Shown: one piece after another, positions 1-57,209 of the stretch | Layout of the letters: every line of letters begins with the position of its first letter | How positions within the stretch are numbered: position 1 is the stretch's first letter | NCBI GenBank assembly: GCA_013997645.1 | Contig: PNKB01000009.1 | Coordinates: 1-57,209, forward strand | DNA length: 57,209 bases | Source of the DNA: Cyanobacteria bacterium PR.3.49 | Lineage (GTDB): Bacteria > Cyanobacteriota > Vampirovibrionia > Obscuribacterales > Obscuribacteraceae | Direction: 5' to 3' | Notes under the pieces: generated by a model | What the model was told of the DNA's origin: nothing | Seen by the model: the letters and a program-made list of their open reading frames with translations, nothing else | The model's database searches: none | Translations under genes and position numbers: made by a program

Positions 1-1
1 A

Positions 2-853
2 GGCGATTTACCGGCCGAGCCGAGAGAAGTAGAGGAAGATTCCGTCCGCATTTACTTGCGCGAAATCGCCCGCCACAAACTTTTGACGGGAAGAGAAGAA
101 ATTGAATTGGCTCGCCGAATCAAACAAGGCGATGCCGTGGCAAAACGCAAATTGATCCAGAGCAACCTGCGCCTGGTTGTCAGTATCGCCAAGCGCTACC
201 GCCATCATGGACTGGGCCTGCAAGATCTCGTTCAAGAAGGCAGTCTGGGTCTGATGCGCGCTGTGGAAAAATTCGATCCGGAGCGTGGAAATAAGTTTTC
301 AACATATGCGACCTGGTGGATTCGTCAGGCCGTCACTCGTGCGATTGCAAACAAAGCCCGCACCATCCGTGTGCCGGTGCACATGAATGAAGTGCTCAAC
401 AAGCTGCGCAAATCCAATACGGCTCTTTGCCAGGAATTGGGGCGCGTGCCCACTCCCGACGAGCTTTCGGAAGCTTCCGGAGTGAGCCGCGAGAAGGTTT
501 TGCTGGCTTACGATTCGTCTAGAAGCCCGCTTTCGCTGGACTCTGCCTGCGGCGACGATTCCGATGCCACACTGGCCGATGTCATTCAAGATGAAGGGGC
601 GCTGGCGCCGGACGAAGCGACAGCCGCCAATTTGCTCGTTTCTCATGTCATGGATTCGCTGGTCGTACTGAATTCGGAAGAGCGGGATTTGCTCTCCTTT
701 CGTTACGGCTTGACCGGCAGAACGCCCATGAGCCTGGAAGAATCAGGGCGCAATATGGGTTTGACCAAAGAACAGGCGCGAAACCTCGAGGTCAGGGCGC
801 TCAATAAATTGCGGCGCGGCGTCAACTCGAACATGCGAGAATATCTAAGGTAA
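2..853 (+). CDS. RNA polymerase sigma-70 family factor (group 1/2-like), 5' end cut by window
   Basis: Directs RNA polymerase to promoters. The frame is open from base 2, and region 1.2 ([11 protein letters not shown]) lies before the first possible internal start, a TTG at 56, so the gene begins outside the window. Region 2 follows canonically: [30 protein letters not shown], then the 2.3/2.4 melting and -10 helix ([17 protein letters not shown]) and RTIRVPVHM. Region 3 is present. Region 4.2 is divergent: where housekeeping factors read TRERIRQIE, this one reads TKEQARNLE. That suits a group-2 alternative factor better than RpoD/SigA. It is followed after about 90 bases by addB on the same strand. 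The sigma-70 assignment is secure; the group is inferred. Confidence 0.93.
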
Positions 854-943
854 CAGGCAGTTTCTGCCGGACCTGTGAACAATGCACTCCGTTAGCAAAG
901 CGGGGCGTGTATACGTTGTGTATTCCATCGCATATATCGACGC

Positions 944-3900
944 ATGACGAATATCGAAGTTTTCACCGGACCATATCGGACTGGCAAGAGCGTTAAATTG
1001 CTCGAGCGCCTGCTCGACTATCTGGAGACGAACCGTCCGGGCGAGGCACTCCTGGTAGTGCCATCGCAAAGATACAGGCGGTTGATTACTGAAAGACTGC
1101 TGGCGCTTGTGAAAAAGCGGCAGGCCGATGGTGCTGCAGAACACAGAGATTTTCCGGGCGTCTTCGGTCTCAAGATTCTTTCTTTCTACAAGTTGCTGGA
1201 AGAGAACCTGCGACGCTTGGGTGTGTCTTTTCGATTAATGCCCGAGCGCGTCCGCCCTGTATTGCTCCAGCAAATTTTACTGAACATGAAAGAAGAAGGC
1301 GCGCTCAGAGCGCTCGAGCCGATTATTGAATTTAACGGTACCTCACAGCAGATTATCGAATTGATCGATGAGTTCGAGCGCGCCGCCTTGTCGCCGGAAG
1401 ACGTGATTGTGCGGCTGGAGAAAAACGTGGAAACGGGCTCCAAGTATATGGAGTTAGCGCGCATTTATGAGCGATATTGGCAGGAGCTCGACAGGCTGGG
1501 TTATGTCGATCAGCGCATAGTTTCGTTCAAGCTGCGCGAAAAATTGACGACGGACAAAGATATCGATCTCAATCTCGGTTTTCTTGCCGTCGATGGTTTC
1601 GACAGGTTCAATCCGCTGCAACTGCAAGCCGTTCAATTGCTTGCACCTTATTGCAAGAAAGTCGAGGTGCTTTTCGACTACTTGCGTCCGGAAGACGATC
1701 CCAACAACGACTATCTGTGGAAAGACGACAGCTTCAAGGATCTGGAGAATATTTTTTCCGGATCCTTGAATATCAATTCGACGTTTCAACCGGCGGTTCC
1801 GGTAGTTGCACCTGATGTGCCGGTATTGAAGACAAGAAAACGCAAGCAGGGCGGCTCTGACAACTCGATTCAGTTGAGCTTATTTGCCATGGCCGATTCG
1901 CTGGGACGCACCACACCCGGTGAGGCCGATGCAGCAGCCGCGACGCCGCGTACATATACAGTCGAAAAATTCCGGACCATGGATCGATATTTCGAACTGG
2001 ATTTCATCGCCTCTCGCATCAAGCAAAGATTGGTTTCTGATGAGATACAGCCATCGGATATGCTTGTTGTGATTCGGGACTTAAAGCAGTATAGAACGGC
2101 TGTTCGCAGCGCTTTCGAGAATTCCGGCATCCCGCACTATTTAGACGAGTCGATCGAATTATTGTCGCTGCCCCTTGCGCAGTGGTATCAACAACTTCTG
2201 ACACTTTCGGTGAGCAACTTTCCGCGAGCAGAGACAATAAAGTTTTTGCGCAGTCCATATACACGGCTGGCAGCCTTTGGTTTGACGCGCGAAGATGTGG
2301 AAACCCTCGATAAAAAATCCGCCAATGATTTTGCCGTCGTAACCGGTCGCGATCAGTGGGAGGATTGTGCGCGCCTGATTGGCAGCGTTTCTTTGAAAAC
2401 AGCGCTGGGCAATTTTTTCGATCAAATTACGCCGCCTTCTGATGTTCGCCCTCACGAGCAGTGGGTGAGCTGGGTCGAGGATATCTTCGAAATTTGCTTT
2501 GCTTCACCCGAAGGCGATAAAGAAGACGAGGTTCCACTTCACCGCTGGCAGAGGGAAACGACTTTGTCGGCGGTCAGACAATCACTGGCATTGCTGATTA
2601 AGGAATCGACCATAATCGCCGGCCAGACCTTTTCTTATGCCGAGTTTGCGCGCAAGCTCGTTCACATGCTCGAGCAATCGACCTACCGCAGCCCGGGAGA
2701 AGGCCAAAATCAGGTGCGCATTTGCAGTGCGGAATTGGCTCCCAACAAGACTTTCTCGGATATTTATCTGGCCGGTCTGGTCGAAGGAGAGTTCCCCCGG
2801 CGGATGTCTCGTTCTGGTTTTGCCAGCCCTGAGGAGATAAAGAAGTGGAAATTCTTTGGCGTTGATTTGCACAATCCCCGCCATCACGCAGGATTCGAAT
2901 CGGCACTGTTTAACTCTTTATTGGAGCGCGCTCGCGAGCGCATCGTGATCACGTGCCCAACTACGGACATTGTTGGCGGCGAAGAATTGATCCCATCCTT
3001 CTTGCTGACCGGCGGAAAGGAAGAAGGCTTGCGTTCTATTCTGACTGTCGATCCGTTTTCCACGTCTACAAATTTACCTGTTTCAGTAAAGGACCTTGTC
3101 GCCAACAGATTATGGCGCAATCAAAATTCGGCCATGGTGGCAATGACTCACCCTGATGTGGCAGCCTATACAGAAAAGATTTCATCACCCGTTGCGATGC
3201 TCAAGGCGCGCGAGAGCGGCGCATCTCATCTTATCTATAACGGATGGTTGACGGACCTGGTGACGAGCGGATCTCTCAAAGTCAACATGCCCAACGACTG
3301 GAGTTCTTCGCGGCTGAATGATTATGGAAAATGCCCGTTCAAATACTGGATGAATCATGTGCTCAGAGTTGAGCCGCATGAGGAACCGACGCACGATTTG
3401 GTTGTCACCACACTGGGTGAGACTTATCACAAGGCTTTGGAATTGTTTTACATCGAGCTGAAAAACAGAAATCAATCCTTGATGGACACCAGTGATGAGG
3501 ATATCGAGCGTATCCTGGAAAGTGTAGCCAAGACTGCGATTGTTTCCATGAATGCTAGAGCGGATGTTAAACGCGGCGAGTTTGCAGCATATGAAAATCA
3601 AGAAATCGTTTTTCGATTGACCCGTTTTATCGGCGAAGAAAAACGGCGGGAATTGAAGGAGCAAGGGCGTTTTCGTCCAACTTATTTCGAGCATGGCTTC
3701 GGCAGCAGCAGGAAGGGAGAGGAGGCTTCACCGCCTTTGACGATCAAGACCGATGGAAAAGAAATCAAAATCGTCGGGGTGATCGATCGCATCGATGTAG
3801 CCGCTGAAACTACAGCAAGCGGACATAGCAAAGTGCGTGTCGTCGACTACAAGTCAGGCTCTACCCCTATCACCGAGAAAGACACCCTGGCCGGGCGAAA

Positions 3901-4243
3901 TTTGCAAATGGCAATTTATGCAATGGCGGTTTCACAGTCGATATTGCCCGGGGCAGAAGTAGAATGCGGTCAGTTTCTCAGCATTTCTAAGGCTGGAACA
4001 ATCGGTTCACTCGAGTTTATCAAAAAGAAAAAGAAACCCAAAGATGGCGAGCCTGAAGCGCAAGAAGATGAAGTCGAGAACATCCTTGATAAATCTCGCG
4101 ATTACATAATTGACTATGTGTCTCGCATCTCCAGAGGTGATTTCGAAGTGAAGCCTAACGGCGAAGTTTCTTGCCGGGGATGCCCTCACTCGATGATTTG
4201 TCGCATTACGGAAAGCGGCAGTTCTGCGGAGGATGAAGAATAA
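944..4243 (+). CDS. addB: AddB-type ATP-dependent nuclease subunit (PD-(D/E)XK nuclease, Fe-S cluster)
   Basis: Partner of AddA in the helicase-nuclease that resects double-strand breaks for RecA-dependent repair. At 1099 residues it has the usual family size. A P-loop-like GPYRTGKS sits at residues 9-16. The C-terminal RecB-type nuclease domain carries VIDRID and VVDYKSGS. Four cysteines fit the AddB 4Fe-4S staple: Cys797 (KCPFKYW) and Cys1077, Cys1080 and Cys1086 near the C-terminus. The stop codon overlaps the addA start by one base (TAATG), so the two are translationally coupled. Helicase motifs II-VI are absent, as expected for AddB, whose helicase fold is inactive. The assignment is confident. 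Confidence 0.93.
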   Translation: MTNIEVFTGPYRTGKSVKLLERLLDYLETNRPGEALLVVPSQRYRRLITERLLALVKKRQADGAAEHRDFPGVFGLKILSFYKLLEENLRRLGVSFRLMPERVRPVLLQQILLNMKEEGALRALEPIIEFNGTSQQIIELIDEFERAALSPEDVIVRLEKNVETGSKYMELARIYERYWQELDRLGYVDQRIVSFKLREKLTTDKDIDLNLGFLAVDGFDRFNPLQLQAVQLLAPYCKKVEVLFDYLRPEDDPNNDYLWKDDSFKDLENIFSGSLNINSTFQPAVPVVAPDVPVLKTRKRKQGGSDNSIQLSLFAMADSLGRTTPGEADAAAATPRTYTVEKFRTMDRYFELDFIASRIKQRLVSDEIQPSDMLVVIRDLKQYRTAVRSAFENSGIPHYLDESIELLSLPLAQWYQQLLTLSVSNFPRAETIKFLRSPYTRLAAFGLTREDVETLDKKSANDFAVVTGRDQWEDCARLIGSVSLKTALGNFFDQITPPSDVRPHEQWVSWVEDIFEICFASPEGDKEDEVPLHRWQRETTLSAVRQSLALLIKESTIIAGQTFSYAEFARKLVHMLEQSTYRSPGEGQNQVRICSAELAPNKTFSDIYLAGLVEGEFPRRMSRSGFASPEEIKKWKFFGVDLHNPRHHAGFESALFNSLLERARERIVITCPTTDIVGGEELIPSFLLTGGKEEGLRSILTVDPFSTSTNLPVSVKDLVANRLWRNQNSAMVAMTHPDVAAYTEKISSPVAMLKARESGASHLIYNGWLTDLVTSGSLKVNMPNDWSSSRLNDYGKCPFKYWMNHVLRVEPHEEPTHDLVVTTLGETYHKALELFYIELKNRNQSLMDTSDEDIERILESVAKTAIVSMNARADVKRGEFAAYENQEIVFRLTRFIGEEKRRELKEQGRFRPTYFEHGFGSSRKGEEASPPLTIKTDGKEIKIVGVIDRIDVAAETTASGHSKVRVVDYKSGSTPITEKDTLAGRNLQMAIYAMAVSQSILPGAEVECGQFLSISKAGTIGSLEFIKKKKKPKDGEPEAQEDEVENILDKSRDYIIDYVSRISRGDFEVKPNGEVSCRGCPHSMICRITESGSSAEDEE

Positions 4244-7200
4244 TGTCTCAGCTCACAGAACAGCAAAAAGCCGCGGTTTTCAGCATCGACAAAAATGTTC
4301 TCGTTTCTGCCGGTGCCGGCTCCGGAAAAACTCATGTCCTGGTAGAACGCTATATAGAGGTGCTTCGCAGCGATCCGGAATTGACCATTGCCGATCTTGT
4401 GGCAGTGACATTTACAAAGAAGGCCGCCAGTGAAATGCGCACGCGATTGAAAGCTCGCTTTCAATCTCTAAAAGATTCGTCCGAAGGAGAGGAGCGTCAG
4501 CGCTGGTTGGTGTGCATGGCTGACATTGATGGGGCGCGCATTGGAACCATCCATAGCTTGTGCGACAGCATTCTCAAAGCGTTTCCAGTTGAAGGAGGCG
4601 TCGACCCAAAATTTGAGGTGCTTGAAGACATCGAGCGCGCGGAACTATGCGAAGACAGCATCAAGGAAGCTTTCCGCTATGCAATTTCCAGTCGCAGCCC
4701 CGAGCACGACTTGCTGGAATTTTTCAGCATCGATGAAGTGAAGCAATGGTTGTTGGACATTCTCAATTCATCTGTGCAATTCTCTGAAGTGATTGATGCT
4801 ATGGACGAGACCACGGACGAAGCCTTCGCCGCCCGTTTCGAAAAACTTTTGCAGTGGGCGCGCAAACGCGCTCTGTGCCAGACGGTCAATCATCCCCAAT
4901 GGGCACCATCTCTTGCGGATGTCCGCGCCAATCCATGGAAGCCAGGGACGGAACTGGAAGAGATTCGCAATAATTTCATCACGCTGGCAGAGGGTATTGA
5001 AACTGCAAGCCGCGCCAAAGAAATTACTCCCCAACTCTGGTCTTATGCGGAGGCGCTGAAGAATTACGAGTCATTGCGCACCAAGGGCGGTAATGACGCA
5101 AAGCCGCTCAGGCAGCAGATGTCCAATCTCAAAGATGCAGTCAAAGCCGCGCTCAAGAAAGTACCGGAGGGATTGAGAGAAGCAGACACCGATGCTTTTC
5201 ATTTGATTCGATCTTTTATCGCCATGGCGCAGCGAACAGTCTCGATATACGAGAGTAAAAAGCGCACCGTCCACAAATTAGACTATGACGATCTGATTCG
5301 GTTTACTTTCAAAGCTCTCAATGAAACCGATTCTCCTGCAAGAGACCATTTCAATAAATCTCTTAGGGCTATTCTCGTTGACGAGTTTCAAGATACCAAT
5401 GCCACGCAAGCTCGGCTCGTCGCTTCGCTTGCCGGTGCCAAAACCCGGCTGTTTCTAATTGGCGATGACAAACAATCGATTTATAAATTTCAAGGTGCGG
5501 ATGTTTCCAATTTCAACGAATGGAAAAACGCCTTATCGGCAATGCCGAGCAATATTGAAATCGATTTTTTGAGTGGAGAAAAGGAAGTGATTCCGCTCAA
5601 TCGATCATTTCGCAGCCACCCCGATCTGGTCTGCGGAGTCAATGCGGTTTTTGAAAATTTGCTTGATCCCGGAGATGATCCGCAAATTTATCGTGCCGCG
5701 TTCGAGAGCCTGGATGCTCACAGAGAGCGTGTTGTCGACACCGAAAGAGTCGAAGTTCTTTATTTCGATACGGCCGGAAGAGAGAATAAAAAGAGCTTCG
5801 AGAGCGAATTGATTTGCCAGTGGATCGAAGAGAAAGTTCGCCTTGCTCTGCCGATACAATTAAAAGACGGCTCCGCGTCTCGTCCGGCCAAATTTGGCGA
5901 TTTCGCCGTTCTGGTCCAGAAGAACGATCACTTTGCGCCTCTAGAAGAAGCTTTGACGCGCCACTCCATACCGTTCGTTACGCTTGGTGGAAAGAGTTTC
6001 CTGATGCGGCAGGAGGTCTTTGACATTGAAAATCTATTGAGATTTCTCGACAATGAATTCGACAGCCACTCTTTGTTGGGTGCGATCCGGTCGCCATTAT
6101 TTTCTGTCCCCGATGATGTTATCCACCAGTTGGTTACAGATGCAGGCAACGTGAAAAACCCCTTTCTCTGGGGGCTATTATGTAAAGTAGCCGAGGAAAG
6201 ACGCCCCGGGTTCGAAGTTTGCCGCCAGGCCGTCGCCGACCTGAAGAAGCTGAAAGAAAGCGCGCAGATAAGACCTCTTGGTGAGTTGATCCGCGAGATT
6301 TTGACGCTGACAAATTACGACACTGTCCTTTTGTCTTCGAAAAACGGGCGGCAGCGCTCTCGTAATCTTTGGAAATTGGTTCAGCTTGCCACGGGAAGCG
6401 AAGATTTGTCACCCGGCGAATTCGCCCGTCGCTTGTCGCTTATGCGCGAGCATAAAGTAAAGCAGGCCGATGCACCGTTGCAAACTGACGATGTTGTGAA
6501 GCTTATGACCATTCATGCTTCTAAGGGTCTGGAATTTCCCGTTGTCGTTTTGCCGTTTCTATCCTCAAAAATAGACCCGCGCTACAAGAAGCTGATGTTT
6601 CACAAACAATATGGCATCGCGCTTAATTCCGACCGCAGTGTCTCGCACAGCCGTGAAAAAGAGCAGTTGACTCCCGCATGGTTCCAGCTTGTGAAGCTGG
6701 TCGACACGGACATGGAGGCTGAGGAAAAGAAACGATTATTGTATGTAGCTATGACTCGTCCACGCGATCACCTGGCATTGTTCATCGATGCAAATGAGCA
6801 GGGCGCTCAATTCAAGTCGTTTAAAACGTGGCTTTTCGATCACTTCATTCCTGAGGATTACTCGGGACAGGATAGAGTTTCGTTCGACCTCGCTCCGGCA
6901 TCGAAAGTGGCGTTGAGAAGATTCGAACAACTAGAAAAAGAGCAAATCGAATTCGATTCGGTCTCGGTAATCGAAGAACTGGACGAGACGAAAAAACTGC
7001 TCAGGTTGGATCTGATCGAGCCCATACTTGATTCGGATGCTGTTTGGCGGGCACCGACCAGCCGAAGGATAACTCCCGGTAAGCAGGGTGTCAGGCTCGA
7101 GGCGACATTAGTAGGTACCTATTTCCACTCGTTGATGGAGCATATGCTGACGCGGCTTGACCGGCCGCAGTCCTGGCTTTTAGAAGAAGTAGCACTTTCC

Positions 7201-7602
7201 CAAGGAGATTGGGCCAGTCATCCTGAAGTGGTTGCGCACCTGGTCAAGCAAGGCGACAGATGGATGGAAAAATTCTTCGACAGTGATTTGTTTTTCCTGA
7301 TGAAGAACGCCCGCCGCCGGTTGCATGAAATTCCATATTTCAGCTACGTTGATGAAGGCTTGCAAGATAAGCGACCTGACCTGCTCATTGAAGATAAGGA
7401 TGGGGAGTGGCACCTGGTTGACTATAAGATCGACAGTTTTCCAATAGAAGAAATTGAGACGAGAGCTGCCGAGCACCTTCCTCAATTGGTTGGATACGTG
7501 CGCGATTTGCGTTCGATCACAGGCATCAACTGTGCCGCGCACTTGTTCTTTGCCAATCACGGCAAGCTTTATCGCCTTAAAGCAGAAGTGTTGTCAAACT
7601 AA
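4243..7602 (+). CDS. addA: AddA-type UvrD/Rep helicase-nuclease
   Basis: Superfamily 1A 3'-5' helicase plus nuclease subunit of AddAB, 1119 residues. In order: Q-motif region (LTEQQKAAV), Walker A AGAGSGKT at residues 23-30, motif Ia VTFTKKAASEMR, motif II ILVDEFQDTN, motif III FLIGDDKQSIYKFQGAD, motif IV LNRSFRSHP, motif V MTIHASKGLEFPVVVLP, and motif VI RLLYVAMTRPRDHL. The C-terminal RecB-like nuclease shows GTYFHSLMEH, a DLLIEDK strand, VDYKID and QLVGYV. All catalytic motifs are intact. It is coupled to addB by a one-base overlap. No convincing terminator is visible in the 273 bases that follow. Confidence 0.95.
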   Translation: MSQLTEQQKAAVFSIDKNVLVSAGAGSGKTHVLVERYIEVLRSDPELTIADLVAVTFTKKAASEMRTRLKARFQSLKDSSEGEERQRWLVCMADIDGARIGTIHSLCDSILKAFPVEGGVDPKFEVLEDIERAELCEDSIKEAFRYAISSRSPEHDLLEFFSIDEVKQWLLDILNSSVQFSEVIDAMDETTDEAFAARFEKLLQWARKRALCQTVNHPQWAPSLADVRANPWKPGTELEEIRNNFITLAEGIETASRAKEITPQLWSYAEALKNYESLRTKGGNDAKPLRQQMSNLKDAVKAALKKVPEGLREADTDAFHLIRSFIAMAQRTVSIYESKKRTVHKLDYDDLIRFTFKALNETDSPARDHFNKSLRAILVDEFQDTNATQARLVASLAGAKTRLFLIGDDKQSIYKFQGADVSNFNEWKNALSAMPSNIEIDFLSGEKEVIPLNRSFRSHPDLVCGVNAVFENLLDPGDDPQIYRAAFESLDAHRERVVDTERVEVLYFDTAGRENKKSFESELICQWIEEKVRLALPIQLKDGSASRPAKFGDFAVLVQKNDHFAPLEEALTRHSIPFVTLGGKSFLMRQEVFDIENLLRFLDNEFDSHSLLGAIRSPLFSVPDDVIHQLVTDAGNVKNPFLWGLLCKVAEERRPGFEVCRQAVADLKKLKESAQIRPLGELIREILTLTNYDTVLLSSKNGRQRSRNLWKLVQLATGSEDLSPGEFARRLSLMREHKVKQADAPLQTDDVVKLMTIHASKGLEFPVVVLPFLSSKIDPRYKKLMFHKQYGIALNSDRSVSHSREKEQLTPAWFQLVKLVDTDMEAEEKKRLLYVAMTRPRDHLALFIDANEQGAQFKSFKTWLFDHFIPEDYSGQDRVSFDLAPASKVALRRFEQLEKEQIEFDSVSVIEELDETKKLLRLDLIEPILDSDAVWRAPTSRRITPGKQGVRLEATLVGTYFHSLMEHMLTRLDRPQSWLLEEVALSQGDWASHPEVVAHLVKQGDRWMEKFFDSDLFFLMKNARRRLHEIPYFSYVDEGLQDKRPDLLIEDKDGEWHLVDYKIDSFPIEEIETRAAEHLPQLVGYVRDLRSITGINCAAHLFFANHGKLYRLKAEVLSN

Positions 7603-7875
7603 CCATTCTCGCAGTGAGCACACAATTGCTTCTTAAAGCCTCCTTAACCGGCTGACGCCAGAATGATTGCAGGTTAGGACAAAAAAGAAACTCGATTGAA
7701 AGGCGGCATCCAGTCTTTTAATTGAGCAACATTCACTTTGTGCCGCTTTGCCAGTTGATCCGGCGGCGGCACAAATCAATTTTCATGGACGAGAGTCGAG
7801 GTCGGATACATGCGTCAATTACTGGTTTAAAGAAGAAAAAAGCGCAGTCGAAGTTAGCAGCTTCCTTAGTTCAGA

Positions 7876-8505
7876 TTATTTCTTGGTTTTGAGGTCCTTT
7901 GTAACCACTGGCAAGTATTGGTTTCCGAGAATTATTCTAATTGCTTCTGCTGCAGCCGAGCCCGCCACGCCCGCACCTGCCGTAATAGCTCCTTCTGCGG
8001 CTTTCAGTGCAGCACCGTCGGCCACTTCCTTCGCGATTCGTTGCGCGCCTGCTCCGGCTGCCCCACCAATCACCCCGCCGACTGCAGCTGCGCCGTCTAA
8101 AGCTTTATTGGCCGCACGTTCGGCTGCACCGCCGGCGATACCGCTAGCCACCCCGCCGATTACTCCTGCAACGACCCCACGTGCAACGTTCTCTGCGGTT
8201 TCTCTATCGGGCACGCGTCCGGCAATCGCGCCACCCACGCCACCGACAATGGCACCAGCGGCTGCGGCCGCTGCCGCTTCGCCCATTTTGCCGATGCTAA
8301 CGTCCGGCAGAAGCGATTTGCCTGTGCATGTCCCCCACTCGCCGGCACCTTGAGTGAGTGGATTCACAGTCAAATAGCTCTTTGACTGTTTTAACAAGTC
8401 CAGAGCTTGTCCTATTAATGTAGAGTCGATTTCTGCGTTGACTTTGGCGACGTTTTTGTCTTCAACCGCGCAAACTGTTGACTCTATAGCATTAGGTTGT
8501 CCCAT
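7876..8505 (-). CDS. Ala/Gly-rich glycine-zipper protein of unknown function
   Basis: Not recognised as a named family. The start at 8505 (MGQPNAIES) is preferred over an upstream GTG at 8535 because GGGAG lies eight bases before this ATG. The first 80 residues are ordinary and soluble-looking, with two Cys. Residues about 82-190 are extremely Ala/Gly-rich with repeated GxxxG spacing (AGAIVGGVGGAIAG, VVAGVIGGVASGIAGGAAE, VGGVIGGAAGAGA), typical of glycine-zipper segments that insert or oligomerise in membranes. There is no signal peptide. The high-GC codon bias on this strand also makes a long but spurious reading frame on the opposite strand. A membrane or pore-like role is inference only. 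Confidence 0.75.
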   Translation of the reverse strand: MGQPNAIESTVCAVEDKNVAKVNAEIDSTLIGQALDLLKQSKSYLTVNPLTQGAGEWGTCTGKSLLPDVSIGKMGEAAAAAAAGAIVGGVGGAIAGRVPDRETAENVARGVVAGVIGGVASGIAGGAAERAANKALDGAAAVGGVIGGAAGAGAQRIAKEVADGAALKAAEGAITAGAGVAGSAAAEAIRIILGNQYLPVVTKDLKTKK

Positions 8506-8614
8506 ATCGCTTCTCCCTGTCGTGATGGTCGTCACGTGTGAAGGGGGAGAATGGACAACCGTGTCTATTCAGCCGGCAGAATTTTTGGACTGCAGAAACA
8601 TTAAATCTGGGAGC

Positions 8615-9343
8615 TCAGGTGACCAATGCTTCAACCTTGTTCCAGTACTTATGTATTTTGCGCGCGATGCGCTGTTTTGTTTTTTTGATCTTTTGTCGAG
8701 CCGTTCTGTAGCAGTCGTATCCGTTGATTTTCGGCAAATTCGGACAGCCCATATCTGCTTCCGTCGGCAATAGATCTACTTTTGGATCCATCCAGTGAGT
8801 TATCACCGAGCGCTCGTTCTCGATGGCAAGCACAATTCGGTCGCGCATGTACTCTTCTGCGTCGTGACCGAAATAGCCGATCTGATGAGCTTGCCTGGCA
8901 ATGCCGCGCCCGATTCTATTGTTTTCCAGATCGCGGTGTCTGTCGCGCAAATCTCGCTCAGAAACGCCATCTTTATCGAAAAACCATTCAGTAAATTCGT
9001 TTGCGACAAACAATTTGTCTGAAAGATAATCGCCGAGTTCAAAGGCTGCCAGAGCAGATCCGTACGTGTGTTGGAAACCATTGATCTTGTCGCGCCATAC
9101 ATCAAAACGCATGTTCTTGTAGTTTTGAGAGAAGGTCGCCGCCATGTATGAGTCTATGGTTTGGGGCTTATCGAATTCTTTCCTCGATGTGAAAATGTGC
9201 AGCATCAGGTCTTTGCCCATGACCTCGTGCTCGGCAACTGAGACACGCCACAAAATTGATAGAACATACAAACCTGAGAGGGTTGCGCAAAATAAGATTG
9301 ACGCAAGTGCAGCGGCGCCAGGTCTTCTAGTTTTTAAATTCAC
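8615..9343 (-). CDS. Single-pass membrane-anchored hypothetical protein
   Basis: 242 residues. It starts at GTG 9343 with AGGAG nine bases upstream. Residues about 10-33 form one hydrophobic helix (AALASILFCATLSGLYVLSILW) after a short basic segment, so a signal anchor with the bulk outside is likely. The exported part is rich in charged and aromatic residues (about 100-170 include FFDKDGVSERDLRDRHRD). It contains two cysteines near the C-terminus (GCPNLPKINGYDC) that could form a disulfide. It resembles no family I can name. It lies about 100 bases upstream of the glycine-zipper gene on the same strand and may be co-transcribed with it. Confidence 0.7.
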   Translation of the reverse strand: MNLKTRRPGAAALASILFCATLSGLYVLSILWRVSVAEHEVMGKDLMLHIFTSRKEFDKPQTIDSYMAATFSQNYKNMRFDVWRDKINGFQHTYGSALAAFELGDYLSDKLFVANEFTEWFFDKDGVSERDLRDRHRDLENNRIGRGIARQAHQIGYFGHDAEEYMRDRIVLAIENERSVITHWMDPKVDLLPTEADMGCPNLPKINGYDCYRTARQKIKKTKQRIARKIHKYWNKVEALVT

Positions 9344-9567
9344 GAAGTAGCTCTCCTGGGCGCCTTTGCAGGCGCATCCGTAAAGTTTCCAGGGTTACAA
9401 ATCAACTGACGCTCACGCCTAATATTTGTGTCGCATTGACATCCCAAAGTTTGCCGGACATAGGATGAGGTTGAACCAGTGTTTACCCTGGCAACTTCTG
9501 TGACCTGCTGTTGTAGCCTGGAAAAATCAAAACAGTCGATGCGACTTTATGGAAGCGCAGGTGCGTA

Positions 9568-10527
9568 ATGTTTTCTAAGAACAAATCAAGAAAGATTCCA
9601 ACCTTCTGGCCGCAGACGAGAATAAATCAAATTGTCAATGTTTTCTTGTTTGGCGGCATGGCATTTAGTGCCTGGAAACTTTCCAGAGACCATTTTGGTA
9701 ATGCACTACTGGTAGTGGCAATCTTGCTTTCTAGTTTTGCTGTTTGTTCTTTGGTTTTCTTGTTGAAACACCGTTTGCTGCAATCGTCTACACTCGATCT
9801 GTCCGAGCAAAATCGAAAATTGCTGAGACTGGCGGGGCTTCTTTTGCCGACTCTTCTGGTATGCGGAGCCACTTTGTACGCATTTTGCGCTGCTCCTCCT
9901 CTCATCTGCTCACCGCCTCCTTTCCAAAACTATCCATCTGGTATTGTCTATTACCCTCCACAAGACCCCAACAATTACATTCCGGTGCCGTTTCACCTGA
10001 AGGCGAATTCGGGTGTGCCTTTTCAATACGGCCGACCATTCGACAAAATGCGGCAGATTGCCAGCGCCGCGCATGAAGTAAAAATTGCCGACGCTTATTT
10101 CGCTAATAAAGACTACGATCAGGCAATTGCTCACTATGACATAGCGCTGCAGAATGTCGTTGATGACGAACATTCACTGAAGAATATTGCCGCGTCGTAT
10201 TTCATCAAGCATCCAGACCAGCGTGCAAAGAGCCTGGAGTATGCGGAAAATGCACGAATGGAAGGAGAAAAGTCTCTTGCTGTTGATTACATGATTGCAG
10301 AATCGCTGGTTGATTTGGCTCGCTATGAGGATGCTTTTTCGACGGTTGATTCCATCACTTCTAAGTATCCCGACTTTGTGCCTGGCTGGAAGATTTTAGA
10401 TCGAACATATCGCGGTCTTCATCTTGAGCATTACGACACTGCCAAACTTGCTGCCTCTAAGTGTGCCCAATATGGTGAGCACAATGAAGCGCCGGAAGCC
10501 GTCCTATCCGCTCTTCTTCATCAGTGA
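9568..10527 (+). CDS. Membrane-anchored TPR protein
   Basis: 319 residues. Three hydrophobic segments occur in the first 120 residues (about 23-40, 47-65 and 88-110), followed by a Pro-rich stretch (APPLICSPPPFQNYPSG) and then helical repeats from about residue 165. One repeat reads ADAYFANKDYDQAIAHYDIAL, a clear TPR signature; later repeats (YMIAESLVDLARYEDAFSTV) are more degenerate. The TPR domain probably faces the periplasm. AGGTG precedes the ATG. Its 3' end overlaps the 3' end of the convergent gene below by 24 bases. The protein-protein interaction role is inferred from the repeats; partners are unknown. Confidence 0.78.
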   Translation: MFSKNKSRKIPTFWPQTRINQIVNVFLFGGMAFSAWKLSRDHFGNALLVVAILLSSFAVCSLVFLLKHRLLQSSTLDLSEQNRKLLRLAGLLLPTLLVCGATLYAFCAAPPLICSPPPFQNYPSGIVYYPPQDPNNYIPVPFHLKANSGVPFQYGRPFDKMRQIASAAHEVKIADAYFANKDYDQAIAHYDIALQNVVDDEHSLKNIAASYFIKHPDQRAKSLEYAENARMEGEKSLAVDYMIAESLVDLARYEDAFSTVDSITSKYPDFVPGWKILDRTYRGLHLEHYDTAKLAASKCAQYGEHNEAPEAVLSALLHQ

Positions 10528-11160
10528 ATTCATGAGCAGAAAAAGCTCATTGAGATCTGACTGTCGTACGAGAAAAGTAAGTTCCGTAAATGTAGATATC
10601 AACTCTACAAGGTTCAGCTTCCTGACAGAAATTGCTCGCAACAAGGCGAAGTACATGTTGGGCGTGTCGATGAAGTGATCTCCAAACTGCACTGTTAGAG
10701 CAGCTAGATTCTCCAAAAGCAATTTCGGCTCATCCGGTCTAAAGTTCTTCAAAATCGGCTTTGCCAGTGGCATTGGCGCGATAATCGAGATTTCTCCGGC
10801 GCCATATGTAATTGTGAGAAAGTCTGCCTGAGCGAATTGCGCATCTGAATAAAGTTTTTGAGTTCGCAATTTGTTGGCTGCCGATTTGTTGAAAGTAATT
10901 TCGGCAAGATTTGTTTTTACGGCAATTCCTTGCAATTCAATTTTCGGAAGCAGCGGATCTTCAACAGTAACTTCTGACGAAATTCTCGACAAAGCTACGA
11001 CAATCGTTCCAACCTGCACTGGTTTCATCGCGCGACGCTCTACTTCCTTTTGAATGCGCTTGGCGTACGCGGATAGGTTGAGTACGCGCCTTGAAAGTGC
11101 CGTCAGCTCTAGTTCTGACGAGAAAAGTATGTCGCGGACGATATTTGTGACCTTAAGCAT
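10504..11160 (-). CDS. Hypothetical protein with possible HTH-like N-terminus, palindrome at its start
   Basis: 218 residues, no signal peptide or membrane helix. The N-terminal 50 residues (IVRDILFSSELELTALSRRVLNL, then KRIQKEVERR) are helical and could be a winged-helix or ACT-associated module. The middle (VGTIVVALSRIS ... IELQGIAVKTNLAEITF) has alternating beta-strand character reminiscent of ACT-like folds. I do not recognise the family. The start codon at 11160 has no Shine-Dalgarno motif; instead a perfect 7-bp inverted repeat lies three bases upstream, which suggests an operator and possible autoregulation. It converges with the TPR gene and overlaps it by 24 bases. Confidence 0.7.
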   Translation of the reverse strand: MLKVTNIVRDILFSSELELTALSRRVLNLSAYAKRIQKEVERRAMKPVQVGTIVVALSRISSEVTVEDPLLPKIELQGIAVKTNLAEITFNKSAANKLRTQKLYSDAQFAQADFLTITYGAGEISIIAPMPLAKPILKNFRPDEPKLLLENLAALTVQFGDHFIDTPNMYFALLRAISVRKLNLVELISTFTELTFLVRQSDLNELFLLMNSLMKKSG

Positions 11161-11163
11161 TGA

Positions 11164-11179
11164 TGTAATAAATATTACA
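11164..11179 (-). promoter_or_regulatory. Perfect palindrome covering the ribosome-binding region
   Basis: TGTAATA and TATTACA form perfect 7-bp arms separated by two A residues. The element ends three bases before the start codon of the 218-residue protein and replaces its expected Shine-Dalgarno. A TATGAT -10-like hexamer lies about 20 bases further upstream on the same strand. This arrangement suits a homodimeric repressor site that blocks initiation or clearance. The operator role is inferred. Confidence 0.45.
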
Positions 11180-11319
11180 AATACGAAATAAATGTATCAT
11201 ATCGCCAAAAAATGTACAGGCCGAACCATCGGTAGTAAATTGCCATCAGTTCAAACAAGGCTATGTCTGAGGCGGCGGATGAGCCGGCGCCGATATCGTT
11301 TTGCATCGGAGGAAAATTT

Positions 11320-11787
11320 ATGGCACTGGCAATTCGTCGAGCAACACCAGCTGATGCGCAAACCATTTTGAATTTGATTACTGCGCTTGCACAATATGAA
11401 AAGGAAGAGACTAGCGTAAAGGTAACTGCCGATGAATTGTGCAGCCAGTTACAGCAGGAGAAGCCTCCCTTCGAATGCGCAGTGGCAGAGGTTGATGGCT
11501 TGCCAATTGGCTTTGCACTCTATTTCTTTGCGTATTCAACATGGGAAGGGAGGCAAACACTTTACTTGGAAGATCTCTTCGTTCTGCCGCAATATCGTGG
11601 CACCGGTGCTGGTGCAAGGTTAATGGCTCATCTTGCAGGCGTTGCAAGAGAAAGCGATTGCGCGCGTTTTGAATGGTCTGTTCTCGAATGGAATGAGCCG
11701 GCAATCGGTTTTTACAACCGCATCGGTGCAAAGCCGGTGACTGGCTGGATGCGCTATCGAGTAGATCCAAGGTCTATCGCTTGCTGA
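11320..11787 (+). CDS. GNAT N-acetyltransferase, spermidine/diamine acetyltransferase-like
   Basis: Transfers acetyl from acetyl-CoA to an amine. The ATG at 11320 follows GGAGG by seven bases, so the longer frame opening at 11263 is not used. At 155 residues it fits single-domain GNATs. Motif A reads LEDLFVLPQYRGTGAGARLM, containing the acetyl-CoA pyrophosphate loop (Q/RxxGxG/A). The C-terminal ARFEWSVLEWNEPAIGFYNRIGA is motif B. The preceding WEGRQTLYLEDL and the early YEKEETSVKVT are typical of the SSAT-like (diamine acetyltransferase) branch. The true substrate cannot be read from the sequence. A strong hairpin follows its stop. Confidence 0.88.
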   Translation: MALAIRRATPADAQTILNLITALAQYEKEETSVKVTADELCSQLQQEKPPFECAVAEVDGLPIGFALYFFAYSTWEGRQTLYLEDLFVLPQYRGTGAGARLMAHLAGVARESDCARFEWSVLEWNEPAIGFYNRIGAKPVTGWMRYRVDPRSIAC

Positions 11788-11809
11788 TGTTTTATAGAAT
11801 GCATGAAAA

Positions 11810-11835
11810 AAAACCAGCGCGCGCGCGCTGGTTTT
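11810..11835. terminator. Bidirectional intrinsic terminator
   Basis: The arms AAAACCAGCGC and GCGCTGGTTTT flank a short GC loop, with A/T tracts on both sides. It lies between the convergent GNAT gene and the small Cys-rich gene and can terminate both. Confidence 0.8.
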
Positions 11836-11871
11836 CTCAATGCTTGAACCCATGTTGAATGGGATGACAGC

Positions 11872-12111
11872 CTACTTAGCTGGTTTTGCTGTTTCTGTAG
11901 CTTTGGAAGCATCAGCAGTGGTTGCGGCATCAGCAGCAGCTTTAGCATCAGACTTGGCTTCTGCTTTTGCTTTGTCTTTGCAGCAATCTTCTGCTTGTGC
12001 TTTCTCTTTCTTGGCGCCGCAGCAACCTTCGCCGGCTATTGCCGGAAGGAGCGAGGTGCCAACAAAAGCGACAGCAACCATACTCAAAAGGCTTACATTG
12101 AATTTCTTCAT
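11872..12111 (-). CDS. Small secreted Cys-Cys, Lys/Ala-rich protein
   Basis: 79 residues from the ATG at 12111, which has AAGGAG six bases upstream; the longer frame starting at 12141 would overlap the gene before. An N-terminal signal peptide (MKKFNVSLLSMVAVAFVGTS, cleavage probably after AIA) is followed by GEGCCGAKK and, about ten residues on, EDCCKDK. The rest is an Ala/Lys/Asp repeat-like tail, probably disordered. Two vicinal Cys pairs suggest soft-metal or persulfide binding outside the membrane. It lies 17 bases downstream of a rhodanese whose own C-terminus ends in SCCG, so the pair is probably one operon. Function is unknown. Confidence 0.72.
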   Translation of the reverse strand: MKKFNVSLLSMVAVAFVGTSLLPAIAGEGCCGAKKEKAQAEDCCKDKAKAEAKSDAKAAADAATTADASKATETAKPAK

Positions 12112-12128
12112 GGATTTCTCCTTAGTGG

Positions 12129-12539
12129 TTAACCGCAGCAAGAGCTCGATTTGTGCGTTTGACCGGTTCCTTCAACTTTGAGGTCTTTTTCGGCCCAGGT
12201 GTCAAAACCGCCGACGAGCTCTTTGACCTTGTAGCCCTTTTTGGCAAGCTCGAGAGCTGCCCTGGACGACAGGTGGCAAACGATGTCGTAGCAGTAGACC
12301 ACGGTCGTTTTGTCCTTACTCAGTTTATCCAAGTTCTTGTCAAGTTCTTCAAACTTGAGGTTGATTGCGCCAGGAATGTGACCTTTCGCAAAGAGTTCAG
12401 GGGTGCGCAGGTCGACGATGGTGTAGTTCTCGCCATTTTCGATAGCCATTTTCAAGCCGATGGGGCCGATTTCGTAAGCCAGTTTGGCTTCGAAATATGC
12501 TGCTGCATCAACGATTTTGGTTGGTGTTTCAACGGACAT
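12129..12539 (-). CDS. Rhodanese-domain sulfurtransferase with C-terminal CCG
   Basis: Single rhodanese domain, 136 residues, start supported by GGAGG five bases upstream. It carries YTIVDLRTPELFAKGHIPGAINL (CDC25/rhodanese A motif), the active-site segment VVYCYDIVCHLSSRAA and GGFDTWAEKDL at the end of the fold. The candidate persulfide cysteine is the first Cys of CYDIVC. The C-terminus extends as KSSSCCG, echoing the vicinal cysteines of the small secreted protein encoded 17 bases downstream. No export signal is seen, so it is cytosolic. Sulfur relay or metal/arsenate stress are both possible. A 7-bp hairpin sits directly upstream of its ribosome-binding site. Confidence 0.88.
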   Translation of the reverse strand: MSVETPTKIVDAAAYFEAKLAYEIGPIGLKMAIENGENYTIVDLRTPELFAKGHIPGAINLKFEELDKNLDKLSKDKTTVVYCYDIVCHLSSRAALELAKKGYKVKELVGGFDTWAEKDLKVEGTGQTHKSSSCCG

Positions 12540-12551
12540 AAACCCTCCTCA

Positions 12552-12570
12552 CACGATGGATTGCATCGTG
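12552..12570 (-). promoter_or_regulatory. 5'-UTR hairpin next to the rhodanese ribosome-binding site
   Basis: CACGATG and CATCGTG form a perfect 7-bp stem around a 5-base loop just before the GGAGG of the rhodanese gene. It could stabilise the transcript or modulate initiation. The role is inferred. Confidence 0.4.
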
Positions 12571-12688
12571 CTGGTGTAATAAAAAACTGCAACTGCCTAC
12601 ATGGTAGATTTTGACGGTGCAAAAGTGCAAGTAGGCACCCAAATGTTGTGTAGTATGCGATTGGATACTACTATCCACCAGCCGATTT

Positions 12689-15457
12689 TCAGTACCAACG
12701 TTTGCCGTTGATATTTAGTGCCGGCGTCGCCAGAGGCTCTACTTCGAGCTTCAGATCGCTGACCGATAATGGTACAAGATCGGATGAGATTTTGATCATC
12801 GCTGTGCAAGCTCGCTTGTCTATCGAAGTTGTCGCCATGATCCCCTCAATGCTGAATGGGCGTTTTCCACTGCCTTCAATCGATGGGGGCGAAACAGCAA
12901 GACGGATTGGACATTGCATCAATCCCCAATCAATCAGCTCAATATCAGCATTTACTTTGCCGGCACTGTCCACCAAACCCGATATTTTTAGGCGCAGATG
13001 CGGCTTTTGCAGATATTCGGCAGAAATCGTGGCACCGCTTAAGACCGCATGCTTTGATTTGCCGGGGCCTGGTTTTTGCTCGGCATTTCGTACATCTATA
13101 TAGATGGGAATCGATTTTGCTTGGTTGCTTGCGGCCGACTTACGCGAGTCATTGACCAGCAAGAACATGTGATATTGCCCGGTTTGTTTTCCGAACGAAC
13201 TGGAAAGGTCGTCGTTTGAACTTGCGGAACTCTCATTATTGGCTGCTGTCAGTCTTTTGCAAACGGCGTTTCGCACTGAGTCAGGCATTTGCTCTCTCAA
13301 CCTTGGATCGAGAATGCTGGGGTTATTGCAGAGTTTGGTCGGGGAAAAAATGCGAATCGACGGGCCAAAGACATCAGTGGATTTGATTTTTCCTGCACTG
13401 CCTGTAGTGGCGCCTGTCAAGGCTGCGTGCGTTTTGCTCTCTGCACCGGTCAGCGCAATGGTGTTCTCTTCGCCGGGTTTGAGCAAGCCCGGCGGCACAA
13501 CAAACGCACGCCACTGATCAAGACCGTCCGTGTCAGTGTGGAAGATGAATCCAAATGTGCGATAGTCGTTGCATAGATCAGGATTACCGGACAATTGCAA
13601 AAGCGAGATTGCTGGCGCGCTCACTTCTTTGCCGTTGACCTTGAGCCTGACCGCTCGCCAGTCACCGCGTATGTTCGCCAATACCATGGCGTTGTCGAAA
13701 GTGCTTGTCGTGACAGGCAATTTGACGGTGCGGGTGAGCGCTTCCTTGCTGCTGAGCCGCACTTGCCAGTCGCAGACGACTTCTCTGCCGAATAATGAGG
13801 CCGCCAGGCAGAGGGTCATGCTCATATAGGTAAGCAGAAATGCCAGAACTTTCGCTGATGTGTTGGACCGGCCCGAACCAAGTAATGTTCGCACTGCAAG
13901 CAGGCAGCCGATGAAGAGGAGCAGCGCACCAAGCATTAGCGAACTGGCAAGGATTTCTGTCGAGCCGGCAGCAAAAAGAGATCGCCAGACTTCGCCGTTC
14001 AAACTAAATGCCACCATGATGAATGCGGCGGCAAGAGAAAGTCTCAGCAGCGCAAACTTCTTGAGCTTTTGATTTTTGCCGCCCAGCCAAATGGCGAACA
14101 ACATAAGACAGGGCATGGCGGTAAATCCATAACGACTGTCTGCGACAAAGAGAAGATAAGTGGCATGGCCAAAGATAATCGCCAGTGCACCGATGCCAAT
14201 AATAAGCGAGCTGATGGTTGTTGATTGCGCCTCGGTAATCGGCAGGCTATGGCCATCTTCCCTGGAGCGCATGGTGAGCGGAGTCGAGATAAATGTAATC
14301 AGTCCGAACAGCCCAAACAAGATCAGAGTTTGATGTGCAAATACCTGCAGGTTGACCGGTATGCCAAGGCAGTCGATTTTGAAATCGTTCCACGGAGTGA
14401 GGAAAAGACGAAGCGGTTTGCGCGCCATTCGTCCATAGAAGTCGCCTGGATTCAACTTGTAGAATGCCGCTGCAACTGCAGCCGGTCCATCAGACTCGGA
14501 AAACATCTTCACCATGGGTGTGTCAGGCAAGGCGCCCCAGCCGTCTGTTTCCGGATTAAGCCCGGTAGCTATGTTGAATGTGGGCAGCCGCTTGGGAAGA
14601 AAACACACTTCGCCTGTTGCTGTTTTGGTAAAGAGCAACCAGGGAGTGAAAACAACAACAATCCCGGCAGCAGCCGCGAGCAGCGTGGCAATGAAAGTTC
14701 GCTTTTGCGCCTTAGCAAGAAAAAGAATCGTAAAAACAGCAAATAAAACCAGAAGCGCACCGGGAGCAAGAGCGGCTTTGACAAGCATCAAAATGGCGAT
14801 GCAAACTCCGAAAGTTGCCCCCGCTATGGGGGAAAGAGCAAGCTTTGAGTCTTGCCTTTTGGGGGCGATGAAACTAGACGAGAGCAAAGTTGCAGTGATA
14901 ATCAGTGCCGTAACTGTTTCAGTAAGAAAGCGACTCGCACCCATGATGGCAGCGGGCCACATTGCATAGATCAGTCCGGATGCTAAACCGATGGCGCGTC
15001 CGCCTGTGAATTTCCAGCCTGTAATTGCCAGAAGCGCTGCTGTCAGCGCGTGCATCACCGCCTGTAACACTATAGGAGCGCGCATATCCAAAAGATTTGG
15101 TTCTCGCCCCGTCAATGCGAAGAAGGCGCTGCCGAGACAAGGCAAGACCGGACCATTCAAAATCAGCACTTCGCTCAGTGATTTGATGGAAATGCTATGG
15201 TCGGCGCCATTTCTGATGTCATTGAAGCAGGCCAGAACGTTTTTCGCTGCCATCAGATACCCGCCCGAGTCAAAGACCGTTGCCAGCGCCATCACCGGCG
15301 GACGGAAGCTTTGAAAGAGCGCGGCAGTAAGACCGACAGCGAAACATCCGAGCGCAAATACAAGAGCGAAGCGAAACGATTTACAGCTCTCTTCAGCTTT
15401 TTCAGGCAGCACTGCAGGTGGTGCCTCTTTGGATGGAGAGCTTTCGGCCATCGTCAT
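12689..15457 (-). CDS. Polytopic ArnT/PMT-like glycosyltransferase with C-terminal beta-sandwich region
   Basis: 922 residues. After a short cytosolic segment, about a dozen hydrophobic helices run from residue 30 to 555. The first extracytoplasmic loop contains VFDSGGYLMAAKNVL with Asp63, matching the catalytic-acidic-residue position of GT-C fold enzymes that use polyprenyl-phosphate sugars. The C-terminal 350 residues are non-membrane and beta-rich (DWRAVRLKVNGKEV, WRAFVVPPGLLKPGEEN), similar in style to carbohydrate-binding jelly rolls. It is third in an operon behind AlgI-type and SGNH genes, with the start three bases after the preceding stop. This points to assembly or modification of an envelope glycan. 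The donor and acceptor are unknown. Confidence 0.75.
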   Translation of the reverse strand: MTMAESSPSKEAPPAVLPEKAEESCKSFRFALVFALGCFAVGLTAALFQSFRPPVMALATVFDSGGYLMAAKNVLACFNDIRNGADHSISIKSLSEVLILNGPVLPCLGSAFFALTGREPNLLDMRAPIVLQAVMHALTAALLAITGWKFTGGRAIGLASGLIYAMWPAAIMGASRFLTETVTALIITATLLSSSFIAPKRQDSKLALSPIAGATFGVCIAILMLVKAALAPGALLVLFAVFTILFLAKAQKRTFIATLLAAAAGIVVVFTPWLLFTKTATGEVCFLPKRLPTFNIATGLNPETDGWGALPDTPMVKMFSESDGPAAVAAAFYKLNPGDFYGRMARKPLRLFLTPWNDFKIDCLGIPVNLQVFAHQTLILFGLFGLITFISTPLTMRSREDGHSLPITEAQSTTISSLIIGIGALAIIFGHATYLLFVADSRYGFTAMPCLMLFAIWLGGKNQKLKKFALLRLSLAAAFIMVAFSLNGEVWRSLFAAGSTEILASSLMLGALLLFIGCLLAVRTLLGSGRSNTSAKVLAFLLTYMSMTLCLAASLFGREVVCDWQVRLSSKEALTRTVKLPVTTSTFDNAMVLANIRGDWRAVRLKVNGKEVSAPAISLLQLSGNPDLCNDYRTFGFIFHTDTDGLDQWRAFVVPPGLLKPGEENTIALTGAESKTHAALTGATTGSAGKIKSTDVFGPSIRIFSPTKLCNNPSILDPRLREQMPDSVRNAVCKRLTAANNESSASSNDDLSSSFGKQTGQYHMFLLVNDSRKSAASNQAKSIPIYIDVRNAEQKPGPGKSKHAVLSGATISAEYLQKPHLRLKISGLVDSAGKVNADIELIDWGLMQCPIRLAVSPPSIEGSGKRPFSIEGIMATTSIDKRACTAMIKISSDLVPLSVSDLKLEVEPLATPALNINGKRWY

Positions 15458-15460
15458 TTG

Positions 15461-16657
15461 CTATTGGGTGGCAGACAAGGCAGCAGTAAACGAGCGGTCC
15501 AGCGCCAGCTCATCACTAAGCAGTTTGAAAAACTGCACGCCTCCCAATCCATTTAAATGAACAGTGTCGGCAAAATGTTTTTGCTCGAAAGCATCCTGCT
15601 TATTCATGTCCAGGAAGCCGGCACCGTTTTCTCTAGCCATCGCCGCAACCGTGCTTTTGTATTGATCGTAAAACCCGGGTGCCATTAGACTCACATTGCC
15701 TGGCGTGAGCGGCATGTTTACCACCACTAATTGAATCCCTTGCTGCTTGCACAAGCTCATCAATTTGTTCAAATAAGAAAGCTGGCTTTTATAAGTCTTC
15801 TGTTTTATGTATGCATAGCGATGACGATACTCGGTCGTATTATCTCGAAAAGGCTCGGTCGCTTTGTCATACGGACCAATGCGCAATTCGTTGGCGCCGT
15901 TATCGTCCGGCACATCCATCCGCGCGATTGCTCTCAGCGCAAAAGGAGTTTTGATCTGCGCATCTGTGTGCGCATCCTTTCCAAAGGGTGCAAGAGAATA
16001 TGCAAATTTATGCTGCAGACAGATTAGATCAGGTCGATGCGACAGTGTGTAGATTGCCTTTTCCAGTCCATATTGAATGAATTCGTTCGCCGATGTTCGA
16101 GCCGATAAGGCAATATCCGAAAAATCGCTGAAGCGGTCTAAGTAGCGGAAAGTCTCGGTGCTGGCCGGGCTGGGCAATGTATTGTCGATGAGATCGCGCG
16201 GAGCAATTCCGTAGACGATAACCTTCGGTTGTTTGTCGCCCACCAGTAGGGAGCGTGCAATCAAGTAGGCATCAGACGCCATTTGACCGGCAATGGCAAA
16301 GCTGAAAGCGCTCGGTTTTTGCCCGCCTTTTTGCGCCAGAAAATCTTCCATGCAAGTCGAATGGAAGTGTTTGACTTCATTGACTATCTCATTGCGCTTG
16401 GTGGCGTCGCCTGCATGATGAGCCGTCATCATCAAACTGGAGCCGAGTAAAACAATATCCGGTGCCTTTGGTTCTGCCAGATAACCTTTCGCCGTCCACC
16501 AGATAAGACTGCGAATCGGTGAGTTGTGCGGATCGGTCAGGTGAAGGTTCTTGTCGGCAATGCGAAAACCGGCATCAACTGCCAGAAACATACCAAGTCC
16601 GAGCACGGCGAAGCTGGAGAGCAAGGTTTTCAAAATTGAATTTTTACTGACCATCAT
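15461..16657 (-). CDS. SGNH/DltD-AlgJ-like membrane-anchored acyl-modification protein
   Basis: 398 residues from the ATG at 16657 (another ATG lies at 16654), eight bases after the AlgI-like stop; a longer frame would overlap that gene. One N-terminal hydrophobic helix (residues about 9-31) anchors it. VLLGSSLMM at about 70-76 is SGNH block I with the nucleophile Ser; VVVNMPLTPGN and the C-terminal DTVHLNGLGG supply the Asp-x-x-His block. Such proteins partner an MBOAT by accepting the acyl group outside the membrane and passing it to the polysaccharide (as AlgJ/AlgX or DltD do). The context supports this job. The actual glycan is not evident. Confidence 0.82.
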   Translation of the reverse strand: MMVSKNSILKTLLSSFAVLGLGMFLAVDAGFRIADKNLHLTDPHNSPIRSLIWWTAKGYLAEPKAPDIVLLGSSLMMTAHHAGDATKRNEIVNEVKHFHSTCMEDFLAQKGGQKPSAFSFAIAGQMASDAYLIARSLLVGDKQPKVIVYGIAPRDLIDNTLPSPASTETFRYLDRFSDFSDIALSARTSANEFIQYGLEKAIYTLSHRPDLICLQHKFAYSLAPFGKDAHTDAQIKTPFALRAIARMDVPDDNGANELRIGPYDKATEPFRDNTTEYRHRYAYIKQKTYKSQLSYLNKLMSLCKQQGIQLVVVNMPLTPGNVSLMAPGFYDQYKSTVAAMARENGAGFLDMNKQDAFEQKHFADTVHLNGLGGVQFFKLLSDELALDRSFTAALSATQ

Positions 16658-16665
16658 AAATATGC

Positions 16666-18141
16666 TTAGAACTGGAAGTAAATGAACTTGGGTGATTTGT
16701 CCGGCGAAAATACGAGAATCATCAACATCAAAGCGCAGACCCATGCCGCTTTTATCACTTTAGGCGAGCGCGCCACCCAGTTGGTTTTGTCGATGTAACC
16801 CATGAGCACATGCGAAATTGCCAAAAGGGGTAAGAGCAGAAAGACCGCCGGATAGATAAGCGGGTAATTGATGCTGGGAAGGTTCATCGCAGCAGCATAA
16901 GAGGGCATGCCGCTGAAGACTGTGTCCATGAAGAAAAGCTTTTTGAGGATTTCCCCTGCCGTTGCCATCGTGTCGGCACGGAAAAGTACCCAGCCGATGC
17001 AAACAACGTGGAAGGTGAAAAGAGTGGAAAGAGCCGTTCCTAATTTTGAATCGACGGCGCTTGAAACGAAAGAGTATCCGTTGTCTGAAAGCCATTCGCG
17101 ACCGTCTTTAAACAATTTGTGCAGACCAAGCATGGCGCCGTGAAAAATGCCCCAGACCAGAAAGTGCCCAGCCGCTCCATGCCAAAGCCCGCCCAGGGCC
17201 ATGGTGATCATCAAATTGCGATAGACCTTCCATTTTGCCGAAACGCGTGAGCCGCCCAAAGGAATAAACAGGTAATCGCGCAACCAGGTGGAAAGCGAAA
17301 TATGCCAGCGATGCCAGAAATCAGCAATGTTTTTGGCAAGATACGGCAAATTGAAGTTGATCGGCACTTTGTAGCCGAAGAGCATTGCCGAACCTCTGGC
17401 TATATCTGTGTAGCCGGAAAAGTCGAAATAGATTTGAAATGCAAACGCATAAGTGAAGAGCCAGAGATCCAGTCCAGTAAAGAGTTCTGGATGCTGGAAG
17501 CCGCCCTGCACGAAGAATGCCAGATTGTCGGCAATAAGGACTTTCTTGAACAAACCCATGAGGATGAGAGAGACTCCCGAATCCAAATCCTTTATAGAGA
17601 ACTTGGCCGGATTGAGAAATTGCGGAATAAAATCCTGGAAACGTTTGATGGGACCGGCGATTTGAGTGGGAAAGAAACTGGCGAAAAGAGCGAACGCCAT
17701 AAATGATTTGATGGGGGCGCTGCCGCGATAAACGTCGACCACGTAGTGGATGAATTCGAAGACAAAGAAAGAGATGCCCAGCGGCAGAACAATATCGAAT
17801 GCCATTGCCGGCGGTGCCATGCCCAGTGGCTTGATAAGGGACCCGAGGCTGTCGTTTAGAAAATAGGCGTATTTGAAAAAGCAGAGAGTAACCAGGTTAG
17901 TCGCAACTGCTGCGATCAGCCACGGCTTCTTGTTGTTCTCGGACTTAGAGATATAGAAGCCAAAGAAGTAATTGACGACCGTGAGCCCGAGGATGAGCAA
18001 GATAAAGATAGGCCGCCAGCTCATATAGAAGACGTAGCTGGCAATCAAAAGAATCGGCACTCGGAATTTAACCGGGCTGACCCAATAAAGAGCGACCACA
18101 ATGGGAAGAAAAATTGCGTACGTCAGAGAATTGAATAGCAT
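16666..18141 (-). CDS. MBOAT family O-acyltransferase, AlgI-like
   Basis: 491 residues with about eleven membrane helices, the typical AlgI size. The N-terminus MLFNSLTYAIFLPIVVALYW is diagnostic of this subfamily. The signature segment FWHRWHISLSTWLRDYLFIPLGG and the catalytic His in GGLWHGAAGHFLVWG are present. It carries acyl (usually acetyl) groups across the cytoplasmic membrane for O-acylation of an exopolysaccharide or cell-wall polymer. It leads an operon with an SGNH partner and a large glycosyltransferase-like protein. No alginate-synthesis genes are nearby, so the substrate is probably another envelope glycan. Confidence 0.93.
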   Translation of the reverse strand: MLFNSLTYAIFLPIVVALYWVSPVKFRVPILLIASYVFYMSWRPIFILLILGLTVVNYFFGFYISKSENNKKPWLIAAVATNLVTLCFFKYAYFLNDSLGSLIKPLGMAPPAMAFDIVLPLGISFFVFEFIHYVVDVYRGSAPIKSFMAFALFASFFPTQIAGPIKRFQDFIPQFLNPAKFSIKDLDSGVSLILMGLFKKVLIADNLAFFVQGGFQHPELFTGLDLWLFTYAFAFQIYFDFSGYTDIARGSAMLFGYKVPINFNLPYLAKNIADFWHRWHISLSTWLRDYLFIPLGGSRVSAKWKVYRNLMITMALGGLWHGAAGHFLVWGIFHGAMLGLHKLFKDGREWLSDNGYSFVSSAVDSKLGTALSTLFTFHVVCIGWVLFRADTMATAGEILKKLFFMDTVFSGMPSYAAAMNLPSINYPLIYPAVFLLLPLLAISHVLMGYIDKTNWVARSPKVIKAAWVCALMLMILVFSPDKSPKFIYFQF

Positions 18142-18232
18142 CGGGAGCCTATTGAGACCTGATATCTGGAGCCCTGAAACTTGTCAATAATACCGGGCAG
18201 TGGCAATCCGGTCCTTAATCACAACCAAGCAA

Positions 18233-18268
18233 AAGACCCGGCGGTTTTTATACCGAATGCCGGGTCTT
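18233..18268 (-). terminator. Intrinsic terminator after the thioredoxin-like gene
   Basis: AAGACCCGGC and GCCGGGTCTT form a perfect 10-bp stem. On the minus strand it is followed by TTTTGCTT, placing it as terminator of the 86-residue protein gene. Confidence 0.72.
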
Positions 18269-18325
18269 CAAAATTTGTACTTACACGGGCTAACGGTTAA
18301 GGGGCTCCTCACAACCCCTGTCGGC

Positions 18326-18586
18326 TTAAATCGCGAGTGGGCACTCGGTAATCTCTTTCCATTTCCTGCTCAGCAGGTCGGTTAGAGCCTCGAGTGTATT
18401 GGTGATTCCGGAATCATGTTCTTCGTTGCCGTTAATGCGGATTCTGGGTGAAGCGTTTTCCTGACCACAGGCTTCTACCAGCTCCACTGGGATGGGAAGG
18501 CGCTCCTCAGCAATCACCTTCTCGAGCGTATCACGGACGCTGGAATACGAACTGCAGCCGGGCTTGTAAATGAGCTCTACCCGCAT
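18326..18586 (-). CDS. Small thioredoxin-fold protein with a single active-site Cys
   Basis: 86 residues. The start is set by GGAGG nine bases before the ATG. The N-terminal strand-loop MRVELIYKPGCSSY matches the beta1-CxxC position of small thioredoxin-like proteins found beside mercury or redox genes, but the second Cys is replaced by Tyr. SPRIRINGNEE supplies the expected cis-Pro strand. Other Cys residues occur in EACGQE and near the C-terminus (TECPLAI). It could be a monothiol redox or metal-binding protein. A near-consensus promoter lies about 100 bases upstream and a terminator follows, so it is monocistronic. Confidence 0.75.
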   Translation of the reverse strand: MRVELIYKPGCSSYSSVRDTLEKVIAEERLPIPVELVEACGQENASPRIRINGNEEHDSGITNTLEALTDLLSRKWKEITECPLAI

Positions 18587-18635
18587 ATGATGAAACCTCC
18601 TCTCTGTTGAAACTGTGACAAAGGGGATTCCGTGC

Positions 18636-18649
18636 GCTTCCGAGGAAGC
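18636..18649 (-). promoter_or_regulatory. Small 5'-UTR hairpin of the thioredoxin-like gene
   Basis: GCTTCC and GGAAGC are perfect inverted arms within the predicted leader between the promoter at 18691-18718 and the ribosome-binding site. The innermost pairs must open because the loop is only two bases. Confidence 0.3.
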
Positions 18650-18690
18650 TCACCAAAAATAAAGGAAACCTTAACGCCTTGCTTGAGAGA

Positions 18691-18718
18691 AGTATAAGCG
18701 CAAATTATCAGTTGCCAA
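18691..18718 (-). promoter_or_regulatory. Sigma-70 promoter of the thioredoxin-like gene
   Basis: Read on the minus strand: TTGGCA, a 16-base spacer, then TATACT. Each hexamer differs from consensus at one base. The predicted transcript has a leader of roughly 100 bases before the ATG at 18586. Confidence 0.65.
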
Positions 18719-18720
18719 TA

Positions 18721-19076
18721 TTAATACTGGGGCGAAACGGTTAATCTGCTCTAAGAAACCTTAAAAGCAAAGCAGGAAGCTTTAGTCAAAAGCTTCCCGG
18801 GGGAAGAAGGGGCGCAGGATTTTTTCTCTCTGCGTCTTATATTCCCCGGGCTTGGCAAGCTGAAACCCGAAATCCGTTTTTTTCGAAAATGTTTTTCGCC
18901 ATTTGGCGTCTTTTAGATCTGGCATCTTCAGGATTTCACCAAGAACTCACGTAGTCTGCTCTAAAAAAGAATTGGCCATTCGGCCGCATTTACTACCGTA
19001 GTCCCAAACTTGAGTTTCGCTTCACGGCGAAATCGTGTGTTGGTTGCTCGATCGAAATTCAAAAGTCGAGGCAAAA
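18721..19076. other. Structured gene-free stretch with overlapping hairpins
   Basis: No supportable reading frame is seen between the promoter of the thioredoxin-like gene and the start at 19077. On the plus strand an 8-bp hairpin (18775-18782 with 18790-18797) is followed by a stem of CCCGGGG at 18796-18802 with CCCCGGG at 18844-18850. The latter encloses a 7-bp inner stem (18811-18817 with 18830-18836). The two outer elements share bases 18796-18797. A run of seven T residues lies about 30 bases downstream. It may be a leader or small RNA, but this is speculative. Confidence 0.35.
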
Positions 19077-19661
19077 ATGAATTCACTAGCGGGATTTGCA
19101 AGCAATCGTTTTGCGGAACTACTGAAGGACATTGAGGTTCAGGGGGACCTCAACTTCAGCTGCAACGGATATTTCGAGCAAGTGCTTTGGAAGCGGGCCG
19201 ATTTGCTCAAGGCGAGGTTGGCGGCATCTTCTCGAGGTATGGTCACTCGCGTCGATGTGGACATGCTTGCGTTGCTGCGTTTGTGCGTAAACGGCCTGGC
19301 TTCGGAAGGCGCTGAAGAACTTGCTCTTACTTACGCTGCCTTTGCAAGAGAATGGAGTGAAAATGCCGATTTCACCGATAGCGTTGCCAGAGGCAGCGCC
19401 TTAATTTCAACTGCCGAGATGTTTTGGCGTTTGACTCAATATGCTGAAGCGGCAAAACTATTCAAGTCTGCAGGAGCCGCATTCGAGTCCGTTCTGGATC
19501 ACTCACATCCACTGGCGGTCGTGAGCAGAAGAAGACATCAAATGGCACTGACTAGCCTCGCCTACGACAGACGAGGACGTCCGAACGCAGGCTCCGGCGG
19601 TTATTTGAAGGGAAAGGAACCACCGCTTCTGGCGCCGCTTGTCTGGGAATCAGCCCGGTGA
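19077..19661 (+). CDS. Helical-repeat hypothetical protein
   Basis: 194 residues from the ATG at 19077, which has GAGG seven bases upstream; the frame's earlier ATG at 19035 lacks one. No signal peptide. The middle contains TPR-like helices (ALISTAEMFWRLTQYAEAAKLFKSAGAAFESVL), while the first 70 residues (NRFAELLKDIEVQGDLNFS) are helical without a clear motif. The C-terminal 40 residues are basic and Gly-rich. It could be a small scaffold protein. No recognised family. A strong hairpin overlaps its stop codon. Confidence 0.68.
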   Translation: MNSLAGFASNRFAELLKDIEVQGDLNFSCNGYFEQVLWKRADLLKARLAASSRGMVTRVDVDMLALLRLCVNGLASEGAEELALTYAAFAREWSENADFTDSVARGSALISTAEMFWRLTQYAEAAKLFKSAGAAFESVLDHSHPLAVVSRRRHQMALTSLAYDRRGRPNAGSGGYLKGKEPPLLAPLVWESAR

Positions 19662-19688
19662 AAGGCGATGCTTGGCACCGCCTTTCAC
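19658..19688 (+). terminator. Hairpin at the 3' end of the helical-repeat gene
   Basis: GTGAAAGGCG and CGCCTTTCAC form a perfect 10-bp stem that begins inside the last codon and stop. No strong T-tract follows, so it may protect the 3' end or terminate weakly. It lies 18 bases from the convergent aspS stop. Confidence 0.5.
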
Positions 19689-19705
19689 ACTGAAACTGAA
19701 AGTCC

Positions 19706-21016
19706 CTAAGGCGTCATGCGGTTGATGTCGCGCGGGAAAAGCGCAGCCAATTTAACCGAGGGCAATCCCAGCAATTGTTTGGCAATGCGCTCCAACCCGA
19801 TGGCGAATCCACCGTGAGGCGGCATGCCATATTGAAAGCATTGCAAGTAGTCTTTAAATGCTTCCGGGTCCAGACCCCGGCCTTTTATGGCCGCAACCAG
19901 CTCTTCATGCCTATGTATGCGCTGACCGCCGGTAGTGATTTCCAGTCCGCGGAAAAGCAAGTCGAAACTGCGGCTGGACATTTCCCCTTCCGCCGGTAGC
20001 GGCATGGCATAAAAAGGCCTGACGCTGAGCGGGTATCCGGTGATGAATACCAGATCGGTGTTTTCAGTTTTGAGAAAATGCTCGCAGATTATTTTCTCGC
20101 CTTCCGGGTCGAGGTCGGTTTTCTCTGCGCTGCCTTTCTTTTGATAGCTGTTGATTATGTCCACTGCTTCGGAAAGAGTAACGGCAGGAATAACCGCTAC
20201 TTCAGGCACTTTCGCGCCGAAGAGGCTGAGTTCTTCCGGGCAAGATTGCGAGACTTTCTCGAACATGTGGCGAACCAATTTGTTGAGCAAGTCGGTCAGG
20301 TCGCGTTCGCTTTCGATGAAGCCCATCTCCACGTCCATGCTGATGTATTCGTTGAGATGGCGTGTGGTGTCGTGCTCTTCGGCGCGATAAACGGGAGCGA
20401 CTTCGAAAACTCGCTCGAGCGCACCGACCATGATTTGCTTGTAGAACTGCGGGCTTTGCGCGAGAAACGCCTCTCGCCCGAAATAATTCAGCTTGAAAAG
20501 CTGCGCGCCGCCTTCGGTTCCGGTGGCGACGATCTTGGGCGAATGGATTTCGGTGAATTGCCGCTCTCTCAAAAACTCGCGGAAAGCTTCGCAGAAGACT
20601 GCCTCGATTTTGAAAATGGCGCGAACTTTAGGGCTGCGCAAAGTGAGCGGACGGTAGTCGAGCATAGTTGAAAGAGCCAGTCCATCAACTTTGCTCTGTT
20701 TGCCAATCTCGACAGGAAGCGATGGTGCAGGAGTCGAAAGCAGGGTCAGCTCTTTCAAATGAATTTCAAATCCCTGTCCATTCGGCTTAGCTACTACAAC
20801 ACCTTCGGCACTCACCGGTGTTTCGCAAGTGGCGAGCCGTACAACCGACAGCACTTCCGCCTCGTCCGCGACCAGCTGCACTGCACCACTCATGTCTCTG
20901 ATGACGACAAAGGCCAAATTGCCCATGTCGCGAAGAGATTGAATATGCCCATGTATGCGCACGGCTGAGCCTGTGTGCTGTGACAGCTGGGTTGAACTTA
21001 TCTCGACTGTGGTCAT
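19706..21016 (-). CDS. aspS: Aspartyl-tRNA synthetase, archaeal type (probably non-discriminating)
   Basis: Class II synthetase of 436 residues, the compact archaeal/AspRS2 form rather than the roughly 590-residue bacterial form with a GAD insertion. The N-terminal OB fold (VRIHGHIQSLRDMGNLAFVV) binds the anticodon. Motif 2 includes VYRAEEHDTTRHLNEY; motif 3 is GGFAIGLERIAKQLLG. Compact bacterial AspRS2 enzymes usually charge both tRNA-Asp and tRNA-Asn, feeding GatCAB amidation. The family's OB-fold position that is usually Trp (AGWVHE) is His here. AGGAG lies nine bases before the ATG. The 5' UTR holds an intrinsic terminator preceded by an Asn/Asp-rich reading frame, so transcription attenuation is likely. 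Confidence 0.93.
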   Translation of the reverse strand: MTTVEISSTQLSQHTGSAVRIHGHIQSLRDMGNLAFVVIRDMSGAVQLVADEAEVLSVVRLATCETPVSAEGVVVAKPNGQGFEIHLKELTLLSTPAPSLPVEIGKQSKVDGLALSTMLDYRPLTLRSPKVRAIFKIEAVFCEAFREFLRERQFTEIHSPKIVATGTEGGAQLFKLNYFGREAFLAQSPQFYKQIMVGALERVFEVAPVYRAEEHDTTRHLNEYISMDVEMGFIESERDLTDLLNKLVRHMFEKVSQSCPEELSLFGAKVPEVAVIPAVTLSEAVDIINSYQKKGSAEKTDLDPEGEKIICEHFLKTENTDLVFITGYPLSVRPFYAMPLPAEGEMSSRSFDLLFRGLEITTGGQRIHRHEELVAAIKGRGLDPEAFKDYLQCFQYGMPPHGGFAIGLERIAKQLLGLPSVKLAALFPRDINRMTP

Positions 21017-21043
21017 TTCTCTTACTCCTGTGGATTTTTGCTC

Positions 21044-21078
21044 AAAAGAAAAACCGCAAGAACCTTGATTCTTGCGGT
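21044..21078 (-). terminator. Intrinsic terminator in the aspS leader (attenuator)
   Basis: On the minus strand ACCGCAAGAA (21078-21069), a 6-base loop and TTCTTGCGGT (21062-21053) form a perfect 10-bp stem followed by TTTTTCTTTT. It ends only 27 bases before the aspS start codon, so it must be bypassed for aspS expression. The 3' arm is an exact repeat of 21140-21131 upstream, giving a competing pairing for the 5' arm. Confidence 0.75.
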
Positions 21079-21104
21079 CGTAAAGCTTGTGGGTCGTATC
21101 CGTC

Positions 21105-21248
21105 TTATTTGTCGGTGCGCCGCCTTACTAACCGCAAGAAGCGATTATTATCGTCGTTATTATTGTTATTAGCGGCAGATGCGGCAATTGCCGGCCCGTT
21201 GAGGGGCTGGCTGCAAGGTTTTTTCAGGCTGGTCGGACGAGCCGGCAT
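21105..21248 (-). CDS. Candidate 47-residue leader peptide of aspS with an Asn/Asp run
   Basis: ATG at 21248, with AGGTG seven bases upstream, opens a frame of 47 codons ending in TAA at 21105. Codons 27-35 (21170-21144) are five Asn, two Asp and two Asn in succession. The C-terminus is basic (FLRLVRRRTDK). The peptide resembles no functional protein; instead its position matches an attenuation leader. It lies after a promoter-like element and before a terminator in front of the enzyme that charges tRNA-Asp and probably tRNA-Asn. Immediately after the run, 21140-21131 is complementary to the terminator's 5' arm. Alternatively it is a chance open frame or an independent microprotein. Confidence 0.5.
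   Translation of the reverse strand: MPARPTSLKKPCSQPLNGPAIAASAANNNNNDDNNRFLRLVRRRTDK
21131..21140 (-). promoter_or_regulatory. Predicted antiterminator strand in the aspS leader
   Basis: TTCTTGCGGT on the minus strand is identical to the terminator 3' arm and fully complementary to its 5' arm at 21078-21069. Pairing of these two would prevent terminator formation. It starts one codon after the Asn/Asp run. Confidence 0.5.
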
Positions 21249-21306
21249 CTAACAACACCTATAAGAAGATCAAAAAGAGCACTTCAAAGCGCCCTCTCAA
21301 TCCAGA

Positions 21307-21335
21307 ATGCTACCGCCGCATCTGTCATGCGTCAA
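21307..21335 (-). promoter_or_regulatory. Sigma-70 promoter for the aspS leader
   Basis: On the minus strand: TTGACG, a 17-base spacer, then TAGCAT. The -35 matches consensus at five of six positions and the -10 at four. It lies in the 118 bases between the lipase stop and the leader reading frame and predicts a leader of about 285 bases before aspS. Confidence 0.5.
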
Positions 21336-21366
21336 TACTTTGTGACAGCGGCCAGCTAAAGGGTAT

Positions 21367-22779
21367 TTAGTCTGTTTCGGTTTTCGAGCTGGCCGGTTTG
21401 GCATCGCCATCGGTGGCCAGTTTGCTTTGATCTTCAAGCGAACGTTTTAGGTCGAGCCCAATCCAATCGAAAATCGTGTGAGTGCCTTCTGCCGGATTCA
21501 ATTGGTCTTTGAGATTTTTTGTTCCGCGCAGAGGCTTGTAGCCATCAATAAAGGTAAGGTGGTCGATATTGCGGAAGACTCTGGCGGTGCCGACATCAGT
21601 ATGTGTTTTGATTGCGGCGACATCGCTCTCTCTAGCCAGAGGCACTGAGGCAATGACTGAATTAGGCAAGCAGAGTGCGCTCTGCAATGGCGTGATGCCG
21701 TCATTGAGACCATAGACGTACTTCGTCTTTGTCTTTTCATTTGCCGACGGGCTGCAAACTACCGTTGTGATTTCTCGGTTGAGCATCTTCAAGACCGGGT
21801 GTTCTGCAGCAAAGTGCGAGGGTACTTTGAGCGTGATGAAAGTATATGGCGCCATGATTTTCGATTCGATGAAGCGCTCTGCCTTCGGCATCAAATACGG
21901 ATTGAGCAAATAGCCGCCGTAGGCGACAATCTTTTTCTTGTTTGTAGGCTGTGCATTCAGCGACAGAAGGCGGCGATTTTCTGCCCCGGCAACAGTGAGG
22001 GTGCCGCTTGGTCCGAAGGGCAGTCTGGAGCGGAAAGTACCAATTTCAGGAACGCTGGTATCAGCATTGTCCCAGCGCAAGTCGGTCATCAACACAGCGT
22101 TGCGTTTGAAGTAGACTCGATAGGCAATGCTATGGTCGATGCGAGTCCAGGGGAAGCAGATATTCTTATACACACCGTATTGAAGCCAATCGGTGGAGAA
22201 CAGCGGCGAGCCATGGAAAGGCACTCCGAAAGCCAAGAACTTTTTGATTTTTTCTTCAGTGTCTTTGTCGAGAAAAGCTTCGTAGGCGACGTTGCCACCC
22301 ATGCTCAGTGCCATCATGGTGATCGGGCGATTGCCTGACAACGCATAAAGTTTGGCAATGACGTTGCGCAGTTCGGGGACGGTTTTTTGCAGTTTGTCGC
22401 TAGTCGAATAGCGAGCGAAATAAATCTTGAATTGCTTGTCGAGCTGGGGATCTTGCTTTATATGATTGACTACTTTAGTCCAGCGGAAATTGGGGTGAAA
22501 CTCACCGTGCAATCCGTGCACCATCAATAATGGCTGCCGATCTCCGAGCGGAACAGTGTCATACTCATAGAGTGCTGCGACTTCCGGTTCCTTTCGCAGC
22601 TCTTTGCGCGGCGGAATAGGAGGAAGAGTAGTTTGGACGATCGATTGTGCCTCGAATTTTTCTGCGGAACTAGTCAGCATCTTCTTCGTCGTCTCAGCAC
22701 CAAAGGCGCCCGACGAGATGGTCGCTGCACTTAACAACGCAGTTGCCAAGACGGTTGGAATTCTTGCACTTTGGTACAT
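21367..22779 (-). CDS. Exported alpha/beta-hydrolase, lipase-like
   Basis: 470 residues from the ATG at 22779, which has GGTG upstream (a GTG at 22791 is the alternative). A signal peptide spans roughly the first 28 residues (VLATALLSAATISSGAFG). The oxyanion region reads LLMVHGLHGEFHP and the nucleophile elbow MMALSMGGNVAYEAFL; the elbow has Ala instead of the usual first Gly. A late DHLTFIDGY may hold the catalytic His. The fold resembles secreted triacylglycerol lipases and PGAP1-like esterases. It is divergent from the GT28 glycolipid synthase, so a lipid substrate in the envelope is plausible. Confidence 0.78.
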   Translation of the reverse strand: MYQSARIPTVLATALLSAATISSGAFGAETTKKMLTSSAEKFEAQSIVQTTLPPIPPRKELRKEPEVAALYEYDTVPLGDRQPLLMVHGLHGEFHPNFRWTKVVNHIKQDPQLDKQFKIYFARYSTSDKLQKTVPELRNVIAKLYALSGNRPITMMALSMGGNVAYEAFLDKDTEEKIKKFLAFGVPFHGSPLFSTDWLQYGVYKNICFPWTRIDHSIAYRVYFKRNAVLMTDLRWDNADTSVPEIGTFRSRLPFGPSGTLTVAGAENRRLLSLNAQPTNKKKIVAYGGYLLNPYLMPKAERFIESKIMAPYTFITLKVPSHFAAEHPVLKMLNREITTVVCSPSANEKTKTKYVYGLNDGITPLQSALCLPNSVIASVPLARESDVAAIKTHTDVGTARVFRNIDHLTFIDGYKPLRGTKNLKDQLNPAEGTHTIFDWIGLDLKRSLEDQSKLATDGDAKPASSKTETD

Positions 22780-22811
22780 AACTGTAGTCACCGTTTGAAA
22801 GCCCTTACCAG

Positions 22812-22828
22812 ATGGCTCAAAAAGCCAT
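22812..22828 (-). promoter_or_regulatory. 5'-UTR hairpin upstream of the lipase-like gene
   Basis: ATGGCT and AGCCAT form a 6-bp stem with a 5-base loop in the intergenic region shared with the divergent glycosyltransferase gene. A role is not evident. Confidence 0.25.
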
Positions 22829-22890
22829 AAATTAGAACCACATTAACAAATTATCGACAGAAAGAGAACCCGTTGGAAAGCGAGACCCCC

Positions 22891-24159
22891 ATGCCGAAGT
22901 CAAATTTTCGCATAGCCTTCTTCTACTCAGACACGGGAGGCGGGCACAGGAGTGCCTTTAACGCCATCAATGCAGCAGTAAAGGAATTGATCGATCGTGA
23001 CTCCCGCGGATACACATTTGAGCTCACCTCAGACACCATCGTTGAAAAGAGCCACCCGATAAACAAAAAGTTTGTGGATCTTTACAACTACCTTCTTGGC
23101 AACCGCCAGGACTGGATGAAGTACTACTTCTGGTTTATTCAGACCTTCAAGCCGAACGATTCGGAATTAGGTTATCTGATCGTCAAACGCTACCTTTCTA
23201 AGCTGTTTTCAGAATCGGAGCCGGACGTGATTGTTTCTGTTCACCCGATGACCAATCAGTATGTCGCCCGAGTGCTCAAGGATCTCGGAATGGCAGACAG
23301 AGTCAAGCTTCTTACCGTAGTAACCGATCCCAACGGCAATTTCTGGCGGGGATGGGCTTGCCCGGATGCCGCACTGACAGTGGTTCCCAACTCGCTGTCC
23401 AAGCAACAATTAGTAGAATGGGGAGTGCCGGCCGAGAAGATCCGTATTGTCGGGATGCCCGTCAATCCTCAGTTTTTGAAGCCGCCCCGCACTACTCGCA
23501 AAGAATTCATGGAATCTCTCGGGTTGGACGGCACCAAGACGACCATATTCCTTAATTCTGGATGGGCCGGCGGCGGCAATATGCTCGACATGTATCACCA
23601 GCTCAGCAAGACGAAGAAAGATCTGCAGATTATCTTCCTTTGCGGGCGCAACGAAGAACTTTACAACAAGGTCAAGAATGCCGCGGCAAACAGCCCGGTT
23701 CCGACCGCCGTTATGCCTTACTATGACCGCATGTCCGACATCATGTCGCACGTTGATTTAATGGTCACGAAAGCCGGTGGGCTTACAACCTTCGAGGCGA
23801 TCGCCAAGAAGTTGCCGCTCGTTTTCGACACCATCACTCATCCCATGCCGCAGGAAATGGGCACTGTTCAACTGCTTGTCAAAGAGAATTTGGCTTACAA
23901 GGTTGAGAAGGCCGAGGAAATTCTGCAAATTGTCGAGAATTTCACTCCTATTGAAGACAGAGAAAACTACAAGCTGCCCACTCGTTACAGCCTGGACAGA
24001 ACCGAGGCGGTCTACGATATTGCTAGAATGATCCTTGGCTTCTGCGATCCGAGTTTTTCACCCGTGTTCGATCCAGCCTCCGGCAGCATTCGTGAAACAG
24101 TGAGAGCCGATTACGGAATGCATGCGGTGCTCGACATATCGCAGGGTCAAACTACATAA
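22891..24159 (+). CDS. GT28 diacylglycerol glycosyltransferase, MGDG synthase/UgtP-like
   Basis: Transfers a hexose from a nucleotide sugar to diacylglycerol at the membrane surface, making glycolipids. The N-terminal MGDG-synthase domain shows FFYSDTGGGHRSAFNAI; the central LTVVTDPNGNFWRGW is typical, and the C-terminal GT28 nucleotide-sugar site reads VTKAGGLTTFEAIAKKLPLVF, followed by MPQEMG. 422 residues from the ATG at 22891; a TTG at 22873 with AGAGAA upstream is an alternative start. There is no signal peptide or membrane helix, as expected for a peripheral enzyme. The sugar (Gal or Glc) cannot be told. A hydrolase follows after 44 bases, probably co-transcribed. Confidence 0.88.
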   Translation: MPKSNFRIAFFYSDTGGGHRSAFNAINAAVKELIDRDSRGYTFELTSDTIVEKSHPINKKFVDLYNYLLGNRQDWMKYYFWFIQTFKPNDSELGYLIVKRYLSKLFSESEPDVIVSVHPMTNQYVARVLKDLGMADRVKLLTVVTDPNGNFWRGWACPDAALTVVPNSLSKQQLVEWGVPAEKIRIVGMPVNPQFLKPPRTTRKEFMESLGLDGTKTTIFLNSGWAGGGNMLDMYHQLSKTKKDLQIIFLCGRNEELYNKVKNAAANSPVPTAVMPYYDRMSDIMSHVDLMVTKAGGLTTFEAIAKKLPLVFDTITHPMPQEMGTVQLLVKENLAYKVEKAEEILQIVENFTPIEDRENYKLPTRYSLDRTEAVYDIARMILGFCDPSFSPVFDPASGSIRETVRADYGMHAVLDISQGQTT

Positions 24160-24203
24160 CGAAACAGGCGAGTAAATTTCTCGCCCAGCGTGTCCTGGTA
24201 GAG

Positions 24204-24938
24204 ATGAAACTGCACGTTCGAACATTTCAGTCCGACTCTGAAAAGACTAATACGCATCCTGACGTGGTCTTAATCCATGGCACCGGATCCAACGGTGAAA
24301 TGTGGAATAAGCAGCTCGAGTTTTTGCACGCACGAGGTCATCGTGCCTATGCTCTCGATTTGCGCGGTCATGGATTGAGCGAAGAACCGCTCGACACCAC
24401 GGACCTGGAAGTCCACATTACGGATGTAATGGAGACTCTGCAGGCGCTGGACTTGCGCTATCCGATAGTCTTTGTCGGACATTCGCTCGGCTCGATTTTG
24501 TCTATGACCATAGCCGAACGTCACCCGGATATGGTGGGCAGAGTATTCGCCGCCTCTTTGCCCGGTCGAGTGCCCAAGGCAATGGAAGTGGCTTTTCGCT
24601 GGTTCTTAAAAGGTGCATTTCCAAGATTGCAGTCCCTGGAAATCGGTAAGAATCTGCCATGGCGTGAGCGCACCTTGCTGGAAACAAGAGTGCACACACT
24701 GGAGCAGATCGTTGAGAATTTCGGCGGCGTTAATTTTGTAGACCGTCAACTCAATGTCAGTTGTCCGGTTCACTTCTCAGTCGGTCGCTTTGACCCTGTT
24801 GCTCCCTGTGTCTATGTCGAGCACATTCATAAGTCGATGCCACATTCGACTTTGAAAATTTATGAGTGGAGCGGTCACAATTTTATGGATGTGCAATTCG
24901 AAAGCTTCAATAATTGGCTCAACCAACATCTGGAATAA
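24204..24938 (+). CDS. Alpha/beta-fold hydrolase
   Basis: 244 residues, a typical cytosolic alpha/beta hydrolase. The oxyanion motif is VVLIHGTGSNGEMW, the nucleophile elbow FVGHSLGSILSM (Ser in GHSLG), the acid probably Asp in GRFDPVAPCVY and the base His in WSGHNFMD. The cap region (about 120-180) is short and helical. It lies 44 bases after the glycolipid synthase on the same strand, so a lipid or acyl-ester substrate is plausible but not shown. Convergent with a small secreted-protein gene; a 12-base CG-rich palindrome lies between them. Confidence 0.88.
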   Translation: MKLHVRTFQSDSEKTNTHPDVVLIHGTGSNGEMWNKQLEFLHARGHRAYALDLRGHGLSEEPLDTTDLEVHITDVMETLQALDLRYPIVFVGHSLGSILSMTIAERHPDMVGRVFAASLPGRVPKAMEVAFRWFLKGAFPRLQSLEIGKNLPWRERTLLETRVHTLEQIVENFGGVNFVDRQLNVSCPVHFSVGRFDPVAPCVYVEHIHKSMPHSTLKIYEWSGHNFMDVQFESFNNWLNQHLE

Positions 24939-25006
24939 ATGTTGGCGAACCGAAGAATAAACTGCGCGCGCAGTCGTGTGTCTTACTTCGTCTCAAGTCA
25001 TGCGGT

Positions 25007-25252
25007 CTAGCTGTCTTTCTTCACCATGCTGAACATGTTGTTGCTCGTACGGTCCTTTGATTTCCTTCGTGCCGATTTCTTTTTCTTATGAGCGATGAAT
25101 TTTTTGTCCGGTTGTGTGCCGGAAAATTCTCCCACCTTTGAGTTTTGGGTTCGAATTTTGTGCACCCCTTTGGACTGTGCGCCTGGTGCGGCGAAGAACA
25201 TGATGGCAAGCGCGGTTCCAAAGACGAGGGCTTTTTTAGTCGTGGTTTTCAT
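25007..25252 (-). CDS. Small secreted Lys-rich basic protein
   Basis: 81 residues from the ATG at 25252, which has AAGGAG seven bases upstream. The N-terminal signal peptide (KKALVFGTALAIMFFAA, cleavage probably after AQS) is followed by a strongly basic mature peptide of about 55 residues with clusters such as HKKKKSARRKSK. It has no cysteines and no recognised motif. It could bind nucleic acid, polyanionic glycan or the cell wall. A 6-bp hairpin lies in its leader. Probably a real, lineage-restricted gene. Confidence 0.65.
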   Translation of the reverse strand: MKTTTKKALVFGTALAIMFFAAPGAQSKGVHKIRTQNSKVGEFSGTQPDKKFIAHKKKKSARRKSKDRTSNNMFSMVKKDS

Positions 25253-25284
25253 AGGTAATCTCCTTATGAAAGTTAGTTGCATTC

Positions 25285-25303
25285 GTGAGGACGAAACCCT
25301 CAC
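25285..25303 (-). promoter_or_regulatory. 5'-UTR hairpin of the Lys-rich secreted protein gene
   Basis: GTGAGG and CCTCAC form a 6-bp stem around a 7-base loop, about 20 bases upstream of the Shine-Dalgarno of the gene starting at 25252. Confidence 0.3.
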
Positions 25304-25377
25304 AAATGTAGAAACGTAATTTCAAGGCAAAAAGTTCAGCGCTTGACATTAAACCTTCAAAGTCGTGGGCAAAGCGA

Positions 25378-27111
25378 CTATTTGCCTGCTTTTGAAAGCA
25401 ATGAACTGACTAGATCGAATTCGTTGAAAGTTTTGTTGCCATGTTCTTTCACCCATAAAAGCATTGGGCTTGCTTCTGCCGCTTTATTGCTTGCCAAAAG
25501 ATCAAAAGCAATATAGGTTTTGGCTTCCGTCATTTTGTCGTTGTCCGTGGCTTTCTGGAAAACCGCATCGTATGTGGTTTGACCCGCCATGTATTGAATG
25601 ATCGGGTACGGCCAATGGTCGGCGGGCAATCTTTGAACGGCTTGAATCAACATGGCATTTCTCAGGTTATCTTCGTGAAGCTGCTTCCTGCAAATGGCCG
25701 ACATCATCACCGCATATGGTGCACAGCGATCTTGCAGTCCGACTTTGGCCAGAATATCCATGCACTGTCTGTCGCATTCTATGTAGTCGGAATGCATGAA
25801 GTAGGCGAACATGCGTCCGTTCATGGCTCCTATCAGTCCAGGATCTAATTTGATCGCTTTAGTAAAGTCTCTGATGGCATCTTCGGTCAATCCAAGGTTA
25901 ATGTATGAATAGCCTCGATTGCTGTAGGCATTGGCATTTTCAGGCGCCAGGCGCACCGCTTCATTGCTGTCTTCCAGCGACTTGGCCGTGTTGTCCAGGC
26001 GGTCGTAGATAGTCGAGCGCAGAAGAAAGCCGACCGGATCTGTGGAGTTGAGTTCGATTGCTCGATTTGCCGTGACAAGTGCATCCTGGAATTGCATTAG
26101 ATTGAGCTGCCGTTGTGCTTTGAATAACAGTGCCGGCAGAAGGTCGGGCAGTTTTTTCAAAACGATGTCGATGTCTGCAATGGCCTTGCGATCGTCGCTG
26201 AGCAGAGCATAAGCATGTGCGCGTAAATAATGAGCTTGTGGATGATTGGGCTGTTTCAATAAGAGCGTATCGAGAATCTTCAATGCTTCTTGGGGCTTGT
26301 TGTTTTTCAAAAGTCTGGTCGGTTCTTTCAAATCAGCCGGGCTGAGCACAACGGATTGAACGGCGGTGAATTGATGTGTTCGCGTATATGACAGGTAGAA
26401 AGCGCCGCCGAGCATGAGCAGCATCAACAAGACTCCGACCGAATCCTTGCCCTTCCATCTGGCCTGATCGGGAATTAAAGGTGACAGTAAAAAGCCGCTG
26501 ATGAAGCCGGCTACGACACCACCGATGTGGGCGGCGTTGTCGGTGCCTGAGCGCATGAAGCCCGAGACAAGAACCATGATCAAGAAAACCACGGTGCTCT
26601 TCATGTTCGATTTGACGAAATTCTCTTGCAATATTTTTTTGTTGGCAATGAGAAATCCGAACCATAATCCGAAGATTCCAAAAATCGCACCGGATGCGCC
26701 TGCAGAGATACTCTGCGGGCTGATATAAATGCTGGTCAAGGAGGCGATCAAACCGGCAAAAAGATAAACCACGGTGAATTTCAAAGAGCCATAGAGTCTT
26801 TCCGTGATCGGTCCCATGACAGCAAAAATCCACATGTTCATGAAGCAATGCAGTAGTCCGAGGTGGACAAAAATGTTGGTGAAAATGCGCCAGTATTCGC
26901 CGAACATCGTGCGAATGCCGTAATTGGCGCCAAAGTTGAGCAAGACTTGATTCGAAGGTCCTGAGAGAGCCGCAGAGCCGGATGTCACCGCCATGAGTGC
27001 GAACACAACTATGTTGGCCGCTATCAGAGCGCTGACCGCAGGCGTCATGTAGCCGGTCTTCGGCTTTTCTTCTTGTGGTGTTTCTTGCTCTGGTTGGGCG
27101 CCGTTTTCCAA
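25378..27111 (-). CDS. Rhomboid intramembrane serine protease fused to TPR domain
   Basis: 577 residues; TTG start at 27111 with AGGA eight bases upstream. Six to seven membrane helices occupy residues about 22-210. HLGLLHCFMNMW supplies His83, His88 and Asn92, GASGAIFG holds nucleophile Ser140, and HIGGVVAGFISG holds catalytic His195, so the protease should be active. Another helix (about 225-245) leads to at least five TPR units (for example NANAYSNRGYSYINLGLTEDAIRDFTKAIKLDP). Such fusions may present substrates or partners to the protease. It follows a secreted TPR-protein gene by 21 bases, probably in one operon. Confidence 0.9.
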   Translation of the reverse strand: MENGAQPEQETPQEEKPKTGYMTPAVSALIAANIVVFALMAVTSGSAALSGPSNQVLLNFGANYGIRTMFGEYWRIFTNIFVHLGLLHCFMNMWIFAVMGPITERLYGSLKFTVVYLFAGLIASLTSIYISPQSISAGASGAIFGIFGLWFGFLIANKKILQENFVKSNMKSTVVFLIMVLVSGFMRSGTDNAAHIGGVVAGFISGFLLSPLIPDQARWKGKDSVGVLLMLLMLGGAFYLSYTRTHQFTAVQSVVLSPADLKEPTRLLKNNKPQEALKILDTLLLKQPNHPQAHYLRAHAYALLSDDRKAIADIDIVLKKLPDLLPALLFKAQRQLNLMQFQDALVTANRAIELNSTDPVGFLLRSTIYDRLDNTAKSLEDSNEAVRLAPENANAYSNRGYSYINLGLTEDAIRDFTKAIKLDPGLIGAMNGRMFAYFMHSDYIECDRQCMDILAKVGLQDRCAPYAVMMSAICRKQLHEDNLRNAMLIQAVQRLPADHWPYPIIQYMAGQTTYDAVFQKATDNDKMTEAKTYIAFDLLASNKAAEASPMLLWVKEHGNKTFNEFDLVSSLLSKAGK

Positions 27112-27132
27112 AATGAATTCCTGCCCGTCGCT

Positions 27133-29010
27133 CTAGAGATTAAGAACGCCCCTCAGCCAGTCGGAGAATGAATAAGCCTTCGAATCCGGAACAGAAATTC
27201 TCGCCGGCATCTTCAATTTGGGAGCTTCTTCTTCAGGCTCAATAACCGTTTCTTTCGGCTCGTCCTGCTTGGGCAAAATCTTTGCCATTAAAGCTAAATT
27301 GTAGATGAGTTCTTCCGGTATTAGTATGTCCGGTCGGCGAAGTTGTGCCACTTCTTCATGCCGGCGCGCAATGGCGATTGTTTTGCGGATAACCTCGCCG
27401 TTAGACATAAAGAGAGTGGCTTCGCCGGACTCTTCGGAAAACATGAAAGCTTCGCCTTCTTTCAGTGACGAAGTGCCGTGTTCGGCCAGATACTTAAGTC
27501 GCTCTTCCACCGGATCTTTCGGCTTTTCATTTTTCTTGTCGGCTGGCTGGCTCGATGATTTGTCATTGCCAAATGCTGAAAGCAGTGCTGCAACAAGTGA
27601 AATTTTTTGCGAAACAGCTGCAGGCACGGTCAGGCTGAATCTTGTGGCATCATTACTGGAATTCCAGGATGCTTCTTTCGTCGAGCTTTCATCTGCCGGT
27701 TCGCTCCTTTCCGGCGTAAAAGTCACGGCGGCGACTTTCGAGGTTAGCACCAGATCCGAGCTGTCTTTCTCAATGTTTTGCAATTGGGCAGCAATTTCGC
27801 CGGCGCTGTTTTGCTCGGCAGATTTTTGGGTCTGCACTGTTTCTTCCGGCGGCGAACTCATGTCCGCCGGCTTCACATCAGAGGTCGGCGCCAGCGCTAA
27901 TTTCCGGTCGAACCAGCTGCGGCGCTTTCTCTTGCTTTCCTCAGCGCTTGTCTTTGCGCTTTCCTCGCTGGCTGTTTCAATCTTCGGCTCTTTTCGAATC
28001 GGCTCTTTCTTGTTTCTTCTTGCACGTTTTTCTTTCTTCTTGCTCTCCTTTGCTGCCGCAGTATCAGTCGACATCCGTTGCAATCCGAGCATGGAAAGCG
28101 GGTTGAATACGTGGTCTTTCAGTCCGGCTAGACTTTCCTTAAGCAGAGAGGAAACACTGGAGCCATCGCTCTGCCTGGCAGTCTTTTCTTCGTATTCTGA
28201 ACCGGGCTTTTCAGCACTCTCGGTGCTGCTTTTCTTTTCTTCAATTTGCGGGGTCGACTTTGTATTTTCTGCCGCCTTATCTCCAGCCTCCTGAATTTTG
28301 GGATGCAATGATTGCAGAATAGTTGTTGGTGATTCGTTCGAACTATCGAAATTCGTCACATTGCCAGTTTCATGTGTGGAAGCACTCTTTTGCGGTACTG
28401 TCAAAGCGATGCCCAGAGAGCGCCCGAGTTCTTCGGCGGCACTGCCGACATTACCCTGCTCCAAGCGCACAGTAATCAGCAGCAGGCGAATGCGGTTGAG
28501 GTCGTCCGCAGAAAACTGCGGATTGAATTTTTTCTGTGGATTTTTGGCAGTTGAATTCGCTATTCGAATGGCTTGCTCCAGTGCGGAGTCCGCCAATTTT
28601 AAATAACCTTGCTTTCTGAAGATCAGAGCTTGTTCATAAAACGCGTTGATCTGGCGGGGATTTTTTTGGCTGGCTTTGAGAAACTCGATGAGGGCCTTGT
28701 TGGAGTTACCTCTGGCTTTTAGTGCCAAACCGAGGCGAAAGTGATCAACTGAGGTGTTCTTGCCTTTTCTCTTGCCTGCCGCACTTGCCCGTTTTGCCGT
28801 CGCCGCCCTGGATTTAGGTCTTGCCACCGGCCGAGCGGGAAGAATGAGCGGACTGCGAAAGCCCTGCACTTGAGAAAGCGTGATTACCGGATCGATTTGC
28901 TTTGCCACTGCATCAGGTGCCATGCCGGCAGCGCAAACGATAGACAGTGTGGTTGCACCGACAATAGAAACAAGGGGCATACCGCCCTTGTATATCTTTT
29001 GTATAGGCAC
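27133..29010 (-). CDS. Secreted TPR protein with long Ser/Glu/Lys-rich region
   Basis: 625 residues; GTG start at 29010 with GAGGG six bases upstream. A basic N-terminus and hydrophobic stretch (LVSIVGATTLSIVCAAG) make a signal peptide. TPR-like helices cover about 90-200 (HFRLGLALKARGNSNKALIEFLKA, INAFYEQALIFRKQGYLKLADSALEQA). Residues 225-450 are low-complexity, charged and Ser-rich, probably disordered. The C-terminal 150 residues contain a compact segment (GEAFMFSEESGEATLFMSNGEVIRKTIAIARR). No family name fits the C-terminus. It is followed closely by the rhomboid-TPR gene. A long antisense reading frame here is a compositional artefact. Confidence 0.8.
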   Translation of the reverse strand: MPIQKIYKGGMPLVSIVGATTLSIVCAAGMAPDAVAKQIDPVITLSQVQGFRSPLILPARPVARPKSRAATAKRASAAGKRKGKNTSVDHFRLGLALKARGNSNKALIEFLKASQKNPRQINAFYEQALIFRKQGYLKLADSALEQAIRIANSTAKNPQKKFNPQFSADDLNRIRLLLITVRLEQGNVGSAAEELGRSLGIALTVPQKSASTHETGNVTNFDSSNESPTTILQSLHPKIQEAGDKAAENTKSTPQIEEKKSSTESAEKPGSEYEEKTARQSDGSSVSSLLKESLAGLKDHVFNPLSMLGLQRMSTDTAAAKESKKKEKRARRNKKEPIRKEPKIETASEESAKTSAEESKRKRRSWFDRKLALAPTSDVKPADMSSPPEETVQTQKSAEQNSAGEIAAQLQNIEKDSSDLVLTSKVAAVTFTPERSEPADESSTKEASWNSSNDATRFSLTVPAAVSQKISLVAALLSAFGNDKSSSQPADKKNEKPKDPVEERLKYLAEHGTSSLKEGEAFMFSEESGEATLFMSNGEVIRKTIAIARRHEEVAQLRRPDILIPEELIYNLALMAKILPKQDEPKETVIEPEEEAPKLKMPARISVPDSKAYSFSDWLRGVLNL

Positions 29011-29082
29011 CTGAAACCCTCATTCTGACTTGCTTCAAGCTAACCTAATCAGATCGAATTTGCAAGTTCCGCCGGTGTTCTC

Positions 29083-29568
29083 TCACTTGCCGATCAGTCG
29101 TCTTTCCAGATTTCTGATGCTGGTTTTCCAGGATGGTTCGCGTATGCTGCGCAAGATTTTTACAAGCACGGTTTTAGCGCCGCTTCTGTGTCCGCCCAGG
29201 ATGTCCGTAAGCGGTCTGTCGCCTATGACGGCCACTTCCTGTGGTGTCAGCTCGAGCATTTCCATTGCCTGCCGAAAGCCTCTGCGGCTCGGTTTTTTTG
29301 CATAACCGATCACAGGCATATCGAGGATGGTTTTGACCTTCTCGAGATAGATGGAATTTTTGTTATTGCTCAAGATGACCATTTTGAAGTGCGGACGAGC
29401 CTTCGACAGCCAGGCCTTCACTTCCTCAGTCAGGCGGGCGCTCTTCGACTCGATCAAAGTGCTGTCCAGGTCAAAGATCAAACCTTTGACACCATCGCTG
29501 ATCAAGGCTTCGATGATGATGTCGGTGACGTCTCCGTCGATATTGTAAGTGGGCTTTATGAAGGGCAT
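29083..29568 (-). CDS. yqeG: YqeG family HAD-type (IIIA) phosphatase
   Basis: 161 residues, the usual size. HAD motif I is LIFDLDSTLIES (nucleophile Asp and Asp+2), motif II MVILSNN, motif III Lys in GYAKKPSRRGF, and motif IV VIGDRPLTDILGG. These define the YqeG/PGP phosphatase family, whose members include phosphatidylglycerophosphate phosphatases in plants, yeast and cyanobacteria. That would give phosphatidylglycerol synthesis as a likely role here, although Bacillus YqeG is not fully characterised. It sits 72 bases upstream of the secreted TPR gene and is divergent from uppS. Confidence 0.9.
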   Translation of the reverse strand: MPFIKPTYNIDGDVTDIIIEALISDGVKGLIFDLDSTLIESKSARLTEEVKAWLSKARPHFKMVILSNNKNSIYLEKVKTILDMPVIGYAKKPSRRGFRQAMEMLELTPQEVAVIGDRPLTDILGGHRSGAKTVLVKILRSIREPSWKTSIRNLERRLIGK

Positions 29569-29768
29569 TTGCGACTTCCGGGATGGTCTTAGCTTATATT
29601 ATCGAAAACATAGCAGCGCTGACAATTTCGCTGCATACGGCAATTTGCCATTATTGCACCCGGCAATTCCTGTGAGGAATTCTTCATTTATTTCGCTCAT
29701 GTCGGCAAGAGCCGTTAAAATTGCACCTCTGAGCATGGTAATAAATTTTCATTTCCTGTGCTCTTTCC

Positions 29769-30545
29769 ATGGGGCTGCCGTTGAAAGCGTCAAAATCAAA
29801 GCCTGTCCCTGATTCAACCCAGTCGGCGCAGGCGATATCAGCATCACCACCTCCTCTCAAGCATGTGGCCATCATCATGGACGGCAACAGGCGTTGGGCC
29901 GATCAGCGCCACTTGCCGCGGCTTTCCGGTCATAAAGAGGGCGTCAAGGCGCTCAAGACCATAGTCAGTCATGCCGGTGCCATCGGACTGCAATATCTGA
30001 CCGTTTATGCCTTTTCAAGCGAAAATTGGCAGCGCAGCCGCGAGGAAGTGCGCTATCTGTTCGAGCTGTTCGCCAATGTTTTGCGCGATGAATTTGACGA
30101 ATTGGCTGAAAACAAAGTTCGACTTCGTTTCATTGGCGACATGTCAACAATTCCGGCGCGCTTGAAAAAATCCTTCGAGCGTTCGATGGAAGACTCGAAA
30201 AATAATACCGGCTTGAATTTGCAGGTGGCGATCAACTACGGCTCGCGCCTGGAAATTACTCTGGCTGCAAAGCGCATTGCTCAAGAAGCCGCCGAGGGCA
30301 AGCTGTCAGCGTCCGATGTCACGGAAGACCTTCTCAACGCCTATTTGTTCACGGGAGAAATTCCAGATCCGGAAATGATGATTCGGACCGGCGGCGAAAT
30401 GCGACTTTCCAATTACCTCTTGTGGCAGGCGGCTTATTCGGAGCTGTATATCACACCGATTTTGTGGCCCGACTTCAAGCCCGAGAACTTTGATGAAGCT
30501 TTAGAAGAATACGCCCAGCGCAATCGCAGATACGGCGGCGACTAA
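29769..30545 (+). CDS. uppS: Isoprenyl (undecaprenyl) diphosphate synthase
   Basis: Cis-prenyltransferase making the C55 lipid carrier for peptidoglycan and surface glycans. 258 residues; a Pro/Ser-rich extension of about 30 residues precedes the catalytic core. The core opens with HVAIIMDGNRRWA (catalytic Asp38) and LSGHKEGVKAL. YAFSSENWQRSREEV and the C-terminal PEMMIRTGGEMRLSNYLLWQAAYSELY are signature regions (Gly replaces Ser in the usual RTSGE). No Shine-Dalgarno is seen before the ATG at 29769; a later start is possible but no better. Genes for envelope glycans elsewhere in the window would use its product. Confidence 0.93.
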   Translation: MGLPLKASKSKPVPDSTQSAQAISASPPPLKHVAIIMDGNRRWADQRHLPRLSGHKEGVKALKTIVSHAGAIGLQYLTVYAFSSENWQRSREEVRYLFELFANVLRDEFDELAENKVRLRFIGDMSTIPARLKKSFERSMEDSKNNTGLNLQVAINYGSRLEITLAAKRIAQEAAEGKLSASDVTEDLLNAYLFTGEIPDPEMMIRTGGEMRLSNYLLWQAAYSELYITPILWPDFKPENFDEALEEYAQRNRRYGGD

Positions 30546-30549
30546 AAAA

Positions 30550-30678
30550 CTACTGAGGATAACCACCTTGTTGCGGTGGTGGGTAACCGCCCTGTGGGGG
30601 CGGTGGATAGCCACCTTGCGGCGGCGGGTAACCGCCTTGAGGGGGCGGCGGGTAGTTGCCCTGGGGCGGTGGATATCC
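30550..30678 (-). repeat. Pro/Gln/Gly/Tyr minisatellite encoding PPP(P)QGGY repeats
   Basis: The last 42 codons of the SLH protein gene are a degenerate tandem array encoding about six GY-PPP(P)-Q units. The GC-rich repeat is visible on both strands and is prone to copy-number change. Confidence 0.8.
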
Positions 30679-32262
30679 GGCGCCGTATTGCGCACCGTAT
30701 CCGCCACCGGGCTGATATCCATATTGCGCAGGCGGCGGCCCAGAAGCCGTAACCTGCATCGATTCGTCCAGTTGAATAGGCAGGTTGGTGCCGGCCGGAA
30801 TGGTGATTTCGGAACCTTTACGCACGACTGCACCGACGGCTCCGACGCCGCCACCAAGTGCGGTGCCGAATACTGCGCCCATGCCGGTGCTGCGTCCGAC
30901 CTGACCGCGCCCTGTGGCCCCGACAATGGCTCCAAGAGCCGTACCCAGAGCCGCTCCACCGGCTGCACCTACGCCTGTGGTGACGAGACCTTTTCCGACT
31001 CGACCGGCAGTGGTTCCACCCGTTAAACGCAATTGATTGTCGTCGATTGATGCTGACAAAGGTACGCGTCTTCCGTCGGGTGTTTCAATTTGAGTAAAGC
31101 GAATATCAATTTTTCCGTTGGCGCCGAACTTGAAACGTTTTGCCGAAACCACGTTGGTGACTTGCCCGACTAGCTTGCTGCCGGCCGGGACAACTTCCAC
31201 TCCGCCGGAAAAAATCGGAGAACCCAAGGTTGCTTCCACTGATTCTCCTGGTTGTGTGGCGCCGGAATCAAGCGAGTTTTTGAGAGTCGCCTGCAATTTT
31301 GTCCCTGCTGCCACAACGGCTACACGCCCGGAAAGATAAGGATTGGGTGGAGGATAGTTGCCAGCTTGCGGATACTGTGGCTGCATGGGCGGATAGCCTT
31401 GAGACGCACCCGCTGTATATGGATTCTGCGGAGGCATTTGTGGTGGCATTTGTCCTTGCGGATACCCTGGCTGCCCGCCGCCGTATCCAGGTTGTCCGTA
31501 TCCTTGCTCGGAGACTCTTCCTTGAAAAGCCGGCGGTCCTCCCGGCAATTGGGATGACGCCATATTTGGTGCCCCGCTGCCAATACTTGGGTTGGAAACA
31601 GCCTGAGCTGTGGATTCGGCAATGTCTTTGCGGGCAGTGGTTTGCTGCAGTCTGAAAATTAGAGCGGCTGCCGATGCTCTGGTGGCGATGGTTGTCGCAT
31701 CCACCGTATTCGGTTTTTCATCACCATCCAGCAAGCCGCTTTCAGCAGCTTGCGCTACTCCGACTCGCGCCCACTGAGGAACTCTGCTGCCGTCTTCATA
31801 TCGAGAGAGCACACGCTCGACCGTCCCTTCGTCAGGCGGTTGAGTGCGCAATGCGCGTGAAATAATCACGATAACTTCGCCCAGTTGAATGAATTGATTG
31901 GGGCGGAACCCATCGGCGAATCCGGCAATGTAGTTATTTTGCCGGATGATTTCGATGTACTTGTAATAAGGGTCGTTAGCCTTCACGTCAGGAAATGACG
32001 GTTGTGGCGATACGGGCTGATTTTCCAGACCCAGGGCGCGCACCATCCACATGGAAAGGACGGCGCGAGTAACCGGTTCGGTTGGCTTGAATTTGCCGTC
32101 CGTTTCAGCGCTGATCACGCCTTTGTCGGATAATTCGTTGATGTATTTCTCCGCCCAGCTGCTGCCCAGATCGACGAACCTGGCTGCGTAAGCGGGCAAA
32201 ATCAGGCTGTTTAAGGCGAACAGTGCTGCCACTAATGCAGGCTTCACTTTAGCAGGACGCAT
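30550..32262 (-). CDS. SLH-domain surface protein with glycine zipper and PPQGGY tail
   Basis: 570 residues from the ATG at 32262, placed by GAGGAG five bases upstream. A signal peptide (LVAALFALNSLILPAYA) precedes two S-layer homology repeats (about 28-75 FVDLGSSWAEKYINELSDKG and 95-140 YYKYIEIIRQNNYIAGFADG), which bind cell-wall polymer. A Pro/Gln/Tyr-rich linker (about 235-315) leads to a beta-rich domain (VVPAGSKLVGQVTNVVSAKRF ... GRRVPLSASI). A glycine zipper follows (GLVTTGVGAAGGAALGTALG), then a short strand and a low-complexity PPP(P)QGGY tail. It is likely an outer-surface or envelope-spanning anchor; the beta domain resembles those of secretion and periplasmic scaffolds. The precise role is unknown. 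Confidence 0.85.
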   Translation of the reverse strand: MRPAKVKPALVAALFALNSLILPAYAARFVDLGSSWAEKYINELSDKGVISAETDGKFKPTEPVTRAVLSMWMVRALGLENQPVSPQPSFPDVKANDPYYKYIEIIRQNNYIAGFADGFRPNQFIQLGEVIVIISRALRTQPPDEGTVERVLSRYEDGSRVPQWARVGVAQAAESGLLDGDEKPNTVDATTIATRASAAALIFRLQQTTARKDIAESTAQAVSNPSIGSGAPNMASSQLPGGPPAFQGRVSEQGYGQPGYGGGQPGYPQGQMPPQMPPQNPYTAGASQGYPPMQPQYPQAGNYPPPNPYLSGRVAVVAAGTKLQATLKNSLDSGATQPGESVEATLGSPIFSGGVEVVPAGSKLVGQVTNVVSAKRFKFGANGKIDIRFTQIETPDGRRVPLSASIDDNQLRLTGGTTAGRVGKGLVTTGVGAAGGAALGTALGAIVGATGRGQVGRSTGMGAVFGTALGGGVGAVGAVVRKGSEITIPAGTNLPIQLDESMQVTASGPPPAQYGYQPGGGYGAQYGAGYPPPQGNYPPPPQGGYPPPQGGYPPPPQGGYPPPQQGGYPQ

Positions 32263-32410
32263 AGACACTCCTCAATGGGCACCCAGCATCGGACGGAGTA
32301 ATTGACGGCGCTTGGCTGCGCCGGCTATCGAAATACTTTCGATAACTACTATAGCTTATATAGCGAAATTCACCGCTTTTTAAACGTGCCGAATGCAGGC
32401 GCCCATCATC

Positions 32411-32425
32411 AAAAGGCGGCCTTTT
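32411..32425 (-). terminator. Weak intrinsic terminator after the roadblock gene
   Basis: AAAAGG and CCTTTT form a 6-bp stem with a 3-base loop about 25 bases beyond the roadblock stop. The minus-strand T-run is only the stem's own TTTT, so efficiency is doubtful. Confidence 0.35.
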
Positions 32426-32450
32426 ATTGAGACGCAGCGGAAAGTCGGAT

Positions 32451-32819
32451 TTATCCGATCATCTGTTGCAGTGTTTTGCCTTGCTCTTCGACTGAGCGAA
32501 TCAGCCCTTCCAGATTGATTTTCTGGTTTTTGGCGGTCAATACAACCAGGAAGTGATTGGCTACTTCATAGAAGTGCAAGATGCCCTGATCGGTCAAAAG
32601 CGTCATTTGCAACAGATTGCCGCGGTTCATGCGCTGGATGGAAACATCATTGTTGGAGAAAAGCGTCGCTGACAGGGCGCCGATCATGGCTACATCCACT
32701 TCTTGAGGCAACGACGTGGCGACTACTTGCCCGTCGCGTGAGATGAGCAAACAACCTAAAATGCCATGTTTACCGTTAAGGGTATTCAAAAGCGCCATCA
32801 GTTGCTGTGTATCGGGCAT
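32451..32819 (-). CDS. Roadblock/LC7 domain protein
   Basis: 122 residues, AGGAG about nine bases upstream of the ATG. A single roadblock/LC7 fold: helix (LMALLNTLNGKHGILG), strands LLISRDGQVVATSLP and a central helix with GALSATLFSNNDVS. Then come LLQMTLLTDQGILHFYEVANHFLVVLTA and a C-terminal helix. Bacterial members (for example MglB) act as GTPase-activating or dimeric regulators of small Ras-like GTPases, often in polarity or motility. No GTPase gene is visible nearby, so the partner is elsewhere or the role differs. Confidence 0.85.
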   Translation of the reverse strand: MPDTQQLMALLNTLNGKHGILGCLLISRDGQVVATSLPQEVDVAMIGALSATLFSNNDVSIQRMNRGNLLQMTLLTDQGILHFYEVANHFLVVLTAKNQKINLEGLIRSVEEQGKTLQQMIG

Positions 32820-32887
32820 TTTTAGCTTCTCCTGGGGATGTCGGACATCTCATGAAGTGAAAGGCGGTGCATGGCACCGGTTCTATA

Positions 32888-33580
32888 TTACTTGGTTTCT
32901 TTAGCGCTTTCCTTTTCTTTGTCCTTTTTCGGATCGGGTGCGCTCGCTATTTTGACCAGCTGTTTTACGTCAATCCACGGCTCGTCCAGAGCGGTGGCGA
33001 AAACAGTGCCGGCTACTTCAATTGTGTCGCCGTCTTTGAGATCCTGAAGCAATTTGTTCTTTGGATCTTTGTCTTTGGGAATGGGCATCGCCAGTTTGAT
33101 TTCAGAGAACGGCACTTTGCTGTTGGGTCTCAAAATCAAGAATGACAAATGTGTTTTGGATGGGCGCATCGCCGGCTTGTAGTCAAGCGCCAGGCTCGAA
33201 TAAGCATGAAAGGGCGCCGTGAATTTGACATTCTTGTGCAAGTAAGTCTGGGGAGCATCGACCAGCTGTTGGGTCGTGACACTCTGGACATTTTCAAGAG
33301 GCGGCTCGGGAGCGGCAGGCGCTTCAGCCTTTTCTTTTTCCTTCCCGTCTTTGTCGTCGGCTTTCTTATCTGCCGGCTTTGCGTCCTTGGCGTCTTTGGC
33401 ATCCTTGGCCGGTGCCTTATCTTTGGCTGTTTTGGCGACGGATTTCGCCGGAGCTGCAAAACTGTCCTGCACGCTCAGCAGTCCGGACGCCGCCAGAGAA
33501 AGGGAAAAGGCCAGAGCCAGCGCCATGAGTCCGCGCTGCTTGCCATTCGTGCTGATCGCCTGATGCTTGATTTCTGTCAT
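32888..33580 (-). CDS. Exported protein with Lys/Asp/Ala linker and C-terminal OB-like domain
   Basis: 230 residues from the ATG at 33580 (a TTG at 33589 is too close to the AGAAGGA). Signal peptide at about 15-43 (GLMALALAFSLSLAASGLLS). Residues 50-95 are a low-complexity Lys/Asp/Ala/Pro linker. The C-terminal part (SVTTQQLVDAPQTYLHKNVKFTA ... LKDGDTIEVAGTVFATALDEPWIDVKQL) has the strand pattern of a small OB-fold like those in tRNA-associated or cell-envelope proteins. It ends with a charged tail. Function is not recognised. It is upstream of the roadblock gene on the same strand. Confidence 0.75.
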   Translation of the reverse strand: MTEIKHQAISTNGKQRGLMALALAFSLSLAASGLLSVQDSFAAPAKSVAKTAKDKAPAKDAKDAKDAKPADKKADDKDGKEKEKAEAPAAPEPPLENVQSVTTQQLVDAPQTYLHKNVKFTAPFHAYSSLALDYKPAMRPSKTHLSFLILRPNSKVPFSEIKLAMPIPKDKDPKNKLLQDLKDGDTIEVAGTVFATALDEPWIDVKQLVKIASAPDPKKDKEKESAKETK

Positions 33581-33862
33581 GAATTTCAATGGTCCTTCTA
33601 ATTGGCTCGCGAGTCGCAGGACCCACCTGTTGCCTTCTCAGGCTCCCGCTCAAGAGCTGATTATATTACTGTCGGCTCATCTTACCAGAAGCTCATTCTT
33701 TAATGCGAACAGATGCCTTGGTCGAAATGTAAGATTGGTCTGTCTCACAGTCGTTCCGTCGATCTGCATATGTGTCGAATTGTTTTGAGCGCTCTACCGG
33801 GCGGATAGGACATATGCTCGGGTCAAAAATATATCGATGGGACATTCAGGGAAGTTGAAAAC

Positions 33863-36505
33863 GTGAAAAAAAATTCTGTCGAAAGCGAAACAACAACAGC
33901 CGCCCATGAGGGGGCAGTCCCGGCAGGCGAGAAAACGCGTGAGCTGACTCCTTTGATGAGGCAATATTGGGACATTAAGTCTCAGTATCCGGATTTCCTT
34001 GTCTTTTTCAGGGTCGGCGACTTTTACGAGATGTTCGACAGCGACGCTCAGGTCGCTTCTCGTGAGCTGGACATCACCCTGACGGGTAGACCGGAATCTT
34101 CGTATCCCGGAGGTCGCATGCCTATGGCCGGCGTGCCTGTTCGCGCAGTCGATGCTTATCTGGCCCGCTTGATCCAGAAAGGATATTCAGTTGCCATCTG
34201 CGAGCAAGTCGGCATAGTTGGAGCCGAGAAAGGTCCTGTCGAGCGTCAGGTAACTCGTATTTTGACACCAGGTACGGTGCTCGAGTCTCACTTGCTTCCT
34301 GTCAGAGAAAACAATTACTTGTTGTCTGCCGTCAAAGCGTCGGGCTCCTCAGATATTTGGGGGTTGGCTTTTGTCGATGCTTCCTGCGGAGAATTTTTCG
34401 TCACTCAAGTTCCTGAGTCGAGTTTGGCAATTGAAATCGGGCGCATTCAGCCGAAAGAAATTATTGCCGCCAAACGCGTGGTAAAACCTCAGGGCGATGA
34501 TGTGGTGGCACGCGAGGTTGTGGATTTGCCTGCGGCCATTATGGAGCAGTATCACGTCACCGGTCGCCCGGCTATGTATTTCCAGTTTGAACCGGCGCAA
34601 AGAAGAATTTGCCAATTCTTCGAGGTGGCGACATTGGAAGGCTTCGGCTGTCACAAATTGCCTTTTGCCACAGCGGCCGCCGGTGCTGCACTCGAGTATT
34701 TGGAAAGAACTACCGGAGCGCAAATGCCGCGTTTCAATGGTATTTCGACATATTCTGTCGACGGCCACATGACCATGGATGAAAACACCAGGCGCAATTT
34801 GGAATTGACTGAAACTTCGCGCGATGGTGTTTTCCAGGGTAGCCTGCTCTGGGTGATCGATCAAACACAAACCGGCATGGGCAGCCGCATGATTAGAAAA
34901 TGGCTGATGCGCCCCTTATTCGATGTGGCGGCCATTGAAAAGCGCCAAAATGCAATCGAAGAATTGATCTCTCAGCATCAGGTGCGCGAAAGCCTGAAAG
35001 AGTGTCTTGCTTCATTGTCAGATCTGGAGCGGCTTTCAGTAAAGCTTTCATCAGGCACTATCAACCCGAAAGAACTGGCGGCAGTTGAAAATTCGCTCTC
35101 TCAGCTGCCGGTTTTGAGAAATGCCGTCAAGGGTTTGAAGAGCGAAAGTCTCAAGTGTCTTTCCGATTTGCCTGCCAGCTTGGAAGGGCTTAAAGACGAG
35201 ATTTCCAGAGCCTTATGCGCCGACCCGCCCAGAGAACTGACAGAAGGGGGCATATTCAAGGAAGGCTATGATCCGGAGCTGGATGAGATTCGCTCTCTGC
35301 TCGGCGGCGGAAAGCAGTGGATTGAAGATCTGCAAAAACGAGAGGCCGAGCGCACCGGAATCAAGAGTCTGAAAGTCAATTTCAATCGCAATTTCGGCTA
35401 TTTCATCGAAGTGACGAATTCGCAAAAAGGGCTCGTACCTGATGACTACATAAGGAAGCAAACGCTCACGAATGCCGAGCGTTTTATCACTCCTGATTTA
35501 AAAGAATACGAAGCGAAAATCCTCAATGCCGAAAAAAGTCAATCCGATGTCGAGTACAAACTGTTCACACAGCTCAGGCAGAAGCTGACTGCAGCCGGTG
35601 GAGATTTGCTTGCAGTGGCAAACAATCTTGCCACGCTCGATGCACTGCTCTCGCTTTCAAAAGTGGCGATTGAAGGTCGTTATGTAAAACCGGCAGTGAG
35701 CGACTCTTTGGAACTGAATATCGTCAAAGGACGGCATCCGGTTCTGGAGCGCATTTTACCTAAGGGCAGGTATGTTGCCAACGACACTCGTCTGGAGGGC
35801 GATAGCGGCGACCATCAAATGATTATTTTGACCGGTCCCAACATGGCCGGTAAATCCAGCTTGCTCAAGCAAACTGCTCACATCGTCATACTCGCGCAAA
35901 TGGGCTCATTCGTTCCGGCTGACAGCGCCACTGTGGGAATCGTCGATCGCATCTTCACGCGTATCGGTGCAGCCGATGACCTGGCGCAGGGACAATCGAC
36001 CTTCCTTGTGGAGATGAGCGAAACCACTCAATGCTGTCTGTCCGCCACCAGCCGATCACTGATTCTTCTTGATGAAGTAGGGCGGGGCACCAGCACGTAT
36101 GACGGAGTAGCAATTGCCTGGTCGGTTTCTGAATATCTGGCCAAAGAAGTTCGTGCCCGCACGATTTTCGCCACGCATTATCACGAGTTGAATGGACTGG
36201 CCGGTTTTCTGCCGCAAATCTCCAACTATCAAGTTCTGGTAAAAGAAACAGATGGGCACGTCGAATTTATTCGTTCGGTTGTGCCGGGTGGTGCCAGCCG
36301 CAGTTTCGGAATTCAGGTCGCCAAAATGGCTGGATTGCCTTCCGAAATCATAACCCGTGCCCAGCACCTGATGCAGCAAATGGAGCGACGCAGCGCCGCC
36401 AGCAAAATTCTGGACGGTCCGAAGTTCCGCAATATTCCCATCGATGAAGTTATGCAATTGTCGCTCTTTGAGGCTGCCACTGCCGGCAGTGCAAGTGAAA
36501 GTTAA
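33863..36505 (+). CDS. mutS: DNA mismatch repair protein MutS
   Basis: MutS1 of 880 residues. GTG start with GGAAG eight bases upstream. The mismatch-recognition Phe-x-Glu lies in VGDFYEMFD near residue 56. The connector, core and clamp domains follow. The ATPase has Walker A GPNMAGKSS at 658-666, Walker B LILLDEVGRGTSTYDG, and the signature loop DDLAQGQSTFLVEMSE. The C-terminal helix-turn-helix dimerisation region (PSEIITRAQHLMQQM) and a beta-clamp-like motif (MQLSLFE) are present. It corrects replication errors with MutL. No mutL is seen nearby. A TPR gene follows after 47 bases. Confidence 0.97.
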   Translation: MKKNSVESETTTAAHEGAVPAGEKTRELTPLMRQYWDIKSQYPDFLVFFRVGDFYEMFDSDAQVASRELDITLTGRPESSYPGGRMPMAGVPVRAVDAYLARLIQKGYSVAICEQVGIVGAEKGPVERQVTRILTPGTVLESHLLPVRENNYLLSAVKASGSSDIWGLAFVDASCGEFFVTQVPESSLAIEIGRIQPKEIIAAKRVVKPQGDDVVAREVVDLPAAIMEQYHVTGRPAMYFQFEPAQRRICQFFEVATLEGFGCHKLPFATAAAGAALEYLERTTGAQMPRFNGISTYSVDGHMTMDENTRRNLELTETSRDGVFQGSLLWVIDQTQTGMGSRMIRKWLMRPLFDVAAIEKRQNAIEELISQHQVRESLKECLASLSDLERLSVKLSSGTINPKELAAVENSLSQLPVLRNAVKGLKSESLKCLSDLPASLEGLKDEISRALCADPPRELTEGGIFKEGYDPELDEIRSLLGGGKQWIEDLQKREAERTGIKSLKVNFNRNFGYFIEVTNSQKGLVPDDYIRKQTLTNAERFITPDLKEYEAKILNAEKSQSDVEYKLFTQLRQKLTAAGGDLLAVANNLATLDALLSLSKVAIEGRYVKPAVSDSLELNIVKGRHPVLERILPKGRYVANDTRLEGDSGDHQMIILTGPNMAGKSSLLKQTAHIVILAQMGSFVPADSATVGIVDRIFTRIGAADDLAQGQSTFLVEMSETTQCCLSATSRSLILLDEVGRGTSTYDGVAIAWSVSEYLAKEVRARTIFATHYHELNGLAGFLPQISNYQVLVKETDGHVEFIRSVVPGGASRSFGIQVAKMAGLPSEIITRAQHLMQQMERRSAASKILDGPKFRNIPIDEVMQLSLFEAATAGSASES

Positions 36506-36552
36506 GTAGAGAATCGACCAGATATCGAATTAGAAAAGGACGCGGAGAACTT

Positions 36553-39090
36553 ATGTTCAATTACCGATCAAACGACAAAGATCGTTTCCCGAGAAGAAAA
36601 ACTGCCCGAGCCATTTCGTTGGCACTGAGCCTGGCAATCTTTTTGCCGGTACTGTCGCCACAGCCGGGGCTCGCCGAAGACAGTTCCCAGAAGTCCGATA
36701 GCAAGCCTGCCGAGACTAAGGCTAAGTCCGAGAAAAAGTTAAAGGCTGAAAAGAAAACGGCGTCTAAAGAAAAGCCGAAAGAAAAGAAAGAGAAGAAAGC
36801 AAGTTCTAAAGCCAAGCGCGACGACAAACAAGAATCTGCATCCGATGACAAGCCGATCGCCCATTTGAGCATCTTGGATCAGCCTGAATCCGTCATTGGC
36901 CTGCCTGCCTCGGCGGCAAAGCTGATTAACCAGGGGCGGTGGCGCGAGGCCAGCCAAATGTTGGAAGCGCGGGTCAAAAAAGACAATGACGTTAACCGCG
37001 ACAATGCCTGGTTGGCTTTCGCTTATCTATACCTGGGCAAAAACGATGAGCTGAAGAAACTGGCTGAAGATACTGAAAAACAAGCTCCCAAAAGTCCGTA
37101 TGCCTTGATTGTTCGTGCCTTCAATCTCACTTCGGACGGTAAATTCGAAGATGCAGAAAAATTGTTGCTCACTTTGCCGCCTCAATTTGCCGGCGACCCA
37201 TTGCCGAATTTTGCCCTGGCTCTTGTCACGGCAAAACAGGGAAAAGCTTTTGCGGCAACCGCATATTGCCAGAAGTCGGTCGAACTGGATCCGCAATTTG
37301 CCTGGGGTTACAGAACTCTGGGTTACTTGCAGCAACGCTGGCTGGAAGATGTGGGCAAGGCTGAAGAAGCCTACGCCAAAGCGCTGTCACTCGAGCCTGG
37401 CATGACTGAAGCACAAGATGCGCTAACAGACTTAAGACTATCCAAGAATGATTTTGACGGCGCAATCGATGTTGCTAAAAGAGCTATCAAAGTCGATTCT
37501 AAGTCAGCGACCAATCATTACAGGCTGGCGCAAATTTATACAGAACAGTGGCGCTTGCGCGACGCTCTGGTGATTTTAGAACGGGCGATTGACCTCGATC
37601 CTAAAAACGCCCGATTTTATCGAAGCCGCGCCACCATAAAGAGCTTCCAGGGCAATTTGAAAGGTGCCATTGCCGACCAGCAGCAGGCTGTTGATTTGAG
37701 TAAGGATAAGGCTTTCGAGCTGATCGAGCTGTCCAATATGAATGTGCTTGCCGGCAACAACAATAGAGCTGTGGAAAACCTGCAAGAAGCATTAAAGCTC
37801 GAACCCGATAATCAAACTGCTCACGACAAATTAGCGAGGATTTTCCTTCAAGAAAAACGCTACGACGACCTCGTCCAGGAAGGCAAGCGAGTGGCGGAAC
37901 GCAAGCCTAAGGATCTGCGCTATCGCATGGAATATGCGATGGCACTGTCGCTTTCAAAACGCATAGATGAGGCGATCGAGCAATATAAGCTAGCCACCGA
38001 ATTAACAACCAGCGATCCCGAACCATTTCGCAGATTGGGTGCGCTCTATATAGGTAAGAAAGACTGGACCTCTGCCCAACGCGCTTACACAAGGGCGCTG
38101 AATATCAACTCTTCATCTGTTGCAGATCTTGCCGCGCTCGGATTCTGCTATGCAGAAGATGGTGATTACAGAAAAGCGGAAGCTGCATTTGTGACTGCCC
38201 TTGCCCTTACGCGCCTGACGCCCAACCAGCCTGGTCCGAGTGCAGTTGATTTGACGCGTTCACTGGCAGGTCTTATGTATGCCGAGGGACGGTATGGTGA
38301 TGCCGTTAGCCCTTACGAAAACATATATATGGCGACAAGGATGTCCGCGCAGGGCGCTATGGATTTCTTTGCACTGGTGCGTGCAAAAGCAATGCGTGAT
38401 TTGACAAAAGAGTCGGGGCAAAATCTTCTTGCCGCATATCAAAAACTGAATAAGGACGAAAAGGAAAGAGAAGCAGTCTCGGCTGCTTACGCTCTGGTGC
38501 GTACGGGCCTGGCCGATCAAGCAATAGAGTTGCTGCAAATGACGCCGGTCACCGACCGCAATAGGTATCAACATGCCGAAGTGAAAGTGCGCGCATTAGC
38601 TGTAAAAGGACAGCTGGATGAAGCAATTAAAGAAGCGACAAAGTCTGTCGAAATGAAGAATATGAGCGACGAGCAGAAATCCGATGCCTGGTTCGTCCTT
38701 TCCGAACTGCAGTACGCAAAAAAAGACATGGCTGGTGCTGAGGCATCGGCCAACAAGGCACTCGAAAGTTACGTCAAGTCCCCGGAAGCTTACGTAATGC
38801 TCGGTCAAGTCGCACTTCAGAAAAACGATGCAAAAACAGCATTGAGCCACGTAAAACGAGCTTTGGATCTTAATCCCTATTATCCTTCCGCTTATATTTT
38901 GCAGGGTGATGCGCAAATGAAATTGGGTTCTGCAAAAGATGCGCGCGACAGTTACCAGCGCGCCGTCCAGCTTTACCCTGCTTCCATGGAGGCTCATCGG
39001 GGCTTGCTTTCAGCCTTGAAGAAACTGGCGCTTAGCGAAGATGTGAAACACGAAGAAGAACAAATAACGCAATTGGAGTCATTGCGTTAA
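36553..39090 (+). CDS. Large exported TPR protein
   Basis: 845 residues; start supported by GGAG five bases upstream. A basic N-region and hydrophobic core (AISLALSLAIFLPVLSPQPGLA) form the signal peptide. A Lys-rich low-complexity segment (about 45-100) follows. From about 115 to the end it is composed of some twenty TPR or TPR-like units (for example ARFYRSRATIKSFQGNLKGAIADQQQAVDLS; ALKLEPDNQTAHDKLARIFLQEKRYDDL). The structure suggests a long superhelical periplasmic scaffold, perhaps in envelope or polymer export complexes; this is inference. It lies 47 bases after mutS and may share its transcript. Confidence 0.88.
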   Translation: MFNYRSNDKDRFPRRKTARAISLALSLAIFLPVLSPQPGLAEDSSQKSDSKPAETKAKSEKKLKAEKKTASKEKPKEKKEKKASSKAKRDDKQESASDDKPIAHLSILDQPESVIGLPASAAKLINQGRWREASQMLEARVKKDNDVNRDNAWLAFAYLYLGKNDELKKLAEDTEKQAPKSPYALIVRAFNLTSDGKFEDAEKLLLTLPPQFAGDPLPNFALALVTAKQGKAFAATAYCQKSVELDPQFAWGYRTLGYLQQRWLEDVGKAEEAYAKALSLEPGMTEAQDALTDLRLSKNDFDGAIDVAKRAIKVDSKSATNHYRLAQIYTEQWRLRDALVILERAIDLDPKNARFYRSRATIKSFQGNLKGAIADQQQAVDLSKDKAFELIELSNMNVLAGNNNRAVENLQEALKLEPDNQTAHDKLARIFLQEKRYDDLVQEGKRVAERKPKDLRYRMEYAMALSLSKRIDEAIEQYKLATELTTSDPEPFRRLGALYIGKKDWTSAQRAYTRALNINSSSVADLAALGFCYAEDGDYRKAEAAFVTALALTRLTPNQPGPSAVDLTRSLAGLMYAEGRYGDAVSPYENIYMATRMSAQGAMDFFALVRAKAMRDLTKESGQNLLAAYQKLNKDEKEREAVSAAYALVRTGLADQAIELLQMTPVTDRNRYQHAEVKVRALAVKGQLDEAIKEATKSVEMKNMSDEQKSDAWFVLSELQYAKKDMAGAEASANKALESYVKSPEAYVMLGQVALQKNDAKTALSHVKRALDLNPYYPSAYILQGDAQMKLGSAKDARDSYQRAVQLYPASMEAHRGLLSALKKLALSEDVKHEEEQITQLESLR

Positions 39091-39244
39091 GTCCAGGAAA
39101 AACTTTCAAATCGCGCTCCAAAAGCGGGACTCGAGCGAAGAGCTTGGGCAGTATCAATGTGACATTAAAATCCGGAACCTTCTTTTGCAGATGTCGTCTG
39201 TAGAGGCATTAGGCGAATTGCGCCATCCGGTCGAGGTTTGCATT

Positions 39245-39784
39245 ATGAATCTGCTCGAACCATTTGTATTTTTTGCATCCGTAGTTTTGTGTTTTATTGC
39301 CGCGGCAATCGGCAGCCACTATACGGAAAAATCTGTCGACACCTGGTATCTAACTTTGAACAAACCAGTGTATACACCGCCTGAATGGGTGTTTCCAGTT
39401 GTATGGTCGGTTCTCTACTTCCTGATGGGCATCTCTCTTGCCACCATATTGACTCAAGGCACCAAAGAGCAAATCGGCGTTCCGGTATCACTCTTTGCTC
39501 TGCAATTGCTGCTCAATATGGCCTGGTCATATATTTTCTTCGGACAGAAGAACCCACTGGGTGGCTTCGTTACGGCTATATTGCTCTGGTTCACGGTCGC
39601 TTTTACGACACTGGCATTCGCAGGCATCGCCTTTGAAGCAGGATTGATGTTGCTGCCATACCTCATCTGGGTGTCCTTCGCATTGCTTTTGAATTACGGC
39701 ATTGTCAGAGCCAATCAGCGAATAAAAACAATATCCGAGCTGCCGATTATTGGCGCTAATAATCAGACGCCAGTTGCGCATTAA
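39245..39784 (+). CDS. tspO: TspO/MBR family tryptophan-rich sensory protein
   Basis: 179 residues from the ATG at 39245, chosen because GAGG lies eight bases upstream and the upstream codons lack family similarity. Five membrane helices. The signature WYLTLNKPVYTPPEWVFPVVWSVLY contains the conserved WY-x-x-LxKPxxxPPxWxFP pattern, and LQLLLNMAWSYIFFGQKNP is helix III. TspO proteins bind porphyrins and related ligands and modulate tetrapyrrole or stress responses. The product is inner-membrane or outer-membrane depending on lineage. Convergent with the photolyase gene, only 18 bases away; light and tetrapyrrole stress may link the two. Confidence 0.93.
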   Translation: MNLLEPFVFFASVVLCFIAAAIGSHYTEKSVDTWYLTLNKPVYTPPEWVFPVVWSVLYFLMGISLATILTQGTKEQIGVPVSLFALQLLLNMAWSYIFFGQKNPLGGFVTAILLWFTVAFTTLAFAGIAFEAGLMLLPYLIWVSFALLLNYGIVRANQRIKTISELPIIGANNQTPVAH

Positions 39785-39802
39785 TCGCAGCTCGTCTGCT
39801 GA

Positions 39803-41263
39803 TTATTTGGCGGCGACTGCTTTCAGGCTCTTAAAAGCATGCAGAGCGCGTTCTCTTGCAAAGCCATGATCGACTATCGGCTTGGGATACGTTTTGCCCA
39901 GAGTGATACCGCTCTCTTTCAAAACTTCAGCCGGCGCCTCCCACGGATTGTGAAACCAGGGTTTTGGCAAATTGGCTAGTTCGGGCACCCAGAGCTTGAT
40001 GTACTTGCCGTCCGGATCAAATTTCTTGCTCTGCAGCAGAGGATTGAATACACGAAAATAGGGTGCTGCATCCGCGCCGCATCCGGCCGACCACTGCCAG
40101 CCCAGAGTATTATTGGCGAGGTCTGCATCGACCAGAGTATCCCAGAACCACTCCGCACCCCACTGCCAGGGCAGGAGCAAATCTTTGACAAGAAAGGACG
40201 CCACTACCATGCGCACTCGATTGTGCATCCAGCCTGTGTGCCACAACTCTCGCATGCCGGCATCGACCAGAGGATAACCGGTCTTGCCCTTCTGCCAGGC
40301 CTTAAGTGCTTCTTTGTCGTCCGCCCAAGGGAAGTGCTCGAATTCGTGTCTGAGCGGGGCGCTGGTAGTGAGCGGAAAATGATAGAGAAGATGATGGGCG
40401 AATTCTCGCCAGACGAGTTCTTTCAAATAAGTGCTTTTGCTCTCGCTTCCTTTGCTTGATTTTTGCGTTTCCCTGACGGCATGCCAAACAGTGCGCGGGC
40501 TGATTTCGCCGAAATGCAAGTGAGGCGAAAGTCGGGATGTTCCAACTACACTGGGTCTGTCGCGCTCGGTTTTATAGTCCTCGACTATGCCGGATAGAAA
40601 TTCCTCGAGATTTTCCCGTGCACCAAGTTCTCCTGGTTTCCATGTCTCTTTCAGTCCCCCTGCCCAATTTATTTTAGGCAAAAGCATGAGATCCGATATC
40701 GAAACGCTCTGAATTTTTTTTGCCGGTGCTTTCAATTTTTTCGGAGCTTCTGCCGGGGCTGGTGGAGAAACCAGATTGGTAGCCGATTTGTGGTAGGCAG
40801 TGAAAACTTTATACGGTTCGTTTTTGCCGTTCAAAACTTGCCAGGGCTCGAACAATAAATTGCCGTTGAAACTGCGGGCATCGATTCCATCTTTGACGAG
40901 CGCACCCTTGATGTTCTTATCGCGCACTATCGTGGATGGCTCGTAGCGCCGGTTCCAATAGACAGCATGGGCCCCTGTTTCCTTGGCAAAATCGCGCAGA
41001 ATCGAGAGGCTATAGCCGCGTTTCACAACCAGAGGCGATCCCAATTTGTCCAGGTCGGCAGCCAATCTGCTCAATGAATGATGCAACCACCAGCGGCTGG
41101 CACCACCCGGCTCCCAGTCACCGTCTTCCTCCGGAGACCAGACAAAGAGTGGTATCACAGGAGCACCACTTTCCGCCGCCGTGTTGAGCGCCGGATTGTC
41201 GTTTATTCTCAAGTCTTGTCGAAACCAGACTATTACAGGGGCAGTGCTGGCATGCGTAGTCAT
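39803..41263 (-). CDS. phr: Deoxyribodipyrimidine (CPD class I) photolyase
   Basis: 486 residues, the usual size. N-terminal antenna-binding alpha/beta domain begins VIVWFRQDLRINDNPAL. The C-terminal FAD domain contains WREFAHHLLYHFP, the DAGMRELWHTGWMHNRVRMV segment, and GAEWFWDTLVDADLANNTLGWQW, which carries the electron-transfer and FAD-contacting Trp/Asn residues. It repairs UV cyclobutane dimers using light. The start codon directly abuts the stop of the upstream TPR gene, indicating translational coupling. Cryptochrome-like function cannot be wholly excluded, but the repair type is most likely. Confidence 0.95.
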   Translation of the reverse strand: MTTHASTAPVIVWFRQDLRINDNPALNTAAESGAPVIPLFVWSPEEDGDWEPGGASRWWLHHSLSRLAADLDKLGSPLVVKRGYSLSILRDFAKETGAHAVYWNRRYEPSTIVRDKNIKGALVKDGIDARSFNGNLLFEPWQVLNGKNEPYKVFTAYHKSATNLVSPPAPAEAPKKLKAPAKKIQSVSISDLMLLPKINWAGGLKETWKPGELGARENLEEFLSGIVEDYKTERDRPSVVGTSRLSPHLHFGEISPRTVWHAVRETQKSSKGSESKSTYLKELVWREFAHHLLYHFPLTTSAPLRHEFEHFPWADDKEALKAWQKGKTGYPLVDAGMRELWHTGWMHNRVRMVVASFLVKDLLLPWQWGAEWFWDTLVDADLANNTLGWQWSAGCGADAAPYFRVFNPLLQSKKFDPDGKYIKLWVPELANLPKPWFHNPWEAPAEVLKESGITLGKTYPKPIVDHGFARERALHAFKSLKAVAAK

Positions 41264-42766
41264 CTATTTTCTTTGAGAGGCGTTGATGCCGCGCGCGCAA
41301 TTCTTCATGTGCTCGGCTTCGGCTTCTCTGAACGTCTTGGCCAAAAGGTCTGCATAACTTTCCAGAACAATCGCCACATCCGGGTGTTGCGGTCCAAGTT
41401 TTTTCATTCTTATGTCCATGGCTCTCTGGTAGAGCGGCTCGGCATCTTCATACAATTGCTGTTTCTTCAAAATATCTGCAAGCGGAAAGAGGCAGGAGGC
41501 CACTTGAGGGTCGTCAGCTCCGTTGCTGCGTTCGCGCAATTCAATCAACTTTCTGTAAATCGGCTCGGCTTCTTTCAACTTGTTCTGCTGGAAATAACAA
41601 GTGGCAAGGCTATACATGGCCGGGTCGATGCCGCTGTCGAATTCACCCAGTATCCGGCGCTTGATGTCCAAGAGGCGCTTGGCGTGCGGCTCGGCGACGG
41701 CGAAGCGTGAGAAAGCGATGTAGAAATTGACCAGGTCGAAAAGATGATTGGCCATCTCGAAATGGTCATTGCCGAAAACTCGCTCGGCAATTGCCAACGA
41801 GTCTTTGTAATGCTGTTCTGCCTGCGCGAATTTGCCTTCTGCCTGGTAGACCTTGGCCAGGTCGGTCAAACTGGCGGCGACATCGGGATGCTGTTTGCCC
41901 AGAGCGCGCTCTTTCATGGAAAGAATGCGCTTATACAACTTTTCAGCCTCGCCTGTTTTTCGCTCCACCAGATACATGTCACCCAGGTGCTTCATGAGGG
42001 CGACCACTTCAGGGTGCGTGGGGCCAAGTGAAATCTGCTTGCTGGCCAGCTTGCGCTCGAGAAAAGGTGCCGACTCCTTCGTCTTGCCTTGCAGGGTGAG
42101 AATGTCCAGTAAATAATCGGTGATTGACTCGGCTTCCGGCGACTCTTGACCGAGCGCGTTTTCAATGACCGGCAGAGCCCTTTCCAGGCACTGGCGCGCT
42201 TGCTCCAGCTTATTCAGCTCTTTGAGAGCAAAGCCGAGCTGATGAAGTGATGAGGCGGTTTCAGGGTCGTCTAGACCGAGAGCACGTTCTCTTATGCGAA
42301 AGGCTTTTGTGAAAATCGACTCGGCATCAGTGAATTTCTTTTGAGCCATGTAGAGAAGACCCAGATTGTTCAAACTGGTAGCCACTTCCGGGTGATCCGG
42401 GCCGAGAGCCTTTGCGTACATGGCGGTAACTTTTCGGCAGATAGGCTCCGCTTTGGCGTGCTCGCCCATGAAAAAATACAGCGCCGAGAGATTGTTGAGG
42501 CTGGAGACGATATCTTCGTGACCTGGAATGAGGTTGTCTTCGCGCAATTTGAGGGCGCGAACGTATAAAGGTTCGGCATCAGCGAACCTGGACTGCTCGA
42601 AAAAGACTTCCGCCAGGTTGTCGAGAAGAATTGCCAAGGTGAGGGGATCAGACGCCGACTCGGCTTCCATAAGAGCCGCCCGCATCATCTTTTCAGCCTC
42701 TGTAAAGTCGCCGGCCTGGAAAGCAGCAGCTCCTTTTTCAGCGTATTTCGTCCAGCTCTCGCTCAT
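41264..42766 (-). CDS. Kinesin-light-chain-like TPR protein
   Basis: 500 residues, no signal peptide. It consists almost wholly of about ten 42-residue TPR units of the kinesin light chain/NPHP3 type, with the repeated pattern ALGxxHPDVAxSLxxLAxxYxxQGKFAEAE (for example VAASLTDLAKVYQAEGKFAQ). These form a cytosolic superhelix that binds peptides. The gene is immediately coupled to the downstream photolyase. The association may be simple co-transcription; a functional link is not evident. It opens a divergent intergenic region with the SRPBCC-SDR gene. Confidence 0.9.
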   Translation of the reverse strand: MSESWTKYAEKGAAAFQAGDFTEAEKMMRAALMEAESASDPLTLAILLDNLAEVFFEQSRFADAEPLYVRALKLREDNLIPGHEDIVSSLNNLSALYFFMGEHAKAEPICRKVTAMYAKALGPDHPEVATSLNNLGLLYMAQKKFTDAESIFTKAFRIRERALGLDDPETASSLHQLGFALKELNKLEQARQCLERALPVIENALGQESPEAESITDYLLDILTLQGKTKESAPFLERKLASKQISLGPTHPEVVALMKHLGDMYLVERKTGEAEKLYKRILSMKERALGKQHPDVAASLTDLAKVYQAEGKFAQAEQHYKDSLAIAERVFGNDHFEMANHLFDLVNFYIAFSRFAVAEPHAKRLLDIKRRILGEFDSGIDPAMYSLATCYFQQNKLKEAEPIYRKLIELRERSNGADDPQVASCLFPLADILKKQQLYEDAEPLYQRAMDIRMKKLGPQHPDVAIVLESYADLLAKTFREAEAEHMKNCARGINASQRK

Positions 42767-42914
42767 CGCCGCACTGTCAGTAGCCCCCGATGTCAGCAGA
42801 CCGAAGCCGCTGACTCAATAACAATTATGCACCCTGGCCAACGTTCTGCCATTCTCCTTTGTGAAATTCCGCGATCAAATATTCTCTTGCCGGTGGCGCT
42901 AAACTGGATTGTCT

Positions 42915-42929
42915 AAGGAGTGCCTTCTG
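42915..42929 (+). promoter_or_regulatory. Shine-Dalgarno AAGGAG with CTG as the likely start
   Basis: AAGGAG at 42915-42920 is six bases from CTG at 42927. Initiation there yields (M)RNFVYKSEI, the usual beginning of the family. The only in-frame alternative, TTG at 42909, lies before the Shine-Dalgarno. Confidence 0.5.
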
Positions 42930-44075
42930 AGAAATTTTGTCTACAAAAGCGAGATAGATGCGCCTGTCGGCACTCTCTTCGCCTGGCATTTCAGGCAAAG
43001 AGCTTTTGAGCGACTGAGCCCGCCCTGGGTCGGTTCGCCCGCCAGGGGCATTGCGCCCACCCTTCATCAAGGCATCGAGGTGCCTATAACAGTTCGCAAA
43101 TTCGGACTGGATTTTGATTGGTTGATAAAAGTAATCGAGGTTGAGTCTGATAAAAAATTTGTCGATGTGCAGGCTAAAGGCCCGTTCGCCTATTGGCGAC
43201 ATGACCACCTGTTCGAGAGTTTGGAAAACCGGCGCAGCGTTATGGAAGACAAGATTTCCTTTTCGATGCCGCTGGGCTTTCTGACAGAACCGATTTTAGC
43301 CTCGCAGGTGCAGGGCGACCTGAAGAGATTTTTCCGCTATCGGCATGAAGTGCTGCAAAACGACTTGCGCGGCTATTTGAAAAACTGCGTAAGACCGCGC
43401 CACCGCGTTCTTATCTTTGACAGTCAGAGTGCTCTGAGCGAACCGCTCTTAAATTATCTTGCTACTCAGGGGCATGAGGTGGTGCTATTTCCTCAGACGA
43501 CAAAAGATCAACTGGTCATTGAAAGAGAATTGGCCTCGCGCATCGTCAAAGGAGAATTTACTGCTTTTGTCTGTCTGTCTCCATTTTGCAAAGCCGGACA
43601 GTGGGAAATTGATACCAGGCGCACGATGCTCCATGCACTGGCGGGTGCAAGATTGAAAAATCAAACTCCTGTTTATCTCGATGTGCACATGCCGCATCTG
43701 GGCACTTGCTATTGCGAAGCCTGGGAGAAACACTGCCAAATCACCGCTCCGGAATCACTGCGCTGTGTTTTTGCTCACAGCGCCAATGTTCTCACTCCTG
43801 AATTCGGCATTTTGAAAACATCGCCGGAGTGGGCGTCCGCGGCGATGCGCAAGGATGCCAATCCGCTCACTACATGGATAGCGGTGGACGATGCGGTGGC
43901 AGCCATCGAGCATTGCTTATTCGAAGAGAGCATTTCCGGCCGAATTGATTTCGTTGCTCCAACTAACGCCTCCGAGCAGAAAGAGAACGATCTTATAAAG
44001 TCCGGCTATGCATTCAGATATGTGCGCGTCGATAAGGCGCTTAAGCATGTACTCGGAATCGAGTCTGAGCAGTGA
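42927..44075 (+). CDS. SRPBCC domain fused to SDR39U1-like NAD epimerase remnant
   Basis: 382 residues from the CTG at 42927 (388 if TTG 42909 is used). Residues about 1-150 are an SRPBCC/START-like ligand-binding domain (IDAPVGTLFAWHFRQRAFERLSPPW; GPFAYWRHDHLFE). The second half corresponds to the SDR39U1/TIGR01777 epimerase with which this domain is often fused. However, the Rossmann start reads RVLIFDSQSALSEPLLNYL instead of the usual TGATGxIG, so NAD binding is doubtful. Later strands (FTAFVCLSPFCK, AWEKHCQ) keep the general fold. It may be a non-catalytic ligand-binding or regulatory protein. Divergent from the photolyase operon. Confidence 0.75.
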   Translation: MRNFVYKSEIDAPVGTLFAWHFRQRAFERLSPPWVGSPARGIAPTLHQGIEVPITVRKFGLDFDWLIKVIEVESDKKFVDVQAKGPFAYWRHDHLFESLENRRSVMEDKISFSMPLGFLTEPILASQVQGDLKRFFRYRHEVLQNDLRGYLKNCVRPRHRVLIFDSQSALSEPLLNYLATQGHEVVLFPQTTKDQLVIERELASRIVKGEFTAFVCLSPFCKAGQWEIDTRRTMLHALAGARLKNQTPVYLDVHMPHLGTCYCEAWEKHCQITAPESLRCVFAHSANVLTPEFGILKTSPEWASAAMRKDANPLTTWIAVDDAVAAIEHCLFEESISGRIDFVAPTNASEQKENDLIKSGYAFRYVRVDKALKHVLGIESEQ

Positions 44076-44093
44076 GTCGGGTGGTGTTGCTGC

Positions 44094-44666
44094 TTAATGC
44101 TTGACGTAAAACAGCACAGCGACGACGGAAGACACGACCAGGAAAATACCCCAGAAAATCAGAGCACGCATATTCATCGTCTTTTCGTCTAAAGCGCGCA
44201 ACTGTTCTGCTACAGCTTGATCGACTTTGTAATCTTCAACGCGTTCTTCCGAACCGGCGGCGTCCATTGCTCGAATGCGATTGAGTGTGTTTTTGCCCAT
44301 TGCAGATTCGAGATTGACGGGTAAATTCGGCATCAAATTGATAATTTGCGTGATGCGTAATTTCAAGTTTTGATCTAGGTCGCCCAGTCCGTGTTCGGTG
44401 TAGTCGTAATAGTTGAAGCTGCCTTCCTCCACTTCCAGAAGGCGTTTCATCGCCGCATAGCCGGTTTCTGTCGAACCATTGATTTTGGCACCGGTCAAAA
44501 AGATGCCGTGGAAAACACCAATCTCGCCTTCCATCTTGTTCTTATGATTGGAAATTACGAGAATGCCGCTTTCCACTTTCTGCAGTTTCAGCAATGTCCA
44601 GAGAACTTCGCGCGTTCTTCTGTTCTGCCAGATTTTGCCGGACTGAACCGATCGTGCCTTAGCCAT
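44094..44666 (-). CDS. PATAN/DUF4388-like protein with C-terminal membrane anchor
   Basis: 190 residues from the ATG at 44666, preceded by AGGT; a TTG at 44681 lies upstream without a motif. Residues about 15-90 resemble the PATAN/DUF4388 effector fold (GILVISNHKNKMEGEIGVFHGIFLTGAKI; AAMKRLLEVEEGSFNYYD), found in signalling proteins of cyanobacteria and deltaproteobacteria. A single helix at the C-terminus (ALIFWGIFLVVSSVVAVLFY) anchors it with the domain in the cytosol. No response-regulator receiver domain is attached. Function is probably signalling, by inference. It lies between the SDR39U1-like gene and the exonuclease gene. Confidence 0.7.
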   Translation of the reverse strand: MAKARSVQSGKIWQNRRTREVLWTLLKLQKVESGILVISNHKNKMEGEIGVFHGIFLTGAKINGSTETGYAAMKRLLEVEEGSFNYYDYTEHGLGDLDQNLKLRITQIINLMPNLPVNLESAMGKNTLNRIRAMDAAGSEERVEDYKVDQAVAEQLRALDEKTMNMRALIFWGIFLVVSSVVAVLFYVKH

Positions 44667-44776
44667 GGTTACCTGACTCAATTCGTAGTACCTGTTTTGC
44701 CCAAACTAAGAGGAACAGTAAAGGGATCTTAGCGTAGTCGCAAGTACTAGGGCTTTATATACCTCTCAAAATCTCC

Positions 44777-45547
44777 TCAAACTTTGAGCGTCAATGTCAC
44801 CGGACAATGGTCCGAACCCATGACTGCAGCCTCGATTGTGGCTGCCTGTGCCATGTTTTTCAGTGACTCGTGAATGAAGAAATAATCGATACGCCAGCCG
44901 ACATTGCGAGCGCGCGCATTCGTCATCATGTGCCACCAGGTATAGTTTTCGGTATTTTGATTGTATATACGAAATGTGTCTATATGTCCGGCTTTTTGGA
45001 AGCGGTCCATCCAGTCACGTTCTTGCGGCAAGAAGCCGGAGATGTTGTGATTGTTCTTCGGATGCGCCAGGTCGATTTCTTTGTGGGCGGTATTGAAATC
45101 GCCACACACAATCAGACGCTTGCCTTCTTTCTGCAATTTCTTCGAGTATTGCAGAAATGCTTCGTAAAACTCCATTTTGTACTGAAGGCGCTCTGGGCTG
45201 GCTTTCCCATTTGGGAAATATATATTGGCGATAAGGAAATCACCGTAGTCGGCGATAACGGTGCGCCCTTCACTGTCGAATTTAGCAATGCCAAAACCAT
45301 TGAGGATTTCTTTCGGTTTCTCGCGGGTGTAAATTGCCACACCGCTATAGCCCTTCTTTTCGGCATGGCTGAAATATGACGTATACCCTTTGCGCTCCAT
45401 CAATTCTTTTGTCAATTGATCGGCGCCGATTTTTGTTTCTTGCAAGCAAACCACATCGTACTTCTCTTTTTCTTTCCACTCGAAAAAGCCTTTTTTGGCG
45501 ATGGCGCGCAGTCCGTTTACATTCCAGGAAGCAATTCTAAATTTCAC
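44777..45547 (-). CDS. xth: Exodeoxyribonuclease III / AP endonuclease
   Basis: 256 residues from the GTG at 45547, supported by AAGGA seven bases upstream and by the universal family start (KFRIASWNVNGLRA). The longer frame would run through a terminator. Active-site signatures: VVCLQETKIG, GYSGVAIYTRE, VCGDFNTAHKEIDLA, WRIDYFFI and GSDHCPVTL. It incises abasic sites in base-excision repair and removes 3' blocks. Together with mutS, addAB and the photolyase it adds to the DNA-repair content of this window. It follows alanine dehydrogenase but a strong terminator separates the two. Confidence 0.95.
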   Translation of the reverse strand: MKFRIASWNVNGLRAIAKKGFFEWKEKEKYDVVCLQETKIGADQLTKELMERKGYTSYFSHAEKKGYSGVAIYTREKPKEILNGFGIAKFDSEGRTVIADYGDFLIANIYFPNGKASPERLQYKMEFYEAFLQYSKKLQKEGKRLIVCGDFNTAHKEIDLAHPKNNHNISGFLPQERDWMDRFQKAGHIDTFRIYNQNTENYTWWHMMTNARARNVGWRIDYFFIHESLKNMAQAATIEAAVMGSDHCPVTLTLKV

Positions 45548-45602
45548 TTCTTGTCCTTCTGATTGGCAATTTATCGGATATTTTCGCATCTTTTCTGAAT
45601 GA

Positions 45603-45633
45603 AAAAAGCGCCCCGCATGGCGGAGCGCTTTTT
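45603..45633 (-). terminator. Intrinsic terminator of alanine dehydrogenase
   Basis: AAAAAGCGC and GCGCTTTTT flank an inner CCGC/GCGG stem, with A/T runs on both sides. It lies 24 bases beyond the ald stop and ahead of xth. Confidence 0.8.
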
Positions 45634-45657
45634 CAGATGTTTCTAACTGCGTGTCGC

Positions 45658-46755
45658 TCAGGCTGTTGCCAGCGAATCGCAAGCTTCTTTAACGCCCGGA
45701 TGGACGATTTCGCCTTCGTGGATGTTGACGCCGAGTGCCAGCGCCGGATCGTCGAGGCAGGCTTTGTATCCGAGCTTAGCCAACTTCAATGCATAAGGCA
45801 TCGTGGCGTTGGTGAGTGCTCTGGTGGATGTCCACGGTACTGCACCGGGGATGTTAGCCACGCCATAGTGAACGACTCCCTCAACCGTGTAGATCGGATC
45901 TGAGTGAGTGGTCGCATGGATAGTCTCGATGCAACCGCCCTGGTCGACGGCGACATCAACGATGACGGAGCCTTCCTTCATCTTCTTGAGCATGTCTCTG
46001 GTGATGACGCGCGGAGCGGCTTTGCCCGGCAAAAGTACTGCACCAATGACGAGATCGGCGCTCGGGAGAGCTTCTTCCAGATAATGTCCGACCGAGAATA
46101 CGGTGCGAACTTGACCGTTGAAGATATCGTCGAGGTAGCGCAGGCGCTCGAGGTTGACGTCGAACAGAGTGACGCGAGCGCCCAGTCCGAGGGCAATCTT
46201 GGCTGCGTTGGTACCAACTACGCCACCACCGATGATGATGACGCGACCGGGTTCAACACCAGGAACGCCGCCCAGCAGGATACCGCGACCGCCCATTGGA
46301 CGCTCGAGGTAATTGGCGCCGATTTGTGCGGACAAACGGCCGGCGATTTCGCTCATCGGTGTGAGCAGGGGCAAGGAGCCGTTCGCCAATTGAACTGTTT
46401 CGTAAGCGACACAGGTGGCGCCGGTTTTGGCCAGGTCATGAGCCAATTTAGGCTCGGCGGCAAGGTGCAAATAGGTGAAGAGCATTTGCCCTTTCTTGAG
46501 CATCGCCACTTCGCTGGCTTGCGGCTCTTTAACCTTCATGATCATGTCCGATTCGCCGAAAACGCTCTTCGCATCAGGCAAAATCTTGGCACCGGCCTTT
46601 TCGTATTCTTTGTCGGTGATACCACTGCCGACACCAGCATTTTTCTCGACGTAGACGGTGTGACCGGCTGCAACCATGGCGCTGGTCCCTGCCAGTGTCA
46701 GGGCGACGCGGTACTCGTTGTTCTTAATCTCTTTCGGTACTCCAACCTTGGCCAA
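45658..46755 (-). CDS. ald: Alanine dehydrogenase
   Basis: Reversible NAD-dependent deamination of L-alanine to pyruvate and ammonium. 365 residues from the TTG at 46755, which has GGAGG eight bases upstream; an ATG at 46770 lacks a Shine-Dalgarno. The N-terminus [17 protein letters not shown] is the family signature with substrate Arg and Lys. KVKEPQ and the NAD-binding [24 protein letters not shown] with acidic Asp specify NAD. The C-terminus ([22 protein letters not shown]) is also typical. A promoter lies about 75 bases upstream and a terminator follows, so it is monocistronic. Divergent from thiolase. Confidence 0.95.
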
Positions 46756-46829
46756 GGTTCGGCCCTCCATGTTTGATTTGTTAGAATTCGACTTCCTAAA
46801 AAAATTCCGTAAAGTCGCTAAGGTCGTAA

Positions 46830-46857
46830 ATTCTAGCCTGACAATATGACTATTCAA
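46830..46857 (-). promoter_or_regulatory. Sigma-70 promoter for alanine dehydrogenase
   Basis: On the minus strand TTGAAT, a 16-base spacer and TAGAAT. The -35 matches four and the -10 five of six consensus bases. Predicted leader is about 68 bases to the TTG start. Confidence 0.5.
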
Positions 46858-46972
46858 TATCGTCTTGATACTTGTTTTAGTTTTGAGGCTATTTCAGGCT
46901 TGAGACCCTATTGAAATCGGTTTTTGGTTTTTACGGGTTTGGCAACCCGGTCGATAAGGCGGGCGCAAGTTT

Positions 46973-48175
<1,203 letters not shown>

Positions 48176-48215
48176 CTGAGCGCAATCATCAAATGGCTGG
48201 AAAGTCTGCAAACAA

Positions 48216-48238
48216 AAAGCCGCCTGACAGGCGGCTTT
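48216..48238. terminator. Bidirectional intrinsic terminator
   Basis: AAAGCCGCC and GGCGGCTTT form a 9-bp stem with a 5-base loop. A/T tracts on both sides serve the convergent thiolase and small secreted-protein genes. Confidence 0.8.
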
Positions 48239-48263
48239 AAAGCTTTTGGTGCGAAGAAAAACC

Positions 48264-48572
48264 CTAGCTTCCCCAGTAGGTTACATATGGATTGGGTTTT
48301 GTCGCCTTGGGCTGTTCGTAGCCTTCGCGAGTGTAGACGTACTTTTTCTCTTCCGCCTCTTTCTTTTTCTTCTTCACTTCGGCAACTTGAGGCTGACCGT
48401 TAACGTAGACGGCTGGCGTCAAGGAAGGTGTGTAGGCGGGCGGTGGTGGAACAAAGTAACTTCTGCCGCCTTTCTTATTGCCTTTTGCGTCGGCATCTTG
48501 AGCGCACACACAAGTAGCCGAAACTGCTGCGATAACGAGCATTCCGCACAAAAGTGGATTCCTAAAGACCAT
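48264..48572 (-). CDS. Small secreted Pro/Lys-rich protein
   Basis: 102 residues; ATG at 48572 with a G-rich stretch before it. A hydrophobic N-terminus (NPLLCGMLVIAAVSATCVCA) is a signal peptide; the Cys residues at its end could be a lipobox, but no clear lipobox consensus is present. The mature part has a Pro/Tyr stretch (YFVPPPPAYTPS), a Lys/Glu cluster (VKKKKKEAEEKKYVY) and an aromatic C-terminus (NPYVTYWGS). No known family. The leader contains a perfect 8-bp hairpin. Its expression and product look real because of the signal peptide and the shared terminator. Confidence 0.7.
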   Translation of the reverse strand: MVFRNPLLCGMLVIAAVSATCVCAQDADAKGNKKGGRSYFVPPPPAYTPSLTPAVYVNGQPQVAEVKKKKKEAEEKKYVYTREGYEQPKATKPNPYVTYWGS

Positions 48573-48587
48573 AAAAGACCCCCGTAC

Positions 48588-48608
48588 CCGGAGTTCTGAT
48601 AACTCCGG
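48588..48608 (-). promoter_or_regulatory. 5'-UTR hairpin of the small Pro/Lys-rich protein gene
   Basis: CCGGAGTT and AACTCCGG form a perfect 8-bp stem with a 5-base loop, ending about 15 bases before the start codon of the gene at 48572. No T-tract follows on the minus strand, so it is more likely a leader structure than a terminator. Confidence 0.4.
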
Positions 48609-48762
48609 TCATCAAGAGCAGACCATAAGCAATCTTACCATCTATCCATCGCATATCGGTTGTGCTTCCGTCGGCGTGGGGTGGACGTCGAGCCGATCCC
48701 TGCCGGGTTTCAGCAGATTCAAATTTCTTGTCTCGCCGCTTTACAACAAGTGTGATGCTTGA

Positions 48763-49173
48763 TTATCGGGAGTGTGTTTCTTTCGTCCAGCGCGTAGCGC
48801 GGCGAATTTTGTCCTGTTTTTCGCTGCTGTCTACGTTGTGCGCGTTGACCGCCGGATCCCAGGTGGCCACCGATTCTCCGAACCAGGCTTGCAAGTCATT
48901 GCAAGTTTTCGACGCGGGTAACTGGTGGGTGGGCAGGTCGCTCGCGGTTTTGCGTGCACGAGCTTCCTGGGCCATGTTTATGACCTCAGGCTGGTGTTCA
49001 TGCAGAGGCTCTTCCGGCATTTCCGGAGCATAAGCTTCAAGACGGTTGAACGTATCTTTCCAGATGGTTTTCAGTTGCTCCGGTTTTCCATTCGGTCCAT
49101 CAGCAGGCTGGGCTTCTCGTCTCAGCCATTTGAAGGTAAAGAAATCAACCAGGGCGGTACGCCAAGTACACAT
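48763..49173 (-). CDS. Hypothetical charged protein
   Basis: 136 residues; AGGAG six bases before the ATG supports a real gene. The N-terminus (MCTWRTALVDFFTFKWLRRE) is amphipathic but not a signal peptide. The remainder is hydrophilic, with Trp-rich helices (IWKDTFNRLEAYAPEMPEE; LQAWFGESVATWD) and a central Glu/His-rich part. Cys occurs at residue 2 and in KTCNDL. It has no recognised domain. It lies between the Pro/Lys-rich secreted protein and thymidine kinase, all on the minus strand, with no obvious terminator between. Confidence 0.6.
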   Translation of the reverse strand: MCTWRTALVDFFTFKWLRREAQPADGPNGKPEQLKTIWKDTFNRLEAYAPEMPEEPLHEHQPEVINMAQEARARKTASDLPTHQLPASKTCNDLQAWFGESVATWDPAVNAHNVDSSEKQDKIRRATRWTKETHSR

Positions 49174-49259
49174 AAAAAGCTCCTCTCAGTACATAAGGCT
49201 GCCTGAGATATGCCCATGACGAATTGGCGGTAACTTTCAAAGGGGTTTTGTTAAATATA

Positions 49260-49934
49260 TTAAAAAGTGTTTATGTTCAAGAGCGGCAACACTTCGCCGA
49301 TTGGGCTTTCCGTATCGTCCGGATTGCAATCGAGCAAATGCGGCACTTCCGGATGCAATTCACCCTCCAGCTCCAGTTTTAACTGGTATTCGCTAGGCGG
49401 CTCAAAGCATGAAAGGCAGCGAGCCTCGTACTGCGCATCGCCCACTAAGATTTGTTCGCTGGAATTGACCATACGCTGAGTGCGGCAGGCAAAGTCGGAG
49501 CCGCACTTGCGGCAAACTGCCAGAAGCTTGTCCACGCGGTCTGCCATAGCCAGCAGTTCCGGAATCGGTCCAAAGGGCTTGCCTCTGTAATCGAGGTCCA
49601 GGCCGGAGGCGATGATTTTTTTCTTCTGGCGCAGCAGGGCTTGCACCACTTCGGGCACGTCACTCGAGAAAAACTGGCATTCGTCCATGCCGATTACCAC
49701 TGCGTGGGACGAATACTTCAAAATATCGCGCGCGGTCTCGACCACGATCGCTCTCGATTGCAGTCCATTGCGGGATTCGATTTGATTTGGTTTCGAGCGC
49801 GTATCGGTGGCAGGGCGCACAATGATCGTGGGCAAGTACGCCAGGCGGGCGCGTTCGATTCTGCGAATGAGCTCGCTGGATTTCCCAGATCTCATGCAGC
49901 CGACGATCATCTCGAACCGATATCCAGTCAGCAT
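49260..49934 (-). CDS. tdk: Thymidine kinase
   Basis: 224 residues; slightly longer than the usual 190-200. Phosphorylates thymidine with ATP in the salvage pathway. P-loop VGCMRSGKSSELIRR, lasso-region residues and the catalytic-base segment VIGMDECQFFSS are present. Zinc-binding cysteines appear as CRKCG and YEARCLSC, the latter at the family's usual C-terminal site. FGPIPELLAMADRVDKL is the lid region. The extra C-terminal 40 residues are acidic and of unknown role. It lies on the minus strand between a hypothetical protein and the aspartase-like gene, without close spacing. Confidence 0.93.
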   Translation of the reverse strand: MLTGYRFEMIVGCMRSGKSSELIRRIERARLAYLPTIIVRPATDTRSKPNQIESRNGLQSRAIVVETARDILKYSSHAVVIGMDECQFFSSDVPEVVQALLRQKKKIIASGLDLDYRGKPFGPIPELLAMADRVDKLLAVCRKCGSDFACRTQRMVNSSEQILVGDAQYEARCLSCFEPPSEYQLKLELEGELHPEVPHLLDCNPDDTESPIGEVLPLLNINTF

Positions 49935-50144
49935 AAACTCGGATCTACCTCGAAAGTGTTTCCAAAAGGGGGTCTTGAAGCTTCATATGGTACCGAATAA
50001 CCGGCTGCCAATACCTGAAGAAAATGAAGCGATCAGTTTCATATTTCTTCATGTGAACTAAACATCAGTGCAAATTGAAAAAAAACGATCTTAAACGATC
50101 AGCACGAACATATAGATAGATCGCTGGAAGTGACTCAAATCCGC

Positions 50145-51614
50145 CTATTGATTGCCTGCACCACCGGTGGTATCGCCATCGTCGGGCGACGAAAACGCTG
50201 CATTCATGCTGGTCAATTCTTTGTATGAGAGCATGCGATCCAATTCTTCTTTGGCAATTAGCGCTCTTTGTATTACCAGATCTTTCAAGGTGAGGTCTGC
50301 TTGCGCGGCTTCGCGCGCCAGGTCCTGAGCGCGTTTTTCGCCCAATCTTTTGCTGACGACTGCAAGCACCACTCCAGCTTCTTCCATCTGCAAATTGCAA
50401 GCGGCGTGGTTGGCGGTGATGGCGCGCAGATACTTGCTGTTAAACGGTTCGATCGTGCTGCGCAGCAAGTCCAGAGACTGCAGAATATTGTGAATGATCA
50501 GCGGTGTCATCACATTCGACTCAAACTGACCGGACTGCGCCGCCAGTGCAACCACGATATCATTGCCGAAAACCTGACTGGAAGCCATGTTGATGCATTC
50601 GACAAGGGTGGGAACGCGGCGATTTGGCAAAGTATTCGGTCGTATCAATGAACGCTCCACGATCAGCTCCGGCGCTGTGATTTCACTGAATCCAGTTTTA
50701 GGTCCGGACGAAAGCAACCGCAAATCATTGGCGATTTTGGTCAGCTCTACAGCCAGTTCTTTCAAGGCTGATGAAAATTCGACAAAGTCGGACATCGACT
50801 GAGAGATGCGGAAAAAGTCGTCGGATTGCCTAAGGCGAATGCCTGTATATTGCGAAAGACGTTCTACTGCCGCATGGATGTAATTGCTGTCCGCACCCAG
50901 TCCGGTGCCCACGTGTGTGGCGCCAATATTCAATTCCGTAAGGCCGACTCCCGCTTCTTTCAAGCGCTTCAGGCAACGTTCTATCGAAGATCCGAAAGCG
51001 TTGAATTCCTGCCCGAGTGTAATCGGCAACGCGTCCTGCAAATGACTGCGTCCCATTTTGATGACTCGCTCAAATTCCAGAGATTTGCGTCTGAGCAAAC
51101 GTTCCAAATCCAGCAAAACAGGCTCGAACTCTTTTGCGGCAAGAAGCACGGCAATGCGCATTGCTGTTGGGAAAACATCATTGGGCGATTGGGCCAGATC
51201 GACATGATGCACCGGGTGAATGATGTCGTAGCTGCCTAAAGCGCCGCCTAAAATTTCTTGACCGCGATTGGCCAGAACTTCGTTGATGTTGATATTAAGG
51301 GCGGTGCCTGCTCCGGACGAAAGAATTTCTACGACGAACTGATCGCGCCATTGGCCCCCATACGCTTCGTCAGCAGCTTGCATGATTGCCCGTGCAACCT
51401 GGGGCTCGATGCGCTTGCTGTCGAGATTGGCAGCTGCGCACGCTTTTTTCACAAGCAAGAGGGCATCGATCAAACGCGGGTGTGTTTTCAGCCCGCTGGT
51501 CGGCAGAATATCTTTCAATCTGTATGTCTGGGCGCCGTAATAAGCCTTAGCGGGCAAAAATACTTCGCCCAACTCGTCTTTTTCGACTCTGACGTCGGCT
51601 CTTTTGGTCACCAT
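50145..51614 (-). CDS. Aspartase/fumarase superfamily protein with altered catalytic loop
   Basis: 489 residues, the normal size of AspA/FumC. Much of the fold is conserved: GAGTALNININEVLANRG, MGRSHLQDALPITLGQEF, GATHVGTGLGADSNY and GNDIVVALAAQSGQFESNVMTPLI. But the mobile signature loop that in this family reads GSSxMPxKxNP, with the catalytic-base Ser, is here ERSLIRPNTLPNRR at residues 320-333. In simple alignment Gly317 becomes Glu and the catalytic Ser becomes Arg, with a few extra residues. It is therefore uncertain whether it is an active aspartate ammonia-lyase. No frame error rescues the loop. A new substrate or a regulatory role are possible. Confidence 0.8.
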   Translation of the reverse strand: MVTKRADVRVEKDELGEVFLPAKAYYGAQTYRLKDILPTSGLKTHPRLIDALLLVKKACAAANLDSKRIEPQVARAIMQAADEAYGGQWRDQFVVEILSSGAGTALNININEVLANRGQEILGGALGSYDIIHPVHHVDLAQSPNDVFPTAMRIAVLLAAKEFEPVLLDLERLLRRKSLEFERVIKMGRSHLQDALPITLGQEFNAFGSSIERCLKRLKEAGVGLTELNIGATHVGTGLGADSNYIHAAVERLSQYTGIRLRQSDDFFRISQSMSDFVEFSSALKELAVELTKIANDLRLLSSGPKTGFSEITAPELIVERSLIRPNTLPNRRVPTLVECINMASSQVFGNDIVVALAAQSGQFESNVMTPLIIHNILQSLDLLRSTIEPFNSKYLRAITANHAACNLQMEEAGVVLAVVSKRLGEKRAQDLAREAAQADLTLKDLVIQRALIAKEELDRMLSYKELTSMNAAFSSPDDGDTTGGAGNQ

Positions 51615-51723
51615 GAAAACAATTCTCTTTGTATATTCTGCTTAGGATAACCATATAGAAAAATCTATCGTCAAAGTGTTGAGTAAAACAAATCTCAAAT
51701 AAGCATATGCTGAGGATAATCGC

Positions 51724-52608
51724 TCATTTCGTGCCGGCAAGCAGTTTTTCGGCCATGTTGATAACTTTAGGATCGGAATTGATTCCTTTGGCTCTGTCTA
51801 GAAAAACCTGCAGCTGCTGGCGCGATCCTTCGACATTGCCCAGTCCTTTGAGCGCAAGCGCTTCGTAGAGCGGTAGGTTGGGGTCTGTAGCCATGAGCTC
51901 GTGCGCGCGCTGCAGCTCCTTGAACGAGCCGGCATAGTCTGCCTTGAAAAGAAGCAAACGCCCGTAGTTGAGGTGAGCAATCTCATTTTTGTCGTCGATC
52001 TCAATAGCTCGCTTATAGTCGAACTCGGCTTCTTTCATGTAATTGAGCTTGAAGAGCGTGTTGCCCAGATTAATACGCAATTGGGAAGAGTCCATGCCCA
52101 GTGCGGTGGCTTTCTTGACGGACAGCGTGTAATTGCTGAGCGCCGCTTGCAAACTGCCTTTCTGGTCATAAATCAAACCGAGCAGGAATTGTGGGGTCGG
52201 ATCGACCCGGCGATAGTCCATTGATTTCTGTAAGAGCGAAATTGCCTCATCCAATTGACCGTTTGAGATCAATTGAGTGGCTTGTCTGATCAGCAGCTTG
52301 CCTCGAATATAAGGGTCTCTGATATCGTCCGAAATCGGCTCCAGCTGCGGCGTCAGTCCCGGCTGTGGAATGAAATTTGGTTGAATTGAATTACCTGGTG
52401 GCGGCATTCCTTGCGAATCATTGAATTGTCGAAAATTGAAAGGCGATGCTGGTGGCGTGCCTGACGGTGGCGGCTGAAACGCAGGCGGCGGCTGCGATGG
52501 AATTGGTGAAATTTCGGGCAGCACTGTGTTGCTTTGTGCCAGAACCGCTGTGCCGGCGGGCATCAGCCAAAAGGCAAATGACAGAAGAAATATTTTCCAG
52601 TCCTTCAT
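51724..52608 (-). CDS. Secreted Pro-rich TPR protein
   Basis: 294 residues. Signal peptide (KIFLLSFAFWLMPAGTAVLA) then a Pro/Gln-rich linker (about 30-90, with PPPAFQPPPSGTPPASP). Residues 105-290 hold about five TPR units (for example DEAISLLQKSMDYRRVDPTPQ; MKEAEFDYKRAIEIDDKNEIAHLNYGRLL). The mature protein should be periplasmic or surface-exposed. No Shine-Dalgarno is visible before the ATG. It follows the 5'-nucleotidase gene by 43 bases, so they are likely co-transcribed, and the two may act together at the envelope. Confidence 0.85.
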   Translation of the reverse strand: MKDWKIFLLSFAFWLMPAGTAVLAQSNTVLPEISPIPSQPPPAFQPPPSGTPPASPFNFRQFNDSQGMPPPGNSIQPNFIPQPGLTPQLEPISDDIRDPYIRGKLLIRQATQLISNGQLDEAISLLQKSMDYRRVDPTPQFLLGLIYDQKGSLQAALSNYTLSVKKATALGMDSSQLRINLGNTLFKLNYMKEAEFDYKRAIEIDDKNEIAHLNYGRLLLFKADYAGSFKELQRAHELMATDPNLPLYEALALKGLGNVEGSRQQLQVFLDRAKGINSDPKVINMAEKLLAGTK

Positions 52609-52624
52609 TTTTCGTTGTTCATTT

Positions 52625-52652
52625 TTGGTTCTTAATTCTTGGTTCTTAATTC
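52625..52652. repeat. Tandem 14-base duplication between two genes
   Basis: TTGGTTCTTAATTC occurs twice head-to-tail, abutting the stop codon of the 5'-nucleotidase fusion and just upstream of the TPR gene start. It may represent a recent slip duplication in the intercistronic region. Confidence 0.6.
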
Positions 52653-55273
52653 TAGCGGCGGTCGAGGTTGTCTTCGACTGCTCTGACCGACGGTTGGGCG
52701 ACCACCGAAACTCCTACTTTGACAGGAAGTTTGCGAACGGTCTGGGTATTGTTGGTGATTCTTCCTTCGACATTGGAGAAGTTTTGGGGGGCAAAATTCT
52801 TGCCGGCAATATAGTTGGCGATCAGGTCGACCTGCGAAACTTCCACTGGTTTCATCTGTAATTGCTGCGCCACATCATCGAGTGTGCGCTCTGCTCCGAA
52901 CATTCCGGCTTTAGTCCATTTGTGAACGGGATGCAGACGGGTAACGACATTGTAGTTCCTTTGCATGTCGATAGGAACGTAACTGCCGTCTGCCGTTTGG
53001 ATTTTCACATTGTTGATGCGGCTGGCGGTTTGACCGGGCGCCCATGGTTGACCGCTCAGATCGATCGAATATTTGAGGCCGCTTACCTGTACGAAATTGC
53101 CCGAGAGATCTTGCGGGATTTCATCGACCTGCGGGAAGAAGAGCTGTTTGAATCTGGATGCGACACTTGGTTTTTCCGGTGGATGAAGATCGCGAACGCC
53201 ATATTCCAGACCTTGTCTTATCTGATCTCCGGTCATGCGAACATTGACCAGCTCTTTGATTTCACCTTCTTTCTTGCCGGCGTTCATCACCAAATTGGCT
53301 ATATCCAGGCGCGTCAATTCCTTGCCTGCGACAATTTGATCGCGAATGCCGCCTGAATGTGTCATGACCACGAGATCGTCGCCCAGCGTCGGCTTCAGTC
53401 CTGTGCGTATGGCATCGGACACGAGATTGCCGAGCGCTGTTTCGCGAATGCGCAAGCCGCGTGCGCTGTAGTTTCCGAGTGCTGTTGCGCCGTAGCTTTC
53501 CTGCGTCAATGCCGATCGCTCTGGAATTGCCGATCTGATAGATTGGGCAACGGTTTCATCGGGTGCAACGCCATTGGTGAGTGAAACGAGATTGCCGCGA
53601 GTGAAGTATCGATTGGCTGTGCCGTTTTCATTAATCGCCGATTGGAAATTGCCTATCCATCTGCCGCCGGCACCGGCATGCATAATGGGAATTTCGTGAC
53701 TGCCGCCGACCGGTTTGCCTCTCAATTGATCGATAGTTCGCCCTAGCCAACTTTTTTCCGGACCGACCCACATCGGTATTGGTGTGATGCTGTGGCTGTG
53801 CCCGCCTTGAATCCGGGAAACGACAAGGTTTTCGGCGATCAGTCTTTTGGCTAATTGCACGTCCTGGCCCAGACCGATGTGTGTATCAAGAACAATATGT
53901 TTGATGCCCTGCGCGTTCAAATCTCTTATCGCGTTAATCGCGGATTGTTCCACATCGTTGTATCTGATCATGCCGACAGCGCCTTCATCAGTGGTCAAAC
54001 CGATGGTTGCGACTTTGGTTTTGCCCCACGGAGCTATCACTTCCTCGATCACGTATGGCTTGGTCAGTCCGTGATATTCAGGATATGCGCTGACGTCCAA
54101 ATTGGAGTTAATTACGGAAACATTGGGATTCTTTTCCAAAATCGGGCGCATCATTTTGCCCCAGCGCGGAACGTCGAAAAGCCCGCCCGGTGCGTCGTGT
54201 TCGTGATTGCCCAAGATAATCTTTTTGGCTTGCATGTCGATGAGAGTTTCGTATTCGACTTTGCCGCCTTTCGTGAAAGCGAAATTCACGTGCCCGGAAA
54301 GGGCATCGCCGGTGATATCAAAACTTGTCGGTGTTCCTTTTGCTGCTGACTTGGCATTGAGACCATCCAGCGCCGTTTTCATGTAAGGCAGTTGATCTAA
54401 ATTGCTGTGGAAGTCGCCGACGAATCTGCCGTCGATGCGCATAACATTTGCATCGCTTTTTACGAACGCTCCCAATTCCTGCGAAATCTGTTTGCCTCTA
54501 AAAAGAGCAGTGCCTGCGCCGGTTAGCGCTCCGCCGAAGAGTGTGCCGAAGGCCACATCTTGTCCCATTTGCGATGCGGTGGAAACTAAAGCGTCGCCAG
54601 GATCTTTTGCAAATTCACCGGCATTTTCATAAATTCTTCTGGGGGCGCTCCACACGAAAGTACCGGCCGCGCCGCCTGCCATGCCGCGCACAATATTGTG
54701 TTTAATAGCTTCCAGCCCGGAATTTTTGATGATGACTTTGGCCCCTTCCACAGCCGTGTCATTGGAAATATTAGTGCCCAGAGCTTTGCGCCCAATGTCC
54801 ATCAAATATTTTTTGGAAACTCTTTGATCGACGGCGCTGCCGACCACGCCGGCTAATCCATCTACTGCACCCCAAGCCAAATCAGCCTTGGACGCGGTGC
54901 GGTCTTTTTCCTCCAGAAGCATATGTTCTGCGCCGGTTTTGACCGAATATTTCGAAACGCTGCCTGCCAACATGGCCAAAGGAATGGAGGCGGCGCGGTA
55001 GGCACCTCGGGTAGCGGCATTGACCAGACTATAAGCAACGACGCCGGAAACGCCTGCAGTCAGGCTTCCGGCAAAATCGGCAACGGTCTGTTTGGTTGCA
55101 ACACTGGAATCTTTTTTCTCTGCCGCCTGCGCCAGGACCTGCGCGCTCGAACTAGGACCATAAATCCCGGTTGTTTCCAAAAGCATGCGGCTAACCGCTG
55201 TGTCCTTGGCTAGAGGGGATACCTGCGGTGGCTGCAGGTCGCTCTGTAGTTCCTGTGAATTGGGTGGCGTCAT
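52652..55273 (-). CDS. 5'-nucleotidase/metallophosphatase with Gly/Ala-rich N-terminal extension
   Basis: 873 residues. Residues about 1-265 are a Gly/Ala-rich domain without a signal peptide, with membrane-like amphipathic helices (FAGSLTAGVSGVVAYSLVNAATRGAYRA; GGALTGAGTALFRG). From 280 a calcineurin-like metallophosphatase carries VGDFHSN, FDITGDAL, IILGNHEHD and GGHSHSITP, which bind the two metals. The C-terminal 5'-nucleotidase domain starts NLVSDAIRTGLKPT and includes VVMTHSGGIRDQI. The catalytic half matches UshA-type nucleotidases, which are normally exported; the absence of a usual signal peptide is odd. The N-domain may be a membrane anchor or toxin-like carrier. A TPR gene follows. 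Confidence 0.82.
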   Translation of the reverse strand: MTPPNSQELQSDLQPPQVSPLAKDTAVSRMLLETTGIYGPSSSAQVLAQAAEKKDSSVATKQTVADFAGSLTAGVSGVVAYSLVNAATRGAYRAASIPLAMLAGSVSKYSVKTGAEHMLLEEKDRTASKADLAWGAVDGLAGVVGSAVDQRVSKKYLMDIGRKALGTNISNDTAVEGAKVIIKNSGLEAIKHNIVRGMAGGAAGTFVWSAPRRIYENAGEFAKDPGDALVSTASQMGQDVAFGTLFGGALTGAGTALFRGKQISQELGAFVKSDANVMRIDGRFVGDFHSNLDQLPYMKTALDGLNAKSAAKGTPTSFDITGDALSGHVNFAFTKGGKVEYETLIDMQAKKIILGNHEHDAPGGLFDVPRWGKMMRPILEKNPNVSVINSNLDVSAYPEYHGLTKPYVIEEVIAPWGKTKVATIGLTTDEGAVGMIRYNDVEQSAINAIRDLNAQGIKHIVLDTHIGLGQDVQLAKRLIAENLVVSRIQGGHSHSITPIPMWVGPEKSWLGRTIDQLRGKPVGGSHEIPIMHAGAGGRWIGNFQSAINENGTANRYFTRGNLVSLTNGVAPDETVAQSIRSAIPERSALTQESYGATALGNYSARGLRIRETALGNLVSDAIRTGLKPTLGDDLVVMTHSGGIRDQIVAGKELTRLDIANLVMNAGKKEGEIKELVNVRMTGDQIRQGLEYGVRDLHPPEKPSVASRFKQLFFPQVDEIPQDLSGNFVQVSGLKYSIDLSGQPWAPGQTASRINNVKIQTADGSYVPIDMQRNYNVVTRLHPVHKWTKAGMFGAERTLDDVAQQLQMKPVEVSQVDLIANYIAGKNFAPQNFSNVEGRITNNTQTVRKLPVKVGVSVVAQPSVRAVEDNLDRR

Positions 55274-55360
55274 ATGCCTAAAAACGGTGTCGAGGAGATC
55301 CCTACAGTAGATTAGTAATTAAGGTTAAGTAAGGAGGAGAATACGCAGCAGGTTGCGTAT

Positions 55361-55771
55361 ATGTCCCCCGTATTAGTTTTGAAACCGGCAAAACGTGCTA
55401 CTGTACCAGCTCTCCGGCGTTTCTCTGTCCGTTCGACTCTCGGGGCATTCACATCTCAGGACTTTCATCTTTTGGAAGAAGTACAAAACTCAGCTCTCGA
55501 TGAATTGCCGGCGGTTTGCTCGAATTGCAAGCAGGCGCTGTGTTTGCGCAAACAAGTCATGAATTTGACCTTGGGAAACACGGACGAGATGTTTTGCCTT
55601 CTGTGTCTAGGCCAGGAAAACGACAAGGAGGCGCTGGAAGTACTGCTTAATCTTAAAGAGTACGCGCTCAAACGCGACTGTTTTCTCAAAGAATGGCGCC
55701 GATACAGTACTGTGGCGGATTGCCCCGACCGAGACGGCTGTTTCCCCAGCCAGTGCTTTAGCGAGTCTTAG
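55361..55771 (+). CDS. Small Cys-rich zinc-ribbon-like protein
   Basis: 136 residues in the frame that opens at ATG 55361. The strongest Shine-Dalgarno in the region (AAGGAGG at 55331-55337) lies 23 bases earlier; at normal spacing from it the in-frame codon is ACG (55343), so the true start may be non-standard. The C-terminal half has CSNC, FCLLC, DC and a DCPDRDGCFPSQC cluster, with paired CxxC motifs typical of zinc ribbons or Fe-S sites. No named family. It is followed by a TusA-like sulfur-carrier gene after about 90 bases, so a sulfur or metal link is plausible. Confidence 0.65.
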   Translation: MSPVLVLKPAKRATVPALRRFSVRSTLGAFTSQDFHLLEEVQNSALDELPAVCSNCKQALCLRKQVMNLTLGNTDEMFCLLCLGQENDKEALEVLLNLKEYALKRDCFLKEWRRYSTVADCPDRDGCFPSQCFSES

Positions 55772-55863
55772 TGTTTAGAGTTTTGTTATTAGCCTGGACA
55801 TGAATTTTGCATTTGAAAAACGCGAAAAGTGCCACAGGCTTTGTCGAAGGGAGTTTTGACCAG

Positions 55864-56097
55864 ATGGCTGAATTTGATTTAGACCTGCGTGGAATAGCCT
55901 GTCCGATGAATTTTGTTAAAACCCGTCTCTTTCTTGACAAGATTCAAGAGGGCGATTTGGTGAGGGTTTTGCTGGACGGAGGCGAACCTGTCGAGAGTGT
56001 TTCGTCGAGCGTAAAGCAGGAAGGGCACAGTGTTGAAGCCGAAAACGAAGCGCCTGAAGGGCACTTCATGCTGAGTATTCGCAAAGGTAAAGAGTAG
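55864..56097 (+). CDS. TusA-family sulfur-carrier protein
   Basis: 77 residues from the ATG at 55864; AGGGAG lies ten bases upstream. The core DLDLRGIACPMNFVKTRLFLDKIQEGD has the conserved CPxx motif, with Cys as persulfide carrier, and the C-terminal SSVKQEGHSVE completes the beta-alpha-beta fold. It is the two-layer TusA/YeeD/SirA type that transfers sulfur for tRNA thiolation, molybdenum cofactor or sulfite metabolism. Which pathway is served is not shown. Neighbouring Cys-rich and TPR genes on the same strand may share its transcript. Confidence 0.85.
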   Translation: MAEFDLDLRGIACPMNFVKTRLFLDKIQEGDLVRVLLDGGEPVESVSSSVKQEGHSVEAENEAPEGHFMLSIRKGKE

Positions 56098-56181
56098 AAC
56101 TGTTGACAAATTGCCCCGATACGGGCGACTATACCCCGGCTGGGCGTAAGCCCCTCTACGGGAATCCGGTTGGCATTGCGC

Positions 56182-56889
56182 ATGTTTAAAATTCAAAGCA
56201 TCGCTCTAAAGAGCAAAGCTAAGAGAGCCTTTCGAACGGGCGCTCTGGCAGCGCTTTTGCTGTCTTCCGTCAACCTTGTTGTCTCAGCTGCAGAGCCGGC
56301 CAAAGTCCCTCCCAGCGAGTCCGAATTCAAGGTGGCCAGAGAGAATTTGGCCGCCTACCCCAAAGATTACCGAACTCATTTTGCCCTGGGCGAGCTCTAC
56401 AAGCGCGCCGGCTCCAATAAAGAAGCCGTCAAAGAGTATGCGGCGGCTACGGAGCTGAATCCTGCCTATTATGTCGCCTACCACCAGATGGCTTACTCCA
56501 GCCCCGATCCAGCTACTGTGGAAGCGGCGATCGAGCGTCTGAACAAATTGAAGGAAGAGAAGCCACGCGATTTGCTTCTGCGTGTTGCTCTGTCTGAGCT
56601 TTTGGAGCAACGCAAAGAGTATTACCATGCTGCGCGCACGCTGGTTGATCTGCTTTATCAGAATGCCGTGCCCGATCAGCATGTCACTAAGGTAAATGCG
56701 CGTATCCGCTTGCTTTTGGGCAAAGCGAAAGACATGCAAACCCTCGAGAAAGCTCGTGGGCAAGAAGAAGAAATGGAAATGGTCCCGCCTCCGCTTCCGG
56801 AAGCGAGCTTGAGACGCAACCTGCATGCTTCTAAAATAAAGGAGCCGAAGGTTATGCCCGGTGTCGGGCACGCGCCTTTGCTTCCCTAG
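56182..56889 (+). CDS. Secreted TPR-like protein
   Basis: 235 residues from the ATG at 56182 (the TTG at 56170 is an alternative; neither has a strong ribosome-binding site). Signal peptide with basic N-region and hydrophobic stretch GALAALLLSSVNLVVSA. Two or three TPR units follow (NLAAYPKDYRTHFALGELYKRAGSNKEAVKEYAAAT; ALSELLEQRKEYYHAARTLVD). The C-terminal 55 residues are Glu- and Pro-rich. It could be a small periplasmic scaffold. It lies in line with the TusA-like gene and a lipoprotein gene. Confidence 0.78.
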   Translation: MFKIQSIALKSKAKRAFRTGALAALLLSSVNLVVSAAEPAKVPPSESEFKVARENLAAYPKDYRTHFALGELYKRAGSNKEAVKEYAAATELNPAYYVAYHQMAYSSPDPATVEAAIERLNKLKEEKPRDLLLRVALSELLEQRKEYYHAARTLVDLLYQNAVPDQHVTKVNARIRLLLGKAKDMQTLEKARGQEEEMEMVPPPLPEASLRRNLHASKIKEPKVMPGVGHAPLLP

Positions 56890-56922
56890 GCTTTCACGCC
56901 TTTTGCTTTTCAGGCACATACT

Positions 56923-57209
56923 ATGAAATCGTCTACAAAAACTTTTCCGGTGGCTAAGGCCGCTCTATTGATTTGCGCAACAATGATTTGCGGATGCACT
57001 TCCAGCGTTACGACGGATCCGACCAAGCTCAGCCATGTCGAGATCAAAGGGCAGTCAGGAGAAACGCTCAAGACAGGCGCTCCTAAGACAGGCGCTCCTC
57101 CGAATAAAGACGGTGTTTTCTCTCCTGAGATTGCCACGGCTGATGCCAATGGCGGTGGAATTCCGGTAGCAGTGGACATGGATGCGGAACGCGCAATTGC
57201 CAAGGAAAG
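56923..57209 (+). CDS. Lipoprotein, 3' end cut by window
   Basis: The ATG at 56923 opens a frame that runs off the window end without a stop. The N-terminus has a basic and hydrophobic segment (VAKAALLICATMICGC), ending in an ICGC lipobox whose Cys would be lipidated and followed by SSVTTD. About 95 codons are visible. The mature part is Gly/Thr/Lys-rich with a small repeat (KTGAPKTGAPP) and looks disordered. It is 33 bases after the secreted TPR-like gene on the same strand, so it is probably co-transcribed. No function can be assigned. Confidence 0.7.
   Translation, partial: MKSSTKTFPVAKAALLICATMICGCTSSVTTDPTKLSHVEIKGQSGETLKTGAPKTGAPPNKDGVFSPEIATADANGGGIPVAVDMDAERAIAKE

Follow-up and report, generated by a model that had tools for sequence, protein, structure and literature searches.

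The window, by which we mean the whole stretch of 57,209 nucleotides that was analyzed, carries a promoter, a short open reading frame (ORF) and an intrinsic terminator upstream of a gene for an aspartyl-tRNA synthetase (AspRS). The features of this leader and of the gene behind it are as follows.

21307..21335, minus strand: promoter TTGACG-N17-TAGCAT, 9/12 match
21105..21248, minus strand: leader peptide ORF, 47 codons plus stop, translating as MPARPTSLKKPCSQPLNGPAIAASAANNNNNDDNNRFLRLVRRRTDK
21144..21170, minus strand: candidate sensor run Asn5-Asp2-Asn2, AAT AAC AAT AAT AAC GAC GAT AAT AAT
21122..21140, minus strand: predicted antiterminator 5' strand TTCTTGCGGTTAGTAAGGC, based on a duplex test and on covariation with the terminator in relatives
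21140-21131, minus strand: TTCTTGCGGT, the segment after the codon run, within the antiterminator 5' strand
21069..21086, minus strand: predicted antiterminator 3' strand GCTTTACGACCGCAAGAA, containing the terminator 5' arm
21052..21079, minus strand: intrinsic terminator hairpin, 12 bp with a loop of 4, then TTTCTTTT
19706..21016, minus strand: aspS2, archaeal-type aspartate--tRNA(Asn) ligase, 436 aa (NF003483 and TIGR00458 profiles)

A sequence-only reading of this DNA had described the promoter, the 47-codon frame with its nine consecutive Asn/Asp codons, and a terminator 27 bases before the start codon. All three are indeed present, with the hairpin read here as 21079-21052 and the 27 nt counted to the ATG at 21016. 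The same reading had called the downstream gene aspS, which has to be corrected, as it is not the standard one: its product scores 540.6 bits against NF003483 (cut-off 353) and 406.5 bits against TIGR00458 (cut-off 368.4), and by these profile matches it is a member of the archaeal-type aspartate--tRNA(Asn) ligase family. It is a second AspRS (AspRS2), and its nearest solved structure is that of Thermus AspRS-2, a non-discriminating enzyme of the archaeal type (1n9w).

The codon run reaches 9 Asn or Asp residues (N/D) in 10 codons, against at most 6 in other 300-nt segments on either strand of the 57 kb and at most 4 in dinucleotide shuffles of the leader (n = 100). The Shine-Dalgarno sequence of the leader ORF is modest (AGGTG). 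Just after the run lies the segment for which a 10-base complementarity to the terminator 5' arm had been reported; the complementarity holds, but its length was underestimated, as the antiterminator duplex extends over 18 bp (21140-21122 with 21086-21069) because GTAAGGC pairs with GCTTTAC as well. This duplex is stronger than that of 200/200 shuffles (z = -7.9), and the fold of the antiterminator strand with the terminator 5' arm has an energy of -28.9 kcal/mol, with -16.5 kcal/mol for the terminator. Equilibrium folds around a possible protector (1:2) hairpin suggested competing pairs.

We then considered the upstream regions of aspS2 in the family to which the window belongs, Candidatus Obscuribacterales, where AspRS2 is found in 44 of 50 genomes. 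Among 43 readable upstream regions (one further locus stops at a contig edge), 42, from 20 genera, contain an N/D run within an ORF, followed by a terminator. In other words, the comparison with relatives that the sequence-only reading had proposed as a check bears it out: the relatives keep the codon run, the terminator and the complementary segment, with compensatory changes. A promoter of the type TTGAC(N)-N17/18-TAnnAT stands before the leader in nearly all relatives, so that in nearly every locus it precedes the terminator rather than following it, the latter being the arrangement that had been named as incompatible with attenuation. The stop codon of the leader ORF is kept in all 42 loci. 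The only exception among the 43 is a locus (L128, genome G031) that has no codon run and whose AspRS is just 43% identical. Its upstream region contains a hairpin with TGGCACCGCC that recalls a T-box, for which Rfam gave no match.

The composition of the runs bears on two explanations in which the codons are not read as a sensor. In the first, the A/T-rich run serves only as an unstructured spacer, with the terminator governed by a codon-independent riboswitch or by a protein. Asn and Asp codons are A-rich, and a terminator with an antiterminator would by themselves suit a riboswitch. However, an A-rich spacer would give many codons ending in A or G, and few were seen: the 41 family runs contain 211 Asn, 105 Asp, 2 Lys and 0 Glu codons, i.e., 316 RAY against 2 RAR codons, all in one frame, which argues for selection on the amino acids. 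Asp moreover substitutes freely for Asn (DDDN in L016, NDDDD in L030), so that the class of amino acid is kept while the base composition is not, and family leaders score 5-10 N/D per 10 codons, where shuffles average about 3. An Rfam search of the window matched no family, T-box included, and a known RNA family or riboswitch was rejected on that ground; nor is there an aptamer-like conserved block, the N-terminal part of the leader being hypervariable. We consider this explanation very improbable. In the second, the ORF is kept for its product, a small Asn/Asp-rich protein with a function of its own such as metal binding, and the terminator is a housekeeping element. The preservation of ORF and stop codon in 42/42 loci would agree with this, but the peptide is little conserved outside the run and its length varies widely, with six to about thirty codons before the run, and a function of the peptide leaves the covariation between antiterminator and terminator, described below, unexplained. 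We hold the small-protein explanation to be less probable still, close to negligible.

Covariation was assessed in nine aligned columns of the two terminator arms (T5 and T3) and the antiterminator strand (A) of 31 distinct loci, two of which (L020 and L030) were parsed by hand. As a null, whole arms were permuted 1000 times among loci, which leaves the segments whole and the tree unmodelled. For T5 with T3, 95% of the cells were paired and 48 were compensatory (permutation maxima 84% and 29). Pairing of A with T5 was found in 83%, with 31 compensatory cells, where the permutations gave means of 73% and 13 and maxima of 78% and 23. Both pairings are still kept where the sequences have wholly changed, as in L028 (CCACCAGC with GCTGGTGG) and L030. 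Judged from these alignments, the antiterminator is mutually exclusive with the terminator, a relationship backed by the covariation.

The spacing of these elements fits the coverage of a translating ribosome, as modelled here. The bacterial ribosome covers about 16 nt ahead of its P site. From the start of the run to the anchor of the antiterminator pairing there are 30-51 nt (median 38), and from the anchor to the stop codon 19 nt in 16/42 loci. In the window, a ribosome at run codons 1-6, which are five Asn codons and then one Asp codon, leaves 21140-21131 free, and one at codons 7-9 starts to cover it; across the family, run codons 1-5 are mostly Asn. A stall would hence free the antiterminator strand and a ribosome at the stop codon would mask it. 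Since a stall on the early, mostly Asn, codons is what would free the strand, the leader probably responds chiefly to low Asn-tRNA and secondarily to low Asp-tRNA. This ranking, which rests on the geometry and on counts per codon position, refines the proposal that low charged tRNA-Asn or tRNA-Asp switches the gene on.

Folding of the nascent RNA separated the two states. With a ribosome on the run, the antiterminator formed first in 39/40 loci, before the terminator 3' arm exists, and with a ribosome at the stop codon the terminator formed in 40/40. When all RNA was present and the ribosome stalled, equilibrium folding still preferred the terminator in 33/40 loci; the choice of the switch must therefore be kinetic and fall during transcription. 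Ribosome-masked equilibrium folds of the whole leader, unlike nascent folding, separated stalled and free states poorly.

The element in the window has the defining sequence features of a ribosome-mediated attenuator, and aspS2 is very probably controlled by one that acts on transcription. The case rests on the anatomy of the leader and its conservation, on selection at the codon level, and on covariation, geometry and the logic of folding; from these we infer ribosome stalling and antitermination in the cell. The attenuator reading first proposed was largely right, with gene identity and antiterminator length in need of correction. Transcription would begin at the 21335-21307 promoter, and a ribosome would translate the leader. 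With plentiful Asn-tRNA (and Asp-tRNA), it would pass the N/D codons and reach the stop codon, which is located just 3' of the antiterminator strand; there it would sweep or mask that strand, so that the terminator forms and transcription stops before aspS2. With charged tRNA-Asn or tRNA-Asp scarce, it would wait at the first N/D codons, leaving the antiterminator strand, which lies some 30 nt downstream, free to pair with the terminator 5' arm while the 3' arm has yet to be transcribed, so that RNA polymerase would continue into aspS2.

AspRS2 would supply Asp-tRNA-Asp and, if it is non-discriminating and charges tRNA-Asn as its family name suggests, also Asp-tRNA-Asn for amidation by GatCAB; such a dual output, if real, would account for a leader that reads both codons. 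The relatives have, besides AspRS2, a full bacterial-type AspRS (about 620 aa) and AsnRS. Among the genomes tested for each, asnB was found in 26/27, GlnRS in 13/17, GatA in 13/15 and GatB in 21/27; in the six genomes with no detected gatB (G000, G003, G006, G008, G012 and G020), gatA was above cut-off. In the window's own assembly GatA is present and GatB was not found. Deinococcus and Thermus also combine GatCAB, GlnRS, AsnRS and a second archaeal-type AspRS in one set, in which AspRS2 makes Asp-tRNA-Asn and so feeds tRNA-dependent asparagine formation (PMC4206432; PMC6523644). The gene set of Obscuribacterales resembles theirs, with GatCAB beside GlnRS and AsnRS, plus the archaeal-type AspRS2.

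Given the AsnRS of these genomes and the asnB in nearly all of those tested, the need for an AspRS2 route to Asn-tRNA is not obvious. AspRS2 might instead serve as a back-up whose expression is induced if a natural product, for example, inhibits the main AspRS or AsnRS, a proposal that concerns the physiological role and not the mechanism and is compatible with the attenuator. The presence of bacterial-type AspRS, AsnRS and asnB in the relatives speaks for it, as does residue 26 of AspRS2: Thermus AspRS-2 has His at this position and Thermococcus AspRS has Trp, the window's genus has Gln, and other members of the family carry His, Gln, Tyr, Leu or Glu. Against it stand the mostly Asn early codons of the run and GatA beside GlnRS in most genomes tested, as in Deinococcus and Thermus (PMC4206432). 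On balance we find the back-up role rather unlikely.

The leader appears to be specific to aspS2. The genes checked for AsnRS and bacterial AspRS (L129-L134) have no comparable run in front of them, nor do the sampled gatA, gatB and asnB genes (L197-L211), where scores were 3-6 in longer segments that include neighboring coding sequence. A wider Asn/Asp regulon was rejected because runs are absent before all of these genes. A search of the 50 family genomes with the pattern TTGCGG/CCGCAA/TTGCGG returned mostly aspS2, and the remaining matches look like chance.

Classical attenuators are known at synthetase genes, namely pheST in gamma-proteobacteria and trpS and leuS in Streptomyces (PMC1262725), and cysS of Rhodobacterales has the uORFC-8-2 motif attenuator (PMC8632094). 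Like these, the aspS2 leader places a peptide of cognate codons and an exclusive antiterminator/terminator pair before a synthetase gene; unlike them, it serves an AspRS, mixes two amino acids in one run, and belongs to an archaeal-type second copy in Obscuribacterales. It shares with the trp and his attenuators of E. coli the stall on a codon run and the 2:3 versus 3:4 pairing logic, whereas those control a biosynthetic operon and this element a synthetase. The ND-AspRS/gatCAB genes of Clostridium acetobutylicum are, as far as the citing account relates, under T-box control (Saad et al. 2012, 2013, cited in PMC4206432). By that account, charging of tRNA-Asn would be sensed there too for tRNA-dependent Asn formation, with the T-box binding the tRNA directly, whereas the window, which has no T-box, would read charging via the ribosome. 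In the openly licensed literature we found no leader-peptide attenuator for an AspRS or one that reads two amino acids, which does not prove that none has been described. Classical attenuation would thereby be extended to aspartyl-tRNA synthetase and to Obscuribacterales, for which we know of no cultured model. The early Asn codons would be a codon-level clue to the role of a second AspRS, pointing to asparaginyl-tRNA supply, and the two-codon mix a rare case of a sensor that seems to reflect which substrates its enzyme uses.

Synthetase genes of Firmicutes use T-boxes, and none was reported with classical attenuation (PMC1262725). A scan of other AspRS2 genes revealed D/N runs in Paenibacillus, Cytobacillus and Ktedonobacter. 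Naming each group after the named record at its center, a short D/N-run ORF precedes aspS2 in 7/7 loci of Paenibacillaceae (L160-L166), 12/12 of Bacillaceae (L167-L178) and 13/18 of Ktedonobacteraceae (L179-L196). A T-box (Rfam RF00230) lies upstream of aspS2 in Bacillaceae and Paenibacillaceae, and in Ktedonobacteraceae there is a T-box-like motif, with one sub-threshold Rfam match of 52.9 bits. With slightly less than even confidence, we propose that a two-amino-acid leader matched to the dual specificity of AspRS2 occurs in at least three phyla, as an attenuator alone or behind a T-box: a stand-alone transcription attenuator in Obscuribacterales, and in Bacillaceae, Paenibacillaceae and Ktedonobacteraceae a second sensor that follows the T-box and acts on translation. 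Should the D/N-run ORFs of these three families be functional too, two different tRNA-charging sensors would stand in series before one gene.

In Paenibacillaceae, the conserved ORF MDDGDDDDDDDNNN is located between T-box and aspS2, about 85-90 nt before the ATG, has a strong Shine-Dalgarno sequence, and extends past the aspS2 start out of frame. This arrangement weakly suggests that a ribosome moving without hindrance might hide the aspS2 start, which a stall would expose; the stalled ribosome would then uncover the aspS2 ribosome-binding site, in a hybrid of tRNA-sensing and ribosome-stall switches. Bacillaceae ORFs include MDDDDDDDNNN and MDDDDDNDMN, and in three loci of this group (L173, L176 and L178) the run shares the reading frame of aspS2 and forms an alternative N-terminal extension, so that the start-covering reading does not fit all loci. 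The tRNA genes found by aspS2 in Ktedonobacteraceae proved irrelevant, being tRNA-Ala and downstream. The ORFs of this group, such as MDNDGDDNDREE, follow the T-box-like leader in the 13 of 18 loci, and are themselves followed, close to the ribosome-binding site of aspS2, by GGAAGGCACC/GGTGTCCTTCC and GGCAGGCTTGCC/GGCAAGCCTGCC repeats, which could form alternative hairpins.
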